Notes under the pieces: model-generated
Told to the model about the DNA's origin: nothing
Seen by the model: only the letters and a program-made list of their open reading frames with translations
Databases searched by the model: none
Part shown: positions 1 to 52,864 of the stretch, in pieces
Layout: each line of letters opens with the position of its first letter
Position numbering within the stretch: the first letter of the stretch is position 1
Translations under genes and position numbers: made by a program
DNA from: Lachnospiraceae bacterium
GTDB lineage: Bacteria; Bacillota; Clostridia; Lachnospirales; Lachnospiraceae
Direction of reading: 5' to 3'
NCBI GenBank assembly: GCA_029225065.1
Contig: JAQXVT010000033.1
Coordinates: forward strand, 1-52,864
Length of the DNA stretch: 52,864 nt

Positions 1-656
1 GCGCGCAGCAGTGCCTCATTTTTCGTGTTTGTGGAGATGCGGCGCAGTGCAGTCTCGGCCTGCTTTGCATCCTCTCCGATGCGGGTAAGGAGCGTATCCG
101 GGTCCGCAAAGCTCCGCTCTTCTGTGAAGAGGTACTGCGGACGGATGTCGTGCGGCTGAGATGGTACTTCATCTACGATCTGGAAATCAAATGCGGCTGC
201 GACGGTCGTATGATGCGGATGCGCGCTCAGATAACGGTCATAAAATCCTTTTCCATAGCCGCAGCGATTGCGGTAGCTGTCAAATCCGACACCCGGCACG
301 ATTAAAAGAGCTTTCTCATCATCTGCCGGATTTACCGCATCCGGTTCCGGAATCTGGAAGTAGCCCGGATGAAGATCGTCATAGCTTTTGATGTAAAAGT
401 AATCCATCGTCTCACCGTCTACCTTCGGGGCGGCTACCTTTTTGCCGAGCCGCCATGCTTCCTCGATCAGAGGGCGCATGCAGACCTCTCCGTTGTAATC
501 CATATAGGTATAGAGACAGTCTGCCCTCTGAAATTCCGGAAGTGCGAGGATCTTTTGGCAGATGACCTCGCTTTTTGCGGCAATTTCTTCTTCAGTCAGG
601 GTTTTTCTTCTGGCAAATACAAACCGTCTAATTTCCTTTTTTTCCATTTTTCCCAT
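1..656 (-). CDS. 5-formyltetrahydrofolate cyclo-ligase fused to ProA N-terminus (partial)
   Basis: Residues 1 to about 182 are a 5-formyltetrahydrofolate cyclo-ligase, which converts 5-formyl-THF to 5,10-methenyl-THF using ATP. It carries the family signature FDSYRNRCGYGKGFYDRYL and ends with the usual DIRPQYLFTEE stretch. The frame does not stop there: it runs on through about 36 more residues to the window edge, and IGEDAKQAETALRRISTNTK reads like the N-terminus of glutamate-5-semialdehyde dehydrogenase (ProA). No Met, GTG or TTG codon marks a separate ProA start at the junction. The ATG at 656 is chosen because GAGG lies six bases upstream; it overlaps the end of the DUF896 gene by 29 bases. 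The adjacent proB supplies the ProA substrate, which supports the ProA reading. The C-terminal part is off the window, so the fusion is seen only at its start. Confidence 0.85.
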   Translation of the reverse strand, partial: MGKMEKKEIRRFVFARRKTLTEEEIAAKSEVICQKILALPEFQRADCLYTYMDYNGEVCMRPLIEEAWRLGKKVAAPKVDGETMDYFYIKSYDDLHPGYFQIPEPDAVNPADDEKALLIVPGVGFDSYRNRCGYGKGFYDRYLSAHPHHTTVAAAFDFQIVDEVPSQPHDIRPQYLFTEERSFADPDTLLTRIGEDAKQAETALRRISTNTKNEALLR

Positions 657-867
657 AGCGTGCCTCGTATTTTTCTCCAAGATTTTCGATGCTGCCGTCT
701 TTGTTCAGAATATCGATGTGATCGAGCTGGCTTTTGAGGTTGCCGCGGATCGCTTCAATGTATTCGCTGCGAAGCATGGCCTGCTCTCTTCTCTCCTGCT
801 CGGTCAGTCCTTCCGCTTTTGATTTTCGTGCAAGTTCGTTGATGCGTGCTAATTTGGTTGAATCCAT
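628..867 (-). CDS. DUF896 (YnzC/UPF0291) family protein
   Basis: This is a small soluble protein of 79 residues matching the DUF896 family, typified by B. subtilis YnzC, a two-helix hairpin protein of unknown biochemical role. The N-terminal pattern KLARINELARKSKAEGLTEQ and the following EYIEAIRGNLKSQLDHI helix are diagnostic. A good ribosome binding site (AAAGGAG) precedes the ATG. Its 3' end overlaps the start of the cyclo-ligase-ProA gene, and proB lies upstream on the same strand, so the three are probably co-transcribed. Nothing in the sequence shows why it sits in a proline operon. Confidence 0.9.
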   Translation of the reverse strand: MDSTKLARINELARKSKAEGLTEQERREQAMLRSEYIEAIRGNLKSQLDHIDILNKDGSIENLGEKYEARYGKNGKKGN

Positions 868-909
868 ATTATACTCCTTTTCATGCGGTCAGGCAGATAT
901 CACAGGCCA

Positions 910-939
910 AAGCGGAGATCCGAAATCCGAAATCCGCTT
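910..939. repeat. palindromic element AAGCGGA...TCCGCTT between proB and DUF896
   Basis: This is a 30-base imperfect palindrome with 7-base arms (AAGCGGA and TCCGCTT) and an internal tandem ATCCGAA duplication. It resembles the 28-bp palindromic repeats at 33185, 47246, 50629 and 52146 but carries a few extra internal bases. It could form a hairpin in the proB-DUF896 transcript. No U-run follows, so a terminator role is doubtful. Confidence 0.5.
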
Positions 940-977
940 CGCTGCCTGCTTGACTCGACTGAAACAGTAATTTGCAG

Positions 978-1814
978 TTACTCTTCAAGAATGTCTGCCA
1001 GATAAAAATTTTCGTCATAGTGACCGACAAATAATGTACCGATCGCCTTGCCCTGCAAAAGTCGGTGAATGACGTGAAAGTCATCTCCGTTTGCGATGAT
1101 CATATCCGCTCCGGAGGCTGTTGCGATGCGGGCTGCGGAGAGCTTGGTAGCCATTCCGCCGGTGCCTACACTGCTGCTGCTTCCCTTGCCCATCTTCATA
1201 TAGTGGTCATCGACCTCTTCTACAATATCGATGAAACGTGCCTGTGGATTTTTGTGCGGGTCATCGGTATACAGTCCGTCGATATCCGAGAGCAGAATCA
1301 GCAGGTCTGCGTGTGTGAGCGCCGCTACGATTGCAGACAGTGTATCGTTATCACCAAACTCAATCTCATAGGTAGAAACGGTGTCGTTTTCGTTGACGAT
1401 CGGAATGGCACCGATCTTCATAAGCTCATCGAATGTGTTGGATGCATTCATACGGCTTAAGTTATCTGTCATCGTATTTTTCGTCATCAGAATCTGCGCG
1501 GCACGGTGACCGTATTCACTGAACAGCTTCTGATACGTCATCATCAGCTGTGCCTGTCCGATCGCGGCGCAGGCCTGTTTTTCCGCCACATTGGATGGAC
1601 GGTGGTGAAAACCGACTGCCTGTCTGCCGACAGCGATTGCTCCGGAAGAGACAAGAATTACATCTTTTCCCATATTTTTCAGATCACACAGCTCGCGAAC
1701 GAGCACTTCAAGCTTTGTCAGGTTCAGTGCGCCTGTCTGCTCGTGAGTGATAGAGGAGCTGCCGATTTTGATTACGATACGCTGCTTGTCTTTCAGTTTT
1801 TCTCTGAAATCCAT
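978..1814 (-). CDS. proB: glutamate 5-kinase, short form
   Basis: ProB phosphorylates L-glutamate to gamma-glutamyl phosphate, the first step of proline synthesis. The amino acid kinase fold is clear: RIVIKIGSSSITH near residues 12-24, LVSSGAIAVGRQAVG near 55-70, and the GTGGMATKLSAARIA signature around residues 217-231. At 278 residues it ends right after the kinase domain and lacks the C-terminal PUA domain found in the E. coli enzyme (367 residues). The start at 1814 has AGGAG nine bases upstream. Its usual partner ProA appears fused to a cyclo-ligase downstream on the same strand. Such short ProB proteins are known in Firmicutes. Confidence 0.95.
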   Translation of the reverse strand: MDFREKLKDKQRIVIKIGSSSITHEQTGALNLTKLEVLVRELCDLKNMGKDVILVSSGAIAVGRQAVGFHHRPSNVAEKQACAAIGQAQLMMTYQKLFSEYGHRAAQILMTKNTMTDNLSRMNASNTFDELMKIGAIPIVNENDTVSTYEIEFGDNDTLSAIVAALTHADLLILLSDIDGLYTDDPHKNPQARFIDIVEEVDDHYMKMGKGSSSSVGTGGMATKLSAARIATASGADMIIANGDDFHVIHRLLQGKAIGTLFVGHYDENFYLADILEE

Positions 1815-1917
1815 TTTAAAAATCTCCTTTGTACTCTGTTTTAAGATGTGCAGGAAAATTCATTATGCTCCTGCAGGCAGCGAAAACAAATTGTAAGTGT
1901 CCACTTTAACGCTTGAA

Positions 1918-3579
1918 TTAGCGCAACAGTCCCGCCCTGCGCAGCAGCTTGATCAGTACATGGCCTTTCGGGAACATGGCGAGTTCTTCTGCCGTGATAC
2001 CGCGGAAAGAGATCATGCCGATGCCGTATACGAAGACTCCTGCGAGGGTTCCCATGATCGTGGAAATGGTGTTTCCGGCAAATACGTGGAAAACACTGTA
2101 GATCAGGTAAGCAGCAGCGCCCATGATGATGGAAACGATGGACGGAACGATGAAAGTCTTATACCACTCCTGACGGTAGCCGAGGAAGCGGTTGATCGCC
2201 ACTGCATTTAAGACACAGACAACAAAGGCAAAGAAAATATTTGCATAAACGACTGCATAGATGTTCAGATTGAATACGGTAAGCAGCACGTAAAGCAGGA
2301 TAAAATGCAGTACCAGCGCGATGCTGTTGTTGATCAGCGGAGTCTGGAGCTTGCCGAGTCCCTGCAGAATACCGGTCGTCAGTGTGGAAAGCGCATAGAG
2401 AATAATCATCAGCGCGCCGACCTGCATGATGCCGACTGCAAGTGCTCTTCCGTTTTCAAGATTCGGATACAGCATGGTGAGGATCGGCTTTGCAAGAGCT
2501 GCCATACCTGCGGCGCACGGGATCGTAATGATCATTGTGAAGCGGATGGAGGTACGGATCTTCTGCTTTGCCTCATGCTTGTTGTTGTTTGCCATTGCTG
2601 CGGTCAGACTCGGAACGACGGACGGAGCAAGGCAGGATGCCAGCGAAAGCGGAACGTTCATCAGGACACGGAACTGTCCGGAATAAATGCCCCAGATGGT
2701 GCCGTACTGAGACTGCGTGTAGCCCTGACTGAGCAGCACCTTATTAAAGATACCCTGATCGGCTACATTGCTGATGTTGTAGATGAGCGTGCTCAGAACA
2801 ATCGGAACGATCGTGAGCATCATCGTGCGGTAGATTGCTCTTGAGGATTCGGTCTTTCCGCTGTGGTCGCGGCGCATCTGGCGGCGGATCGCCGATTTCT
2901 GCGTCGTATAGACGAACATCATAAAAAGCATTGCAACCGTGATACTTGCCACGGTGCCGAAAGTACCTCCGGCGGCACCCCATGCTGGGCCGAGCGATTC
3001 GTTGCCGTTTTCGGCGGCGAGCGACATGCCGTAGCTGTACATAATACCCGCGCAGACAACGGTCACGATTGCGTTGACGATCTGTTCAATGACTTGCGAG
3101 ACTGCGGTTGGGACCATGTTGGAATAGCCCTGAAAATAGCCGCGGAACGTGCCGACGATCGCAAAGATAAAAATGGCCGGGGCCAATACCCGCAGACCAT
3201 AGACGGCAAGTTCATACGACAGAAAATATTTTGTGATTACGCCGGCAAAGATATATGTAAGCAGTGCCAGCGCGCCGCCTGAGATTACGGCGAACCGCAT
3301 GGCGCACAGAAATACCTTGTGGGCGTTCTTGTATTCTCCTTTATGAAGGCGCTCAGAAACCAGCTTCGAGACTGCGAGCGGCAGTCCGAAGCTGGAGATC
3401 ATAAGCACGATATTGTAAATTTCGTTTGCAGTGGAATAATAGCTGTTTCCCTCATTGCCGAGGATATTTGTCAGCGGGAACCGGTACACCATTCCGATCA
3501 GCTTTGCGATAATCGAAGCAGCGGCCAGAATCGAACCCTGTACCAGATAGTTTTTACTGTCTTTCTTTTTCTCTTTCAC
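1918..3579 (-). CDS. SpoVB-like polysaccharide/lipid flippase (MOP superfamily)
   Basis: This is an integral membrane protein of about 553 residues with some 14 hydrophobic segments. It matches the SpoVB/MurJ-like branch of the MATE/MOP flippases, which move lipid-linked sugars across the membrane. The N-terminal LVQGSILAAASIIAKLIGMVYRF pattern (shown here broken as LVQGSILAAASI, then AKLIGMVYRF) and ILGNEGNSYYSTANEIYNI are typical. I choose a GTG start at 3579 because AGAGG sits seven bases upstream and because the longer frame would run back over the DUF3048 gene, which stops at 3596. Whether it serves spore cortex (SpoVB) or another polymer cannot be told, as Clostridia carry several paralogues. 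Confidence 0.88.
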   Translation of the reverse strand: MKEKKKDSKNYLVQGSILAAASIIAKLIGMVYRFPLTNILGNEGNSYYSTANEIYNIVLMISSFGLPLAVSKLVSERLHKGEYKNAHKVFLCAMRFAVISGGALALLTYIFAGVITKYFLSYELAVYGLRVLAPAIFIFAIVGTFRGYFQGYSNMVPTAVSQVIEQIVNAIVTVVCAGIMYSYGMSLAAENGNESLGPAWGAAGGTFGTVASITVAMLFMMFVYTTQKSAIRRQMRRDHSGKTESSRAIYRTMMLTIVPIVLSTLIYNISNVADQGIFNKVLLSQGYTQSQYGTIWGIYSGQFRVLMNVPLSLASCLAPSVVPSLTAAMANNNKHEAKQKIRTSIRFTMIITIPCAAGMAALAKPILTMLYPNLENGRALAVGIMQVGALMIILYALSTLTTGILQGLGKLQTPLINNSIALVLHFILLYVLLTVFNLNIYAVVYANIFFAFVVCVLNAVAINRFLGYRQEWYKTFIVPSIVSIIMGAAAYLIYSVFHVFAGNTISTIMGTLAGVFVYGIGMISFRGITAEELAMFPKGHVLIKLLRRAGLLR

Positions 3580-3595
3580 GTTTGACCTCTTGTAT

Positions 3596-4681
3596 TCAGC
3601 CAGTATAAGATGCAGTGTCCGGATATACGGCCGCATTGTCACTGTAGGAATCAAGTACAATGCAGACCCATGTCTTGCCCTGATTCAGGGTGATTTCATT
3701 TCCGTTCGCGTCATAGTAATGTGTAACACCGAAGTTTTCATTGGCGAAAGGATCTTCTGTGTTGAGGGTATCTTTTTTCCAGGTGATGTCAATTGCTTTT
3801 CCGTTTGTGATGAACTTGCCTGCGCCGCCGGAAAGTACATCGATGTTCAGATAGCCGTTGTCATCAAATTTCTCCCACGGACAGTACTGGAAGATGATAT
3901 TGTCGTATTTAAGGGCGTTGCCGGTCAGATAATCGGTCTGTACATCGCCGTACTGATAACGTGTGTATTTGCCTGTTTCTGCGTCATAGACGAAATACGG
4001 ATGATTGTATTCATAGCCCGGAGCAGCAACAATAGCATCTTCTCCTCCGTCCAGAGTCACGCGCTCGCCGTCAGCTGCAAACTGATAATGACCGTTTGTG
4101 CCGAGATATTCGTCAGAATATTCTGTTGGGTAGTTCATGTAGTCAATACCAGCCTGGATACGGTCGTAGTCTGTGAACACATTATGCGGGGCCGGAAAAT
4201 CGTCCGAGCGGTAATATACGGTATCGCCGACGGAATCCAGTCCGCTTAAATTTAAGGTAGATGGCAGATTCAGAAGATCAAGCGCGTAAACAGCCTGTCC
4301 GAAATGGAGATAATAGGTGTTGAATTCACGTGCAAAATACACATAATAATTTCTGCAGCTGCGAATACTTCCGATACGTTCTACGTCCTGATAATCCTCA
4401 AAGATACCCATCAGTCTTGTGATGCCGCCTTCGACCGGCGCCTCATAGACGACTTCCGCATTGGCGATGCCGGACTGCGGGAGTGCATCCTGAATATTGT
4501 TGAGCATGACAGAGATTGCTTTTTTGCGCCCGATGGATTCTGGTACAAGCTTTCCGGTCAGAAAGCTGCGGACCATGCCGCTTTCTTCTGCGGATGCGCA
4601 GAGTGTTCCGGTAAATGAAACAGCAAGTACAGCAGCGGCTGCAGTGGCTGCTATCAGTCGTTTCCAGTTGTTCTTTTTCAT
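3596..4681 (-). CDS. DUF3048 domain-containing exported protein (YerB-like)
   Basis: This 361-residue protein has a Lys-rich N-terminus and a hydrophobic core at residues 10-28 ending near ASA-EES, a plausible signal peptidase I site; no good lipobox is seen. The mature part matches DUF3048, as in B. subtilis YerB, with PQSGIANAEVVYEAPVEGG, ITRLMGIFED and IGSIRSCRNYYV near residues 70-120. The biochemical role of the family is unknown. It lies between ybeY and the SpoVB-like gene on the same strand with short gaps, suggesting one transcript. Confidence 0.88.
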   Translation of the reverse strand: MKKNNWKRLIAATAAAAVLAVSFTGTLCASAEESGMVRSFLTGKLVPESIGRKKAISVMLNNIQDALPQSGIANAEVVYEAPVEGGITRLMGIFEDYQDVERIGSIRSCRNYYVYFAREFNTYYLHFGQAVYALDLLNLPSTLNLSGLDSVGDTVYYRSDDFPAPHNVFTDYDRIQAGIDYMNYPTEYSDEYLGTNGHYQFAADGERVTLDGGEDAIVAAPGYEYNHPYFVYDAETGKYTRYQYGDVQTDYLTGNALKYDNIIFQYCPWEKFDDNGYLNIDVLSGGAGKFITNGKAIDITWKKDTLNTEDPFANENFGVTHYYDANGNEITLNQGKTWVCIVLDSYSDNAAVYPDTASYTG

Positions 4682-4711
4682 AAAGTGCTCTCCTTTTCTT
4701 TTTGATGTTTA

Positions 4712-5212
4712 TTATTGTCTTGCAATGCCGAGCTGCTGCAGGATTTCTTCCTGCAGACGCTCCATTTCAGCGGCGTCCTCCGGTGTCATATGGTCGTATC
4801 CCATAAGGTGCAGCATGCTGTGGGCGATCAGAAACGCAAATTCTCTTCTGCGTGAATGACCGTACTCTTCTGCCTGAGCAGCTACTTTATCTGCGGAAAT
4901 CACAATGTCTCCGAGCAGCAGTTCACCGGAATCCGGGTCAAAGCAGTCCTCGCTGTCCACCTCGAGAAACGCAAAATCGCCCGGCGTCTCATAATTTACC
5001 ATCGGAAAAGACAGAACGTCGGTCGGTCGGTCAATCTGTCTTTGCTCCAGGTTGATGCGATGAATCTCCTCGTCATCGGTAATCAGAATGCTGACCTGTG
5101 CCTCATAAGGGCAGTCCATATAGTCGAGTGCGCAGGAAACGACGTCCTGTGCGATCCCGTACAGATCAAGGCCAAGATCGAGGCTGCTTTCATTTTCAAA
5201 ATCAATGGTCAT
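4712..5212 (-). CDS. ybeY: endoribonuclease YbeY
   Basis: YbeY is a zinc-dependent endoribonuclease for 16S rRNA 3' end maturation and ribosome quality control. The metal site HSMLHLMGYDHM (the H-x3-H-x5-H signature) lies near residues 130-141 of 166, the normal family length. The segment DVLSFPM is the conserved RPTDVLSFP motif. An AGGAGG ribosome binding site precedes the ATG and phoH ends twelve bases upstream, so the two genes are coupled as in most Firmicutes. Confidence 0.95.
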   Translation of the reverse strand: MTIDFENESSLDLGLDLYGIAQDVVSCALDYMDCPYEAQVSILITDDEEIHRINLEQRQIDRPTDVLSFPMVNYETPGDFAFLEVDSEDCFDPDSGELLLGDIVISADKVAAQAEEYGHSRRREFAFLIAHSMLHLMGYDHMTPEDAAEMERLQEEILQQLGIARQ

Positions 5213-5224
5213 GCTATCCCTCCT

Positions 5225-6244
5225 TTATGCGCCGTGTTTTTCTGAAGTACTCTTCTGGTGCTTTGCAGCGCGTTTTTCTTTATAGGCTTCTTTTTTCTCA
5301 TAATCTTCGTAAGCGGTGACGATCTTCTGAACCAGCGGATGGCGGACAACGTCCTTGCTGGTCAGCTGGCAGAAAGAAATTTCTTCCACTTTTCCGAGCA
5401 CCTTCATTGCTGTGTCAAGACCGGACGTCATACCGCTTGGCAGGTCTTTCTGGGTCTGGTCTCCGGTGACGACAACCTTAGAGCCGAAACCGATTCTGGT
5501 CAGGAACATCTTCATCTGCGCCGGGGAGGTATTCTGTGCCTCGTCCAGAATGATAAAGGCGTTGTCAAGCGTACGGCCGCGCATGTAGGCGAGCGGTGCG
5601 ACCTCGATCAGACCTTTTTCCATATTTTTAAGAAAGCTCTCGGACCCCATGATCTGATACAGCGCGTCGTAGAGCGGACGCAGGTACGGGTCAACTTTGC
5701 TTTGAAGATCGCCCGGAAGAAATCCGAGTTTTTCTCCCGCTTCAATGGCCGGACGCGTCAGGATGATGCGGCTGACTTCCTCGTTTTTAAATGCAGTGAT
5801 TGCCATTGCCATCGCCAGATACGTCTTTCCGGTACCGGCCGGACCGACGCCGAAAACGATCATTTTTTTGCGAATCGCGTCAACGTAGGCTTTCTGGCCG
5901 AGTGTTTTCGGCTTGATTGGCTTTCCGTTTATCGTGTGACAGATACAGTCCCCGTCGATATCGACGATTGCATCCTGTTTTTCCTCATAAGACAGAGAAA
6001 TTGTATAATCCACGTTCTGTTCTGTGATCGGTGTCCCGCGCACAGCCAGGGCATCAAGGCTCTCAAAGATTTTTTTCGCGCGCAGTGCGTTCGTCGGACT
6101 TCCCAGGATCCGGATTTCTCCGTCACGACTGAGCACAGTGACCTGAAGTGCACGTTCGATTTTTTTTACGTACTGGTCAAACTGGCCGAAAAGTTCTTTC
6201 TGGCGCTCTGCCGGGACGGTCAGAGTCGTTTCAATCATACTCAT
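5225..6244 (-). CDS. phoH: PhoH family ATPase
   Basis: This is a cytoplasmic P-loop ATPase of the PhoH family (339 residues), probably linked to RNA metabolism through its neighbour YbeY. A KH-like N-terminal part (about residues 1-95) precedes the Walker A motif GPAGTGKTYLA near 137-147, and the Walker B-like stretch IILDEAQNTSPAQMKMFLTR lies near 234-253, followed by VVVTGDQTQKDLP. The start overlaps the end of yqfD by fourteen bases and GGAGG lies about twelve bases upstream; the ATG two codons later is an alternative start. Confidence 0.94.
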   Translation of the reverse strand: MSMIETTLTVPAERQKELFGQFDQYVKKIERALQVTVLSRDGEIRILGSPTNALRAKKIFESLDALAVRGTPITEQNVDYTISLSYEEKQDAIVDIDGDCICHTINGKPIKPKTLGQKAYVDAIRKKMIVFGVGPAGTGKTYLAMAMAITAFKNEEVSRIILTRPAIEAGEKLGFLPGDLQSKVDPYLRPLYDALYQIMGSESFLKNMEKGLIEVAPLAYMRGRTLDNAFIILDEAQNTSPAQMKMFLTRIGFGSKVVVTGDQTQKDLPSGMTSGLDTAMKVLGKVEEISFCQLTSKDVVRHPLVQKIVTAYEDYEKKEAYKEKRAAKHQKSTSEKHGA

Positions 6245-7493
6245 CTTGCGGTAATTCCTCCTTCACGTCCGATCCTGCAACTCTTTTGACGGCACTTTCC
6301 TCTGCCATCAGTGTTCCCGATGCAATCGCGGATTTTTCAGTCCACTCTATTTTAACATTATTTTCAAATATTTGAACCCCTTTTTCCTCTAAATTTTTTC
6401 TAAATAACTGTAAATTTGCCTGCAAAAGCGACAAAAGCTGTTCATTTGTGAGGCATATTTCCTGATATTCATATTCTTTTGCCGTGTAGGTTTTCACAAA
6501 GGCGGGCAGATAAAAATTTTCTGGCAGCCGCAGCTGATGGATGTCACAGATAAGATCCATGCAGTCATCTGCGGAAAAGGAGCGGGGAAAAGCGGCCGAA
6601 ATGGAAAATGGATGGCCGAGAACTTCAAATGCCGTTCGTTTCCAGGTCCGGCCGGTATAGCTTTTTTTCTGAATATTTCGCGGCTCTTCGTCGAAATAGG
6701 AAAGCTCGCAGCGAATCCGGATATCTGCGTCGGCTGCTGTGTAGCGATAGTGGCTGACCTCTCCACTGTCATCGTATACCGGAAGCACACCGGTAACGAG
6801 AAGCTGTCCCTCTTCCACCGTATCTCCGGCAGAGACAAGCGGAAGGCCGCTGCGCACGTAGATCGATGCGATGGTCCCGCTTTTGGAAGCGACAAGTGAG
6901 GAGAAACCGTCGAATACCGGCGAAGACTCCTGCATATTGGCTGCATCCTCATCGGAAAATACTCCTTCGCGGACATGGATCGTCAGCTGGGTACCGGTAA
7001 GCTCGACTGCGGTCCAGGAAAGGGAGGGAAATTCCCGGCGCAGGGAAGCGGCGAGTGCCTTGCAGTCAACGCGGCTTTTTTTCATCCCGTGAAAGATGCC
7101 TGACTGATCGAGGTATTCCAACAGAATGTCGTCGGTCAGTGCGAGATTTCCGTCGATGTGGATGTTCCAGATGTGGGAAGAAAGCCAGAACAAAAGAAAA
7201 AAAGAGGCAAGAATGCCCAACATGGACAGCTTGCGCCTGCGGCAGCGAAAAAGCAGAAAAGGAAGGCCACAGCGTCTTACGATGCGCAGCCGGACATGGC
7301 TTTTCCTTAATATCGGGCGAAGGGCGAAAAAATCTTTTTTCAGAAGAAAAACCTCGTACCCCTCACCGGATGGGAGCAGATCCCAGAGGCGAATCCGGTG
7401 AAAGGCGCAGAGGTTAAAAAAACGGTCACAGGACTTACCGGAGATCCGGATCCGTATGTAACCCTTTGCAAAATCCAGAAAATGTGATTCCAT
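6231..7493 (-). CDS. yqfD: sporulation protein YqfD
   Basis: YqfD is a membrane-anchored sporulation protein expressed in the mother cell in B. subtilis; its exact activity is not known. The protein has 420 residues, close to the family length. A basic region precedes a single strong membrane segment (SMLGILASFFLLFWLSSHIW, near residues 89-108). The following extracytoplasmic part begins with IHIDGNLALTDD and contains GTIASIYVRSGLPLVSAGD, typical of the family. It follows yqfC and overlaps phoH, which is the common clostridial gene order. Confidence 0.93.
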   Translation of the reverse strand: MESHFLDFAKGYIRIRISGKSCDRFFNLCAFHRIRLWDLLPSGEGYEVFLLKKDFFALRPILRKSHVRLRIVRRCGLPFLLFRCRRRKLSMLGILASFFLLFWLSSHIWNIHIDGNLALTDDILLEYLDQSGIFHGMKKSRVDCKALAASLRREFPSLSWTAVELTGTQLTIHVREGVFSDEDAANMQESSPVFDGFSSLVASKSGTIASIYVRSGLPLVSAGDTVEEGQLLVTGVLPVYDDSGEVSHYRYTAADADIRIRCELSYFDEEPRNIQKKSYTGRTWKRTAFEVLGHPFSISAAFPRSFSADDCMDLICDIHQLRLPENFYLPAFVKTYTAKEYEYQEICLTNEQLLSLLQANLQLFRKNLEEKGVQIFENNVKIEWTEKSAIASGTLMAEESAVKRVAGSDVKEELPQDEYD

Positions 7494-7514
7494 AGCTGTC
7501 CCGGGCGGAGCGCA

Positions 7515-7793
7515 TCACTCAGGAAAAAACAGGCTTTTGATATGGCCGGAGATTTCGATTTCGTCTCGGGTGTAGGACTCGATCTCAAGATGGCTGCCGA
7601 TAATACAGAGGCAGCCTTTTCTGGTCAGAAGCCGGATCTCCTCACAGGAATAGCGGGAAATGCCGCGAAAGTTTTCCACACGCACGTAGTTCTGTCCATG
7701 CAGGGAAACAAATACGGTTCCCTTTGCCAGATCATCCGGGAACTGGAGCGCCCGGAGCGCTCCTCCGGAATCAGGGCTCTGCTTTTTTGTCAT
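7515..7793 (-). CDS. yqfC: YqfC/YabP-family sporulation protein
   Basis: This 92-residue protein belongs to the YabP/YqfC family of sporulation proteins. The conserved features are the GTVFVSLHGQNYVRVENFRG strand pair and the terminal LEIESYTRDEIEISGHIKSL segment. Its function is unknown. It is first in the run yqfC-yqfD-phoH-ybeY, and a sigma-E-like promoter lies 28 bases upstream, matching known mother-cell control in Bacillus. Confidence 0.92.
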   Translation of the reverse strand: MTKKQSPDSGGALRALQFPDDLAKGTVFVSLHGQNYVRVENFRGISRYSCEEIRLLTRKGCLCIIGSHLEIESYTRDEIEISGHIKSLFFPE

Positions 7794-7820
7794 GTGTCTG
7801 CTCCGCAGTGTTTATTACTC

Positions 7821-7849
7821 AGTATATGAGAAATACAGCGAAGTATTCC
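7821..7849 (-). promoter_or_regulatory. sigma-E-like promoter of yqfC
   Basis: Read on the minus strand, GGAATACT is followed by CATATACT, with fifteen bases between GAATA and CATA. Sigma-E promoters of Bacillus have ATA near -35 and CATACAAT near -10 with similar spacing; six of the eight -10 bases agree here. No good sigma-A pair was found in this gap. The call rests on pattern and on the identity of the downstream gene. Confidence 0.5.
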
Positions 7850-7907
7850 AGGTTTTAACAAAGTCAGGAAAGTCCATTGCTTCCATTGCAAATATCAGCT
7901 TTAACTG

Positions 7908-8876
7908 TCATGAGAAAAATGCAGTCAAATGCTTCAGGTAGGTGCGAAGCACCAGTGTATTACTGTTGATGATCTCATGCTTTGTGCCTGGCACACGAAT
8001 CAGGCTTGCATCCACGCCTCTTCTGTGGAGCTTTCGGATGAATCGATCCTGCTCTTTTTTAGATACAAGGCGTTCGTCGTGAGCCTGGAACAAAAGAACG
8101 GGGATCTGGATCTGGCAGTATCCGCGGTACTGCAGGTACCGGTTTAATTCTCCTGCCGCATGCAGCCAGCCGTAGGATGGAGCGGAAAGCTGGAGCAGAA
8201 TGTCTTTTTCCCGTTTTTTCTGGTAGAAATCAAAGCGTGCCCGGGAAGTCCCGCAGCTTTTTTCAAAGTATTCCGGTTTGCTGTATGGCTTCTGACCTGC
8301 CACGTAGCGGTCAGAACGGCCGCTGCGGCAAAAACAGGAAGCGATCCGCTGCGCACTGCGGTATGGCACCGGGAAGGTCAGGGGACGGATCATCGGGGAG
8401 GACAGGATTACTTTTGCAAACAACGTCGGATCTGCGGATACAGCTGCGGCTGCAATTCCTCCGCCCATGGAATGACCGTAAAGATAAAGCGGAAGCTGCG
8501 GGAGTGCGTGTTTTACACGTCTTGCAGTAAAGAGGAGATCTGCGATGTAGCGCTGCCAGGAGTCGATGTGGACAAGGGACGGATCATCCGTCAGACGGTA
8601 GCTGTGCCCGTGACCGCAGTGTTCCGGAAAGCAGACGTGATAGCCGCCCTCCAGCAGATAATAAATAAATTCCTTGTATCTTTCAAGGTTTTCGGTAAAT
8701 CCGTGTGAGACAAGGATTGTTCCTTTCGGTGTCTTTTCTGTGCGGTAAAGCAGGACATGAATGGATCGGCCTGCTTCACGGGAGAGAAAAAAGGAAGCGC
8801 CGTGTGCATTCAAATATGGTTCTACGATTTCGTTCATGGCCTGTGCGTAGGTCTGTTCGGTAAGCAGTTTGATCAT
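7908..8876 (-). CDS. alpha/beta hydrolase (lysophospholipase/monoglyceride lipase-like)
   Basis: This is a cytoplasmic serine hydrolase of 322 residues. The nucleophile elbow GHSMGGG is near residues 134-140, the acidic residue is in AHDERLVS (about 272), and the histidine is in VPGTKHEI (about 300), giving the usual Ser-Asp-His triad. The TILVSHGFTENLERYKEFI and FPEHCGHGHS segments resemble the Hydrolase_4 lipases. The substrate cannot be told. GGAG lies upstream of the ATG. It stands alone between yqfC and rlmH. Confidence 0.88.
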   Translation of the reverse strand: MIKLLTEQTYAQAMNEIVEPYLNAHGASFFLSREAGRSIHVLLYRTEKTPKGTILVSHGFTENLERYKEFIYYLLEGGYHVCFPEHCGHGHSYRLTDDPSLVHIDSWQRYIADLLFTARRVKHALPQLPLYLYGHSMGGGIAAAAVSADPTLFAKVILSSPMIRPLTFPVPYRSAQRIASCFCRSGRSDRYVAGQKPYSKPEYFEKSCGTSRARFDFYQKKREKDILLQLSAPSYGWLHAAGELNRYLQYRGYCQIQIPVLLFQAHDERLVSKKEQDRFIRKLHRRGVDASLIRVPGTKHEIINSNTLVLRTYLKHLTAFFS

Positions 8877-8972
8877 AGCTGCATCTCCTTTCTGTCTGAC
8901 TGCGGTAGAGTGAAACTGGTTGTGTATGAAGCAGGCGCACCCATAGGTTGCCCGTTTAGCAGCTCAAGCGGA

Positions 8973-9452
8973 TTATTTGTGGTATGGTTCCCCTTTGATG
9001 ATGCGGAAACAGCGATAAATCTGTTCAAGCAGGACGACTCGCATCAGCTGGTGAGGAAATGTCATCGGGGAAAAGCTTAAATGTTCGTCCGCACGTTTCT
9101 GGACGGCCTGAGAAAGTCCGAGAGAGCCGCCAATCACGAAGCAGATGTGGCTTTTTCCCTGTACGGTGAGCTGTTCCAGATGGGCGGCAAGCTGCTCGGA
9201 GGAACGCTGTTTTCCCTGAATCACCAAAGCAATGACGTAGGCATCCTCTTTGATATTCTGCAGAATCCGCTGCCCTTCCTTTTCTTTGATCTGCGTCTCA
9301 AGCGCTTCGCTGGCACCGTCCGGTGTCTTTTCATCGGGAAGCTCAAGGATTTCAAGACTGCAGTAACGGGAAAGCCGCTTGCTGTACTCTGCGATGGCAT
9401 CGCGGTAAAACTTTTCCTTGATTTTTCCAACGGTAATTAAAGTGATTTTCAT
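8973..9452 (-). CDS. rlmH: 23S rRNA (pseudouridine-1915-N3)-methyltransferase RlmH
   Basis: RlmH is a SPOUT methyltransferase that methylates pseudouridine 1915 in helix 69 of 23S rRNA using S-adenosylmethionine. With the ATG at 9452 (GGGAGG upstream) the protein is 159 residues, the normal size. The N-terminus [20 protein letters not shown], the SAM-knot segment [13 protein letters not shown] and the C-terminal [20 protein letters not shown] followed by YRCFRI are all diagnostic. Confidence 0.96.
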
Positions 9453-9493
9453 GGGACCTCCCTGTGGGCAAGCATACATATATAATGGTTACT

Positions 9494-9622
9494 GTTCAGA
9501 GCCAACCTCCAACGTGCTGTGCGTTTTGTCGGTGTGGCGTATTCGCCAGACAAAATTTTAAAAGTGCCTTTAAAACACGAGCGTTTTACATTTACTTTAT
9601 GCAATTTTACCTGGCGCTGAAC
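9494..9622. repeat. ~130-bp intergenic repeat with terminal inverted repeats (copy 1)
   Basis: The element begins with GTTCAGAGCC and ends with GGCGCTGAAC, an inverted pair with one mismatch. Its reverse complement aligns along its whole length with the element at 38649-38781; the best block is GGCG-A-TACGCCAC plus flanks next to the GGCTCTGAAC end. It carries no convincing gene. Size and ends are MITE-like, but no transposase with matching ends is in the window. It lies between rlmH and the nfnB terminator. Confidence 0.75.
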
Positions 9623-9638
9623 AGGAACATAACGGAAA

Positions 9639-9669
9639 AGCCGGATGGCGGAGAAACTGCCATCCGGCT
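9639..9669 (-). terminator. intrinsic terminator after nfnB
   Basis: Perfect 11-base arms AGCCGGATGGC and GCCATCCGGCT enclose a nine-base loop. On the minus strand the stem is followed by TTTTCCGTT, so it terminates transcripts coming from nfnB. Confidence 0.8.
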
Positions 9670-9700
9670 CGTGATCATGCGTGATATCGTATGAATGAAC

Positions 9701-11092
9701 TTAATTCTTTGATTTCAGGAACTCATCGATTCCCTTTGCAGCTGCTTTTCCAGCGCCCATTGCAAGGATAACGGTAGCTGCACCTGTTACGGCATCGCCG
9801 CCGGCGAATACGCCGTCCTTGGAAGTCTGGCCGGTCACATCGTCTGCTACGATGCATTTTCTGCGGTTCGTATCAAGACCGATGGTTGTGGAAGAGATCA
9901 GCGGGTTCGGTGAAGTACCAAGAGACATGATAACGGTATCGACATCAAGGTCGAACTCGGATCCCGGAACCTCTACCGGACGTCTTCTGCCGGATGCATC
10001 CGGCTCGCCAAGCTCCATGCGGATGCATCTCATGCCTGCAACGCAGTCATTCTCATCTACAAGGATTTCTTTCGGGTTGGTGAGGAGATCAAAGATGATA
10101 CCCTCTTCTTTTGCGTGATGTACTTCCTCGGCACGTGCCGGAAGCTCTGCTTCACTTCTGCGGTATACGATATGTACTTCAGCGCCAAGACGAAGTGCTG
10201 TTCTTGCAGCGTCCATCGCTACATTTCCACCACCGACAACGGCAACCTTCTTGCCATGTGCGATCGGTGTGTCATAATCCTCGCGGAATGCCTTCATCAG
10301 GTTGTTTCTGGTCAGGAACTCGTTTGCGGAGAAGACACCCTTTGCGGTCTCGCCCGGGATACCCATGAACATCGGAAGTCCTGCACCGGAACCGATGAAG
10401 ACTGCCTCGAAGCCTTCCTCATCAAGCAGCTCGTCGATGGTGACGGATTTGCCGATGATAACGTTGGTCTCGATCTTTACGCCAAGAGATTTTACGTTCT
10501 CTACTTCCTTTGCAACGACATCGAGCTTCGGAAGACGGAACTCCGGAATACCGTAAACAAGTACGCCGCCTGCCTCATGCAGAGCCTCGAAGATCGTAAC
10601 GTCGTATCCCATCTTTGCAAGATCGCCGGCGCAGGTAAGTCCGGAAGGACCGGAACCGATAACTGCGACTTTCTTGCCGTTTTTCTCTGCCGGAGCAGTC
10701 GGCTTGATGCCGTTTTCTCTTGCCCAGTCAGCAACGAAACGCTCCAGCTTGCCGATGGAAACAGATTCGCCCTTGATACCACGGATGCATTTTCCCTCGC
10801 ACTGGCTCTCCTGCGGGCAGACACGACCGCAGATTGCCGGAAGTGCACTTGACAGGGAAATTACTTTGTATGCTTCCTCAAAGTTGCCTTCTTTTACTTC
10901 TTTGATGAAATCCGGGATATTGATGGATACCGGACATCCCTGTACACATTTTGCATTTTTGCAGTGCAGGCAGCGGGAAGCCTCTTCCATTGCTTCCTCT
11001 TTATTGTATCCAAGACATACCTCGTCAAAATTTGTTGCTCTTACCTTCGGATCCTGCTCTCTTACAGGAACTTTCTTTAATACGTCTGCCAT
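9701..11092 (-). CDS. nfnB: NfnB, FAD/4Fe-4S subunit of electron-bifurcating transhydrogenase
   Basis: This 463-residue flavoprotein belongs to the glutamate synthase small subunit/GltD-like family. The N-terminus holds two Cys clusters for 4Fe-4S centres (CLHCKNAKCVQGCP near 41-54 and CGRVCPQESQCEGKC near 88-102). Two dinucleotide folds follow: VAVIGSGPSGLTCAGDLAK near 145 and VAVVGGGNVAMDAARTAL near 285. It is often annotated gltA, but no glutamate synthase large subunit is nearby and it is translationally coupled to nfnA (TAATG overlap, GGAGG inside the nfnA end). That pairing indicates Nfn, which couples NADH, ferredoxin and NADP(H). Confidence 0.88.
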   Translation of the reverse strand: MADVLKKVPVREQDPKVRATNFDEVCLGYNKEEAMEEASRCLHCKNAKCVQGCPVSINIPDFIKEVKEGNFEEAYKVISLSSALPAICGRVCPQESQCEGKCIRGIKGESVSIGKLERFVADWARENGIKPTAPAEKNGKKVAVIGSGPSGLTCAGDLAKMGYDVTIFEALHEAGGVLVYGIPEFRLPKLDVVAKEVENVKSLGVKIETNVIIGKSVTIDELLDEEGFEAVFIGSGAGLPMFMGIPGETAKGVFSANEFLTRNNLMKAFREDYDTPIAHGKKVAVVGGGNVAMDAARTALRLGAEVHIVYRRSEAELPARAEEVHHAKEEGIIFDLLTNPKEILVDENDCVAGMRCIRMELGEPDASGRRRPVEVPGSEFDLDVDTVIMSLGTSPNPLISSTTIGLDTNRRKCIVADDVTGQTSKDGVFAGGDAVTGAATVILAMGAGKAAAKGIDEFLKSKN

Positions 11093-11985
11093 TACTTGTC
11101 ACCTCCGCAATTGCCGCATCCGCCGTGATGAGTGTCGCCCTCACGCAGTTTGAGCAGTGCTCTGCCCTCTTCGGTCTTGTACATTGTCTGTCTCTTCATT
11201 GCCATATCGAAATCGATCTTGTGGCCGTCGAACTCCGGTCCATCTACACAGGCGAATTTTACTTCGTCGCCGACGATGACACGACAGGCTCCGCACATAC
11301 CTGTACCGTCTACCATGATCGGGTTCATGCTGACAATGGTCGGAATGTTAAATTTCTTTGTGGTCAGGCAGCAGAATTTCATCATGATCATCGGTCCGAT
11401 TGCTACGCAGTGATCGTAGGTCTTGCCCTCTTTTGTCACGAGATCCTCAATGACCTTTGTAACCATACCGCTTCTGCCGTAGGAACCGTCATCTGTGGTG
11501 ATATATACGTTTCCGGCTACGGATTTGAATTTATCTTCAAGAATTACGAGATCCTTGGTCTTTGCGCCGACGATAACGTCTGCATCTACGCCGTGCTCAT
11601 GCAGCCATTTCATCTGCGGGTAAATCGGTGCAGTACCGACACCACCTGCAACGAACAGAATCTTCTTTTTCTTTGTCTCTTCCAGATTTGCCTCTTCGCA
11701 CAGCTCAGATGGACGGCCAAGCGGTCCGACGAAATCGCGGAAAGAATCGCCAGCCTGCAGCTTTGCGAATTTCTCAGTGGATGCGCCAATCGGCATGAAT
11801 ACGATCGTAATCGTACCTGCTTCTCTGTCATAGTCGCAGATTGTAAGCGGGATACGCTCACCTTCTTCGTCAGCTTTGACGATGATAAACTGTCCCGGCA
11901 GGCAGTGCTTTGCAACGCGCGGAGCTTCTACTACCATCTGGTAGATATTGCCCGCAAGTTTTCCTGCTTCCAAAATCTTGTACAT
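11092..11985 (-). CDS. nfnA: NfnA, FAD/2Fe-2S subunit of electron-bifurcating transhydrogenase
   Basis: This 297-residue protein is of the sulfide dehydrogenase/dihydroorotate dehydrogenase electron-transfer type. It has a ferredoxin-reductase-like FAD domain (PLTICDYDREAGTITIVF near residues 49-66), an NAD-binding part (ILFVAGGVGTAPIYPQMKWL near 108-127) and a C-terminal 2Fe-2S motif GTGMCGACRVIVGDEVKFAC around 229-248. The tail is also Cys-rich (HHGGCGNCGGDK). The ATG at 11985 is preferred over one six codons upstream because GGAGG lies between them. With NfnB it forms the NADH-dependent reduced ferredoxin:NADP+ oxidoreductase. Confidence 0.9.
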   Translation of the reverse strand: MYKILEAGKLAGNIYQMVVEAPRVAKHCLPGQFIIVKADEEGERIPLTICDYDREAGTITIVFMPIGASTEKFAKLQAGDSFRDFVGPLGRPSELCEEANLEETKKKKILFVAGGVGTAPIYPQMKWLHEHGVDADVIVGAKTKDLVILEDKFKSVAGNVYITTDDGSYGRSGMVTKVIEDLVTKEGKTYDHCVAIGPMIMMKFCCLTTKKFNIPTIVSMNPIMVDGTGMCGACRVIVGDEVKFACVDGPEFDGHKIDFDMAMKRQTMYKTEEGRALLKLREGDTHHGGCGNCGGDK

Positions 11986-12064
11986 AGTATACCTCCATAT
12001 CATTTACAGCAGTGAGCTGCCGCATTTGTAACGGAACCGAATGTAGTTCCATAAACATCACTTT

Positions 12065-12093
12065 AGTATAAAACAATAAATCAGAAAATTCAA
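12065..12093 (-). promoter_or_regulatory. sigma-A promoter of nfnAB
   Basis: On the minus strand TTGAAT and TATACT are separated by 17 bases, 80 bases upstream of the nfnA start. Arms of two interleaved inverted repeats lie in and next to this promoter. No convincing Rex box was found here. Confidence 0.65.
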
Positions 12094-12185
12094 CGGCAAA
12101 TTTACGGATTCGCGGTGCCTTTGGCTTATTTCCGTGCATTTTCTGAGGAACAGAAGCTTTTTCCGGTGAATCAGTGCGAATCCGG

Positions 12186-15100
12186 TCAGTTTTGTTCCAG
12201 ATAATTTTCAAATTCACTCTCAGACATCAGAATCTTGCGCGGCTTGGTTCCCTCTTCCGGCCCCACCACACCTGCGTCGGAGAGCTGGTCCATGATGCGG
12301 GCTGCGCGGTTGAAGCCGATTTTGAATACACGCTGCAGCATGCCGATGGACGCTTTATCCTTTTCAATGATGAATTTACCGGCGTCGGCAAAGAGCTCAT
12401 CCACGTCCTCACCGCTGCGGGAAGCCGCGGATACCTGCTGTACCTTTTCCATCTGGGCCTGCATGTCGGCGCTGTAGGAGGCGTCGGTATTCTGCTCTTT
12501 CAGAAAATCCACCACATCAGAGACTTCTTCGTCGGAGACGAAAGCGCCCTGCACACGGGCCGGTTTCTGATAGCCCTGCGGGTAAAAAAGCATGTCACCT
12601 TTTCCAAGCAGCTTCTCGGCGCCGTTCATATCGATGATTGTTCGGGAGTCGACGCCCGAAGAGACGGAGAACGCAATACGCGACGGCATGTTTGCCTTGA
12701 TCAGTCCGGTGATGACATTGACGGACGGACGCTGTGTGGCGATGATCAGATGGATACCGGCTGCACGCGCCAGCTGTGCCAGACGGCAGATGGAGTCCTC
12801 GACCTCGCCCGGTGCGACCATCATAAGGTCGGCCAGCTCATCAACGATAATTACGATCTGCGGCAGCTTTTTCGGCTTGTTCGGGTCATCGATATCCCCA
12901 AGTGCCTCGACCTTCTGATTGTAGCCCTTTAAATCACGCACGCCATATTCCGCGAATTTATTGTAGCGGTCGGTCATTTCCGCAACGCCCCAGTTCAGTG
13001 CACCGGCCGCCTTTTTCGGGTCGGTCACAACCGGGATAAACAGATGCGGAATGCCGTTGTAGACGCTCAGCTCGACAACCTTCGGGTCGATCATGATGAG
13101 CTTGACATCCTCCGGCTTTGCCTTGTACAAAATGCTCATGATCAGCGTGTTGATGCAGACGGATTTACCGGAGCCGGTCGCACCGGCGATCAGCAGATGC
13201 GGCATTTTGGCGATGTCGGCCACGACGGTATTTCCGCCGATGTCCTTTCCGACTGCAAAAGCAAGGTTCGATTTGTGAGACTTAAATTCGTCCGATTCAA
13301 GCAGGTCGCGCAGTGCGACCGTGCTGCTCTCTTTGTTTGGCACCTCGATGCCGATTGCAGATTTTCCGGGAATCGGGGCCTCGATGCGGATATCGGCAGC
13401 GGCCAGGTTGAGGCGGATGTCGTCAGTGAGTGCCACAATTTTGCTGACCTTGACACCCTGCTGCGGCAGCACCTCGTATCTGGTGACGTTTGCACCGCAG
13501 CTGTAGTTGGTGACGGTCGCATGGACCCCGAAGCTGTTGAGTGTCTGCTGCAGCTTGGCAGCCGTCCGCTTGATTTCCTGATCCTGGCTGTTCCCGGAAC
13601 GCTTCTGCCCCGGTTTTAACAGGTCGATCGGCGGGAAAACGTGTTCCCTGTGCACCACTTCTGCCGCTTTTGCAGCCTCCTGTTTGACACCTTCAATGCC
13701 GGCCTGAATCTCCTGCTCGGAAGAACGCGGGTTGCGTTTTGCACTGTGCTCCTGACCTTCTTTTGCAGCGGATTCGGCTGCGCCGGAAGCAGCATCCGTA
13801 TGCGTGGATCGTGTCGTATCTCGAGAAGATTCTCCGGCACTTTGGGTAAAGACATGACCGGAGGAGGTGGAGGCGCGCAGCTTTGCCTCCTCATCCGAGA
13901 GGAAGAAGTCATCCGGAGAGAAGGACGAGCCTGAGCCTGATTCCTGACGGGAAGCGGCGTGGATTTCCAGGTTATCGGTGCTCTCCTGCGCATCATTTTC
14001 TTCTATAAAAATGTCTTCATCAGAAATGTCCTCATCTGCAGAACTGATCTCCGCTGTATCTCTGGCAGAAAGGAATGAATCACCATCCTCCATTCTGATT
14101 GCAGAAGCTGCATCTGGCTCGGAGTCTGCGAGCTGCACCCCTGTATTATTCGTGGAGAATGTGTTTGCCTGGCGTCTATGGATAGAATCGTCTGCCCTTT
14201 CTGCGGATGAATCAAAATTAAGTGCATCAAAGGATTCACCGGAAAGTTCTCGGACTGCGGAATTATCGCCGCCATTTGATTCGTCGGATGGAGTCTCCTG
14301 GAACGGAAAGCCCTGCAGCTGGGAGAGAAAATCATCCGGCAGATCGGAATCCTCTCCATCTGCGTCCAGGTCGATGTAGCGCAGATTCGGCTTAATCCGC
14401 GGCTCTTCTGTTTGCTCTTCTTCCGTGTACGAGGAAGCGCGCGGTGAGAGAATTTCACGCACGTCGCTGCCGACTGTGGCTGGATCTCCGGTAATCCTGG
14501 TATCAAGCGTGACCCCGGTAACTTTGTGGTCCTGGCGTCTCTGACGCGGAGTCGCCGGAAAATGGATCGGGATATCAATCTCCGTTCTCACGGTCTGTGC
14601 GGAAGGAGTGGAATCCTGCGGCATCTCTGTCGAAGTGTGAGCAGCAGAAACGGGATCAGAGACGCCGACGGCTGAATCTGTCTGAACACCGGCAGCGATC
14701 CGTGCGGATGGACGCTCTGCGGTTTCTACGATCAGAGAAGGCGTGACATCACGCTGTTCGATGCGGACACCTCTGCGTGTGAAATCGGTATCCTCGGCAG
14801 CTGCCATGTCTGATTTCCGGCGCTGCGTGACAGAGCGGTTGGTGCGTCCGGAGAAGCCCTGATTTTCGCGTTCCTGGCGGCGCGTGTGACCGGTATTTAC
14901 CGGTTTGCGTTCCACCTGCAGCTGCGCCTGATCCGGGAAATTCGAAAATGCATTTTCGTCAGCTTCCCGCTCTTCTCTCCACTGTGCGCGGCGTCTAGAA
15001 GAAGCCGCATAAAATTCTTTCAGATAGCCGTACAGCCATTTCAGTAAAGAGCGCTGTGTAATCAGAAGCAGGCAGAGAAGCGCCGCAATGGTCAGAAAAA

Positions 15101-15731
15101 TACCGGTGCCGATGGATCCGAGTGCCGGGGTGAGCAGGTGACAGAGCTCTCCGCTGACTGCTCCGCCTCCGGTTTTGCCGTTTGCACAATACTGGTAGAT
15201 GTCGAGAATCTTTGCTTCTGAGTAAAAGACGGAATCTCCCAGTCCGATGAAGCTGCACACGGTAAAATATAGCACGGTTCCAGCCAGAGTTTTGAGTACA
15301 GAGTGATAGCTTCCGTGGTTTGAAATCAGAAAACCGGCTGCAAACGCAAGAAGAACCGGGAGCAGGTAGGCCAGTGTGCCGAAAAGCCCGAAGGAAAGGT
15401 TTGCAAGAAAATCGCCGATGTACCCGCCAAATCCGAGATGGCTGAAGAAAAGGAAAGCGCAGAGCGCCCACAGAATCAGCAGGGTGGCTTCTTTGGCAAA
15501 CGGGGATGGCGACCGGTGTTTTGTGGCCGGTTCAGCCGCATGTGTCACCTCCTGCTTTTTCGAAACAACAGCAGCATTTCCGGAGGAGCTGCTGCTGCGT
15601 TTTTTTGCTGAGGAAGAACTGATTCCGGCAGATGTTTTTGCCGTGGTCTTTTTCGTTCCTGTTTTTGTGCTCTTTTTTGATTGTGTTTTTGTATCAGTGT
15701 CAGGTTTCTTTTTTACTGCTTTTGCTGCCAA
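12186..15731 (-). CDS. spoIIIE: DNA translocase SpoIIIE/FtsK with long disordered linker
   Basis: This membrane-anchored DNA pump of 1181 residues moves chromosome through the division or sporulation septum. The first 75 residues are rich in Lys, Ser and Thr. About four membrane segments lie within residues 85-230. A linker of roughly 450 residues, acidic and Ser/Glu/Asp-rich, follows. The motor starts near IDLLKPG (about 702), with Walker [12 protein letters not shown] near 849 and Walker [13 protein letters not shown]. The C-terminal gamma domain (about 1120-1181), which reads polar DNA motifs, contains [20 protein letters not shown]. The start is TTG at 15731, supported by GGAGG upstream. 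B. subtilis SpoIIIE has 787 residues; the excess is in the linker. Division and sporulation forms cannot be told apart from sequence. Confidence 0.95.
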
Positions 15732-15762
15732 AATTCGGCCTCCATTTCTATGTTATTGAGAT

Positions 15763-16638
15763 TCAGATCAGAAAATGTCCTGCGATTGCCAGAACGCCTG
15801 CGGCGAAACAGTACCAGGAAAAATATTTGAATTTTTTGCCGCGGACGATAATCAGAAGCGTCTTGATGCAGACGTAGCCGACGACTGCAGCGACGATCAT
15901 GCCGACGAGGTAAACGCCAAGTGTGGAAGCTGTGACTGTTTCAGATGCGGCATCCTTTATTTCCAGAACTGCTGCACCGAGTACGGCAGGAATGGAAAGA
16001 ATGAATGAGTATTTCACTGCAAACCGGCGGTCCATACCGCAAAGCAGGCAGGCCGTGATCGTGGTGCCGGATCGGGAAAGACCCGGAAGCGTGGAAAGAC
16101 CCTGCGCGATACCGATCAGAATACCATTTTTGTAAGTGATATCCTTCGGAAGCTTACGTCCCTCCGGAGAATTGTCCGCAATCAGCAGCAGGACACCAGT
16201 CATCAGAAGACAGATGCCCGGAATCAGAAGCGTATTTGATGCGGCCGCAATGAGCTGCTTTCCTGCAACTCCGATCAGTGCAGTTGGAATCGTGGATACC
16301 AGAATCAATACCACGAATTTCCGGTAATTGTTATGTACGACGCGCCGGTATTTCAGAGACGTCTTGTGGATCCTGTTCAGGGTAAAGATCCGGAGATTGA
16401 AAAAGAGATCGCCGATCATTTTGAAAAATTCTACGATCATTTTTCCGATGTCTTTGTGGTAGACGGTAAAGATTGCGGCGAGCGTGCCAAGATGCAGCAG
16501 AATGTCAAACAGCATGGTACTGCCGGTGTCTATATGAAAAATATTCTGCAGGATAGCGAGATGGCCAGAGCTGCTGACCGGAAGAAATTCGGTCACACCC
16601 TGCACGATCCCGAGAAAAACAGATTGTATGATATTCAT
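15763..16638 (-). CDS. uppP: undecaprenyl-diphosphate phosphatase
   Basis: UppP (BacA) is a polytopic membrane enzyme that dephosphorylates undecaprenyl pyrophosphate to recycle the lipid carrier of cell wall synthesis; its overproduction gives bacitracin resistance. The two signature motifs are present: VTEFLPVSSSGHLAIL near residues 15-30 and LPGLSRSGTTITACLL near 188-203. Length (291) is near the family value, and several hydrophobic segments follow. GGGAGG precedes the ATG. spoIIIE starts 31 bases downstream on the same strand, and a promoter at 16672-16700 lies just upstream. Confidence 0.96.
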   Translation of the reverse strand: MNIIQSVFLGIVQGVTEFLPVSSSGHLAILQNIFHIDTGSTMLFDILLHLGTLAAIFTVYHKDIGKMIVEFFKMIGDLFFNLRIFTLNRIHKTSLKYRRVVHNNYRKFVVLILVSTIPTALIGVAGKQLIAAASNTLLIPGICLLMTGVLLLIADNSPEGRKLPKDITYKNGILIGIAQGLSTLPGLSRSGTTITACLLCGMDRRFAVKYSFILSIPAVLGAAVLEIKDAASETVTASTLGVYLVGMIVAAVVGYVCIKTLLIIVRGKKFKYFSWYCFAAGVLAIAGHFLI

Positions 16639-16660
16639 AATAAGCCTCCCGTTTGAATGA

Positions 16661-16697
16661 TCCCGGCACCTATTATAGCAAAGAATACGTGCCGGGA
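16661..16697 (-). terminator. inverted repeat after tepA overlapping the uppP promoter
   Basis: Nine-base arms TCCCGGCAC and GTGCCGGGA flank a 19-base loop. It lies downstream of tepA and could be its terminator, although no clean U-run follows. The loop contains the TATAAT of the uppP promoter, so the same DNA could equally act as an operator. Confidence 0.55.
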
Positions 16698-16700
16698 CAA
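16672..16700 (-). promoter_or_regulatory. sigma-A promoter of uppP
   Basis: On the minus strand TTGTCC and TATAAT are 17 bases apart, 34 bases upstream of the uppP ATG. The -35 overlaps the right arm of the inverted repeat at 16661-16697 and the -10 sits in its loop. Confidence 0.7.
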
Positions 16701-16712
16701 GCGTACATTCTG

Positions 16713-17468
16713 TTAGTTTTCTTTTGGGTGCGGTGTTTGGACGGTTTCCTGTCTTTTTATTTGCTTTTCTGCGCCGATCAGCTCATAGAGCTTCGCAAGC
16801 GCCTGACTGATGCCGCCGACTTCGCTGATCAGCCCCTCCCGTACGGCGTCCGCTCCGACGAGAATCGTGCCGAGATCCTTTGTCAGAATGCCGGTATCGA
16901 GCATCAGATCCTCAAGCCGTTTGCGGGAGGCTCTGGAGTGCGCGGCGATAAAGCCGAGGATGCGGTCCTGCATCTGCTTGAAATAATCGTACGTCTGAGG
17001 GGCTCCGATGACCGTGCCGCTCATGCGCACCGGGTGAATGACCATCGTGCCGCTCGGAACAATAAAGGAATAGTCGGTGGACACGGCGATCGGAACGCCG
17101 ATGGAATGGCTTCCGCCGAGCACGAGGGATACCGTGGGCTTGCTTAAAGAAGCGATCATCTCTGCAATCGCAAGCCCGGCTTCGACATCTCCGCCGACCG
17201 TATTGAGCAGCAGCAAAAGTCCGTCTGTATCGGGGCTGTCCTCGATCGCAGCAAGCTTCGGCAGTACGTGCTCATATTTGGTTGTCTTGGAATTGCTCGG
17301 CAGGCATTCATGCCCCTCGATCTCACCGATCACGCTGAGCAGATAAATCCGGTGCGCAAGCTCAAGGCTGCCCGTTTCGCGGATGCTCTCCCGCTGTTCT
17401 TTGCGGCTTTCTTTTGCAGGCGGAGCAGATGCTGCTCTGCCCTGTTCGGATTCTCTTTCCTGATTCAT
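16713..17468 (-). CDS. tepA: TepA, ClpP-fold translocation-enhancing peptidase
   Basis: This 251-residue protein has the ClpP/SppA-like crotonase fold and matches TepA, thought to degrade signal peptides or aid protein export. The sequence [17 protein letters not shown] precedes the serine motif [14 protein letters not shown] (catalytic Ser near residue 130), and the histidine lies in [10 protein letters not shown]. The N-terminal 30 residues are polar and low in complexity. The ATG at 17468 is preferred to one ten codons upstream because GGAGG lies in front of it. TepA next to SpoIIIE/FtsK is a common clostridial arrangement. Confidence 0.88.
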
Positions 17469-17604
17469 AGCTGTTTCCTCCTTGTGCGTAATGCTCATAC
17501 CGCAATTTTTATATAAAACGCATAAGGTTAGTATGTACAGAAAAAGAAAATCGATACAAAAGCAGTCCTTTCACAAAGACTGTCAGTAAAAGAGACTTAA
17601 AAAT

Positions 17605-17646
17605 CCCCTGCATTCATTGAAATTTGAAATTTAATGAATGCAGGGG
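17605..17646 (-). terminator. intrinsic terminator of the corC-yebC transcript
   Basis: Perfect 14-base arms CCCCTGCATTCATT and AATGAATGCAGGGG surround a 14-base AT-rich loop. On the minus strand the stem is followed by ATTTTTAAG, and it lies eight bases after the stop of the gene ending at 17654. Confidence 0.9.
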
Positions 17647-17653
17647 AAGGTAT

Positions 17654-18424
17654 TCAGGATAAAAAGTATTTTTCGGCCAGCGTATGTACCATATCTTCAT
17701 AGCGAACCCGGCACTCTTCCAGTTGATGCGCTTCGATCAACCCGATGCACGGGGAGAGATAATCATCCCAGATGGACTGGTAGATTTCCTTTCGATCAGC
17801 ACGCTGATTGATGTGCTTGACGATCGAGGGAGCCACATCATAATACTCACGGATCATTTCCTCTCCGCCCGGCGTGTCTGCCAGATAATCATCACGATAG
17901 GTGCGCAGAAGTCTGAGCTCATAGCAGTCGTCCGGCTTTCCGAACGTCTCGCAGACTGCTGTGGTGATATAACAGAATTTTTTGTGAAATCCGGCTTCGA
18001 TGTAGGAGTATTCTGCTGCCTGCAGCGTGGATTTCGGAAATTCCTGTTTCCAGGCTGCAATTACTTTCTCTGAAAGCGGAACGGAAGAATTTCCGTGAAA
18101 TTCAAGGATCATCGGAAGGACAAACACTGCCATCGTCAGGTTCATATCCATGAGATACCGTTCCTTCTGACTTTTTTTCGTGCAGGCATTGTATTTTTCT
18201 GTGCCGTGCTTCGCGAGCGCCTCAGCCATGTTGGTGAGAAACTGCTCCTTGTCAATGACCGTGTTGTAACCCTGCTCGATCGCATCAAAAGTAGCGATAT
18301 GCTGCTGGTACATCTTCTGAAAGGAGTCAGCATACGTTTTCTTTTTAAAATACTGCATCGGGTCGTCCTCGCAGCAGTCAAGAAGCTTCGGCATTCCTTC
18401 AATTCCGGTCAGGTAAGCGTTCAT
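17654..18424 (-). CDS. conserved protein of unknown function with Cys-rich CYITTAVC motif
   Basis: This is a 256-residue soluble protein that I do not recognise at family level. Its most conserved-looking part is CYITTAVCETFGKPDDC (residues 151-167), followed by YELRLLRTYRDDYL. This resembles the CFI-box pattern (CFIATAAYG...LRxFRD) seen in several uncharacterised proteins, with extra Cys at 158 and 167. A CC pair sits at residues 17-18. No membrane segment or signal peptide is visible, and the rest is mostly helical in character. Its ribosome binding site GGAGG overlaps the end of yebC, so it is translationally coupled to that gene. A metal or redox role is conceivable but unproved. Confidence 0.8.
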   Translation of the reverse strand: MNAYLTGIEGMPKLLDCCEDDPMQYFKKKTYADSFQKMYQQHIATFDAIEQGYNTVIDKEQFLTNMAEALAKHGTEKYNACTKKSQKERYLMDMNLTMAVFVLPMILEFHGNSSVPLSEKVIAAWKQEFPKSTLQAAEYSYIEAGFHKKFCYITTAVCETFGKPDDCYELRLLRTYRDDYLADTPGGEEMIREYYDVAPSIVKHINQRADRKEIYQSIWDDYLSPCIGLIEAHQLEECRVRYEDMVHTLAEKYFLS

Positions 18425-18426
18425 GA

Positions 18427-19155
18427 TTATTCCTCCAGGTTTGTATATACCGCCTGAACGTCATCATCCTCGTCGAGCATATCCAGCGTACGGTTCAGCT
18501 GCTTCAGAGCAGTCTCATCAGTAAGTGCCACGTAATTCTGCGGGATCATGGTAACATCAGCAGACGCCATCGGGATACCCTCTTCCTCAAGCTTCTGACG
18601 TACGGCGCTGAAGTCGTCCGGCGTCGTGAGGATTTCAAAGCTGTCCTCTTCTTCGGAGAAATCCTCTGCTCCTGCGTCAAGTGCAAGCATCATCAGCTCG
18701 TCCGGATCCATATCGCACTCCTCACGGTCGATGATGATCTGTCCTTTCTGATCAAACATGTAGGAGACACAGCCCTGTGTACCGATGCTTCCGTTTCCTT
18801 TGGTGAATGCATTGCGGACGTTGGATGCGGTACGGTTCTTGTTGTCGGTCAGCGCGTCAACGATGATTGCGATTCCGCCCGGGCCGTAGCCTTCGTACGT
18901 TACGAATTCGTAGTTGACGGTGCCAAGCTCACCGGCTGCCTTTTTGATACCGCGCTCGATCGTGTCGTTCGGCATGTTGTTTGCCTTTGCCTTTGCGATG
19001 ACATCGCGCAGACGGCTGTTGTTTGCCGGATCAGAACCGCCCTCTTTTACGGCAACGGCGATCTCACGACCGATGATGGTAAAAATTTTGCCCTTTGCAG
19101 CATCGTTTTTCTCTTTTTTATGCTTGATATTTGCAAATTTTGAATGTCCTGACAT
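18427..19155 (-). CDS. yebC: YebC/TACO1-family protein
   Basis: The protein (242 residues) matches the YebC/PmpR/TACO1 family over its full length, starting with [19 protein letters not shown] and including [29 protein letters not shown] and [14 protein letters not shown]. The family was described first as transcription regulators; later work links it to translation of difficult sequences such as polyproline runs. Its ATG overlaps the stop of the upstream corC-like gene by one base (TAATG). Confidence 0.95.
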
Positions 19156-20447
19156 TATGATTGCTCCTTTTCTTCCTCTTTTTCTTGTATTTTTGAAATT
19201 TTTACGAGGCGTACAATTTTGTTTTTCGCCTCGAGAATCTGAAACAGATATCCTTTCTCCTTTACGTCGGCCTGCTCTCCGTCTGCCGGGATATGGTCGA
19301 GCCTGGAAATCAGAAATCCGTTTAAGGTATCGTATTCTTCGCCGTCGAACCGGATGTCCAGGGCATCCTCCACCTCAGAGAGCGGTGTCATTCCGTCCAT
19401 CAGAAAGGTGCCATCCGGTGTCTGGCGGATAAAGACAACGTCCTTATCGTATTCATCCTGAATATTTCCGACGATCTCCTCCAGGATATCCTCCATCGTC
19501 AGAAGTCCGGCCGTCTGACCGTACTCGTCGGAGACGATGACCATCTGCAGTTTTTCTGCCTGCATACTGCGGAACAGATCGCTGATCCCGCGGGTTTCCG
19601 GAATGAACCGTGCCCGGCGGATGAGATCCGGGATGTCTTTGATGAGCCAGTTATCATAGGAATCCATTGTGTGGAATTTCATGGCGTCCTTGAAATGAAG
19701 AATACCGATGATATTGTCAATGTTTTCCTCGTAGACCGGAAATCTGGATACGGGCTGCTCTACCATGAAAGCGATTGCATCCCGCAGATTGATATGACCG
19801 TCGATGCCGATGATATTTTTTCGGTGGATCATGATATCGCTGGCTTTTTTGTCATCCATCTCAAAAATGTTCTGGATCATCTCTGCCTCGTCGGCATCCA
19901 GCACGCCCTGCTCATGTCCTTCGTTTACCATGGAAATGATCTCGTCCTCTGTCACCTCTGTCTCAAGCGATTTCGGATCAATGCCGAAAAGGCGGATGCA
20001 GAGGTTGGAAATACAGGTCATTACGTATGTAAACGGAAACAGTACCGTCATGACTGCGTGGGCGATGCCGAAACGGCGCAGCAGCCAGCGGGACGCGTTT
20101 TTATGGCCGAGCATCTCCGGAATGGAATTTCCGAAAAGATAAAAGAACACAGCGAGCACGGGAAATACCACATAAAATGGATACTGTCTCGATGCGCGTG
20201 TGATGAGATAACCGGCCAGCGTGTACGTGACGGCGGTGAGCAGCCAGACGGTATGCGTCAGCCGCCCCGGATGATCCTTCAGCTCACAGATCGGGTCCGG
20301 AGGCCGCCCCTCTGCTGCAAAGGCTTCCTCCAGATCACTGTCGGAGATGGAACGGATTGCAGCCAGAAACGCTGTCATAATAAAGTTGATAATCAGTAGA
20401 AACGCTAATAAAAGGGCACCGAATAAGGTACTCGCGTCACTGTCCAT
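19155..20447 (-). CDS. HlyC/CorC (DUF21-CBS) family membrane protein
   Basis: This 430-residue protein has an N-terminal DUF21 membrane domain (hydrophobic segments near residues 8-30, 65-85, 92-112 and 130-150). Two CBS domains follow (about 205-330, with [14 protein letters not shown] and [20 protein letters not shown]) and a C-terminal CorC_HlyC transporter-associated domain ([19 protein letters not shown]). Family members are linked to magnesium or cobalt efflux and tolerance; the haemolysin name is historical. It heads the corC-yebC-unknown transcript, with a promoter at 20511-20539. Confidence 0.9.
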
Positions 20448-20510
20448 ATGGTGTTTTTCTCTCCTTCACCTTTTAAAATAAAAGCGGGCCAGAAGACCGC
20501 ATTATCTAAA

Positions 20511-20539
20511 ACTATACCATTTTCGATGGTATTCGTCAA
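20511..20539 (-). promoter_or_regulatory. sigma-A promoter with internal palindrome upstream of corC-like gene
   Basis: On the minus strand TTGACG and TATAGT are 17 bases apart. The spacer and the -10 hold an inverted repeat, ATACCAT-N5-ATGGTAT (20514-20532), placed where a repressor would block polymerase. The operator role is an inference. Confidence 0.65.
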
Positions 20540-20581
20540 GGTTTGGATCTCTCGTTTTGTCGGAACGTTTTGCCGGAAGCG

Positions 20582-20965
20582 TCAGCAACCACTATGTAGG
20601 CCACTCTCCTGACGGTAACTGGCAGACAGTTCCAGACTTACCTGCAGCGCCCGGTCAACGCGTGTGAGCATCTCATCATCCAGATGGCAGACACGGTCCT
20701 TTAAGCGGCGCTTGTCGATGGTTCGCAGCTGTTCGAGCAGAATGACGGAATCGCGCACGATCTCATAACGGCCTGCCTGAATTTCGACGTGGGTCGGCAG
20801 CTTGGCCTTATTCATCTTTGATGTGATGGCAGCGCAGATCACCGTAGGGCTGTGCCGGTTGCCGACATCGTTCTGGATAATGAGCACGGGACGGATTCCG
20901 CCCTGCTCCGAGCCGACCACCGGCCGCAGATCTGCATAAAAAATATCGCCTCTTCGAATATTCAC
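20582..20965 (-). CDS. mazF: MazF/PemK-family endoribonuclease toxin (EndoA-like)
   Basis: With a GTG start at 20965 the protein is 127 residues and begins [20 protein letters not shown], followed by [11 protein letters not shown]. This is the standard N-terminus of MazF/EndoA, a ribosome-independent mRNA interferase. [35 protein letters not shown] and the terminal [11 protein letters not shown] complete the fold. GGAG lies about ten bases upstream. As in B. subtilis, alr is just upstream, but the MazE/EndoAI antitoxin gene usually found between them is not seen: only 214 bases separate alr and mazF and no antitoxin-like frame is present. Confidence 0.9.
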
Positions 20966-21079
20966 ACTTCTCACACTCCGATCACAAGGATTTCTTTCTC
21001 TGATATCAGTATTTCCCTGTTTCCTTTGTGTATTCGCAGATATTTGCAGAATTTGCTCAGGAGCAGTTCCGTTGAGGCT

Positions 21080-21165
21080 GTCAGTCATGCGGGCAATCCG
21101 ATCAGTCCGCAGGGCTTCTGGGGACGATCAGTCGTGCGGACAATCCGATCAGTCATGCGGACTGG
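21080..21165. repeat. short imperfect direct repeats between alr and mazF
   Basis: The sequence ATCAGTC-A/G-TGCGG recurs three times (near 21081, 21127 and 21148), and the longer unit around GCGG-G/A-CAATCCGATCAGTC twice. The repeats start in the gap between the alr stop and mazF. No function is evident. Confidence 0.6.
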
Positions 21166-21179
21166 TCGGATTGGCTTGC

Positions 21180-22307
21180 TCAGTCCAGATAAACCCGCGG
21201 GACACGTTTGCCGATGTCGCAGACAAATTCGTACGGGAAGCGGCCAGAAAGTGCGCCGAGTTCATCGACTGTGATCTCCTCTTCTCCGTCTTTTCCAAGC
21301 AGTGTCACTTCGTCGAGCAGTTCGGCCGGAAGATCGGTGACGTCGACCATGAACTGGTCCATGCAGACTCTTCCGACAATCGGCGCCCGTCTGCCGCGAA
21401 TCAATACGCTTCCCCTGTTGCTGAGGCTGCGCGGATAGCCGTCGCCGTAGCCGACCGGAATTGTAGCGATGCGCATGTCATGATCGGCTACGAACGTGCC
21501 GCCGTAGCTGATGGCAGTGCCTTTTGCAATCTGTTTTATGTATACAATATGCGATTTCAGTCCCATGGCCGGATACAGCTTGATATCCCTCGCAACTTCA
21601 TTCGACGGATAGATGCCGTAGATCGTGATTCCGGCACGGACCATATCCATATGAACCTCCGGAAGCTCGAGGATTCCGGCGCTGTTGGAGCAATGACGCA
21701 GGAAATTTTTCACGCCTGCGTGCTCCAGATTGCGGCAGAAGCCGTCGAAACGGCGGAACTGCTGCATGGCGGAGGATTTATCGGTCTCATCTGCTCTTGC
21801 AAAATGCGTGAATGCACCCTCGATCGTCAGATCCGGAATGCGGCTGATGGCGCTGACTGTATGAATGCTCTCCTCACAGTCTGCAAAGCCGATGCGCGAC
21901 ATGCCGGTATCGACCGCGATGTGGATTGGAGCTTTTACGCCGAGCTCCCGGGCAGCTGCAGCGAATTCTTCAGCCATTTTCATCGTGAAAACAGCCGGGC
22001 GGATTCCGTTTTTGATCATAATCGGGTAATCCTGCTCAAAGGTATAGCCGAGCACGAGGATCGGCTTGGCGATTCCTGCTTCGCGCAGTGCAAGCCCCTC
22101 TTCTACGGCTGCTACCGCAAAGCCCCAGATATAATCATACGGTTCGACCATCTGTGCAATCGGCACAGCGCCGTGGCCGTAGCCATCCGTCTTGATAACG
22201 GCCACCATTTTTACGCCGTCTTTCAGATTCGATTTCATGTTCTGAAAATTTGCGGCAATTGCCTTTCTATTAATATATGCGGTGATTCTTCCATTTTTGC
22301 CTGACAT
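21180..22307 (-). CDS. alr: alanine racemase
   Basis: Alr is a PLP enzyme converting L-alanine to D-alanine for peptidoglycan. The PLP lysine is K39 in AVIKTDGYGHGA. The second-base tyrosine region appears as PVGYGDGYPRSLSNRG, and CMDQFMVDVTDL is the conserved substrate loop. With the ATG at 22307 (AAGGA six bases upstream) the protein has 375 residues, the family norm; a start 13 codons upstream lacks support. mazF follows on the same strand, an arrangement shared with Bacillus. Confidence 0.95.
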   Translation of the reverse strand: MSGKNGRITAYINRKAIAANFQNMKSNLKDGVKMVAVIKTDGYGHGAVPIAQMVEPYDYIWGFAVAAVEEGLALREAGIAKPILVLGYTFEQDYPIMIKNGIRPAVFTMKMAEEFAAAARELGVKAPIHIAVDTGMSRIGFADCEESIHTVSAISRIPDLTIEGAFTHFARADETDKSSAMQQFRRFDGFCRNLEHAGVKNFLRHCSNSAGILELPEVHMDMVRAGITIYGIYPSNEVARDIKLYPAMGLKSHIVYIKQIAKGTAISYGGTFVADHDMRIATIPVGYGDGYPRSLSNRGSVLIRGRRAPIVGRVCMDQFMVDVTDLPAELLDEVTLLGKDGEEEITVDELGALSGRFPYEFVCDIGKRVPRVYLD

Positions 22308-22425
22308 AAGGATTCCTTCTTTCTCTAAGATAATAAATATAGTCATGTGGTTTGCTGTGAATATCCGTTCTTCATTTGCACGGAATTAAAGCGAACATTC
22401 TCAATTTTCTTTGCTGCTTACAGGA

Positions 22426-23970
22426 TCATAAATCGCGATCTGCACTCAGAAGCACGGTGCCGATATGCTCTGCGATGTCACCTGCCGTCATGCTGTATCT
22501 GCTGTGAGCGGCGGCCGCTGCGTCTCCGGCAAGTCCGTGCAGTGTTACGGCGGCAACTGCACCTTCAAAGGGGGCAGGCCGCTGTGCCAGCAGTCCCAAA
22601 AGGATGCCGGTGAGTACATCGCCGGAACCTCCGGTTGACATTCCGTCATTTCCGGTTGTATTCAGAAAAATTTGTGTGCCGTCTGATACGACGGTCCGCG
22701 CATCTTTCTGTACACAGATAACCTGATGCTGTGCGGCAAAACTGCAGCAGCTGCCGATCAGGTTTTCGGAGATGGAACGGATTGATCTTCCGGTGAGCCG
22801 TGACATCTCTCCGAGATGCGGTGTAAGGATGGCCGGATATTCGCTTCTCCTGCATGCAAGCGCGAACAGTTCCGGATCGGCGGCGAGCAGATTGAGTGCG
22901 TCGGCATCGAGCACAAGAGGACCTCTGTAATTTTTAAGAACATACTGCAAAATCCATCTGGCAGTCTGCGAAGTGCCAAGCCCCGGTCCGATTCCGCAGA
23001 CGTCAGCCCAGGAAAGTGCATCCTTCAGCTTCTCTTCTGCCTGAAGGGTATCACTGTAGGTGGTGACAATTGCTTCCTGGCTGGAAATCTGTACCGGGAT
23101 ACGGTTGCACTCTGGCGTAAACACGCGCACAAGGCCGCATCCGCTCTTATAGGCCGCGCGGGCGGCAAGGCAGGCGGCTCCGCTCATGCCCTCCGAACCG
23201 GCGATCAGGAGTACCTTTCCGCAGCTTCCCTTGTTGCCGTGCGCTTTCCTTGCGGGAAGCAGCCCGGGGAGATCGCCGGAAGCGCAGGTAAATGCGGCAT
23301 TTCCCATCTCTTCGACATTTTGGGCGAGGAACGGTGAAAGTGGGATGCCGATCTGGCGGCATACCACCGTTTTGCAGCAGGCAGCGCCTGGGAAAAGCAG
23401 GTGACCGCGTTTTCTGGCCGCGAAGGTTACGGTGACATCCACATTTACCGCGGTCCCGAGAATCTGGCCGGTATCGCAGGATACACCGGAGGGAAGATCA
23501 ATCGCTATTTTTTTGGCACTTTGCCGGTTGATCCATGCGATGACATCTGCGTACACTCCCTCAATTTTTCTGGAAAGTCCGATTCCAAAAAGCGCATCCA
23601 CAATCACGCAGCAGTCATCCGGAACATCGGTATCCGGCTGAAAGGTCTCAGAAATGGAAATGCGGAGTTTTTCGCAGATATTTCGCTGAATGCGGCAGGC
23701 ATCCGACATTTTCAGAGGATTCCCGATCTGCAGGATCTTCGAGGTGATTCCCCGCTCCGAAAGAATCCGGGCGGCCGCAAATCCGTCGCCTGCGTTGTTG
23801 CCGGTGCCGCAGATAAACAGTACAAATCCGGACGGTGAAACGTATTTTTCAATTTCGTCAGCGACTGCGAGCGCAGCACGCTCCATCAGCACGAGATCCG
23901 AAATCCCGAGCTCTTCTATGGCGTGCGCTTCGAGCCGGCGCATCTCCTCGCCTGTAAGAATTGGTTCCAT
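22426..23970 (-). CDS. nnr: bifunctional NAD(P)H-hydrate epimerase / ADP-dependent dehydratase
   Basis: This 514-residue protein repairs damaged NAD(P)H hydrates. The N-terminal epimerase (YjeF_N, about residues 1-215) contains MERAALAVADEIE and FICGTGNNAGDGFAAARIL. The C-terminal ribokinase-like dehydratase (about 230-514) contains LIAGSEGMSGAACLAARAAY, GIGPGLGTSQ and NDGMSTGGSGDVLTGIL with the catalytic Asp near residue 445. AGAAGGA precedes the ATG. It lies between rex and alr on the same strand and may share their transcript. Confidence 0.94.
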   Translation of the reverse strand: MEPILTGEEMRRLEAHAIEELGISDLVLMERAALAVADEIEKYVSPSGFVLFICGTGNNAGDGFAAARILSERGITSKILQIGNPLKMSDACRIQRNICEKLRISISETFQPDTDVPDDCCVIVDALFGIGLSRKIEGVYADVIAWINRQSAKKIAIDLPSGVSCDTGQILGTAVNVDVTVTFAARKRGHLLFPGAACCKTVVCRQIGIPLSPFLAQNVEEMGNAAFTCASGDLPGLLPARKAHGNKGSCGKVLLIAGSEGMSGAACLAARAAYKSGCGLVRVFTPECNRIPVQISSQEAIVTTYSDTLQAEEKLKDALSWADVCGIGPGLGTSQTARWILQYVLKNYRGPLVLDADALNLLAADPELFALACRRSEYPAILTPHLGEMSRLTGRSIRSISENLIGSCCSFAAQHQVICVQKDARTVVSDGTQIFLNTTGNDGMSTGGSGDVLTGILLGLLAQRPAPFEGAVAAVTLHGLAGDAAAAAHSRYSMTAGDIAEHIGTVLLSADRDL

Positions 23971-24000
23971 GTAGGTTCCTTCTTTCTGATTTTCATGCGA

Positions 24001-24032
24001 AAAGGCTGCCGCAGAATCCTGCTTCAGCCTTT
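24001..24032 (-). terminator. possible weak terminator after rex
   Basis: Eight-base arms AAAGGCTG and CAGCCTTT flank a 16-base loop, 20 bases after the rex stop. The U-run is short (CCTTTTCGC), so read-through into nnr is likely. Confidence 0.45.
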
Positions 24033-24052
24033 CCTGATGGGTACGATATGGT

Positions 24053-24694
24053 TTATTTGCGGGTCGTATCCTGATGATTCAGGTTGTAGGAAAGCTGCAT
24101 CAGACTCTCAGAAAGATGCACGTTTTCCACTACCACGTCCTTTGGGACGTTAAGATCCGTGTGTGCAAAATTCCAGATGGCGCGCACACCGTTTTCCACG
24201 AGGATTGGCGCAACTGCTTCTGCTCCGGCTTTTGGAAGCGTCAGTGCGGCAATCTGAATCTGGTTGTCACGGATAAACTGCGGCAGTTCGTCCGTCATAC
24301 GGATCTCAATACCGCGCACTGTCATGCCCTTGAGCCGCGGATTGACATCAAAGATTCCCTTAATCCAGAAACCACGCTTCTCAAATTTGACATAGTTTGC
24401 AAGCGCCTGGCCAAGGTTGCCGGCACCGATGATGATCATATGGTAGGTCTTGTCCAGTCCAAGGATTTTGCCGATCTCATTGTAGAGATATTTTACGTTG
24501 TATCCATATCCCTGCTGGCCAAAGCCGCCGAAATTATTGAGATCCTGACGGATCTGGGAAGCGGTGACATGCATCATATCACTGAGCTCGTTCGAAGAAA
24601 TACGCTCCACCTTTGCCTCCAGCAGATCGCCGAGATAACGATAATAGCGCGGCAGTCTCTTGACTACAGCTTTTGAAATTTCATGCTCTTCCAC
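24053..24694 (-). CDS. rex: redox-sensing transcriptional repressor Rex
   Basis: Rex senses the NADH/NAD+ ratio and represses fermentation and respiration genes when NADH is low. The winged-helix domain holds VVKRLPRYYRYLGDLL and ISSNELSDMMHVTASQIRQD, then NNFGGFGQQGYGYNV; the Rossmann part begins MIIIGAGNLGQALANYV near residue 88. I choose the GTG at 24694 (AGAGG nine bases upstream), giving 213 residues, the usual size; the TTG eight codons upstream has no comparable site. Its own promoter at 24796-24824 matches consensus. Confidence 0.95.
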   Translation of the reverse strand: MEEHEISKAVVKRLPRYYRYLGDLLEAKVERISSNELSDMMHVTASQIRQDLNNFGGFGQQGYGYNVKYLYNEIGKILGLDKTYHMIIIGAGNLGQALANYVKFEKRGFWIKGIFDVNPRLKGMTVRGIEIRMTDELPQFIRDNQIQIAALTLPKAGAEAVAPILVENGVRAIWNFAHTDLNVPKDVVVENVHLSESLMQLSYNLNHQDTTRK

Positions 24695-24795
24695 GTGTTC
24701 AAACCTCTTTTTGTACAATTTGTATCTGACACCGCATCAGGACAATAAAAAATAATTCAGAAAGCGGCGGCAGCTACAGCAAGTTTTCTCTGCTC

Positions 24796-24824
24796 ATTAT
24801 ATCCAAGTGATAAAAAATTGTCAA
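24796..24824 (-). promoter_or_regulatory. consensus sigma-A promoter of rex
   Basis: TTGACA and TATAAT lie exactly 17 bases apart on the minus strand, a full match to the sigma-A consensus. The implied leader is about 95 bases. No clear Rex operator overlaps it. Confidence 0.85.
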
Positions 24825-24855
24825 TGTAGCGATTAGTTCAGAGACAGGCAAAATT

Positions 24856-26907
24856 TCATTTTTCATACAGATACATATACAGCTCATGCAGCGCCCTTGT
24901 CGCCGTAATATATTTGGCCTGCCGCATAATCGGGCGGTCATCTCCCGACGGGAAAATGCCGAATACCTGATCGAATTCCAGTCCTTTTGCCAGGTAATAG
25001 GTGGTGACGGTAAGTCCCTTGCGAAAATGGGTGCTGTTGCGGTCAAGAAGCGACAGCGTGATACCGCCCGGTGCCTGGAACGCAGGCTGATCTTTTAAAA
25101 ACTCGTAAACTGCGGAGGCGTCCTGCTCGCACGACACGAGGATCGCAGCCGTCTCAAAGCGGCCGGAAAGGTTGAGGGAAGCTCTGGCGCAGGCAATGGC
25201 TTCCTCAAAAGAAGAAACCTCCCTGGTTTCCACCGGTTTTCCGTGACGTTCATAGAGCTCGAGATCGGTAATACCGAGAATCTGGCTGGCATACGCAGCG
25301 ATCTCAGTCGTATTTCGATACGACTTTTTCATCTCGATGCAGCGGATGTCGCGCCCGAAGATCGACGGCAGAAATTTCAGGACATCGCGCGGCTCCTGAT
25401 CGATCGTCTGTGCACGGTCGCCGAGGATGGTCATGCGGCAAGAAAACATCTGCCTGAGGATCGTATACTGGAGTCTTGTATAGTCCTGCATTTCATCGAC
25501 GATCAGGTGCTTGATGCCGGTGCGCTCCTTCTGGCGCAGCAGCCGGTATTTCAGATACAGAAGCGGATAAACGTCCTCGTACGGAAGATGGCGCTTTTCC
25601 GGCGGGACATCCGGCAGCGGATCAAAGCCCTGCTCTTTTAAAAAGCGGTTGTAGAGACGGTAGAGATCTCTTGTCTCATACATCCGGCGGAACTTTTCGT
25701 GCAGCTCCTCTTTTGCTTCCTCCGGCAGGTCTTTGTTCAGCAGTGTCTCTGCTTCATCGATGAAAAATTCTGCAACCTCATCCATTCTGGAGAGCAGCGG
25801 GACGTCGGCGAGCTTTTCGTAAAAAAGATGGCAGATCTTATCCGGGGAATAGACGGTGCCGCGGTATTCGATTTCGCGGAAGTTCATCAGATCATCCTCA
25901 AGCGAAAGCAGAAATCCCTCCATTTCGCGCAGAAAATCAGCAGATTGCTTCCAGATCAGAGACGGAGATTCCTCCGCGCCGTGCAGCAGCCGTTCCGTCT
26001 GATCCCAGCGATCCTCACAGTCGGCGGCGATATCACGCAGCTTGCGGTAGGCAAAGACATCGAAGCTCATCTCCTGAATCGCTTCCTCACCGAGTTCCGG
26101 GAGAATGTGCGAGATATAGTCGGAAAATACGCCGTTCGGAGATAGAATCAGGACGTTCGAGGATTTCAGATTTTTCCGGTCATGATAGAGCAGGTAGGCA
26201 ATCCGGTGAAGGGCGACTGAAGTTTTGCCGCTTCCGGCCGCGCCTTGGATGACGAGAATCCGGTCCTTCGTGTTTCGGATGATCGCATTCTGCTCTTTCT
26301 GGATGGTGCGGATGATGTTTTTCAGCTGTACCTCCCCGCCGCTTCCAAGCTCTGCGCGCAGAATATCGTCGTCGATCTTCACATCACTCTCAAATGCATA
26401 GATCATTTTTCCGCCGCGGATCTTGTACTGCCATCTAGCGGTGATCTCTCCGGACATGGTTCCGCCAGGTGCCTCGTAGGCAGCCGCCCCTTTTTCATAA
26501 TCATAGAACAGACTGCTGACCGGAGAGCGCCAGTCGTAGATCAGCGGAAGTGCGCCGTTACGCTCTGCAAATGTCCCGATGCCGATGTAAAAAATCTCCG
26601 GATCCTCTTCTCCCTCATACTGAAAATTGATCCTTCCGAAAAACGGAGCATCCAGCATGCGTTTCAGATGCTGGCGCTGCTTCAGGGCTGCCTGATTGGC
26701 GTTTACCTGTTGCAGAAGCGCCTGCTGATTGTCATAATTTTCATACCCATACTCGTCCATCTCCGTATAGTTTTCCCAGTAATAGTCATGCATGTCACGG
26801 ATTTCCTGCTGCCCCTGCAAAAGAGTCTCTTTCAGGGACAGCAGCCGTTTCTCTATTTTTTCTGATACATAGGCAAGGTATGCATTGCCGTCTGTCTGAT
26901 TTATCAT
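24856..26907 (-). CDS. helD: HelD-like helicase (RNA polymerase recycling ATPase)
   Basis: This 683-residue UvrD-superfamily ATPase matches HelD, which in Bacillus binds stalled RNA polymerase and releases it from nucleic acid. The N-terminal coiled-coil arm (about residues 10-70) and the FFGRINFQYEGEEDPEIFYI block are HelD-type. Walker A is GAAGSGKTSVALHRIAYLLY near 222-240; motif II is VDEMQDYTRLQYTILR; ILGDRAQTIDQEP and VTTYYLAKGLEFDQVFGIFP are later motifs. The ATG at 26907 is preferred because GGGAGG precedes it and the TATAAT at 26944-26949 lies just upstream. It diverges from the ABC-F gene. Confidence 0.9.
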   Translation of the reverse strand: MINQTDGNAYLAYVSEKIEKRLLSLKETLLQGQQEIRDMHDYYWENYTEMDEYGYENYDNQQALLQQVNANQAALKQRQHLKRMLDAPFFGRINFQYEGEEDPEIFYIGIGTFAERNGALPLIYDWRSPVSSLFYDYEKGAAAYEAPGGTMSGEITARWQYKIRGGKMIYAFESDVKIDDDILRAELGSGGEVQLKNIIRTIQKEQNAIIRNTKDRILVIQGAAGSGKTSVALHRIAYLLYHDRKNLKSSNVLILSPNGVFSDYISHILPELGEEAIQEMSFDVFAYRKLRDIAADCEDRWDQTERLLHGAEESPSLIWKQSADFLREMEGFLLSLEDDLMNFREIEYRGTVYSPDKICHLFYEKLADVPLLSRMDEVAEFFIDEAETLLNKDLPEEAKEELHEKFRRMYETRDLYRLYNRFLKEQGFDPLPDVPPEKRHLPYEDVYPLLYLKYRLLRQKERTGIKHLIVDEMQDYTRLQYTILRQMFSCRMTILGDRAQTIDQEPRDVLKFLPSIFGRDIRCIEMKKSYRNTTEIAAYASQILGITDLELYERHGKPVETREVSSFEEAIACARASLNLSGRFETAAILVSCEQDASAVYEFLKDQPAFQAPGGITLSLLDRNSTHFRKGLTVTTYYLAKGLEFDQVFGIFPSGDDRPIMRQAKYITATRALHELYMYLYEK

Positions 26908-26943
26908 AAATGATCCTCCCGTTTCGTTTTGGACACTTTTCTC

Positions 26944-26972
26944 ATTATAGCGAACCGGGCACGGGCTTGCAA
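26944..26972 (-). promoter_or_regulatory. sigma-A promoter of helD
   Basis: On the minus strand TTGCAA and TATAAT are 17 bases apart, about 36 bases upstream of the helD ATG. It is divergent from the ABC-F promoter, with 26 bases between the two -35 boxes. Confidence 0.7.
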
Positions 26973-26998
26973 GGGGAAGTTGCGGGGCGAATTTTTTC

Positions 26999-27026
26999 TT
27001 GAGTTTTTCCTGATTTCCGTTATAAT
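26999..27026 (+). promoter_or_regulatory. sigma-A promoter of the ABC-F gene
   Basis: TTGAGT and TATAAT are separated by 16 bases. The predicted start of transcription falls at an in-frame ATG (27034). The leader of about 90 bases contains TGCAGCC and GGCTGCA arms able to form a hairpin. Confidence 0.65.
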
Positions 27027-27123
27027 AAGTAGGATGTGTGCAGCCAGGCGAACTGCGAATGAGCAGGAAACAAAGCGGCTGCATTCAAAAGGAAACCGGA
27101 AATTTTGGAAAAAGGAGTTTTTC

Positions 27124-29040
27124 ATGATATTATCGTGTCAGAATATAAGCAAAGCATTTGGAACGGACGTGATCTTAAAGCAGGCGTCGTTTCATATTGA
27201 GGACCATGAGAAAGCGGCGATTGTCGGAATCAACGGAGCCGGAAAGACGACGCTGCTTCGGATTATTGTCGGGGAAATGGAGCCGGATGAGGGTGTGGTT
27301 GCGCTCTCAAAGGGAAAAACAATCGGATACCTGGAGCAGCATCAGGATGTCCACAGTGAACAGACGATCTACGAGGAACTGCTCAGTGTCAAGGAAGATG
27401 TGCTGCGTATGGAGAAAAAGCTGCGCGAGATGGAGCATGAAATGAAACATCTCGCCGGGGATGCGCTTTCACAGCTGATGGAACAGTACAACCGCATCTC
27501 CACAGAGTATGAGCACCAGAACGGATATGCGCTTCAAAGTGAGCTGACCGGCGTGCTCAAGGGGCTTGGATTTACCGAAGACGAATTTGACAAAAAGATC
27601 TGTACGCTCTCCGGAGGCCAGAAAACGCGTGTCGCGCTCGGCCGCCTGCTGCTCTCCTCTCCGGATCTGCTGCTGCTCGACGAGCCGATCAACCACCTGG
27701 ATCTGAATTCGATCGCATGGCTGGAAAATTATCTGATGAATTATAAGGGCGCCGTTCTGATCGTTGCCCATGACCGGTATTTCTTAAACCGCGTCGTTTC
27801 CAAGATCATCGAGATCGACGGCGGAAAGGTGATGAGCTTTGCCGGGAACTATTCCGCTTACGCCGAGAAAAAGGCGCAGCTGCGTGAGACGGCATGGAAG
27901 GCGTACATGAACCAGCAGCAGGAAATCCGCCATCAGGAAGCGGTTATCGCGAAGCTGAAATCCTTCAACCGGGAAAAATCGATTAAGCGGGCGGAAAGCC
28001 GCGAAAAAATGCTGGACAAGATGGAGGTTCTTGAGAAGCCGTCTGAGGTACGTGCTGATATGCATCTCCACCTGGAGCCGCAGATCTTAAGCGGAAACGA
28101 TGTGCTGACGGTGGAGCATCTCTCAAAATCCTTCCCTGGTAATCCACTCTTTTCAGACATCAGTTTTCAGATTCACCGAGGTGAAAAGGTAGCGATCATC
28201 GGCGACAATGGCACCGGAAAGACGACCATCCTCAAGATTATCAATGAACTGGAGCGCGCGGATGCAGGCAGCGTGGAGCTTGGAAGCAAGGTTCATATCA
28301 GCTACTACGATCAGGAGCATCAGCAGCTCCATATGGAAAAGACGCTGATGGAGGAAATCTCAGATGTCTATCCGGATATGACCGGTACGGAGATCCGAAA
28401 TATTCTGGCGGCATTTCTTTTCACTGGCGACGATGTGTACAAACGCATCCGGGATTTGAGCGGCGGTGAGCGCGGCCGTATCTCTCTGGCCCGCCTGATG
28501 CTCTCCAAATCAAATTTCCTGATCCTCGACGAGCCGACGAACCACCTGGATATCGTCTCCAAGGAGATTCTCGAGGAGGCAATCCGCAAGTATACCGGTA
28601 CGGTGCTCTACGTCTCGCATGACCGTTATTTTATCAATCAGACAGCGACCCGTATTCTGGAGCTGAAAAATCATGCGATCATCAACTATATCGGAAATTA
28701 TGATTATTATCTGGAAAAATCAGAGGAACTGACGCAGATTTATGCGCCGGAACAGTCGGAGGAGACATCCGCTCCGGCGGTCTCCGCCTCCTCTTCCAAG
28801 GAGGACTGGGCACGCAAAAAGGAGGAGCAGGCGAAGGAGCGCAAGCGCCAGAACGATCTGAAAAAGGTGGAAAATGAGATTACAAAGCTCGAAAACCGCA
28901 GCAGTGAGATCGATGAGCTGATGACAAAGGAAGAAGTCTATACCGACGTGGCGGAATGCACGAAACTGAGCAAAGAAAAGGCAGAGCTTCTGGAAAAGAT
29001 CGATGCACTGTATGAGCAGTGGGAAGCACTGTCAGAATAA
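27124..29040 (+). CDS. ABC-F family ATPase (YdiF-like)
   Basis: This is a soluble tandem ABC ATPase of 638 residues without membrane segments, of the ABC-F family that acts on the ribosome. Domain 1 has GINGAGKTTLLRII near residue 37, LSGGQKTRVALGRLLL and DEPINHLD; domain 2 has GDNGTGKTTILKII near 360, LSGGERGRISLARLML and DEPTNHLD. The interdomain linker is charged (KSFNREKSIKRAESREKMLD). The C-terminus (about 545-638) is a coiled coil (KKEEQAKERKRQNDLKKVE), as in YdiF. Site 1 has Ile in place of the usual Thr of DEPTNHLD. The ATG at 27124 has GGAG in front; a longer in-frame start at 27034 lacks a spaced ribosome binding site. Translation factor or antibiotic resistance cannot be decided. 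Confidence 0.92.
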   Translation: MILSCQNISKAFGTDVILKQASFHIEDHEKAAIVGINGAGKTTLLRIIVGEMEPDEGVVALSKGKTIGYLEQHQDVHSEQTIYEELLSVKEDVLRMEKKLREMEHEMKHLAGDALSQLMEQYNRISTEYEHQNGYALQSELTGVLKGLGFTEDEFDKKICTLSGGQKTRVALGRLLLSSPDLLLLDEPINHLDLNSIAWLENYLMNYKGAVLIVAHDRYFLNRVVSKIIEIDGGKVMSFAGNYSAYAEKKAQLRETAWKAYMNQQQEIRHQEAVIAKLKSFNREKSIKRAESREKMLDKMEVLEKPSEVRADMHLHLEPQILSGNDVLTVEHLSKSFPGNPLFSDISFQIHRGEKVAIIGDNGTGKTTILKIINELERADAGSVELGSKVHISYYDQEHQQLHMEKTLMEEISDVYPDMTGTEIRNILAAFLFTGDDVYKRIRDLSGGERGRISLARLMLSKSNFLILDEPTNHLDIVSKEILEEAIRKYTGTVLYVSHDRYFINQTATRILELKNHAIINYIGNYDYYLEKSEELTQIYAPEQSEETSAPAVSASSSKEDWARKKEEQAKERKRQNDLKKVENEITKLENRSSEIDELMTKEEVYTDVAECTKLSKEKAELLEKIDALYEQWEALSE

Positions 29041-29068
29041 GAAAGAATAAGAAAAAAGCGAATGAGAA

Positions 29069-29114
29069 AAACAGCCCGGGATGAAAATTTTATCGTTTTC
29101 ATCCCGGGCTGTTT
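29069..29114. terminator. bidirectional intrinsic terminator
   Basis: Nineteen-base perfect arms (AAACAGCCCGGGATGAAAA and its complement) flank an eight-base loop. A-rich and T-rich ends allow it to serve both the ABC-F gene and the convergent SH3 gene. Confidence 0.92.
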
Positions 29115-29132
29115 CATACAGGTCAAAATAAT

Positions 29133-29882
29133 TTAGAAGAACCGTGCTCCCATGTATCCGACCATGCCGTCGACCCGAACCTTATACCAGCCGCCGGCAT
29201 CCTCGAGAAACTCGACAACCGTTCCGGCCGGGTACTCTCCGATGATGTTGTCACCGTAATCCGCATAGCTGCGGATGTAGCAGGCACCCTTCATAGTCAG
29301 ATAGACCGGCTGATAAGGAGCTTCTGTCTCTGGTTCCGGAGCCTGTGTCTCTGCCAGTATTTCTGTCTGAACCACAATCTGCTCGGTTTGAACCGGGGCG
29401 GAAGTTTCAGGAGCAATATCTGTGCCGGATGTTTCCGCTGCTTCTGTTGCTGCTGAAGTATCGGATGTTTCAGCCTGGGAAGACGAATCAGAAGTATCGT
29501 CAGATGTCTGACTGTCGACTGCATCTTCTGCCGACGCGGCTGTTTCCTTCGGCTGTGCGGAAGATGCGTCTGTTTCCGTCTCTAAACTTGTCTCTGACTG
29601 ATGCTCCGTTTCAGAGGATGTTTCCGTCTGTGTTTCTTTTTCGGTTTCAGATTCTGATGCGCGCTCGGTGACGGCCTCTGTCAGGATTTCGATGGCACCA
29701 CCCTTTGAAGAAGCGTCCTGCGTCTCTTCAGTCTGGGTGTTCGCCGTCTGCGGCGATCCTGCTCTTTTTACGATAAGCCAAGTCTGGACACCGAAGGTAA
29801 TCAGTGTAAAGGCCAGCAGTGCGCCGATAATAAGCAGAATGTATCTCAGATAATCGGAAAGCCATTCTTTGAATTTTTTCAC
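29133..29882 (-). CDS. membrane-anchored SH3-domain surface protein
   Basis: This 249-residue protein has a short basic cytoplasmic end, one membrane segment at about residues 11-34 (YILLIIGALLAFTLITFGV), a linker of about 135 residues dominated by Ser, Thr, Glu and Ala, and a C-terminal bacterial SH3 domain (about 195-249: YIRSYADYGDNIIGEYPAGT, GGWYKVRVDG, VGYMGARFF). SH3b domains of this kind bind cell wall. It probably sits on the outer face of the membrane. The start is GTG at 29882, with AGGGGAGAAAG upstream. The function beyond wall association is unknown. Confidence 0.8.
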   Translation of the reverse strand: MKKFKEWLSDYLRYILLIIGALLAFTLITFGVQTWLIVKRAGSPQTANTQTEETQDASSKGGAIEILTEAVTERASESETEKETQTETSSETEHQSETSLETETDASSAQPKETAASAEDAVDSQTSDDTSDSSSQAETSDTSAATEAAETSGTDIAPETSAPVQTEQIVVQTEILAETQAPEPETEAPYQPVYLTMKGACYIRSYADYGDNIIGEYPAGTVVEFLEDAGGWYKVRVDGMVGYMGARFF

Positions 29883-29919
29883 CTTTCTCCCCTCTTTTCG
29901 TGTTTCTTATGTAGTTATG

Positions 29920-30273
29920 TTACCAGTATTTTGCGACTGCTTTTTGAATTGCCCTGCCGTAAAGCACAGCGAATACAAAAAAAAGGATGTAAGTTGCATA
30001 GTATAAAAAACCGATATTCAGGTTCAGATAAGCCTGTATCAGACCGACTGCTCCGCTTAAGATACTGCAGGCACCGAATAATACCTGCCACGGTCCGACA
30101 TCATGGATATAACCAGCCGGATCTTTGCATTTTTCCGGGAGCGTATTTTTCGGAAGCAGTACCGTGCCACGCACTGCGCCGGATGTCTTCATCAGCACGA
30201 AATTGATGACGATGTAAAGTCCGCATGCGGCAATCAGAAGATCGAACATCGCATTCATTGAAACATTGTCCAT
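29920..30273 (-). CDS. small integral membrane protein of unknown function
   Basis: This 117-residue protein has three hydrophobic segments (about residues 8-27, 63-82 and 85-107) separated by a polar loop holding PEKCKDPAGYIHDVGPWQ. No known family was recognised. AAGAGG precedes the ATG and the gene is the next one after thrC on the same strand. The length and clear membrane pattern make a real gene likely. Confidence 0.65.
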   Translation of the reverse strand: MDNVSMNAMFDLLIAACGLYIVINFVLMKTSGAVRGTVLLPKNTLPEKCKDPAGYIHDVGPWQVLFGACSILSGAVGLIQAYLNLNIGFLYYATYILFFVFAVLYGRAIQKAVAKYW

Positions 30274-30301
30274 AGTGTAAGCCTCTTAGTTTTCTTTCTG
30301 G

Positions 30302-30347
30302 CAGGTTTCTGCGTGGCAGACAACGGACCTTGCCGCACAGAAACCTG
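30302..30347 (-). terminator. stem-loop after thrC
   Basis: Ten-base arms CAGGTTTCTG and CAGAAACCTG enclose a further GGCA/TGCC pairing, ten bases past the thrC stop. No U-run follows, so termination is uncertain; it could also be an mRNA-stabilising structure. Confidence 0.45.
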
Positions 30348-30356
30348 TATGGTTAG

Positions 30357-31844
30357 TTACAGGCCGAGGAACTCTTTTACCGCCTGGCACATCTCATTTG
30401 TCTCGATGACCTTGTCGTGAAGCACCGGAGCGGTTCGGATCTCTTCTACAGCCTTCGGTACTTTGACACCGGAGATGCGGCACAGTTCATCGATCAGTGA
30501 GAAATCTTCCATTCCCTCGTACTTGCTGTCGATCGCACTCATGACGCTTCTTGAAAATTTGAACGGACTTGCAGTCGATGCGATGACTGCCGGAGCGGTC
30601 GGCTGATTTGCTGCTTTCCAGGTGTGGTAAACGTAGGAAGCAACTGCTGTATGCGGATCGAGTACGTATCCGCTTTTCTCGTAGACGGTGCGGATTTCCT
30701 GTGCGGTCTGCGCTTCTGTCGCATATCCGCCCGCGAAATCCTTCATCTTCTCCTTCATTTCCTCTGTGATCGTGTAGGAGCCGTTCTTTGCAAGCTCTGC
30801 CATCAATTTTGCGTTCTTCTCAGAATCATTTCCGGCAATGCGGTAAATGAGACGCTCCAGATTGCTGGAAATGAGGATATCCATCGACGGAGAGGTCGTC
30901 AGTACAAAGTCACGGTTGCGGTCATAGACACCGGTCTGGAAGAAATCGTAGAGCACTTTGTTTTCATTGGATGCGCAGAGCAGCTTTCCGATCGGAAGTC
31001 CCATATTTTTTGCGTAAAATGCAGCGAGGATGTTTCCAAAGTTGCCGGTCGGAACGACCACGTTCATCGCTTCTCCTGCCTTTAAGGTGCCATCAGCAAT
31101 CAGTCTGCCGTACGCATATACATAGTAAACGATCTGCGGAACAAGACGACCGATGTTGATTGAGTTTGCGGAGGAGAAGCAGAAGCCCTTTCCAGCAAGC
31201 TCATCGCGCAGTGCTTCATCGGAGAAAAGCTTCTTTACGCCCGACTGTGCGTCGTCAAAATTGCCGTGAATGCCGATAACACAGGTGTTTTTCCCTTTCT
31301 GTGTGACCATTTGCTTTTCCTGTACGGCGCTGACGCCGTTCTTCGGGTAAAATACGATGATCCGCGTGCCCGGTACATCCGCAAATCCGGCCAGCGCTGC
31401 CTTTCCGGTATCACCGGAGGTGGCGGTCAGAATGACAATTTCTTTTTCCTCATGATTTTTGCGTGCTGCGGTCGTCATCAGATACGGCAGGATGGAAAGT
31501 GCCATATCCTTGAATGCAATCGTAGCACCGTGGAACAGCTCCAGATAAAAACAGTCGTCGACCTTGCGAAGCGGTGCAATCTGCGGGGTGTCAAACTTCT
31601 CGTCGTAAGCGTGACGAATGCAGTCCTTCAATTCTTCTTCGGTATAATCAGTGAGAAAACGGCTCATAACGGCGTATGCAGTTTCCTGATACGTCATTTT
31701 TGCCAGATCTTCTGCCGGGATATCAAGCGCCGGGATCTGTTCAGGAACGTAAAGTCCGCCGTCATCTGCGAGTCCTTTTAATACTGCCTGTGATGCGGTG
31801 ACACGATTCTGTGCGTCTCTTGTACTTCTATACATCCATTCCAT
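30357..31844 (-). CDS. thrC: threonine synthase
   Basis: ThrC is a PLP enzyme converting O-phosphohomoserine to threonine. The 495-residue length fits the longer clade (as in E. coli thrC). MYRSTRDAQNRVTASQAVLK begins the chain, followed by GLADDGGLYVPEQIP; the PLP lysine lies in HGATIAFKDMALSILPYLM near residue 112, and TATSGDTGKAALAGF binds the cofactor phosphate. A second ATG three codons in is an equally good start. The promoter at 31927-31955 overlaps a terminator. Confidence 0.95.
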   Translation of the reverse strand: MEWMYRSTRDAQNRVTASQAVLKGLADDGGLYVPEQIPALDIPAEDLAKMTYQETAYAVMSRFLTDYTEEELKDCIRHAYDEKFDTPQIAPLRKVDDCFYLELFHGATIAFKDMALSILPYLMTTAARKNHEEKEIVILTATSGDTGKAALAGFADVPGTRIIVFYPKNGVSAVQEKQMVTQKGKNTCVIGIHGNFDDAQSGVKKLFSDEALRDELAGKGFCFSSANSINIGRLVPQIVYYVYAYGRLIADGTLKAGEAMNVVVPTGNFGNILAAFYAKNMGLPIGKLLCASNENKVLYDFFQTGVYDRNRDFVLTTSPSMDILISSNLERLIYRIAGNDSEKNAKLMAELAKNGSYTITEEMKEKMKDFAGGYATEAQTAQEIRTVYEKSGYVLDPHTAVASYVYHTWKAANQPTAPAVIASTASPFKFSRSVMSAIDSKYEGMEDFSLIDELCRISGVKVPKAVEEIRTAPVLHDKVIETNEMCQAVKEFLGL

Positions 31845-31926
31845 ATCTGTATCCTGCTCCTTTTTTCTGTTTTCGTGATTGCTTCCCGCCAGATGGACGG
31901 CCCGGGAAGATAAAACTCTCCCGTGC

Positions 31927-31955
31927 AGTATACCACACGCAAAAGGTCATTGCAA
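31927..31955 (-). promoter_or_regulatory. sigma-A promoter of thrC
   Basis: On the minus strand TTGCAA and TATACT are 17 bases apart. The -35 is part of the hairpin at 31939-31980. No T-box or other amino acid riboswitch was recognised in the short leader. Confidence 0.65.
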
Positions 31956-31980
31956 CGGCTGAATTGCAATGACCTTTTGC
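31939..31980. terminator. intrinsic terminator between the SleB-type gene and thrC
   Basis: Seventeen-base perfect arms (GCAAAAGGTCATTGCAA and its complement) flank an eight-base loop, 31 bases past the stop of the gene ending at 32011. The best T-run is on the plus-strand side; on the minus side the stem itself ends in CCTTTTGC. Confidence 0.75.
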
Positions 31981-32010
31981 TTTTTCCTGTCATGGGTATC
32001 GCTATGACGG

Positions 32011-32799
32011 CTAACTGGTATAATCCTGAAACGTATAGTATTCATGACCACCGTATGCAAAAAGCCGTGTGAGGCTTGAGTCAAACCATGCGGTGTTGGC
32101 TGCTTCTGAAAAGTCACGTGCAAAGAAAAACAGCGCACCCTGTGATACATCTTCACCTTGCAGGACACGATCCACTGCTTCGATTGTGGATTGTGTGATA
32201 CTGCACATATAGATACGCCCGTCTGAGGTTGGCTGGAACTGATCTTTCTGCCAGACGACCTCCTGAATCGTATCCGGAAAATGCGAATCGCGAACCCGGT
32301 TTAAAACAACCCCTGCAACCATCATCTTGCTTGTAACGTCACCGCCCGTAGCTTCTGCTTCCACAATCTGAAGAAGCGTCTGATATTCATCTGAGGACAT
32401 CTGGTTTTTCAGGACGGTCTGCTGTGCATAGTAACTCAGTGCTCCGGCACTCTTTGCACCGTTTTCCAGACGCGTGCGGTACAGAATTCTCCGGTCAATA
32501 CCATCTGCTCCAGCCAGTGTGTCCTCGTTTGCGTAACCGGCATTTACGAGACGTGTCTCATCTGCGTATGTTTCCATACGTGAAATACCGGTCAGCAGTC
32601 CGGTCAGACCAGGCTGAAACTGACCAGCGTTCTGTGATGCATCCGTCGCATAAACTTTTCGATGACTTCCAGTGTCAAACTCTGAGATGAATATGGAAAG
32701 AATGGTGAGTGCAAGGGCTGCGGACAGTACTACAGCAATTTTTCCTGCGGTGTCTCTTAAAAATCGACCGCGGCAATTCCGTACATTTGTCAATTGCAT
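32011..32799 (-). CDS. SleB-type cell wall hydrolase, membrane anchored
   Basis: This 262-residue protein has a membrane segment near residues 19-40 (IAVVLSAALALTILSIFISE), a spacer, and a C-terminal Hydrolase_2 (SleB/CwlJ) domain from about residue 135. QIVEAEATGGDVTSKMMVAG contains the likely catalytic Glu, and VLNRVRDSHFPDTIQEVV and ALFFFARDFSEA follow. SleB is a spore cortex lytic transglycosylase, but a near-consensus sigma-A promoter upstream suggests vegetative expression here, so a role in growth is possible. GGAG precedes the ATG. Confidence 0.85.
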   Translation of the reverse strand: MQLTNVRNCRGRFLRDTAGKIAVVLSAALALTILSIFISEFDTGSHRKVYATDASQNAGQFQPGLTGLLTGISRMETYADETRLVNAGYANEDTLAGADGIDRRILYRTRLENGAKSAGALSYYAQQTVLKNQMSSDEYQTLLQIVEAEATGGDVTSKMMVAGVVLNRVRDSHFPDTIQEVVWQKDQFQPTSDGRIYMCSITQSTIEAVDRVLQGEDVSQGALFFFARDFSEAANTAWFDSSLTRLFAYGGHEYYTFQDYTS

Positions 32800-32864
32800 A
32801 TAAAATCTCCTGGATTCTCGCCGATGTATAACCAGCTTTTTTCTTCCCCTCGAAACATAGCTGA

Positions 32865-32894
32865 ATTATACCTGATACTGATTTCAGTTGTCAA
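32865..32894 (-). promoter_or_regulatory. sigma-A promoter of the SleB-type gene
   Basis: On the minus strand consensus TTGACA and TATAAT are separated by 18 bases. Both hexamers are perfect; the leader is about 60 bases. Confidence 0.8.
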
Positions 32895-32935
32895 TTGGTT
32901 TTTCATATTTTTGTAATATTTTATTTTGACAAATT

Positions 32936-32975
32936 CATATTTTGTTACATAACTATTACTATATAACAAAATATG
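32936..32975. repeat. perfect 12-base inverted repeat in AT-rich region
   Basis: The arms CATATTTTGTTA and TAACAAAATATG are 16 bases apart. A TTGACA hexamer lies just upstream at 32926. The arrangement could bind a dimeric regulator; no terminator function is apparent. Confidence 0.6.
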
Positions 32976-33184
32976 AGGTCGAATAAGTGTGCATTTTCAG
33001 GTATTCTGCCACTTGAAAAAAGTCGCATTTGTTAGTATTTACAAGGAAAATAAGGAAATATGGAAAATGAAGCAAAAAAAAATCAAAAAGATCGTAAAAT
33101 GTTGTCACGTCAAAAATAATAATGTAATATTTTTGTAATAAATATTGTGAAAACAAAGAAGAATTAGGACGGATCCTACAAGTA

Positions 33185-33212
33185 GCGAAGCGGATTGCGC
33201 ATGTCCGATTTA
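33185..33212. repeat. 28-bp palindromic repeat, copy 1
   Basis: The element reads GCGAAGCGGATTGC, then GCATGTCCGATTTA. It shares its length and the GCGAAG...ATGTCCG-N-TTTA frame with the element at 52146-52173, and the GCGAAGCGGA start with the one at 47246-47273. Confidence 0.55.
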
Positions 33213-33248
33213 CCCACATGATAAACACAATCAGGAATGGAAACGGGA

Positions 33249-33277
33249 TTGAAGCGAGGAACGGAAAATGTTATACT
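33249..33277 (+). promoter_or_regulatory. sigma-A promoter of traX
   Basis: TTGAAG and TATACT are 17 bases apart. The predicted transcript would begin a few bases before the stem-loop at 33288. Confidence 0.65.
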
Positions 33278-33287
33278 GCCAGAGAAA

Positions 33288-33326
33288 GCACGCCCAGAGC
33301 ATGTTCTAAACACGTTCTGGGCGTGC
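33288..33326 (+). promoter_or_regulatory. 5'-end leader hairpin of traX
   Basis: The arms GCACGCCCAGA and TCTGGGCGTGC pair perfectly, with further pairing inwards. The stem starts almost at the predicted transcript start and ends eight bases before the ribosome binding site. No U-run follows, so it is not a terminator. Confidence 0.6.
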
Positions 33327-33349
33327 AGTGAGAAGGGAGGACGCGAAGC

Positions 33350-34078
33350 GTGCAAATGGAAAAAGAACAGAAAAAGTTAAGCCGGGATGCAATTAAATAT
33401 GCGGCAGTGTTTGCAATGCTGCTCAATCATGTGGCACATGTCTTTTTGCAGGAGGGCTCTATGGAATATGAGATCTGTGTGGCGATCGGATATTTTACTG
33501 CAGTGACAATGTGCTACTTTCTCGTGGAGGGCTATCACTATACGCGCTCAAAAAAGAAATACGGACAGCGTCTCCTGCTCTTTGCAGTCGTCTCTCAGGT
33601 ACCGTATCAGGCTGTATTTGGCTTGCGGCAGCTGAACATGCTGTTTACCCTGCTCTTCTGTTTTTTGATTTTGGTCAGTCTGGAATACATTCAGGACAGC
33701 GGAGGACGCAGCGTGTGTGTCTGCCTGCTTGCAGCGGCAACGTGTGTCTGTGACTGGGGCGGACTTGCGGCGGCATTTACTGTACTGTTTGCACAGGCGT
33801 ACGGTTCACGCCGAAAGCTGCTGTATGCGTATGGCATGGATTATCTTCTTTTTTCTCTTGTTTCTGCTGCGGAATATGCAAAAGCGCTATCGTGGCCGCT
33901 TGCAGCGGTGCGCGGACTGCTTGAGGGAGTCGGAATTCTGGTTTCCGGTGTCGTGATCGTCTTTTTTTACAGCGGAAAAAGAACCGGCACAGGCGGCCGG
34001 TTCTCAAAGTGGTTCTTTTATGTGTTTTATCCGCTGCACCTTCTGATATTGTGGGCAATCAATATTTCATATTTTTGA
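33350..34078 (+). CDS. TraX family membrane protein
   Basis: This 242-residue polytopic membrane protein has about seven or eight hydrophobic segments and matches the TraX family, named after the F-plasmid pilin acetylase and widespread in Firmicutes without conjugation genes. RDAIKYAAVFAMLLNHVAHV and GYFTAVTMCYFLVEGYHYTR near residues 10-65 and the terminal FYVFYPLHLLILW are typical. GTG at 33350 is chosen because AGGGAGG is nine bases upstream; the ATG two codons later is possible. It converges on lysA and overlaps it by 20 bases. No conjugation genes lie nearby. Confidence 0.85.
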   Translation: MQMEKEQKKLSRDAIKYAAVFAMLLNHVAHVFLQEGSMEYEICVAIGYFTAVTMCYFLVEGYHYTRSKKKYGQRLLLFAVVSQVPYQAVFGLRQLNMLFTLLFCFLILVSLEYIQDSGGRSVCVCLLAAATCVCDWGGLAAAFTVLFAQAYGSRRKLLYAYGMDYLLFSLVSAAEYAKALSWPLAAVRGLLEGVGILVSGVVIVFFYSGKRTGTGGRFSKWFFYVFYPLHLLILWAINISYF

Positions 34079-35327
34079 GAATATCACAGAAATCAAACGT
34101 TGCAAAGTAATCGCGCGGGGTCTCCGGGCGGCGGATCATCTGGAAGCTGCCGTCCTCTTTTAAGAGGATTTCTGCTGACTTCAGTTTTCCGTTGTAATTG
34201 TAGCCCATGGAAAAGCCGTGTGCACCCGTGTCGTGAATGACGAGGATATCGCCCATGTCGATCTTCGGGAGCTTGCGGTCGATGGCAAATTTGTCGTTAT
34301 TCTCACATAAGGAGCCGGTGATGTCATACGTATGGTCACACGGCTCATTTTCTTTGCCCATGACGGTGATATGGTGGTAAGCGCCATACATGGCCGGCCG
34401 CATCAGGTTGACTGCGCAGGCATCCACGCCGATATACTCTTTGTGGGTGTGTTTTTCATTGATGGCAGTCGTGACGAGACAGCCGTACGGGCCCATCATG
34501 TAGCGGCCAAGCTCAGTGTAGAGAGCAATATCGTCCATTCCTTCCGGAACAAGCACTTCCTCGTAAATCTTTCTTACGCCCTCTGCGATGATGCGGATGT
34601 TGTTTTTCTCCTGATCCGGACGATACGGAATTCCGATGCCGCCGGAAAGGTTGATGAATTTGATCTTTGCGCCGGTCGATTTGTGCAGCTTTACGGCAAG
34701 CTCAAAGAGTACCTTTGCAAGCATCGGATAATAGTCATTTGTTACGGTGTTGCTTGCAAGGAACGCATGGATGCCGAACTCTTCGACTCCTTTTGCCTTC
34801 ATGATCCGGAATGCTTCCTCGATCTGCTCTGTGGTCATACCGTATTTTGCATCCCCCGGATTGTCCATGATGTCGTTGCTGATCTTGAACAGTCCGCCCG
34901 GATTGTAACGGCAGGACATGGTTTTCGGCAGATATCCGACGGCGTGCTCCACTTTTTCAATGTGTGTGATATCGTCGAGGTTGATGATTCCGCCGATATC
35001 ATTTGCTTTTTTGAACTCTGCCTCCGGTGTGTCGTTGGAGGAGAACATGATGTCATGTCCTGTGATTCCAAGTGCCTCAGAGAGCATCAACTCTGTCATG
35101 GAGGAGCAGTCGCAGCCGCAGCCATACTCATGCAGAATATTGATCAGGAACGGATTCGGAGTTGCTTTTACAGCGAAGAATTCTTTATAGCCCTTGTTCC
35201 AGGAAAAAGCGTCATACAACTCTTTGACATTTTCACGGATGCCTTTTTCATCGTAGAGATGAAACGGTGTCGGATACGTTTTGATGATTTCTTCCAGCTT
35301 TTCTTTTGTTACGAATGGTTTTTTCAT
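34059..35327 (-). CDS. lysA: diaminopimelate decarboxylase
   Basis: LysA is a PLP-dependent alanine-racemase-fold enzyme that decarboxylates meso-diaminopimelate to lysine. The PLP lysine lies in FFAVKATPNPFL near residue 53; INLSGGIGIPYRP binds the cofactor phosphate, and TYDITGSLCENNDKFA holds the substrate-binding Cys-Glu pair. Length (422) is normal. It could in principle be a related carboxynorspermidine or ornithine enzyme, but CENNDKFA favours DAP. GGAG lies eight bases upstream of the ATG. Confidence 0.9.
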   Translation of the reverse strand: MKKPFVTKEKLEEIIKTYPTPFHLYDEKGIRENVKELYDAFSWNKGYKEFFAVKATPNPFLINILHEYGCGCDCSSMTELMLSEALGITGHDIMFSSNDTPEAEFKKANDIGGIINLDDITHIEKVEHAVGYLPKTMSCRYNPGGLFKISNDIMDNPGDAKYGMTTEQIEEAFRIMKAKGVEEFGIHAFLASNTVTNDYYPMLAKVLFELAVKLHKSTGAKIKFINLSGGIGIPYRPDQEKNNIRIIAEGVRKIYEEVLVPEGMDDIALYTELGRYMMGPYGCLVTTAINEKHTHKEYIGVDACAVNLMRPAMYGAYHHITVMGKENEPCDHTYDITGSLCENNDKFAIDRKLPKIDMGDILVIHDTGAHGFSMGYNYNGKLKSAEILLKEDGSFQMIRRPETPRDYFATFDFCDILKNMKY

Positions 35328-35365
35328 GATCCTATCTCCTCACATGCTGCGTATATTCAAAGAAA

Positions 35366-35403
35366 ATGCCCTCAGGGGTGCATACTGCGACCACTGAGGG
35401 CAT
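35366..35403 (-). terminator. intrinsic terminator of the LTA synthase gene
   Basis: Arms ATGCCCTCAG and CTGAGGGCAT, extended by GGT/ACC, precede TTTTCTTTG on the minus strand, about 80 bases past the stop at 35484. Confidence 0.8.
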
Positions 35404-35483
35404 ACATCCTCGTATGCTTAATCTTTTTTTACTATAAAACACGACGGATAAAATTGTCAATACCGTACTTGAAAAATCTGTAG

Positions 35484-37613
35484 TCAACCGTCCGTACTTC
35501 CGCCGAAAAACGACCAGTCACGATGTTTTTTATCAACAAGCTGATTGTACTGAAGAATCTGGTAATTTTCCAGCTGCTCTTCCTGATTTTCGTCCCAGCT
35601 GTGGAAAACACCGTCTGCGTCCTGATAGACGTTTGCGTTGATGATCGGGAAGGACTGCATCAGATTACTCAAAAATTCTTGATATCCGGTTTTCTTAATG
35701 TTAGCATTTTGCATCAGGATGGTGCTTAAGTAGTTGACGCTGATACCGTCGTAATACTGATGCTCCAGTCCGTAGTTGCTCCACATCAGGAACGGAACAC
35801 GGTACCCCTGCTCCAGAGACGTTAAGGTATCATCACTTGTCACACTGCAGATCCGCTGAATCGTATTGGTGATGTAATCCGAAGGCTGATGATCGCCGAA
35901 CATGACGATGATGGTCGGCTCACTCTGCTGCTCAAAATATTCCACAAGCTCCTGCAGCGCCCGGTCCGTTTGGTTGATCAGAGTCAGATATTTCTCGGTC
36001 GCCACGACGCTTGTCGTTTTGTTTGCCACCTCCGGGAGTGTCAGGTAAATGTTGAAATCCGGCGTTTCCTTGCTGTAGCCGCCGTGATTCTGCATAGTGA
36101 CCTCGAAGATAAACTGCGAGCCTTGATCTTTGCCGATCTCATACTGCTCAATGATCTTTTCGAATGCCGATTTATCGCTGATATAGCCTCTTAAGCGGTA
36201 TGGATCCGTGAAGGAATCCTTGTCCAGAAACTGGTCAAAGCCGAAATATTCATAGACGGTATCGCGGTCCCAGCCGGAACGGTTGTACGGGTGGATCGCC
36301 GTCGTCGCGTAGCCAAGGGATTTCAGGTAGCTGGCAAGCGACGGTGTCTCACTGTTGATATACTGCTGATACGGAACACTTCCGGTCGGAAGAAACGCCA
36401 TCGAGTTGCTGGTAAGAAATTCAAATTCTGTGTTGGCCGTATTGCCGCCCTTTACGGAGACATAGACCTCTCCGCCGACTGCCTCCTGCTGCAACTGCTT
36501 GAAAAACGGCATGACCTCCTCGCTCGTCTCAAAATCGCCCCAGACAGACAGATCGGAAAATGCCTCATCCATGATTACGATGATGTTCGGGTGGGTGACG
36601 GTGGCTGCAGCAGTTGTACTTGTTCCGGTGCTCTTCTGTGTGCCGGAGTCTGGTGTATCGGCTGAGACGGAATGATCAGAATTGATCACTTCTGTCTCAG
36701 TTTGAACAACAGATTCACGAGATGTTATGTCAGCAGTGTCTGCCCCGTCTTCACTGTTCTGAGTATCTGAAATCTGCGTGGATACTTCGTCTGCAATTTC
36801 CTCTACCTTCTTTACCGAGTATCCGGACGGCTCCTCAATATTCAGAAAACGCAGATTTCCGAGAAAGGCCGCTGCAATACCGTTGTTCCGGTACAGGACA
36901 TTTAAGGTAAACAAAGTGGTGTCCATCCCGAAAAAGCTCTGTACACTGCTCTTCTGGATGCCGGTGACATAGCCGCCAAGACCGATCAGCCATATGGCTG
37001 CGACAACAAGGCGAATCTTCCAGTTTGGAAAGGTGACGGATGATTTTGAGGCGATCAGAATCAGCCAGATAAACATGAGAACGCTCGCAGCTGCCTTCCA
37101 GGACAGCGTAAACGTATAATTGTCTGCGACGGAGACCGCCGTTCCAAGGGAAAGCAGATCCCACGGCACGATCGGTGAGCCTCGAAAGCTGACTACGAAA
37201 TAATTGGTCAGACCGAACAGCATCGGTACAAGCGTCGCAATCTGAAAGCCGCGGCGGACGCTGCCGAGCAGAAACGCTGCAAGTCCATACAGAAGATAGA
37301 AAAACAGCAGATTCAATGCGAGAATCATCGGTGCAAGATCTGTGATTATATGCGTATAGTTTTCAAGTGCGTACAGTGCACAAAACGGAAGCGCGAGATA
37401 CAAAATAACGGAAAGAATCTTTCCAAAGCTAAGATCCAGCAGAACCCATACGCCTGCTGCCACCCCAAGCAGAAGAAAAATGGCGATCCAGCTTCCCTGC
37501 GCGCCGCTTCCGTAAGCGGTAAATGCGGTGAGTGCAAAAATCAGGACCGCCGCAAATAAGGCGGTCACAATTCTTTTTTTATCCAGAACAAATCGTGATT
37601 TCAGTTCCTTCAT
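35484..37613 (-). CDS. LTA synthase family sulfatase-fold phosphoglycerol transferase
   Basis: This 709-residue membrane protein has about five to seven hydrophobic segments in the first 230 residues. A Ser/Thr/Asp-rich linker (about 275-335) follows, then an extracytoplasmic sulfatase domain from about residue 340. The metal and catalytic motifs of LtaS enzymes are present: NIIVIMDEAFSDLS, the nucleophile threonine in KGGNTANTEFEFLTSNSM near 389, and MFGDHQPSDY near 569. It likely adds glycerol-phosphate units to a lipoteichoic acid or related glycolipid. The linker is longer than in S. aureus LtaS. Confidence 0.9.
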   Translation of the reverse strand: MKELKSRFVLDKKRIVTALFAAVLIFALTAFTAYGSGAQGSWIAIFLLLGVAAGVWVLLDLSFGKILSVILYLALPFCALYALENYTHIITDLAPMILALNLLFFYLLYGLAAFLLGSVRRGFQIATLVPMLFGLTNYFVVSFRGSPIVPWDLLSLGTAVSVADNYTFTLSWKAAASVLMFIWLILIASKSSVTFPNWKIRLVVAAIWLIGLGGYVTGIQKSSVQSFFGMDTTLFTLNVLYRNNGIAAAFLGNLRFLNIEEPSGYSVKKVEEIADEVSTQISDTQNSEDGADTADITSRESVVQTETEVINSDHSVSADTPDSGTQKSTGTSTTAAATVTHPNIIVIMDEAFSDLSVWGDFETSEEVMPFFKQLQQEAVGGEVYVSVKGGNTANTEFEFLTSNSMAFLPTGSVPYQQYINSETPSLASYLKSLGYATTAIHPYNRSGWDRDTVYEYFGFDQFLDKDSFTDPYRLRGYISDKSAFEKIIEQYEIGKDQGSQFIFEVTMQNHGGYSKETPDFNIYLTLPEVANKTTSVVATEKYLTLINQTDRALQELVEYFEQQSEPTIIVMFGDHQPSDYITNTIQRICSVTSDDTLTSLEQGYRVPFLMWSNYGLEHQYYDGISVNYLSTILMQNANIKKTGYQEFLSNLMQSFPIINANVYQDADGVFHSWDENQEEQLENYQILQYNQLVDKKHRDWSFFGGSTDG

Positions 37614-37666
37614 GGTATACCTTCTTTGTATTTACTTTTATTCGCCTGCAGTAATTTTCAGGCATT

Positions 37667-38515
37667 TTACTGCTTTTTGATATGCTGGTGTGTGAACAGG
37701 TGATCCTGACAATATTCATAATTGCCGTCACACTTCGAACAGAAACGGAATTCCAGATCATCCCCATCCTGCTCAGTCCGGCCGCAGATCGCACATTTAT
37801 GTTTTGTGACACCGCCGCGCGGCTGCACCTGCTTTACTTTTTTCTTATAGGTCTGTCTTCTGTGTACCTGATGCGGTGAAAAACGATTCAGCCTACCGGA
37901 GATCAGGTAGAAAACGATAAAGTTGAACAGGGATGCGATAATCGCAACACGGCTCGCCCAGTTGCCGCGCACCAGATCGGCAAGGATCAGCACACCGTAG
38001 AGAAGTCCCATCCATTTGATCCGGATCGGAATCAGGAAATACAGCATAACCTGCAGATCCGGGTAGGTCAGGGCAAAGGCCAGGAAAATTGACATATTGA
38101 TGTAATATGTGCTGAAAAAGTTTCCGATTCCGTATACCTGACTTCCGGTCATTGCATAGAGTGCGCCGTAGAGAATAAAAGCACCGACTGCGGTGAAAAA
38201 CATACCGGAAAAGATATAAAGATTGAAGCGGAACGCTCCCCACGTCTGCTCCAGTGTGCGGCCGAGGGAGAAATAGAAATACAGCATGATGATAGTAAAG
38301 ATATCAAGGCTGGACGGCGGAATGATCACCCAAGTCACGAGTCGCCAGATCTGACCGTGCAGAATATCATAAGGCTCCAGTTGGAAAAGACTGAGCGCAG
38401 ACGGGAGAAACAGTTCGATTACGTAACCCACGACATACAGAACCACCATGATCATCGGCAGATTCCGTATCGCGTATCTTCCGTATTTACGCTCCATTTT
38501 ATTCAGAAAATTCAT
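37667..38515 (-). CDS. rhomboid-like membrane protein without protease residues, with C-terminal zinc ribbon
   Basis: This 282-residue protein has about six membrane segments in residues 18-210. GQIWRLVTWVIIPPSS and LGRTLEQTWGAFRFNLYIFS match the rhomboid/derlin fold. The catalytic GxSG is replaced (YINMS in the matching place) and no His is seen in the last segment, so protease activity is unlikely. The C-terminal cytoplasmic tail has Cys241, 244, 259, 262 and 269 plus His272/276/278 (HKCAICGR, FCSKCDGNYEYCQDH), a likely zinc ribbon. The role is unknown; an adaptor for membrane protein quality control is a guess. AGAGG precedes the ATG. Confidence 0.78.
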   Translation of the reverse strand: MNFLNKMERKYGRYAIRNLPMIMVVLYVVGYVIELFLPSALSLFQLEPYDILHGQIWRLVTWVIIPPSSLDIFTIIMLYFYFSLGRTLEQTWGAFRFNLYIFSGMFFTAVGAFILYGALYAMTGSQVYGIGNFFSTYYINMSIFLAFALTYPDLQVMLYFLIPIRIKWMGLLYGVLILADLVRGNWASRVAIIASLFNFIVFYLISGRLNRFSPHQVHRRQTYKKKVKQVQPRGGVTKHKCAICGRTEQDGDDLEFRFCSKCDGNYEYCQDHLFTHQHIKKQ

Positions 38516-38648
38516 AGGTCATCCTCTTTCTTTTACTTATTCTTTTGCATTGCTGCAGATTTTTCTATTATAGATTTCCGGCCACTTTTTGTCAATCTGG
38601 AAGCCACTCCTTTTCACCTCTTTAGATAATTTTAAGAAAATGCTCATC

Positions 38649-38781
38649 GTTCAGAGCCGAGGACAATGTTGGTAAAGCAGGCGTAAAATGCCTGCATTTT
38701 TAAGACTGCTTTACGAAAGTTCTCTTTGGCGGATACGCCACAGCGACGAAATGCGCAGCATTTTGGAGCTGGGCTCTGAAC
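38649..38781. repeat. ~130-bp intergenic repeat with terminal inverted repeats (copy 2)
   Basis: The ends GTTCAGAGCC (38649-38658) and GGCTCTGAAC (38772-38781) are perfect inverted repeats. Inside are nested hairpins (GTAAAGCAG/CTGCTTTAC around GCAGGC/GCCTGC). The element aligns over its full length with the reverse complement of 9494-9622. It occupies the gap between the rhomboid-like gene and aroC. A 70-residue frame across it on the minus strand is judged spurious. Confidence 0.78.
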
Positions 38782-38791
38782 GAAATCAATG

Positions 38792-38850
38792 AGCCAGGGA
38801 TAATTTTCAGCCTGCAGGTGTAAAATGCTTGCCAGCCGCCAAGCATTTGT
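38792..38850. repeat. possible truncated third copy of the ~130-bp repeat
   Basis: GAGCCAGGGATAATTTTCAG followed by GCAGGTGTAAAATGCTTG resembles the left end of the complete copies (GCGCCAGGTAAAATTGC... and GCAGGCGTAAAATGCCTGC). It would lie in direct orientation behind copy 2 and supply part of the aroC promoter. The match is partial. Confidence 0.4.
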
Positions 38851-38858
38851 ATTATACT
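38829..38858 (+). promoter_or_regulatory. promoter of aroC overlapping an inverted repeat
   Basis: TTGCCA and TATACT are 18 bases apart. A perfect 9-base inverted repeat, AAATGCTTG (38823-38831) and CAAGCATTT (38840-38848), covers the -35 and most of the spacer. Confidence 0.6.
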
Positions 38859-38896
38859 ACGGAAAGAATAATGCAAAGGACAGAGGGGAGAAAGCG

Positions 38897-40000
38897 ATGG
38901 CTGGATCAACATTTGGAACGATATTTAAGGTTATGACATGGGGAGAATCGCACGGAAAAGGAATCGGCGTCGTCATCGACGGCTGCCCGGCCGGAATCCC
39001 GCTTTCGGAGGAGGATATTCAGCCGTTTCTGAACCGCAGAAAGCCTGGACAGAACCGCTATACGACGAAGCGCGCAGAATCCGATCTGGTCGAGATTCTT
39101 TCGGGAACATTTGAGGGGAAAACGACCGGCACCCCGATCTCACTGCTGGTTCGAAATCAGGATCAGCGATCGAGGGATTACAGCACGATCGCGCAGCTGT
39201 ACCGCCCGGGACATGCCGATTACACGTATGATGAAAAATATGGTTTCCGGGATTACCGGGGCGGCGGACGCTCCTCCGGACGCGAGACGATCGCGAGAGT
39301 TGCGGCGGGCGCAGTGGCAGAAAAGCTTCTGACGCAGCTTGGCGTTACGTTCACAACGTATGTGCGCTCAATCGGACCGGTGGAGATTGATCCGTCAAAC
39401 TTTGATGCGTCCAGAATCGAGGAAAGCAGCCTGCGCATGCCGGATGAGAAGGCCGAGCAGCGCGCACTTGCATGGCTGGAGGACTGCCTTTCCTCGCAGG
39501 ATTCGAGCGGCGGCGTGGTGGAGTGCATCGTGGAGCATCTTCCGGCCGGGCTCGGTGAGCCGGCATTTGAAAAGCTGGATGCAAATCTCGCAAAGGCGAT
39601 GATGTCGATCGGCGCAGTAAAAGCGGTGGAGATCGGGGAAGGCACAAACGCTTCCCGCCTGCGCGGCTCAGAGAATAATGACTGCTATCTGGAAAACGAG
39701 GATGGTATGGTATATAAGGCCACAAATCATTCCGGCGGAATCCTCGGCGGAATCAGTGACGGATCTCCATTGCAGATCCGGGCATCGTTTAAGCCGACCC
39801 CGTCGATCGCTCAGCCACAGAGCATGCTCAGCAGGGATGGACACTGTGTGACAGAGACAATCCAGGGGCGCCATGATCCGACGGTTGTTACCCGCGCTGT
39901 GGTGGTTGTGGAGACGATGACGGCGCTGACACTGGCAGATCATCTGCTGCTCAATATGACTTCGCGTATGGATCATATTAAAAAGGTATATTGTAAGTAA
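38897..40000 (+). CDS. aroC: chorismate synthase
   Basis: AroC converts EPSP to chorismate, the last step of the shikimate pathway, using reduced FMN. With the ATG at 38897 (GAGGGGAG upstream) it has 367 residues, the normal size. The three signature regions are present: GESHGKGIGVVIDGCPAGI near residues 17-35, RGGGRSSGRETIARVAAGA near 120-138, and GRHDPTVVTRAVVVVE near 330. It is not next to other aro genes here. Confidence 0.96.
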   Translation: MAGSTFGTIFKVMTWGESHGKGIGVVIDGCPAGIPLSEEDIQPFLNRRKPGQNRYTTKRAESDLVEILSGTFEGKTTGTPISLLVRNQDQRSRDYSTIAQLYRPGHADYTYDEKYGFRDYRGGGRSSGRETIARVAAGAVAEKLLTQLGVTFTTYVRSIGPVEIDPSNFDASRIEESSLRMPDEKAEQRALAWLEDCLSSQDSSGGVVECIVEHLPAGLGEPAFEKLDANLAKAMMSIGAVKAVEIGEGTNASRLRGSENNDCYLENEDGMVYKATNHSGGILGGISDGSPLQIRASFKPTPSIAQPQSMLSRDGHCVTETIQGRHDPTVVTRAVVVVETMTALTLADHLLLNMTSRMDHIKKVYCK

Positions 40001-40079
40001 ACGCAGGATGTGATATTTGCAATGGAAGCATAGACTTATTCGAGTTTTGGTTAGGGCGAATATTCACAATATTACAATA

Positions 40080-40132
40080 AAAGAGGCGGAAAGCCGTGAA
40101 CTGAATTTACAGCCATGACTTTCCGCCTCTTT
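40080..40132. terminator. intrinsic terminator of aroC
   Basis: Fourteen-base arms AAAGAGGCGGAAAG and CTTTCCGCCTCTTT flank a 25-base loop and are followed by a T-run. The A-rich left side could also stop transcripts from the convergent lactonase gene. Confidence 0.88.
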
Positions 40133-40243
40133 TTATACTTTATACATATATGCAATTACTTTTACAAACAAAAGAAAGAATTTTGTATGCTTCTTTTGTG
40201 CTTCGGCTAGGTGCTTTCTGAGATCGCCTGCTTTTTACGCCTG

Positions 40244-41299
40244 CTATTCTACTTTAGAGATTAAAATGCAGTTCGGTGTATCGACTTTGATCGGTCGTCC
40301 TTTCATGACGATTAGTCCCTTTTCATAATCAATTGTGAAGAATCGAATCTCGTTGGACTCATGGTTGAGTACGACGAGGGTCTTCTCTCCCGGGAATACG
40401 TCGATATCCTTCGGATATTCTCCACTGATCGGCAGACAGCAAAGACGAGTGAGCATACCTGTCTCCTGATCGATGCGGTACACAGCGGCAGTATTCTCTC
40501 CTGCCGTGGAGGCATAAAGGTATTTTCCGCTTGGAGCAAGCTTCATACCGCAGCAGGCACTTCCCATTGTCTCCGGGTCACGCAGGGTAGAGATTTCCTG
40601 AATCTTTTCAAATTCCGGACTCTTCTTGCTTCCGTCATAGCGATAAACTACGATCTCATTCGTCAGCTCACAATTCATGTAAGCAAACCGTCCGTCTGCA
40701 CTGAATGTAAGAAGTCTTGGACCGGAATCCAGTTTGCAGCGCAGAATGTCGTACAGTGAAAGACGTCCGCGCTTTTCGTCAACGCGATAGATTTTAACCT
40801 GATCAATACCGTTATCTACGGCACAGAGATATTTGTCATCCGGGGTCGGAATTACGCAGCTGACATGCGGACGGAAATTCCGCTCTGCCACACTTCCGAT
40901 TCCCTTATGGAATACACCGTCCATGACAGAACCAAGGCGGCCGTCGCGGTGTGTATGTACGACGGTGACTTTTCCATCATGGTAACCGCCTACGTAAAGA
41001 AATTTTCCATTTTTATCGGTGGAAAGATAGCAGCCGCGCATACCGTCGATACCGACTTTGTTGATCGGCTCCAGTCCGCCGTCCGGCTTGATTGCAAGTA
41101 CTTCCACGCCCTCGTCTGCGATGGAGTAAAGGTACTTTCCGCTGTAGGATTTTGCCATGTGAGAGGCATTGTTGACGGGGATGACTTCGCGCTCCGTCAT
41201 GATTCCCTCTTCAATATTGATATCGTAAACGTGAATGCCGATACTTGTGCCATGAGTGTAAGTGCCGACGTATGCAACATATTTTTCCTGCTGTGCCAT
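40244..41299 (-). CDS. lactonase-family seven-bladed propeller protein (6-phosphogluconolactonase type)
   Basis: This 351-residue protein matches the cytoplasmic beta-propeller lactonases (PF10282; E. coli Pgl/YbhE). Repeated blades carry KYLYSIADEGVEVLAI, KFLYVGGYHDGKVTVVHTH, KYLCAVDNGIDQVKIY and KYLYASTAGENTAAVYRID. The N-terminus VAYVGTYTHGTSIGIHVYDI is usual. The ATG at 41299 has AGGAGG in front; a longer start eleven codons upstream is not supported. Pentose phosphate function is probable but other lactones are possible. Confidence 0.85.
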   Translation of the reverse strand: MAQQEKYVAYVGTYTHGTSIGIHVYDINIEEGIMTEREVIPVNNASHMAKSYSGKYLYSIADEGVEVLAIKPDGGLEPINKVGIDGMRGCYLSTDKNGKFLYVGGYHDGKVTVVHTHRDGRLGSVMDGVFHKGIGSVAERNFRPHVSCVIPTPDDKYLCAVDNGIDQVKIYRVDEKRGRLSLYDILRCKLDSGPRLLTFSADGRFAYMNCELTNEIVVYRYDGSKKSPEFEKIQEISTLRDPETMGSACCGMKLAPSGKYLYASTAGENTAAVYRIDQETGMLTRLCCLPISGEYPKDIDVFPGEKTLVVLNHESNEIRFFTIDYEKGLIVMKGRPIKVDTPNCILISKVE

Positions 41300-41623
41300 C
41301 TGAACATCCTCCTGTTTTCGCATTGATTCCACTTCTGCTTCCTGTTCACGAGAAACTGGATTCTAATATTAGATATCTTAACACAGATACAGCTTTTTGT
41401 TAAGTAAATTGCGCGAAAAAATCCGAAAAATCTATTGACAGTGCGGCGGCTCATGCGGTATGTTACCAGTGTTCCATACAGAGAAGAGGTTGGATCGCGC
41501 TTTTCGAACAAGCGAAAAAGTGCGAAATCAGGAAGAAAGTTTAGCGAAAACAGATGAGAGAAATTTATCTGGTTTTGAGAAGCAAAGCGTAAATTCGTAA
41601 TCATGAAAAAGCGGAGGAATTGG
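41300..41623. other. divergent intergenic region between lactonase and rluA-type genes
   Basis: No gene is seen in these 324 bases. They hold the ribosome binding site and leader of the lactonase gene, a sigma-A promoter facing right (41435-41464), and a hairpin with arms CTTTTCG and CGAAAAAG near 41499-41520 in the leader of the pseudouridine synthase gene. Confidence 0.5.
41435..41464 (+). promoter_or_regulatory. promoter of the RluA-type gene
   Basis: Consensus TTGACA is followed after 18 bases by TATGTT, a weaker -10. The leader to the ATG at 41624 is about 150 bases. Confidence 0.55.
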
Positions 41624-42565
41624 ATGGACAGACATCTTTCTTTTTCTGTCACTGCAGAGGAAAGCGGCAGGAAAATAGAGGAATTTTTAAAACAGAAGGG
41701 CTGTTCCCACCATGTGCTGACGCATTTGAAACGGACGGAGCGCGGAATCGTTTTAAACGGGGAATGGGCTTATTCGAGTACGAGGCTTCAAAGCGGCGAT
41801 GTGCTCGAACTTTGGATTCGGGAGGAAGAATCTTCTGATCAGATCATTCCTGCTCCTCTTCCGCTTGCCATCGTCTATGAGGATGAGGATCTGATGGTCA
41901 TAAATAAACCGGCTGATATGCCGATTCATCCGTCCATCAACAATCACGACAATACCATGGCAAACGCGGTCATGTATTATTTTCAGGAGAAAGGCGAGCA
42001 CTTTGTGTACCGGTGCGTAAACCGTCTGGACCGCGACACGAGCGGGCTTCTGATTCTGGCAAAGAACATGTTCAGTGCGGCTGTGCTCTACCGGCAGTCT
42101 GCAGAGCGGAAAATTCACCGGGAATATCTTGCCATTGCTGCAGGTGAGACACCGGAGGACGGAATCATTGATGCACCAATTGCACGCGCCGCAGACTCTG
42201 CAATCATGCGCTGCGTCGATTTCGCTTCCGGCGAACGTGCGGTTACACATTATAAGCGGCTGCTGTACAGTGAAGAAAGGGACTGCTCTTTGCTGCAGAT
42301 TCGTCTGGAGACCGGGCGCACCCATCAGATCCGGGTACACATGAAGTACATTGGACATCCGCTTCTGGGAGATTTTCTGTATCATCCGTCGGCGATGGAG
42401 CTGATCCAAAGACAGGCGCTTCATTCCTGGTCGCTGACTTTTGCGCATCCGGTTACCGGAGAATCAATGCATTTTACTGCGCCGCCGCCGATGGATATGC
42501 AGGAGGTTCTAAGTGAAATAGCGGAGATTCTGCAGCATGTGGAATATTTAGCATTGTCTTCATGA
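41624..42565 (+). CDS. RluA-family pseudouridine synthase
   Basis: This 313-residue enzyme has an S4-like N-terminal domain (about residues 12-75; FLKQKGCSHHVLTHLKRTER) and an RluA catalytic domain. VNRLDRDTSGLLILAKN near residues 133-149 holds the catalytic Asp; MVINKPADMPIHPS and LLQIRLETGRTHQIRVHMK are the other family motifs. It isomerises uridine in rRNA or tRNA; the target cannot be told (RluA, RluC or RluD type). GGAGG before the ATG at 41624 decides the start over an ATG seven codons upstream. Confidence 0.93.
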   Translation: MDRHLSFSVTAEESGRKIEEFLKQKGCSHHVLTHLKRTERGIVLNGEWAYSSTRLQSGDVLELWIREEESSDQIIPAPLPLAIVYEDEDLMVINKPADMPIHPSINNHDNTMANAVMYYFQEKGEHFVYRCVNRLDRDTSGLLILAKNMFSAAVLYRQSAERKIHREYLAIAAGETPEDGIIDAPIARAADSAIMRCVDFASGERAVTHYKRLLYSEERDCSLLQIRLETGRTHQIRVHMKYIGHPLLGDFLYHPSAMELIQRQALHSWSLTFAHPVTGESMHFTAPPPMDMQEVLSEIAEILQHVEYLALSS

Positions 42566-42637
42566 GCAGGCACGATTGCGTGGTGGGCTGCTCACGGAAA
42601 TAAGAATAATAAAAAAAGAAAGGAAGGTATCTTTACT

Positions 42638-43117
42638 ATGGAAAAAATTGCAAGCTTTACAATTGATCACATCAAACTGCTTCCGGGCATTTACGTATCG
42701 AGAAAGGATCACGTCGGTTCAGAGATCATTACGACCTTTGATATCCGTATGACGAAGCCAAACGGCGAACCGGTCATGAATACGGCGGAGGTTCATACGA
42801 TTGAACATCTCGGCGCGACATTTTTAAGAAACGATGAGAACTGGAAGGACCGCACGGTCTATTTTGGACCGATGGGCTGCCGCACCGGCTTCTATCTCCT
42901 GCTGGCAGGTGATTACACCTCTGAAGATATTGTGCCGCTGATGAAGAAAATGTTTACGTTTATCCGTGATTTTGACGGCGAAGTGCCGGGAGCACATCCG
43001 AAGGACTGCGGCAATTATCTGGATATGAACCTTCCGATGGCAAACTGGCTGGCAGATCGCTATTTAAGAGAAGTGCTGGACGGTATCACGAAAGAACGGC
43101 TTGTATATCCGGAGTAA
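42638..43117 (+). CDS. luxS: S-ribosylhomocysteine lyase (autoinducer-2 synthase)
   Basis: LuxS cleaves S-ribosylhomocysteine to homocysteine and DPD, the precursor of autoinducer 2. All key residues are present in 159 residues: the metal motif HTIEHLGATFLRN, the catalytic Cys in YFGPMGCRTGFYLLLAG near residue 87, and a third metal ligand in the segment GAHPKDCGNYLDMNL. GAAAGGAAGG precedes the ATG. A Pfs nucleosidase gene, its usual partner, is not in the window. Confidence 0.97.
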   Translation: MEKIASFTIDHIKLLPGIYVSRKDHVGSEIITTFDIRMTKPNGEPVMNTAEVHTIEHLGATFLRNDENWKDRTVYFGPMGCRTGFYLLLAGDYTSEDIVPLMKKMFTFIRDFDGEVPGAHPKDCGNYLDMNLPMANWLADRYLREVLDGITKERLVYPE

Positions 43118-43174
43118 ATACATACACCCGGACAGCGGATAGCTTTCCACTGTTCTGGTTAAAATCTGTTATAT

Positions 43175-43265
43175 AAAAATCCCCTGCTTCTATTTGTAAA
43201 GTAATGTGCTCTTTCCGGGAAAGAATGAGACTGCATCAGGCAAACAATAGAAGCAGGGGATTTTT
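43175..43265. terminator. bidirectional terminator between luxS and DUF5662 gene
   Basis: Twenty-base perfect arms (AAAAATCCCCTGCTTCTATT and complement) close a 51-base loop that contains its own small hairpin (CTTTCCGGGAAAG). A and T ends permit use in both directions. Confidence 0.88.
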
Positions 43266-43266
43266 G

Positions 43267-43854
43267 TCAGATCTTATATCCTTTTAAATAGTAGTCCTTC
43301 ACAAAATGAATCAGCACCTTCTCTCCGCGCTGGTCGAGAATCCGGAGCATGCCATGCAGTTCCTTTGCCGTCTGCGGATGCAGCATCGAGGTACCGCGGC
43401 CATGCTCAAAATACTGAAGCGGATCGTGCTGCGTGTAGGCTTCTTTATTGTAATTTTTGGAGGCACAGATCCGGTCCATCAGCATTTCTGCCACGTATCT
43501 GCGGGGCATCTGCACCGGCTGCAGCGGGAACTGGCCTTTTTCCAGATGCAGCGGATAATCCAGCCAGTATTCAAAATGATGGCGGTTGCGTCCTTTGTGA
43601 TGCATCCAGGCAAAGGAGCAGCCAAGATCCTTTCGCTCTCCGGTTGTCGGACTGCTTTTTCCGTCGTCGTAATACATACAGCCCATCAGAAACTCAGACG
43701 GCATATATTTGGACATGTCATGCATCAGCCCCTGCCGGTACAGACCGATGCGGAAGCAGTGCTGCATGACAAGGAGCTTGTGGGCAGTGATTGTCTTAAA
43801 GTGCCCTTTTACTTTTTTCCATGTGATTTTTTTCAGATCGTATTGCGGTTTCAT
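43267..43854 (-). CDS. DUF5662 family protein
   Basis: This 195-residue soluble protein matches the DUF5662 family. HFKTITAHKLLVMQHCFRIG and LYRQGLMHDMSKYMPSEF near residues 18-55, then CSFAWMHHKGRNRHHFEYW, are the recognisable blocks; the many His and Asp residues suggest a metal-binding helical fold related to HD proteins. The function is not known. Its ATG lies inside the end of the upstream GH13-like gene (59-base overlap), so the two are translationally linked. Confidence 0.85.
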   Translation of the reverse strand: MKPQYDLKKITWKKVKGHFKTITAHKLLVMQHCFRIGLYRQGLMHDMSKYMPSEFLMGCMYYDDGKSSPTTGERKDLGCSFAWMHHKGRNRHHFEYWLDYPLHLEKGQFPLQPVQMPRRYVAEMLMDRICASKNYNKEAYTQHDPLQYFEHGRGTSMLHPQTAKELHGMLRILDQRGEKVLIHFVKDYYLKGYKI

Positions 43855-45781
43855 CTTCTCTACCTTCCAGTATCATAATTGTGCGGCCTGGAACGAAAAA
43901 GCTTTTTCCACGTCCGAGCGGCTGCGCATCTGTAAGAAAACTTTTTTCCAGTGAGGTATCCATCACTTTGTACCATGCAGTATTCTTCGGGAGGATCGGA
44001 AGGGCAAATTCCTGATCGGTCCAGTAAAGATTGTAGGCAATGTACAAAAACCCCTTCTCTCCCGCATAGCGTCCGGAATACAGACAGCCGATGTGGCGGT
44101 CTGCCCTGGAGAAATCGCAGTACCAGGCGCGCTCCCCGTGATAGGAAAGATCCGGGATACCGTCAGAATGGTTGTCCATGCACTGCAGCACACGGGTCTG
44201 ATGCAGCACTTTGTGCTGTTTCCGGTATGCAATGGCATCGCGGATGAAGTCAAAAAGTTCCTGATTGCTCCTGGCGTGATTCCAGTCGAGCCAGGTAAGT
44301 TCGCTGTCATGGCAGTAAGGGTTGTTGTTGCCGCCCTGACTGTTGCCAAACTCATCGCCGGCCAGAAGCATCGGTGTCCCCTGGGAAAGGAGCAGCATGG
44401 CCATTGCATTTTTCCGCTGCTGCATCCGCAGGCGCAGAATGTCCTTTTTGCGTGTCGGGCCTTCGGTTCCGCAGTTCCAGCTGTAATTGTAATCCGTGCC
44501 GTCCCGCTCCTGCTCTCCGTTTTCACGGTTGTATTTATGGTCATAAGAAACCAGGTCTGTGAGGGTGAAGCCGTCATGATTTGTCACGTAGTTGATAACG
44601 GCACAGCCCTTCTGGTTACGGTTGGAGCGTGTGGTAAAATTCCGAAGCGCGTCCTCATCACCACGCAGCAGGCGGCGGCAGTCGTTCATAAATCCGTCAT
44701 TGGATTCTGCTATGCGAGCCGGAGGAAGCAGATGCATCGGCTGATTTCCGGCCGGTGTAACGCGGGATTCGCGCAGGGAAAGCTGCAGCATTTTTTTCTT
44801 TTCATTTTCCAGAAGCGTCTGCTCCGGGTACCAGCCACACAGAAGCTTCCGGTCTGCAAACAGCGGAAGCTTTGCAAGTTCCGGGGAAATGCCGTCCCTT
44901 GCAATAACAGAAAATCCATCTACATGGTATTCTGATGCCCAGTAATGGAGACAGTCACTGATCGTAAAGAAATCGATTTCATCTGTAAAATGAAATTCCA
45001 GCAGGATTTCGATTTTTTCTCTGTGCGCAGCTTTGACCAGTTCCTTGAACTCCAGATCCGGATCCGGTCCGGCGCTGTAGGAGGCTTTCGGTGCATAGTA
45101 ATATCCCATGCCGTAACCCCAGTAATTTTTCTGATAAGCTGGTGCCGGATCGCCGGAAGTGCTTCCGTGATGGTAGGTGCGGGCCGGTCTTCCATCTGGG
45201 AATGGTTTTACGGTGATCTCCGGAAACTCATATGCAGGCATCAGTTTGATCTGATTGATGCCGAGTGATTTGAGGTACGGAAGCTTTTCGCGGATTCCGG
45301 CAAAGGTGCCCTTTTTCCGCACACCGGAATTTTTCTGTTTTGTGAAACCTCTCACATGCAGATGGTACATAACGGCGTCTGAATAAGGAAGGTTCGGATA
45401 CTGATCGTCTTCCCAGTCAAATTTTTTCCAGACAAATCCGCCGCGAACCGCATGATCAGAGTCAGGCGGGAGTTCGCCGAATACAGACCGACCGGCGATT
45501 TTTCTGGCGCAGGGATCGGTGAAAATCTGAGAACCCTCCCGATAATTATATTCGTAAGCAGACGGGCGCAGCTTTACTTTCATACTGTAAAAATGGTCGG
45601 AGGCTCCGTCTTCCGGAAACGGGATTTCGCTGACAATCTCTTCGGTACCTTTTCGGTAAAGAAGAAGGACTGGCCGCTCCTCTCCGGATGTGAGGCAGCC
45701 GAAATGTACGCCATCGCTCTCAAGCGAGGTTCCCATCCGATAACTTTTGTCTGATAGAACTTTAAATGTGATGTCTTCCAA
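43796..45781 (-). CDS. GH13 debranching-enzyme-like protein lacking catalytic residues
   Basis: This 661-residue protein has the GlgX/isoamylase architecture: a CBM48-like N-terminal domain (about 1-115), a GH13 barrel (about 130-510) and a C-terminal beta domain. YEFPEI and NYVTNHDGFTLTDLVSYDHK keep the family pattern, including the region IV His-Asp (402-403). Region I reads EFHFTDE instead of DVVYNH. Region II reads HVDGFSVIAR instead of HVDGFRFDLA, so the nucleophile Asp is Ile293. Region III reads KLLCGWY instead of KLIAEPW, so the acid Glu is Gly316. The segment between regions I and II is also much shorter than usual. It therefore looks inactive as a hydrolase and may bind glucan or act as a regulator. 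Confidence 0.85.
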   Translation of the reverse strand: MEDITFKVLSDKSYRMGTSLESDGVHFGCLTSGEERPVLLLYRKGTEEIVSEIPFPEDGASDHFYSMKVKLRPSAYEYNYREGSQIFTDPCARKIAGRSVFGELPPDSDHAVRGGFVWKKFDWEDDQYPNLPYSDAVMYHLHVRGFTKQKNSGVRKKGTFAGIREKLPYLKSLGINQIKLMPAYEFPEITVKPFPDGRPARTYHHGSTSGDPAPAYQKNYWGYGMGYYYAPKASYSAGPDPDLEFKELVKAAHREKIEILLEFHFTDEIDFFTISDCLHYWASEYHVDGFSVIARDGISPELAKLPLFADRKLLCGWYPEQTLLENEKKKMLQLSLRESRVTPAGNQPMHLLPPARIAESNDGFMNDCRRLLRGDEDALRNFTTRSNRNQKGCAVINYVTNHDGFTLTDLVSYDHKYNRENGEQERDGTDYNYSWNCGTEGPTRKKDILRLRMQQRKNAMAMLLLSQGTPMLLAGDEFGNSQGGNNNPYCHDSELTWLDWNHARSNQELFDFIRDAIAYRKQHKVLHQTRVLQCMDNHSDGIPDLSYHGERAWYCDFSRADRHIGCLYSGRYAGEKGFLYIAYNLYWTDQEFALPILPKNTAWYKVMDTSLEKSFLTDAQPLGRGKSFFVPGRTIMILEGREDETAIRSEKNHMEKSKRAL

Positions 45782-45874
45782 TGTTGTGTTCCGCCTTTCA
45801 TAAGGTCAGACAGTTTTTATCTGCCTGGCTGTATATCAGTCCTGCTGTAGACAGGTATGGTTTTGTCGGCTCTG

Positions 45875-46630
45875 TTAAAGCGAGATATCAAGCTCAACCG
45901 GACAATGGTCAGAGCCGAAAACTTCCGTGTGAATCGCAGCATCCTGCAGGCAGTCTTTGAGTGCCTCCGACACGCAAAAATAGTCGATCCGCCACCCGGC
46001 GTTCTTCTCTCTTGCACGGAAGCGATAGGACCACCAGCTGTAGACGCCTTCGGTTTCCGGGTAAAAATATCGGTACGTATCGATGAACCCGCTTTCGGTC
46101 AGGTGCGTAAATTTCGCCCGTTCCTCATCGGTAAAACCTGCATTTTTACGGTTGGTCTTCGGATTTTTGAGGTCAATTTCCTGATGAGCGACATTGAGAT
46201 CCCCACAGAAAATGACCGGTTTTGTCTTTTCCAGCTCCTTCAAATAGGAAAGGAATGCATCTTCCCACTCCATCCGGTAAGAAAGACGGGCAAGCTCACT
46301 CTGAGAATTCGGCGTATAGACGGTCACGAAAAAGAAGGATTCATATTCAAGTGTGATAACGCGGCCCTCCTGATCATGCTCCGGAATTCCAATGCCATAG
46401 CGTACCGAAAGCGGCTCTTTTTTGGTGAAAATGGCTGTGCCGGAGTAGCCTTTTTTGACGGCATAGTTCCAGTACTGAAAATAGCCGGGCAGATCAAGCG
46501 TGAGCTGTCCTTCCTGCAGTTTGCTTTCCTGAATACAGAAGATGTCTGCATCCACTTCATGAAAATAATCGAGAAATCCTTTCTGTACACATGCACGCAA
46601 TCCGTTTACATTCCAGGATATCAGTTTCAT
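45875..46630 (-). CDS. xth: exodeoxyribonuclease III
   Basis: This 251-residue AP endonuclease/3' exonuclease acts in base excision repair. The motifs [60 protein letters not shown] and the terminal [13 protein letters not shown] contain the metal-binding and catalytic Asn, Glu, Asp and His. The ATG at 46630 follows GGGAG; a longer frame adds 12 codons without support. A TATACT hexamer at 46675-46680 is a candidate -10. Confidence 0.96.
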
Positions 46631-46732
46631 AGTCTTCTCTCCCATCTTTTCTCTTTTTGCTGTCATTTAGAACCAGTATATCATCTTTTTTGTAAATTTC
46701 ACAGTGCGAACTTTACTATTTTTAATATTTCC

Positions 46733-46761
46733 TTGCTATTTGACCTGGTTTCTGCTAAAGT
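46733..46761 (+). promoter_or_regulatory. possible promoter of the DUF1292 gene
   Basis: TTGCTA and TAAAGT are 17 bases apart in the divergent gap with xth. Both hexamers deviate from consensus. Confidence 0.4.
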
Positions 46762-46809
46762 AAAACTGCAGCATGGCTGCGGATCAAATTTAAAGAGAGG
46801 TAGTTACAG

Positions 46810-47160
46810 ATGAGCGATTTTGAATCATGCGGCGGCAGCTGTGAGAACTGTGGTTCTGCAGAAGATTGCAGCAAGGCGACAATCACCCTGACACTGGACA
46901 ATGATGAATCCATCGAATGTTCAATTCTTACGATCTATGAGGCGGCAGGTAATGAGTACATCGCACTTCTTCCGCTAAATGAAAAAGGTGAAAATGAGGA
47001 TGGTGAGGTATATATCTACCGTTATCATCAGGAAAATGGCACGCCGGTTCTGGAGAACATCGAGAACGATGAGGAGTACGAGGCAGCATCCGACGGATTT
47101 GATGAGTGGCTCGATTCCCTTGAATACGACGAGCTTGTAGAGGGCGAAGAGGAAGAATAA
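46810..47160 (+). CDS. DUF1292 domain-containing acidic protein
   Basis: This is a 116-residue acidic protein. Residues 28-105 match DUF1292 (ITLTLDNDESIECSILTIYE, EYIALLPLNE, VYIYRYHQENG). The N-terminus carries four Cys (7, 11, 14, 20; CGGSCENCGSAEDC) that could bind a metal. The C-terminus is almost all Asp and Glu. The function is unknown; in other Firmicutes a DUF1292 gene often lies near yrrK/yrzL genes, which are not present here. AGAGG precedes the ATG. Confidence 0.85.
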   Translation: MSDFESCGGSCENCGSAEDCSKATITLTLDNDESIECSILTIYEAAGNEYIALLPLNEKGENEDGEVYIYRYHQENGTPVLENIENDEEYEAASDGFDEWLDSLEYDELVEGEEEE

Positions 47161-47190
47161 AAATCCGAACAAAATACAAGAACAAAAATA

Positions 47191-47242
47191 CCCGTTCAGT
47201 GAGCATACAGCGAAAAGGATGTGTGCTCCTGAACGGGTTTTT
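47191..47242 (+). terminator. intrinsic terminator of the DUF1292 gene
   Basis: Arms CCCGTTCAG and CTGAACGGG, with inner GAGCA/TGCTC pairing, are followed by six T. Confidence 0.88.
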
Positions 47243-47245
47243 TGC

Positions 47246-47273
47246 AGCGAAGCGGACCTGGAATATCCGCTTT
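47246..47273. repeat. 28-bp palindromic repeat, copy 2
   Basis: The element reads GCGAAGCGGACCTG, then GAATATCCGCTTTA. The 23-base core AAGCGGAC...TATCCGCTT matches the copy at 50629-50656 at 21 of 23 positions and forms a 7-base hairpin stem. Confidence 0.65.
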
Positions 47274-47276
47274 ATT

Positions 47277-49121
47277 TCAGGAAAAATCCCGCAGCGACTC
47301 TTCTTCCAGCAAAGGTTCGAGAAACGGGGATGGCTGCACTTCTTTTCCAAACCGTTCTTTCGTGTAAAAAATATGCAGGCGGTCCTTGGCTCTTGTCATA
47401 CCAACATAGAGCAACCGGCGTTCTTCCTCGAGATCCGCGTCCATATTTGCCTTTTTGTGCGGAATGATGCCTTCATTGATATCGACAAGGAACACCTCCT
47501 CAAACTCCAGCCCTTTGGAGCTGTGAAAGGTGGAGAGGATGATCGCATCCGGATCATGTTCTTTTTTGCCGCGCTGCTCTTCTAAGTGCTGGCGGTACTC
47601 CGTCAGATGTGCTTCCCACTCTTCCATCGTCTTAAAGGGTTTTGCACTCTGCTGAATCTCATCGAGAATTTCAATCAGTTCTTCCGGCTTCATCCGGCGT
47701 TCTTTGGCATATTCCGTCAGGTATTCCTCGTAATTGATGCCGTAGCGGATATAATTGACGGCTGCATACGGCGCGAGGCCTCGCAGTATCCGAAGATCAA
47801 TTTCCATGCGGTCAATGCGGTCCATCATCCAGTCCTTGTCCTCATAATACGTACGCAGCGTTTCAAAGGATACAATCGGGGCATCGATGCTGTCACGGCT
47901 TAAGTAGCGCGTTGGCCGGTTCATGATCTGGAGAAATTCCTTTCGGTCAAGCTGTGTTCTTGCAAGATGCAGATAGGCGAAAAGATCCTTCGCCACCCAG
48001 TGCTCATAGATGTTCGGAAGCGCATCACGCATCTCAAACGGAATGTTAAATTCCATCAGACGCTCTGCATAGGGACGTGCGCCCTGATTGGTTCGAAATA
48101 AGACGGCAATCTCATTCGGAGGCGTGCCGCGGCTTACTGCATTTTGAATCGATTTTACAAGGAAAAGACTCTCATGCTCCTGCCCGGCAAACGCTCGGAT
48201 ATCGACGGACGCTCCGCTGCCGCGCACCGGAACAATTTGCTTATGAAAACGGTTCCTATTTTCTGCAATTACAGTCTGCGCGGCGTGAATCACCGCGGAG
48301 GTCGAACGAAAATTCCGGTCCAGCAGAATTTTTGCAGCATCCGGGTAATCCTTCGGAAAGTTCAGCATAATCTCCGGTTTTGCCCCACGAAAGCGATAGA
48401 TAGACTGATCATCGTCGCCGACAATAAAAAGATTGTTTTCCGGAAGGGCAAGCAGCTGCAGAATCCGGTACTGAAGTAGATTGATGTCCTGAAATTCATC
48501 TACCAGAATATAGTTCCAGCGTTTCTGCCATGCCTGAAGAATGTCCGGCCGTGCATTTAAAAGTTCCCAGGTGTAGGTCATCATATCGTCAAAATCGATC
48601 AGCCCGGCCTGACTGTGAATTTCCTCATAGCGCTGAAAGAACAGACGGAATACTTCAGCCGGACAGCTTTTTGAATAATAGTTTTCCAGTCGAATCTGCT
48701 CATTTTTTACCAGGCTGATTTCAGCTGCAAGATCAGAGAGGGTCTCTTTCTCGTCTTCGAAAGAAAGCTTTGATTCCCTCAGAAGCTGCTGCAGGATCTG
48801 ATACTTCTTCTCTTCTGTCAGGATATTTGCCGCAGTATAATGATAAGCATGCTTTAAAATAGTGAAAAAAACAGCGTGAAATGTCCCGAATGTGACACCG
48901 CTGTTTTTGCATATTTGCTGAAATCGGCCGCGCATTTCAAGCGCTGCTGCTTTTGTAAAGGTGATAACGAGAATTTCGTTCGGACGTACGTGAGCATGCT
49001 CAATCAGCTGCCGCGTACGCTGTGTAATGACCAGAGTTTTTCCGGAACCAGGACCCGCCAGTACCATGGCAGGTCCGTTTCCGTGAGCAATGGCTCTGGA
49101 CTGAGCATCGCTTATTTTCAT
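47277..49121 (-). CDS. UvrD/PcrA-family ATP-dependent DNA helicase
   Basis: This 614-residue SF1A helicase has Walker [21 protein letters not shown] near residues 21-40, motif [20 protein letters not shown], motif [18 protein letters not shown], and motifs V/VI as [20 protein letters not shown] and [17 protein letters not shown]. It is shorter than PcrA (about 730) and lacks the C-terminal Tudor-like region, so a dedicated repair paralogue is likely. Its ATG overlaps the gltX stop (ATGA), indicating co-translation. Confidence 0.9.
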
Positions 49122-50569
49122 GCTTCCAGTTTTTCAATCGCAGCGCGGATTCTTGCGATGGACTCATCTTTTCCGATGATATCCATAATCTCTGTCGCGC
49201 CGGCCGGTGTGACACTCTGACCGGAAACAGCGATTCGAAGCGGCCACATCACAGCATTGACTTTGCAGCCCTTCTCTTGCGTGTAAGCTTTGAGCATCTC
49301 AAAGAGCGCGTCGTTTGTGAAATCTTCTGCAGCCTCAAGGCGCGGAAGCAGGTCTTTTAAGGTAGCAAGCGATTTTTCTGCGTCTGTCTTTGCTTTTTTG
49401 TTTGTGAACAGTGAGATATCGTACTCCGGCACCTGCTCAAAGAATGCGACCATCTCCGGAATATCCGGGTATACTTCGATTCTGGTGCGGACCATCTCGG
49501 CGATCCGGTGCAGATCAAAGTCTTTTGTCAGTGCTTTTTTCAGATACGGCTCTGCAGCGGCGTAGAATGTCTCACTGTCCATTGCCTTTAAGTATTCTCC
49601 ATTCATCCAGCGAAGCTTCTGGATATCGAATACAGCCGGGGATTTGCTCATGTTGTGGTAGTCGAACTCTTTTACCAGCTCCTCCAGAGAGAAAATCTCA
49701 CGGTTGTCCTGCGGACACCAGCCAAGCAGTGCGACATAGTTGACAATTGCCTCAGATACGAATCCCTGCTCAAGCAGATCCTCGTAGGAGGAATGACCGG
49801 AACGCTTGCTCAGTTTCTGATGCTCAGCGTTTGTAATCAGCGGGCAGTGTACGTATACCGGTACTTCCCAGCCGAATGCTTCATAAAGACGGTTATACTT
49901 CGGTGCGGAGGAAAGATATTCGTTTCCGCGTACCACATGTGTGATTCCCATCAGATGGTCGTCCACAACGTTTGCAAAGTTGTAAGTCGGGTATCCGTCT
50001 GACTTGATCAGGATCATATCGTCCAGCTCTGCATTCGGTACTTCAATTTCTCCGTAGATTTCGTCCACAAACTTTGTGGTACCCTCATTCGGTACATTCT
50101 GACGGATGACGTACGGAACACCTGCGTCCAGCTTTGCCTGAATCTCCTCTTTGGAAAGGTGGAGGCAATGCTTGTCATACATCATCAACTCCTTGCCCGC
50201 TACGTTTTTGCGCAGGGACTCCAGACGCTCCTTATCGCAGAAGCAGTAATAAGCTTCGCCTTTTTCAATCAGTTTCTTTGCGTACTCCAGATAAATACCG
50301 GTCTTCTGACGTTCACTCTGTACGTACGGACCGCAGCCGCCGTCCTTGTCCGGACCCTCGTCATGGATCAGTCCGGTCTTCTGCAGTGTCCGGTATATGA
50401 TATCAACTGCACCCTCTACGAGACGCTCCTGGTCGGTATCCTCGATGCGCAGCATAAAGGTACCGCCCGCATGCTTGGCGATCAGATAGGCATACAGTGC
50501 CGTTCTTAAATTTCCTACATGCATCCGTCCGGTCGGACTCGGTGCAAATCTTGTCTTAACTTTGCTCAT
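49118..50569 (-). CDS. gltX: glutamate--tRNA ligase
   Basis: GltX charges tRNA-Glu. This class I synthetase of 483 residues carries the HIGH-type motif in [20 protein letters not shown] near residues 7-26 and the KMSKS-type motif in [15 protein letters not shown] near 250. [15 protein letters not shown] and [18 protein letters not shown] are conserved active-site parts. In many Gram-positive bacteria this type also charges tRNA-Gln for later amidation; that cannot be decided here. It is upstream of the helicase on the same transcript. Confidence 0.96.
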
Positions 50570-50628
50570 ATTTTTCTCCTGCCTTTTTGATGAGATAAAT
50601 TAGTAAAAATAACTGCCGAAAGCAAACT

Positions 50629-50656
50629 GCAAAGCGGACTTAGAATATCCGCTTTG
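50629..50656. repeat. 28-bp palindromic repeat, copy 3
   Basis: The element reads GCAAAGCGGACTTA, then GAATATCCGCTTTG. It is nearly identical to copy 2 and lies between ftsW and gltX. Confidence 0.65.
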
Positions 50657-50710
50657 ACACACGCTTCGGGAATGTCTGTGACATCCTGTATAATGGGCAG
50701 CCTGCCTGCC

Positions 50711-51928
50711 CTACTGAAAACGGATTTGTTTGGAAACACTAAGTGCCAGCAACATTTCCGTCATCAGAAACACAATGGAAGTGCCTCCGTAGCTGACAAA
50801 TGGAAGCGTGATTCCGGTGGTCGGAATCAGATTGACCACAACGGCGATATTGAGTACCACCTGCAGCGCGATATGTACGAAAATACCGGACACAATTAAC
50901 GAACCGAGCAGATCCGGCGCGTTTTGTGCAATGAAAAACAGGCGGTACAGCAAAAAGATAAATAACAGCATCACAAGTGCTGCGCCAAAGATGCCGAGCT
51001 CCTCGCAGATAATGGAGAAGATCATATCATTCTGGGCTTCCGGGATCGCTCCGAGCTTCTGTGCACTGTTTCCCAAACCTTTTCCGAAAAATCCGCCCGA
51101 ACCGATCGCATACAATGCCTGCATGACCTGATAGCCTCCATCACTGGAATACAGTTCCGGATTCAGCCAGACGCGGATTCGGCCGATACGAAAGCTGGAA
51201 CTGCCGCCAAAATTCACAAGGACAAAAACAAAAATCACAGCGAGAATCAGAATCGCACCAGCAGCCAAAAGCATCTGTTTCGTATTTGGCGAAACAAGAA
51301 AAATCAGAGAGACCGTAATTCCGAGAATGATAAGCGCCGTGCTTAAATTGTCCGTAAAAATATAGGTCAGTCCGACTGCGAGCAACCCAAATGCAGCTAC
51401 TGTAAGTGTTGCTTTTAGTGTGCGGATATTTTTGCCGATTTTTATGAGAAGAAACGGCAAAAACAGAATAACCGCTACCTTCGCAAACTCTGCAGGCTGA
51501 AAGGAGATCGGTCCGATATATATCCAGCGCTTTGCACCGTTTACCTCACGTCCAATGAATTTGGTAATAAACAACAAAAACATCGAGAACCAATAGATTA
51601 GTCCGGAGTATTTGGCAAGCATATGATAATCGGCGTTTGATCCGATTACGGCTACGACAAGCGCGACGATACTGATTACAGTCTGCTTACGGAAGTAAGC
51701 CATATCGTCCCCTCGCTGCTGGATCAGCGCTTCGTATGCGCTGGTACTGTAGAGCATGACGAGTCCGAAGCAGGTGAGCAGGATTACTGCGGCCAATAAG
51801 TTGAAATCATAATAGTCAGAGGTCAGAAAAGAAGTTGACCACTTCAGAAATTTTCGAATTGGAGAACCTGATTGCTTTGTGCGCCGTTTCTTATGAACTG
51901 GCTGCAAAGTACGTGAATTTGTCGCCAT
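50711..51928 (-). CDS. ftsW: FtsW/RodA/SpoVE-family SEDS glycosyltransferase
   Basis: This is a polytopic membrane peptidoglycan polymerase of about 405 residues with ten hydrophobic segments. LLTCFGLVMLYSTSAYEAL near residue 48, GAKRWIYIGPISFQPAEFAK, PEAQNDMIFSIICEELGIFG and LIPTTGITLPFVSYGGTS are the SEDS signatures. The ATG at 51928 (AAAGGA six bases upstream) is preferred over an upstream start that adds 20 unsupported residues. FtsW and SpoVE are hard to separate; no mur genes are adjacent, so the division role is an assumption. Confidence 0.85.
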   Translation of the reverse strand: MATNSRTLQPVHKKRRTKQSGSPIRKFLKWSTSFLTSDYYDFNLLAAVILLTCFGLVMLYSTSAYEALIQQRGDDMAYFRKQTVISIVALVVAVIGSNADYHMLAKYSGLIYWFSMFLLFITKFIGREVNGAKRWIYIGPISFQPAEFAKVAVILFLPFLLIKIGKNIRTLKATLTVAAFGLLAVGLTYIFTDNLSTALIILGITVSLIFLVSPNTKQMLLAAGAILILAVIFVFVLVNFGGSSSFRIGRIRVWLNPELYSSDGGYQVMQALYAIGSGGFFGKGLGNSAQKLGAIPEAQNDMIFSIICEELGIFGAALVMLLFIFLLYRLFFIAQNAPDLLGSLIVSGIFVHIALQVVLNIAVVVNLIPTTGITLPFVSYGGTSIVFLMTEMLLALSVSKQIRFQ

Positions 51929-52145
51929 AAGAATCCTTTCGTAAAAACTTCTTGAAAAAATTTCCTTCAGGTATGGTAAAGCTACCATAGAATCCGAGAA
52001 AACAGGTCACTTTGACTTAAGCCACCTGCCTATCATAGCATATCTTTTTTTATTTTTCCAGTGAAACGGAGGAATTTTTGTATAAAAGGTTCGAAGAAAA
52101 TCTGTCTGTAGGAAAGCAGCTATGAAAAATATGTGAACGCAGGTC

Positions 52146-52173
52146 GCGAAGGAGATTACGAATGTCCGTTTTA
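52146..52173. repeat. 28-bp palindromic repeat, copy 4 (diverged)
   Basis: The element reads GCGAAGGAGATTAC, then GAATGTCCGTTTTA. It is most similar to copy 1 at 33185. It abuts the 12-base-arm hairpin at 52173-52221. Confidence 0.5.
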
Positions 52174-52284
52174 TACAGGCAAGTTCCCTGCCGGAATAAT
52201 AAACAGAGGACTTGCCTGTATCATAAGTGCAGCAGGATTGCGGATATTTGTTGTCTCTGATGTTCCTTCTTCTTTTATCGATAC

Positions 52285-52307
52285 TGTTCCAGCTTAGCTC
52301 TGGAACA
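52285..52307 (-). terminator. hairpin after cotJC
   Basis: Eight-base arms TGTTCCAG and CTGGAACA with a seven-base loop lie 20 bases past the cotJC stop. No U-run follows on the minus strand, so it is a weak candidate. Confidence 0.4.
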
Positions 52308-52327
52308 TGTAAATGAGAAAATGACCG

Positions 52328-52864
52328 TTATTCACTGCATGGCGGGCAGGAAACCGGAGCATCAAAACTTGGATTGAACGCGTAGAAGTTTTTCGCATCC
52401 AGCTGCTCCTGTGTGGCCCGAAGAGCTTCACCAAACCGCTGGAAATGCACGATCTCACGCTCACGCAGGAAGCGGATCGGATCGGCGACCTCCGGATCTT
52501 TTACAAGACGCAGGATGTTGTCATAGGTAGAGCGCGCCTTCTGCTCTGCTGCCAGATCCTCAAAAAGATCGGTCAGCGGATCGCCCTTCGACTGAAATTC
52601 GCATGCGTTAAACGGAATGCCGCCCGCGGCCTGCGGCCAGATTCCGACGGTGTGATCGGTATAATACGGTGCAAATCCGGATTTTTCAATTTCTTCCGGG
52701 GACAGCCCTCGTGTCAGCTGGTGTACGATCGTCGCGACAATTTCAAGGTGTGCGAGTTCCTCCGTACCGACATCAGTGAGGACTGCCATCACGGTCCGGT
52801 TCGGTGCGGTGTAGCGCTGCGACAGGTAGCGCATGGACGCGCCCATTTCCCCGTCCGGTCCACC
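52328..52864 (-). CDS. cotJC: spore coat protein CotJC / manganese catalase family (partial)
   Basis: The visible 178 residues, lacking the N-terminus cut off by the window edge, match CotJC, a ferritin-like di-manganese catalase homologue of the spore coat. The frame enters as GGPDGEMGASMRYLSQRY, and VGTEELAHLEIVATIVHQL carries the metal-binding Glu and His. FEDLAAEQKARSTYDNILRL and REREIVHFQRFGEAL supply further ligands. cotJA and cotJB would be expected upstream, outside the window. The Cys-containing end SCPPCSE is unusual but not diagnostic. Confidence 0.93.
   Translation of the reverse strand, partial: GGPDGEMGASMRYLSQRYTAPNRTVMAVLTDVGTEELAHLEIVATIVHQLTRGLSPEEIEKSGFAPYYTDHTVGIWPQAAGGIPFNACEFQSKGDPLTDLFEDLAAEQKARSTYDNILRLVKDPEVADPIRFLREREIVHFQRFGEALRATQEQLDAKNFYAFNPSFDAPVSCPPCSE

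Follow-up and report, generated by a model that had tools for sequence, protein, structure and literature searches.

A stop-free fusion of 5-formyltetrahydrofolate cyclo-ligase to ProA in Lachnospiraceae, very probably formed by stop codon loss between neighbouring genes

The window analyzed here, i.e. the whole stretch of 52,864 nucleotides, corresponds to contig C33 of a draft assembly (88 contigs, 96% complete), and its base 1 is the end of that contig. At this end the frame of 5-formyl-THF cyclo-ligase (FTCL) lies on the minus strand and is stop-free down to base 1, with the C-terminal tail TEERSFADPDTLLTRIGEDAKQAETALRRISTNTKNEALLR. The features are the following:

1 to 656, minus strand: first 218 codons of the gene for the FTCL::ProA fusion, whose frame runs off the contig end into contig C84 (L027:142-1303)
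129 to 641, minus strand: FTCL domain (PF01812 / TIGR02727), from profile matches
75 to 116, minus strand: domain junction RSFADPDTLLTRIG, without in-frame start codon
1 to 95, minus strand: first helix of the ProA domain, from the sequence and helix 182-201 of the L007 model
1 to 141, no strand: exact 141-base overlap with C84:1-141 of the same genome
628 to 867, minus strand: DUF896 (PF05979) gene, 79 aa, its 3' end overlapping the probable fusion start by 29 nt
978 to 1814, minus strand: proB, glutamate 5-kinase, a separate gene upstream in the same direction (TIGR01027, 336.6 bits, cut-off 186)

The fusion likely starts at the ATG at 656, as judged from a GAGG 6 nt before it; another ATG is found at 647. 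No tRNA was found by a scan of positions 1-10000, and positions 1-1900 gave no match in the phage collection searched.

A preliminary description of this end had proposed that the FTCL frame reads through into ProA. The continuation was found on C84, a contig of 3204 bases which carries ProA at its very start, as seen from an aldehyde dehydrogenase search of the same genome. Reverse-complemented, C33 ends in 141 bases identical to those with which C84 begins, and the frame passes from C33 into C84 and through a complete ProA without a stop, which bears out the proposed read-through. The stop codon or frameshift looked for just left of base 1 is absent from C84, and the in-frame aldehyde dehydrogenase-superfamily domain, expected at about 400 residues, is present with about 410. 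The 141-mer has two sites in the genome, both at contig ends (C33 and C84), and no third copy was found. Counted from MEKKEIRR, the joined protein has 602 residues and a calculated mass of 67.0 kDa, close to the 65 kDa or so that had been anticipated; from the ATG at 656 it has 605 residues. The proB gene does lie upstream as described, separated by the DUF896 gene, and a MiaB-like frame is present downstream of ProA on C84.

Both halves were assigned with profiles. The FTCL half scores 130.7 bits against PF01812 (positions 641-129, cut-off 27) and 150.7 bits against the TIGR02727 equivalog (cut-off 84.9); the ProA half on C84 scores 610.4 bits against PRK00197 (cut-off 289) and 512.3 bits against TIGR00407 (cut-off 317.45). 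The profile of delta-1-pyrroline-5-carboxylate synthase (P5CS, a ProB::ProA protein), TIGR01092, gives 322.8 bits, below its cut-off of 796.75, and is matched by its reductase part only, proB being a separate gene. FTCL has one match above cut-off in the genome, and one ProA, the fused copy, exceeds the TIGR00407 cut-off, the second and weak match (59 bits) falling below it; for this reason the fusion appears to be the sole source of both enzymes within the assembled 96% of the genome.

Conserved residues were examined in an alignment of 53 rows (52 of the 309 proteins found, plus L007). In the FTCL half K2, R6, E53, E100, P101, P117-G118, F121-D122, R127, G129, Y130, G131, G133, Y135 and D136 are invariant; judged by sequence, the conserved residues of the ATP/folate site are thus among those retained, the roles of the individual residues in that site being presumed. 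The window FTCL was aligned by sequence with the solved structures 1ydm, 2jcb and 1sou. In the ProA half the stretch V436-S442 is invariant and includes C437, which stands in the CNA context of the active site, aligns with a cysteine of 1o20, 4ghk and 8zok, and which we take to be the catalytic cysteine. The motifs G[YF]GxG[YF]YD and [GS][VTS]CNA are both found in 244 of the 246 FTCL::ProA proteins of at least 590 residues.

Compared with known enzymes, the N-terminal half has the whole domain, the invariant motifs and the above-cut-off equivalog score of bacterial FTCL (TIGR02727; B. subtilis YqgN, E. coli YgfA), from which the fusion differs by the ProA, about 415 residues long, at its C-terminus. 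The other half shares the full-length domain and the cysteine motif with ProA (TIGR00407, PRK00197; T. maritima 1o20, to which it is 53% identical in a fold search, and E. coli 8zok), but in the window genome it has no start of its own and its N-terminus is joined to FTCL. P5CS likewise has an ATP-using enzyme on the N-terminus of ProA, whereas the partner is here FTCL and not glutamate 5-kinase.

The junction of the window genome is visible only across two contigs of a draft assembly; in relatives it is uncut. The same fusion is unbroken on single contigs in L006 (a MAG, Oscillospiraceae bacterium S14_Bin4, 609 aa as scanned) and L007 (Lachnospiraceae bacterium SUG1168, 606 aa as scanned), with both domains above cut-off in each, so that the evidence for the fusion extends beyond the two contig ends. 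In several species both domains are encoded by one open frame within a single contig. Of the 47 genomes of the genus, 25 contain the whole fusion in one frame on one contig (residues 1 or 2 to about 600, no stop). Two more fusions are cut by contigs, that of the window genome (G000, split) and that of G331 (residues 1-400, up to the contig end), which brings the count to 27/47. Matches without any row across the junction were obtained in 19 genomes, and one genome gave no match. In the unfused genus members examined, ProA is located beside its own ProB or alone, apart from FTCL. Leaving aside its better-conserved C-terminal part, this ProA shows mostly 35-50% identity with the fused type.

Two of these divergent unfused ProA (L106:2028-3548 and L112:2250-3638) carry an acidic-rich insert of tens of residues and adjoin their own ProB at another site; split alignments suggest the same insert in other unfused members of the genus. 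A further locus, L105 (G323), shows the order ProB-DUF896-FTCL-MiaB, with no proA between FTCL and miaB and an FTCL 71% identical to the fused type, while a 39%-identical ProA is found on another contig of that genome; a loss of the ProA half is possible there.

To widen the sampling we used three protein-database searches, in which the FTCL part alone was scored, a length filter was set against standalone FTCL, and the reach was limited to relatives sharing exact words. FTCL::ProA proteins accounted for 63 of 69 matches in the first search, the other six being five proteins with MiaB domains and one with PF09719; for 72 among the 120 matches listed of 129 in the second; and for all 120 matches listed of 171 in the third. 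In all there are at least 255 distinct FTCL::ProA sequences, which is not a species count because many rows of the third search share identity at near-equal score. The other 48 proteins listed in the second search consist, by table count, of 6 FTCL::MiaB, 21 FTCL with GNAT, 9 LplA-type::FTCL and 12 others. Within the protein matches P0138-P0189, the partners of FTCL include GNAT acetyltransferase, lipoate-ligase-type, luciferase-type and formyltransferase domains, some of these being named by what we take to be their Pfam domain names. Among the six legible source names of FTCL::ProA proteins, five refer to the ProA half only and one is "hypothetical protein", so that the fusion also bears on annotation.

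The distribution in the family was surveyed with the fusion as query in 299 genomes, about one per genus; the counts, taken from the genomes listed, are lower bounds. At least four genomes (G013, G152, G172 and G106) span both domains without a stop, which places the fusion in four or more genera. Within this sample, uninterrupted FTCL::ProA fusions form a minority (4 among those listed, 299 genomes). In at least 22 genomes FTCL and ProA share a frame that is interrupted by one or two stops, and in all 20 loci checked of those 22 the stops lie ahead of the ProA start (this locus set excludes ProA shorter than 350 residues (L097), pairs more than 700 nt apart and duplicated rows for ProA). A common gene order in the family is proB-DUF896-FTCL-proA: ProA is directly 3' of FTCL within a short flank in 15 of 30 family loci, most of them in this order. 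Among the separate pairs examined, the distance between the FTCL stop and the first candidate start of proA ranges from -13 to +91 nt, with L048 at +341 nt. A class-wide search at E <= 1e-180 gave 0/391 genomes, a limit that missed even the window's own split copy and has no bearing on absence outside the family. Where miaB is directly 3' of FTCL, FTCL can be fused to MiaB instead, as in the family genomes G030 and G273; FTCL::MiaB frames of this kind are L061:2474-4480 (minus strand, 668 aa) and L064:2497-4548 (minus strand, 683 aa). These FTCL::MiaB proteins, also present in the database (P0060, P0061), share the N-terminal domain of FTCL::ProA and take their partner from the same cluster, but that partner is a tRNA methylthiotransferase.

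The number of origins was estimated on a tree of 82 rows (45 fused, 37 separate), for which FTCL and ProA were aligned apart and then concatenated. Columns filled in fewer than 30% of rows were dropped, and for database proteins the linker was kept with the FTCL part. The input comprised 28 of the 255 fusion proteins, 16 of 28 fused loci, the window's own protein and 37 of 38 separate pairs; the 12 fused loci outside the tree are all of the genus type, and L036, a very long row, was dropped before the concatenated tree. At minimum 8 changes between the fused and separate states are required, or 7, 6 and 4 when branches weaker than 95/95, 100/95 and 100/99, respectively, are collapsed. A single origin of all fused rows is rejected: forcing the 45 rows into one clade, which was set by the fused trait and not chosen from the tree, costs 513 log-likelihood units (p-AU 2.7e-45). 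A preliminary quick tree of ProA alone (83 rows) gave 11 changes. Given the 4-8 changes and the rejection of the one-clade constraint, the concatenated tree indicates that the fusion had more than one origin, or was reversed in some places. At L141 (G223), FTCL and ProA are separate within a well-supported fused clade, which represents either a fission or a second fusion event. Several points go beyond what had been described from the window: the fusion is shared by most of the genus sample (27/47) and reaches four or more genera, it has more than one origin, and it is tied to gene order.

We then considered the junction itself. That of the window has no in-frame ATG, GTG or TTG at register residues 165-209, in agreement with the initial remark that an internal start codon is lacking. 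Among 26 distinct genus fusions, nine, the window's included, have none at residues 176-200; the other 17 have some, five of them with a 4-base SD-like core, and no position is common to all of these. The linker between the alignment ends measures 7 residues in genus-type fusions and 9 in L074, where the FTCL alignment ends two residues earlier. Ratios of dN/dS were computed for 27 genus-type coding sequences, two of them from one genome (L062, L076), from pairs with dS < 1.2. The medians are 0.16 for FTCL (49/351 pairs), 0.31 for the 14-residue junction (115/351 pairs) and 0.065 for ProA (55/351 pairs), and in these alignments both domains are seen to be under purifying selection. An AlphaFold2 model of the L007 fusion, built on 53 sequences, has a mean pLDDT of 86.1 and a pTM of 0.83; it is ordered through the junction (block means 92), with pLDDT <50 at 552-575. 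Its helix 182-201 agrees with the earlier suggestion that the tail of the frame reads like the first helix of ProA. All 50 Foldseek matches listed for this model belong to ProA, P5CS or further aldehyde dehydrogenases. Because the larger domain dominates, FTCL structures do not appear in that list, and the FTCL half was linked to solved structures by sequence instead.

We consider it very probable that this is a real FTCL::ProA fusion of about 605 residues, which originated by stop-loss between neighbours and keeps both sites, most likely independent of each other. Ancestrally, FTCL and proA would have abutted in the same frame within a proB-DUF896-FTCL-proA cluster; the FTCL stop codon would have been lost and the short intergenic stretch turned into a linker of a few residues. 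Translation from the FTCL start, in a cluster proB-DUF896-[FTCL::proA]-miaB, would then give one chain, whose FTCL half is predicted to convert 5-formyl-THF to 5,10-methenyl-THF with ATP and whose ProA half is predicted to carry out the NADPH-dependent reduction of gamma-glutamyl phosphate, the product of ProB. Loss of the stop between genes that abut in the same frame would account for the short linker, for relatives in which one or two stops separate the halves, and for MiaB as the partner where miaB follows. We therefore read the sequences as recurrent stop-loss between neighbours, leaving two putative active sites that work independently. The merger is most likely due to side-by-side genes rather than to linked chemistry, and a functional link, though possible, is not needed to explain it.

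Recurrence could instead reflect selection for linkage. The fusion would then have been selected for 1:1 expression, for placing FTCL beside ProA/ProB, or for a folate-binding domain regulating proline synthesis. Repeated origins with the same partner, intact and constrained domains, the short linker and the order predicted by the model across the junction all point in this direction, as may, by analogy, the N-terminal kinase partner of ProA in P5CS. We nevertheless hold such a link to be unlikely: the FTCL and ProA reactions have, to our knowledge, no common intermediate, FTCL joins MiaB when miaB adjoins and GNAT, LplA-type or other domains elsewhere, and 19 of the 47 genus genomes show no row across the junction, with a divergent ProA apart from FTCL where both were seen. 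Metabolic channelling is rated low because of this lack of a shared intermediate and because the partner changes with gene order; the original remark on a pairing with no obvious metabolic channel is upheld. The bolder form, in which FTCL::ProA was fixed repeatedly since linkage pays, a folate/ATP-binding domain tuning or placing the proline enzyme or the reverse, we find improbable; if true, one-carbon status would be tied to proline synthesis in these bacteria, comparable to the kinase domain on the same ProA end in P5CS.

Even less probable are separate products, the open frame serving as a translational coupling device only and ProA arising from an internal start or by cleavage. Unfused relatives do have a candidate proA start close to the FTCL stop, and internal initiation of ProA is possible in the 17 genus fusions with in-frame start codons; but in the nine others, including the window's, there is nothing to start from at residues 176-200, and the 17 share no position. 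In L065, an independent fusion, an ATG with GAGGAA upstream is kept at the join, which may allow internal initiation of ProA in that case. An assembly or frameshift artefact, suggested by a window ending within a gene and an overlap of 141 bases, a usual assembler k-mer length, has almost no chance of being correct and is in effect refuted by the uncut relatives (25 of 47 genus genomes and at least 255 distinct database proteins), with dN/dS well below 1 and the 141-mer confined to its two sites also against it.

We regard the fusion as real and recurrent; no description of FTCL::ProA turned up in a literature search of titles and abstract openings, and the main interest of the fusion is that it joins enzymes with no clear pathway in common. 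Gene fusion is often taken as proof that enzymes work together. On more than one occasion FTCL has joined the gene next to it in the cluster, be it proA or miaB, and some relatives differ by one or two stop codons; this makes it a good test case of how far fusions of cluster neighbours reflect function or adjacency. The terms 5-formyltetrahydrofolate, proline and glutamyl phosphate have 0 occurrences in the main text of the gene-fusion survey PMC4921024, whose online database of 3.8 million potential fusions, or supplement, may include FTCL::ProA. Finally, another composite protein was observed in the same family: in G186, a 907-aa frame (L063:3800-6523, minus strand) combines FolD, FolC and FTCL in a three-enzyme folate fusion, and the adjoining 207-aa frame resembles, by eye, formimidoyl-THF cyclodeaminase.
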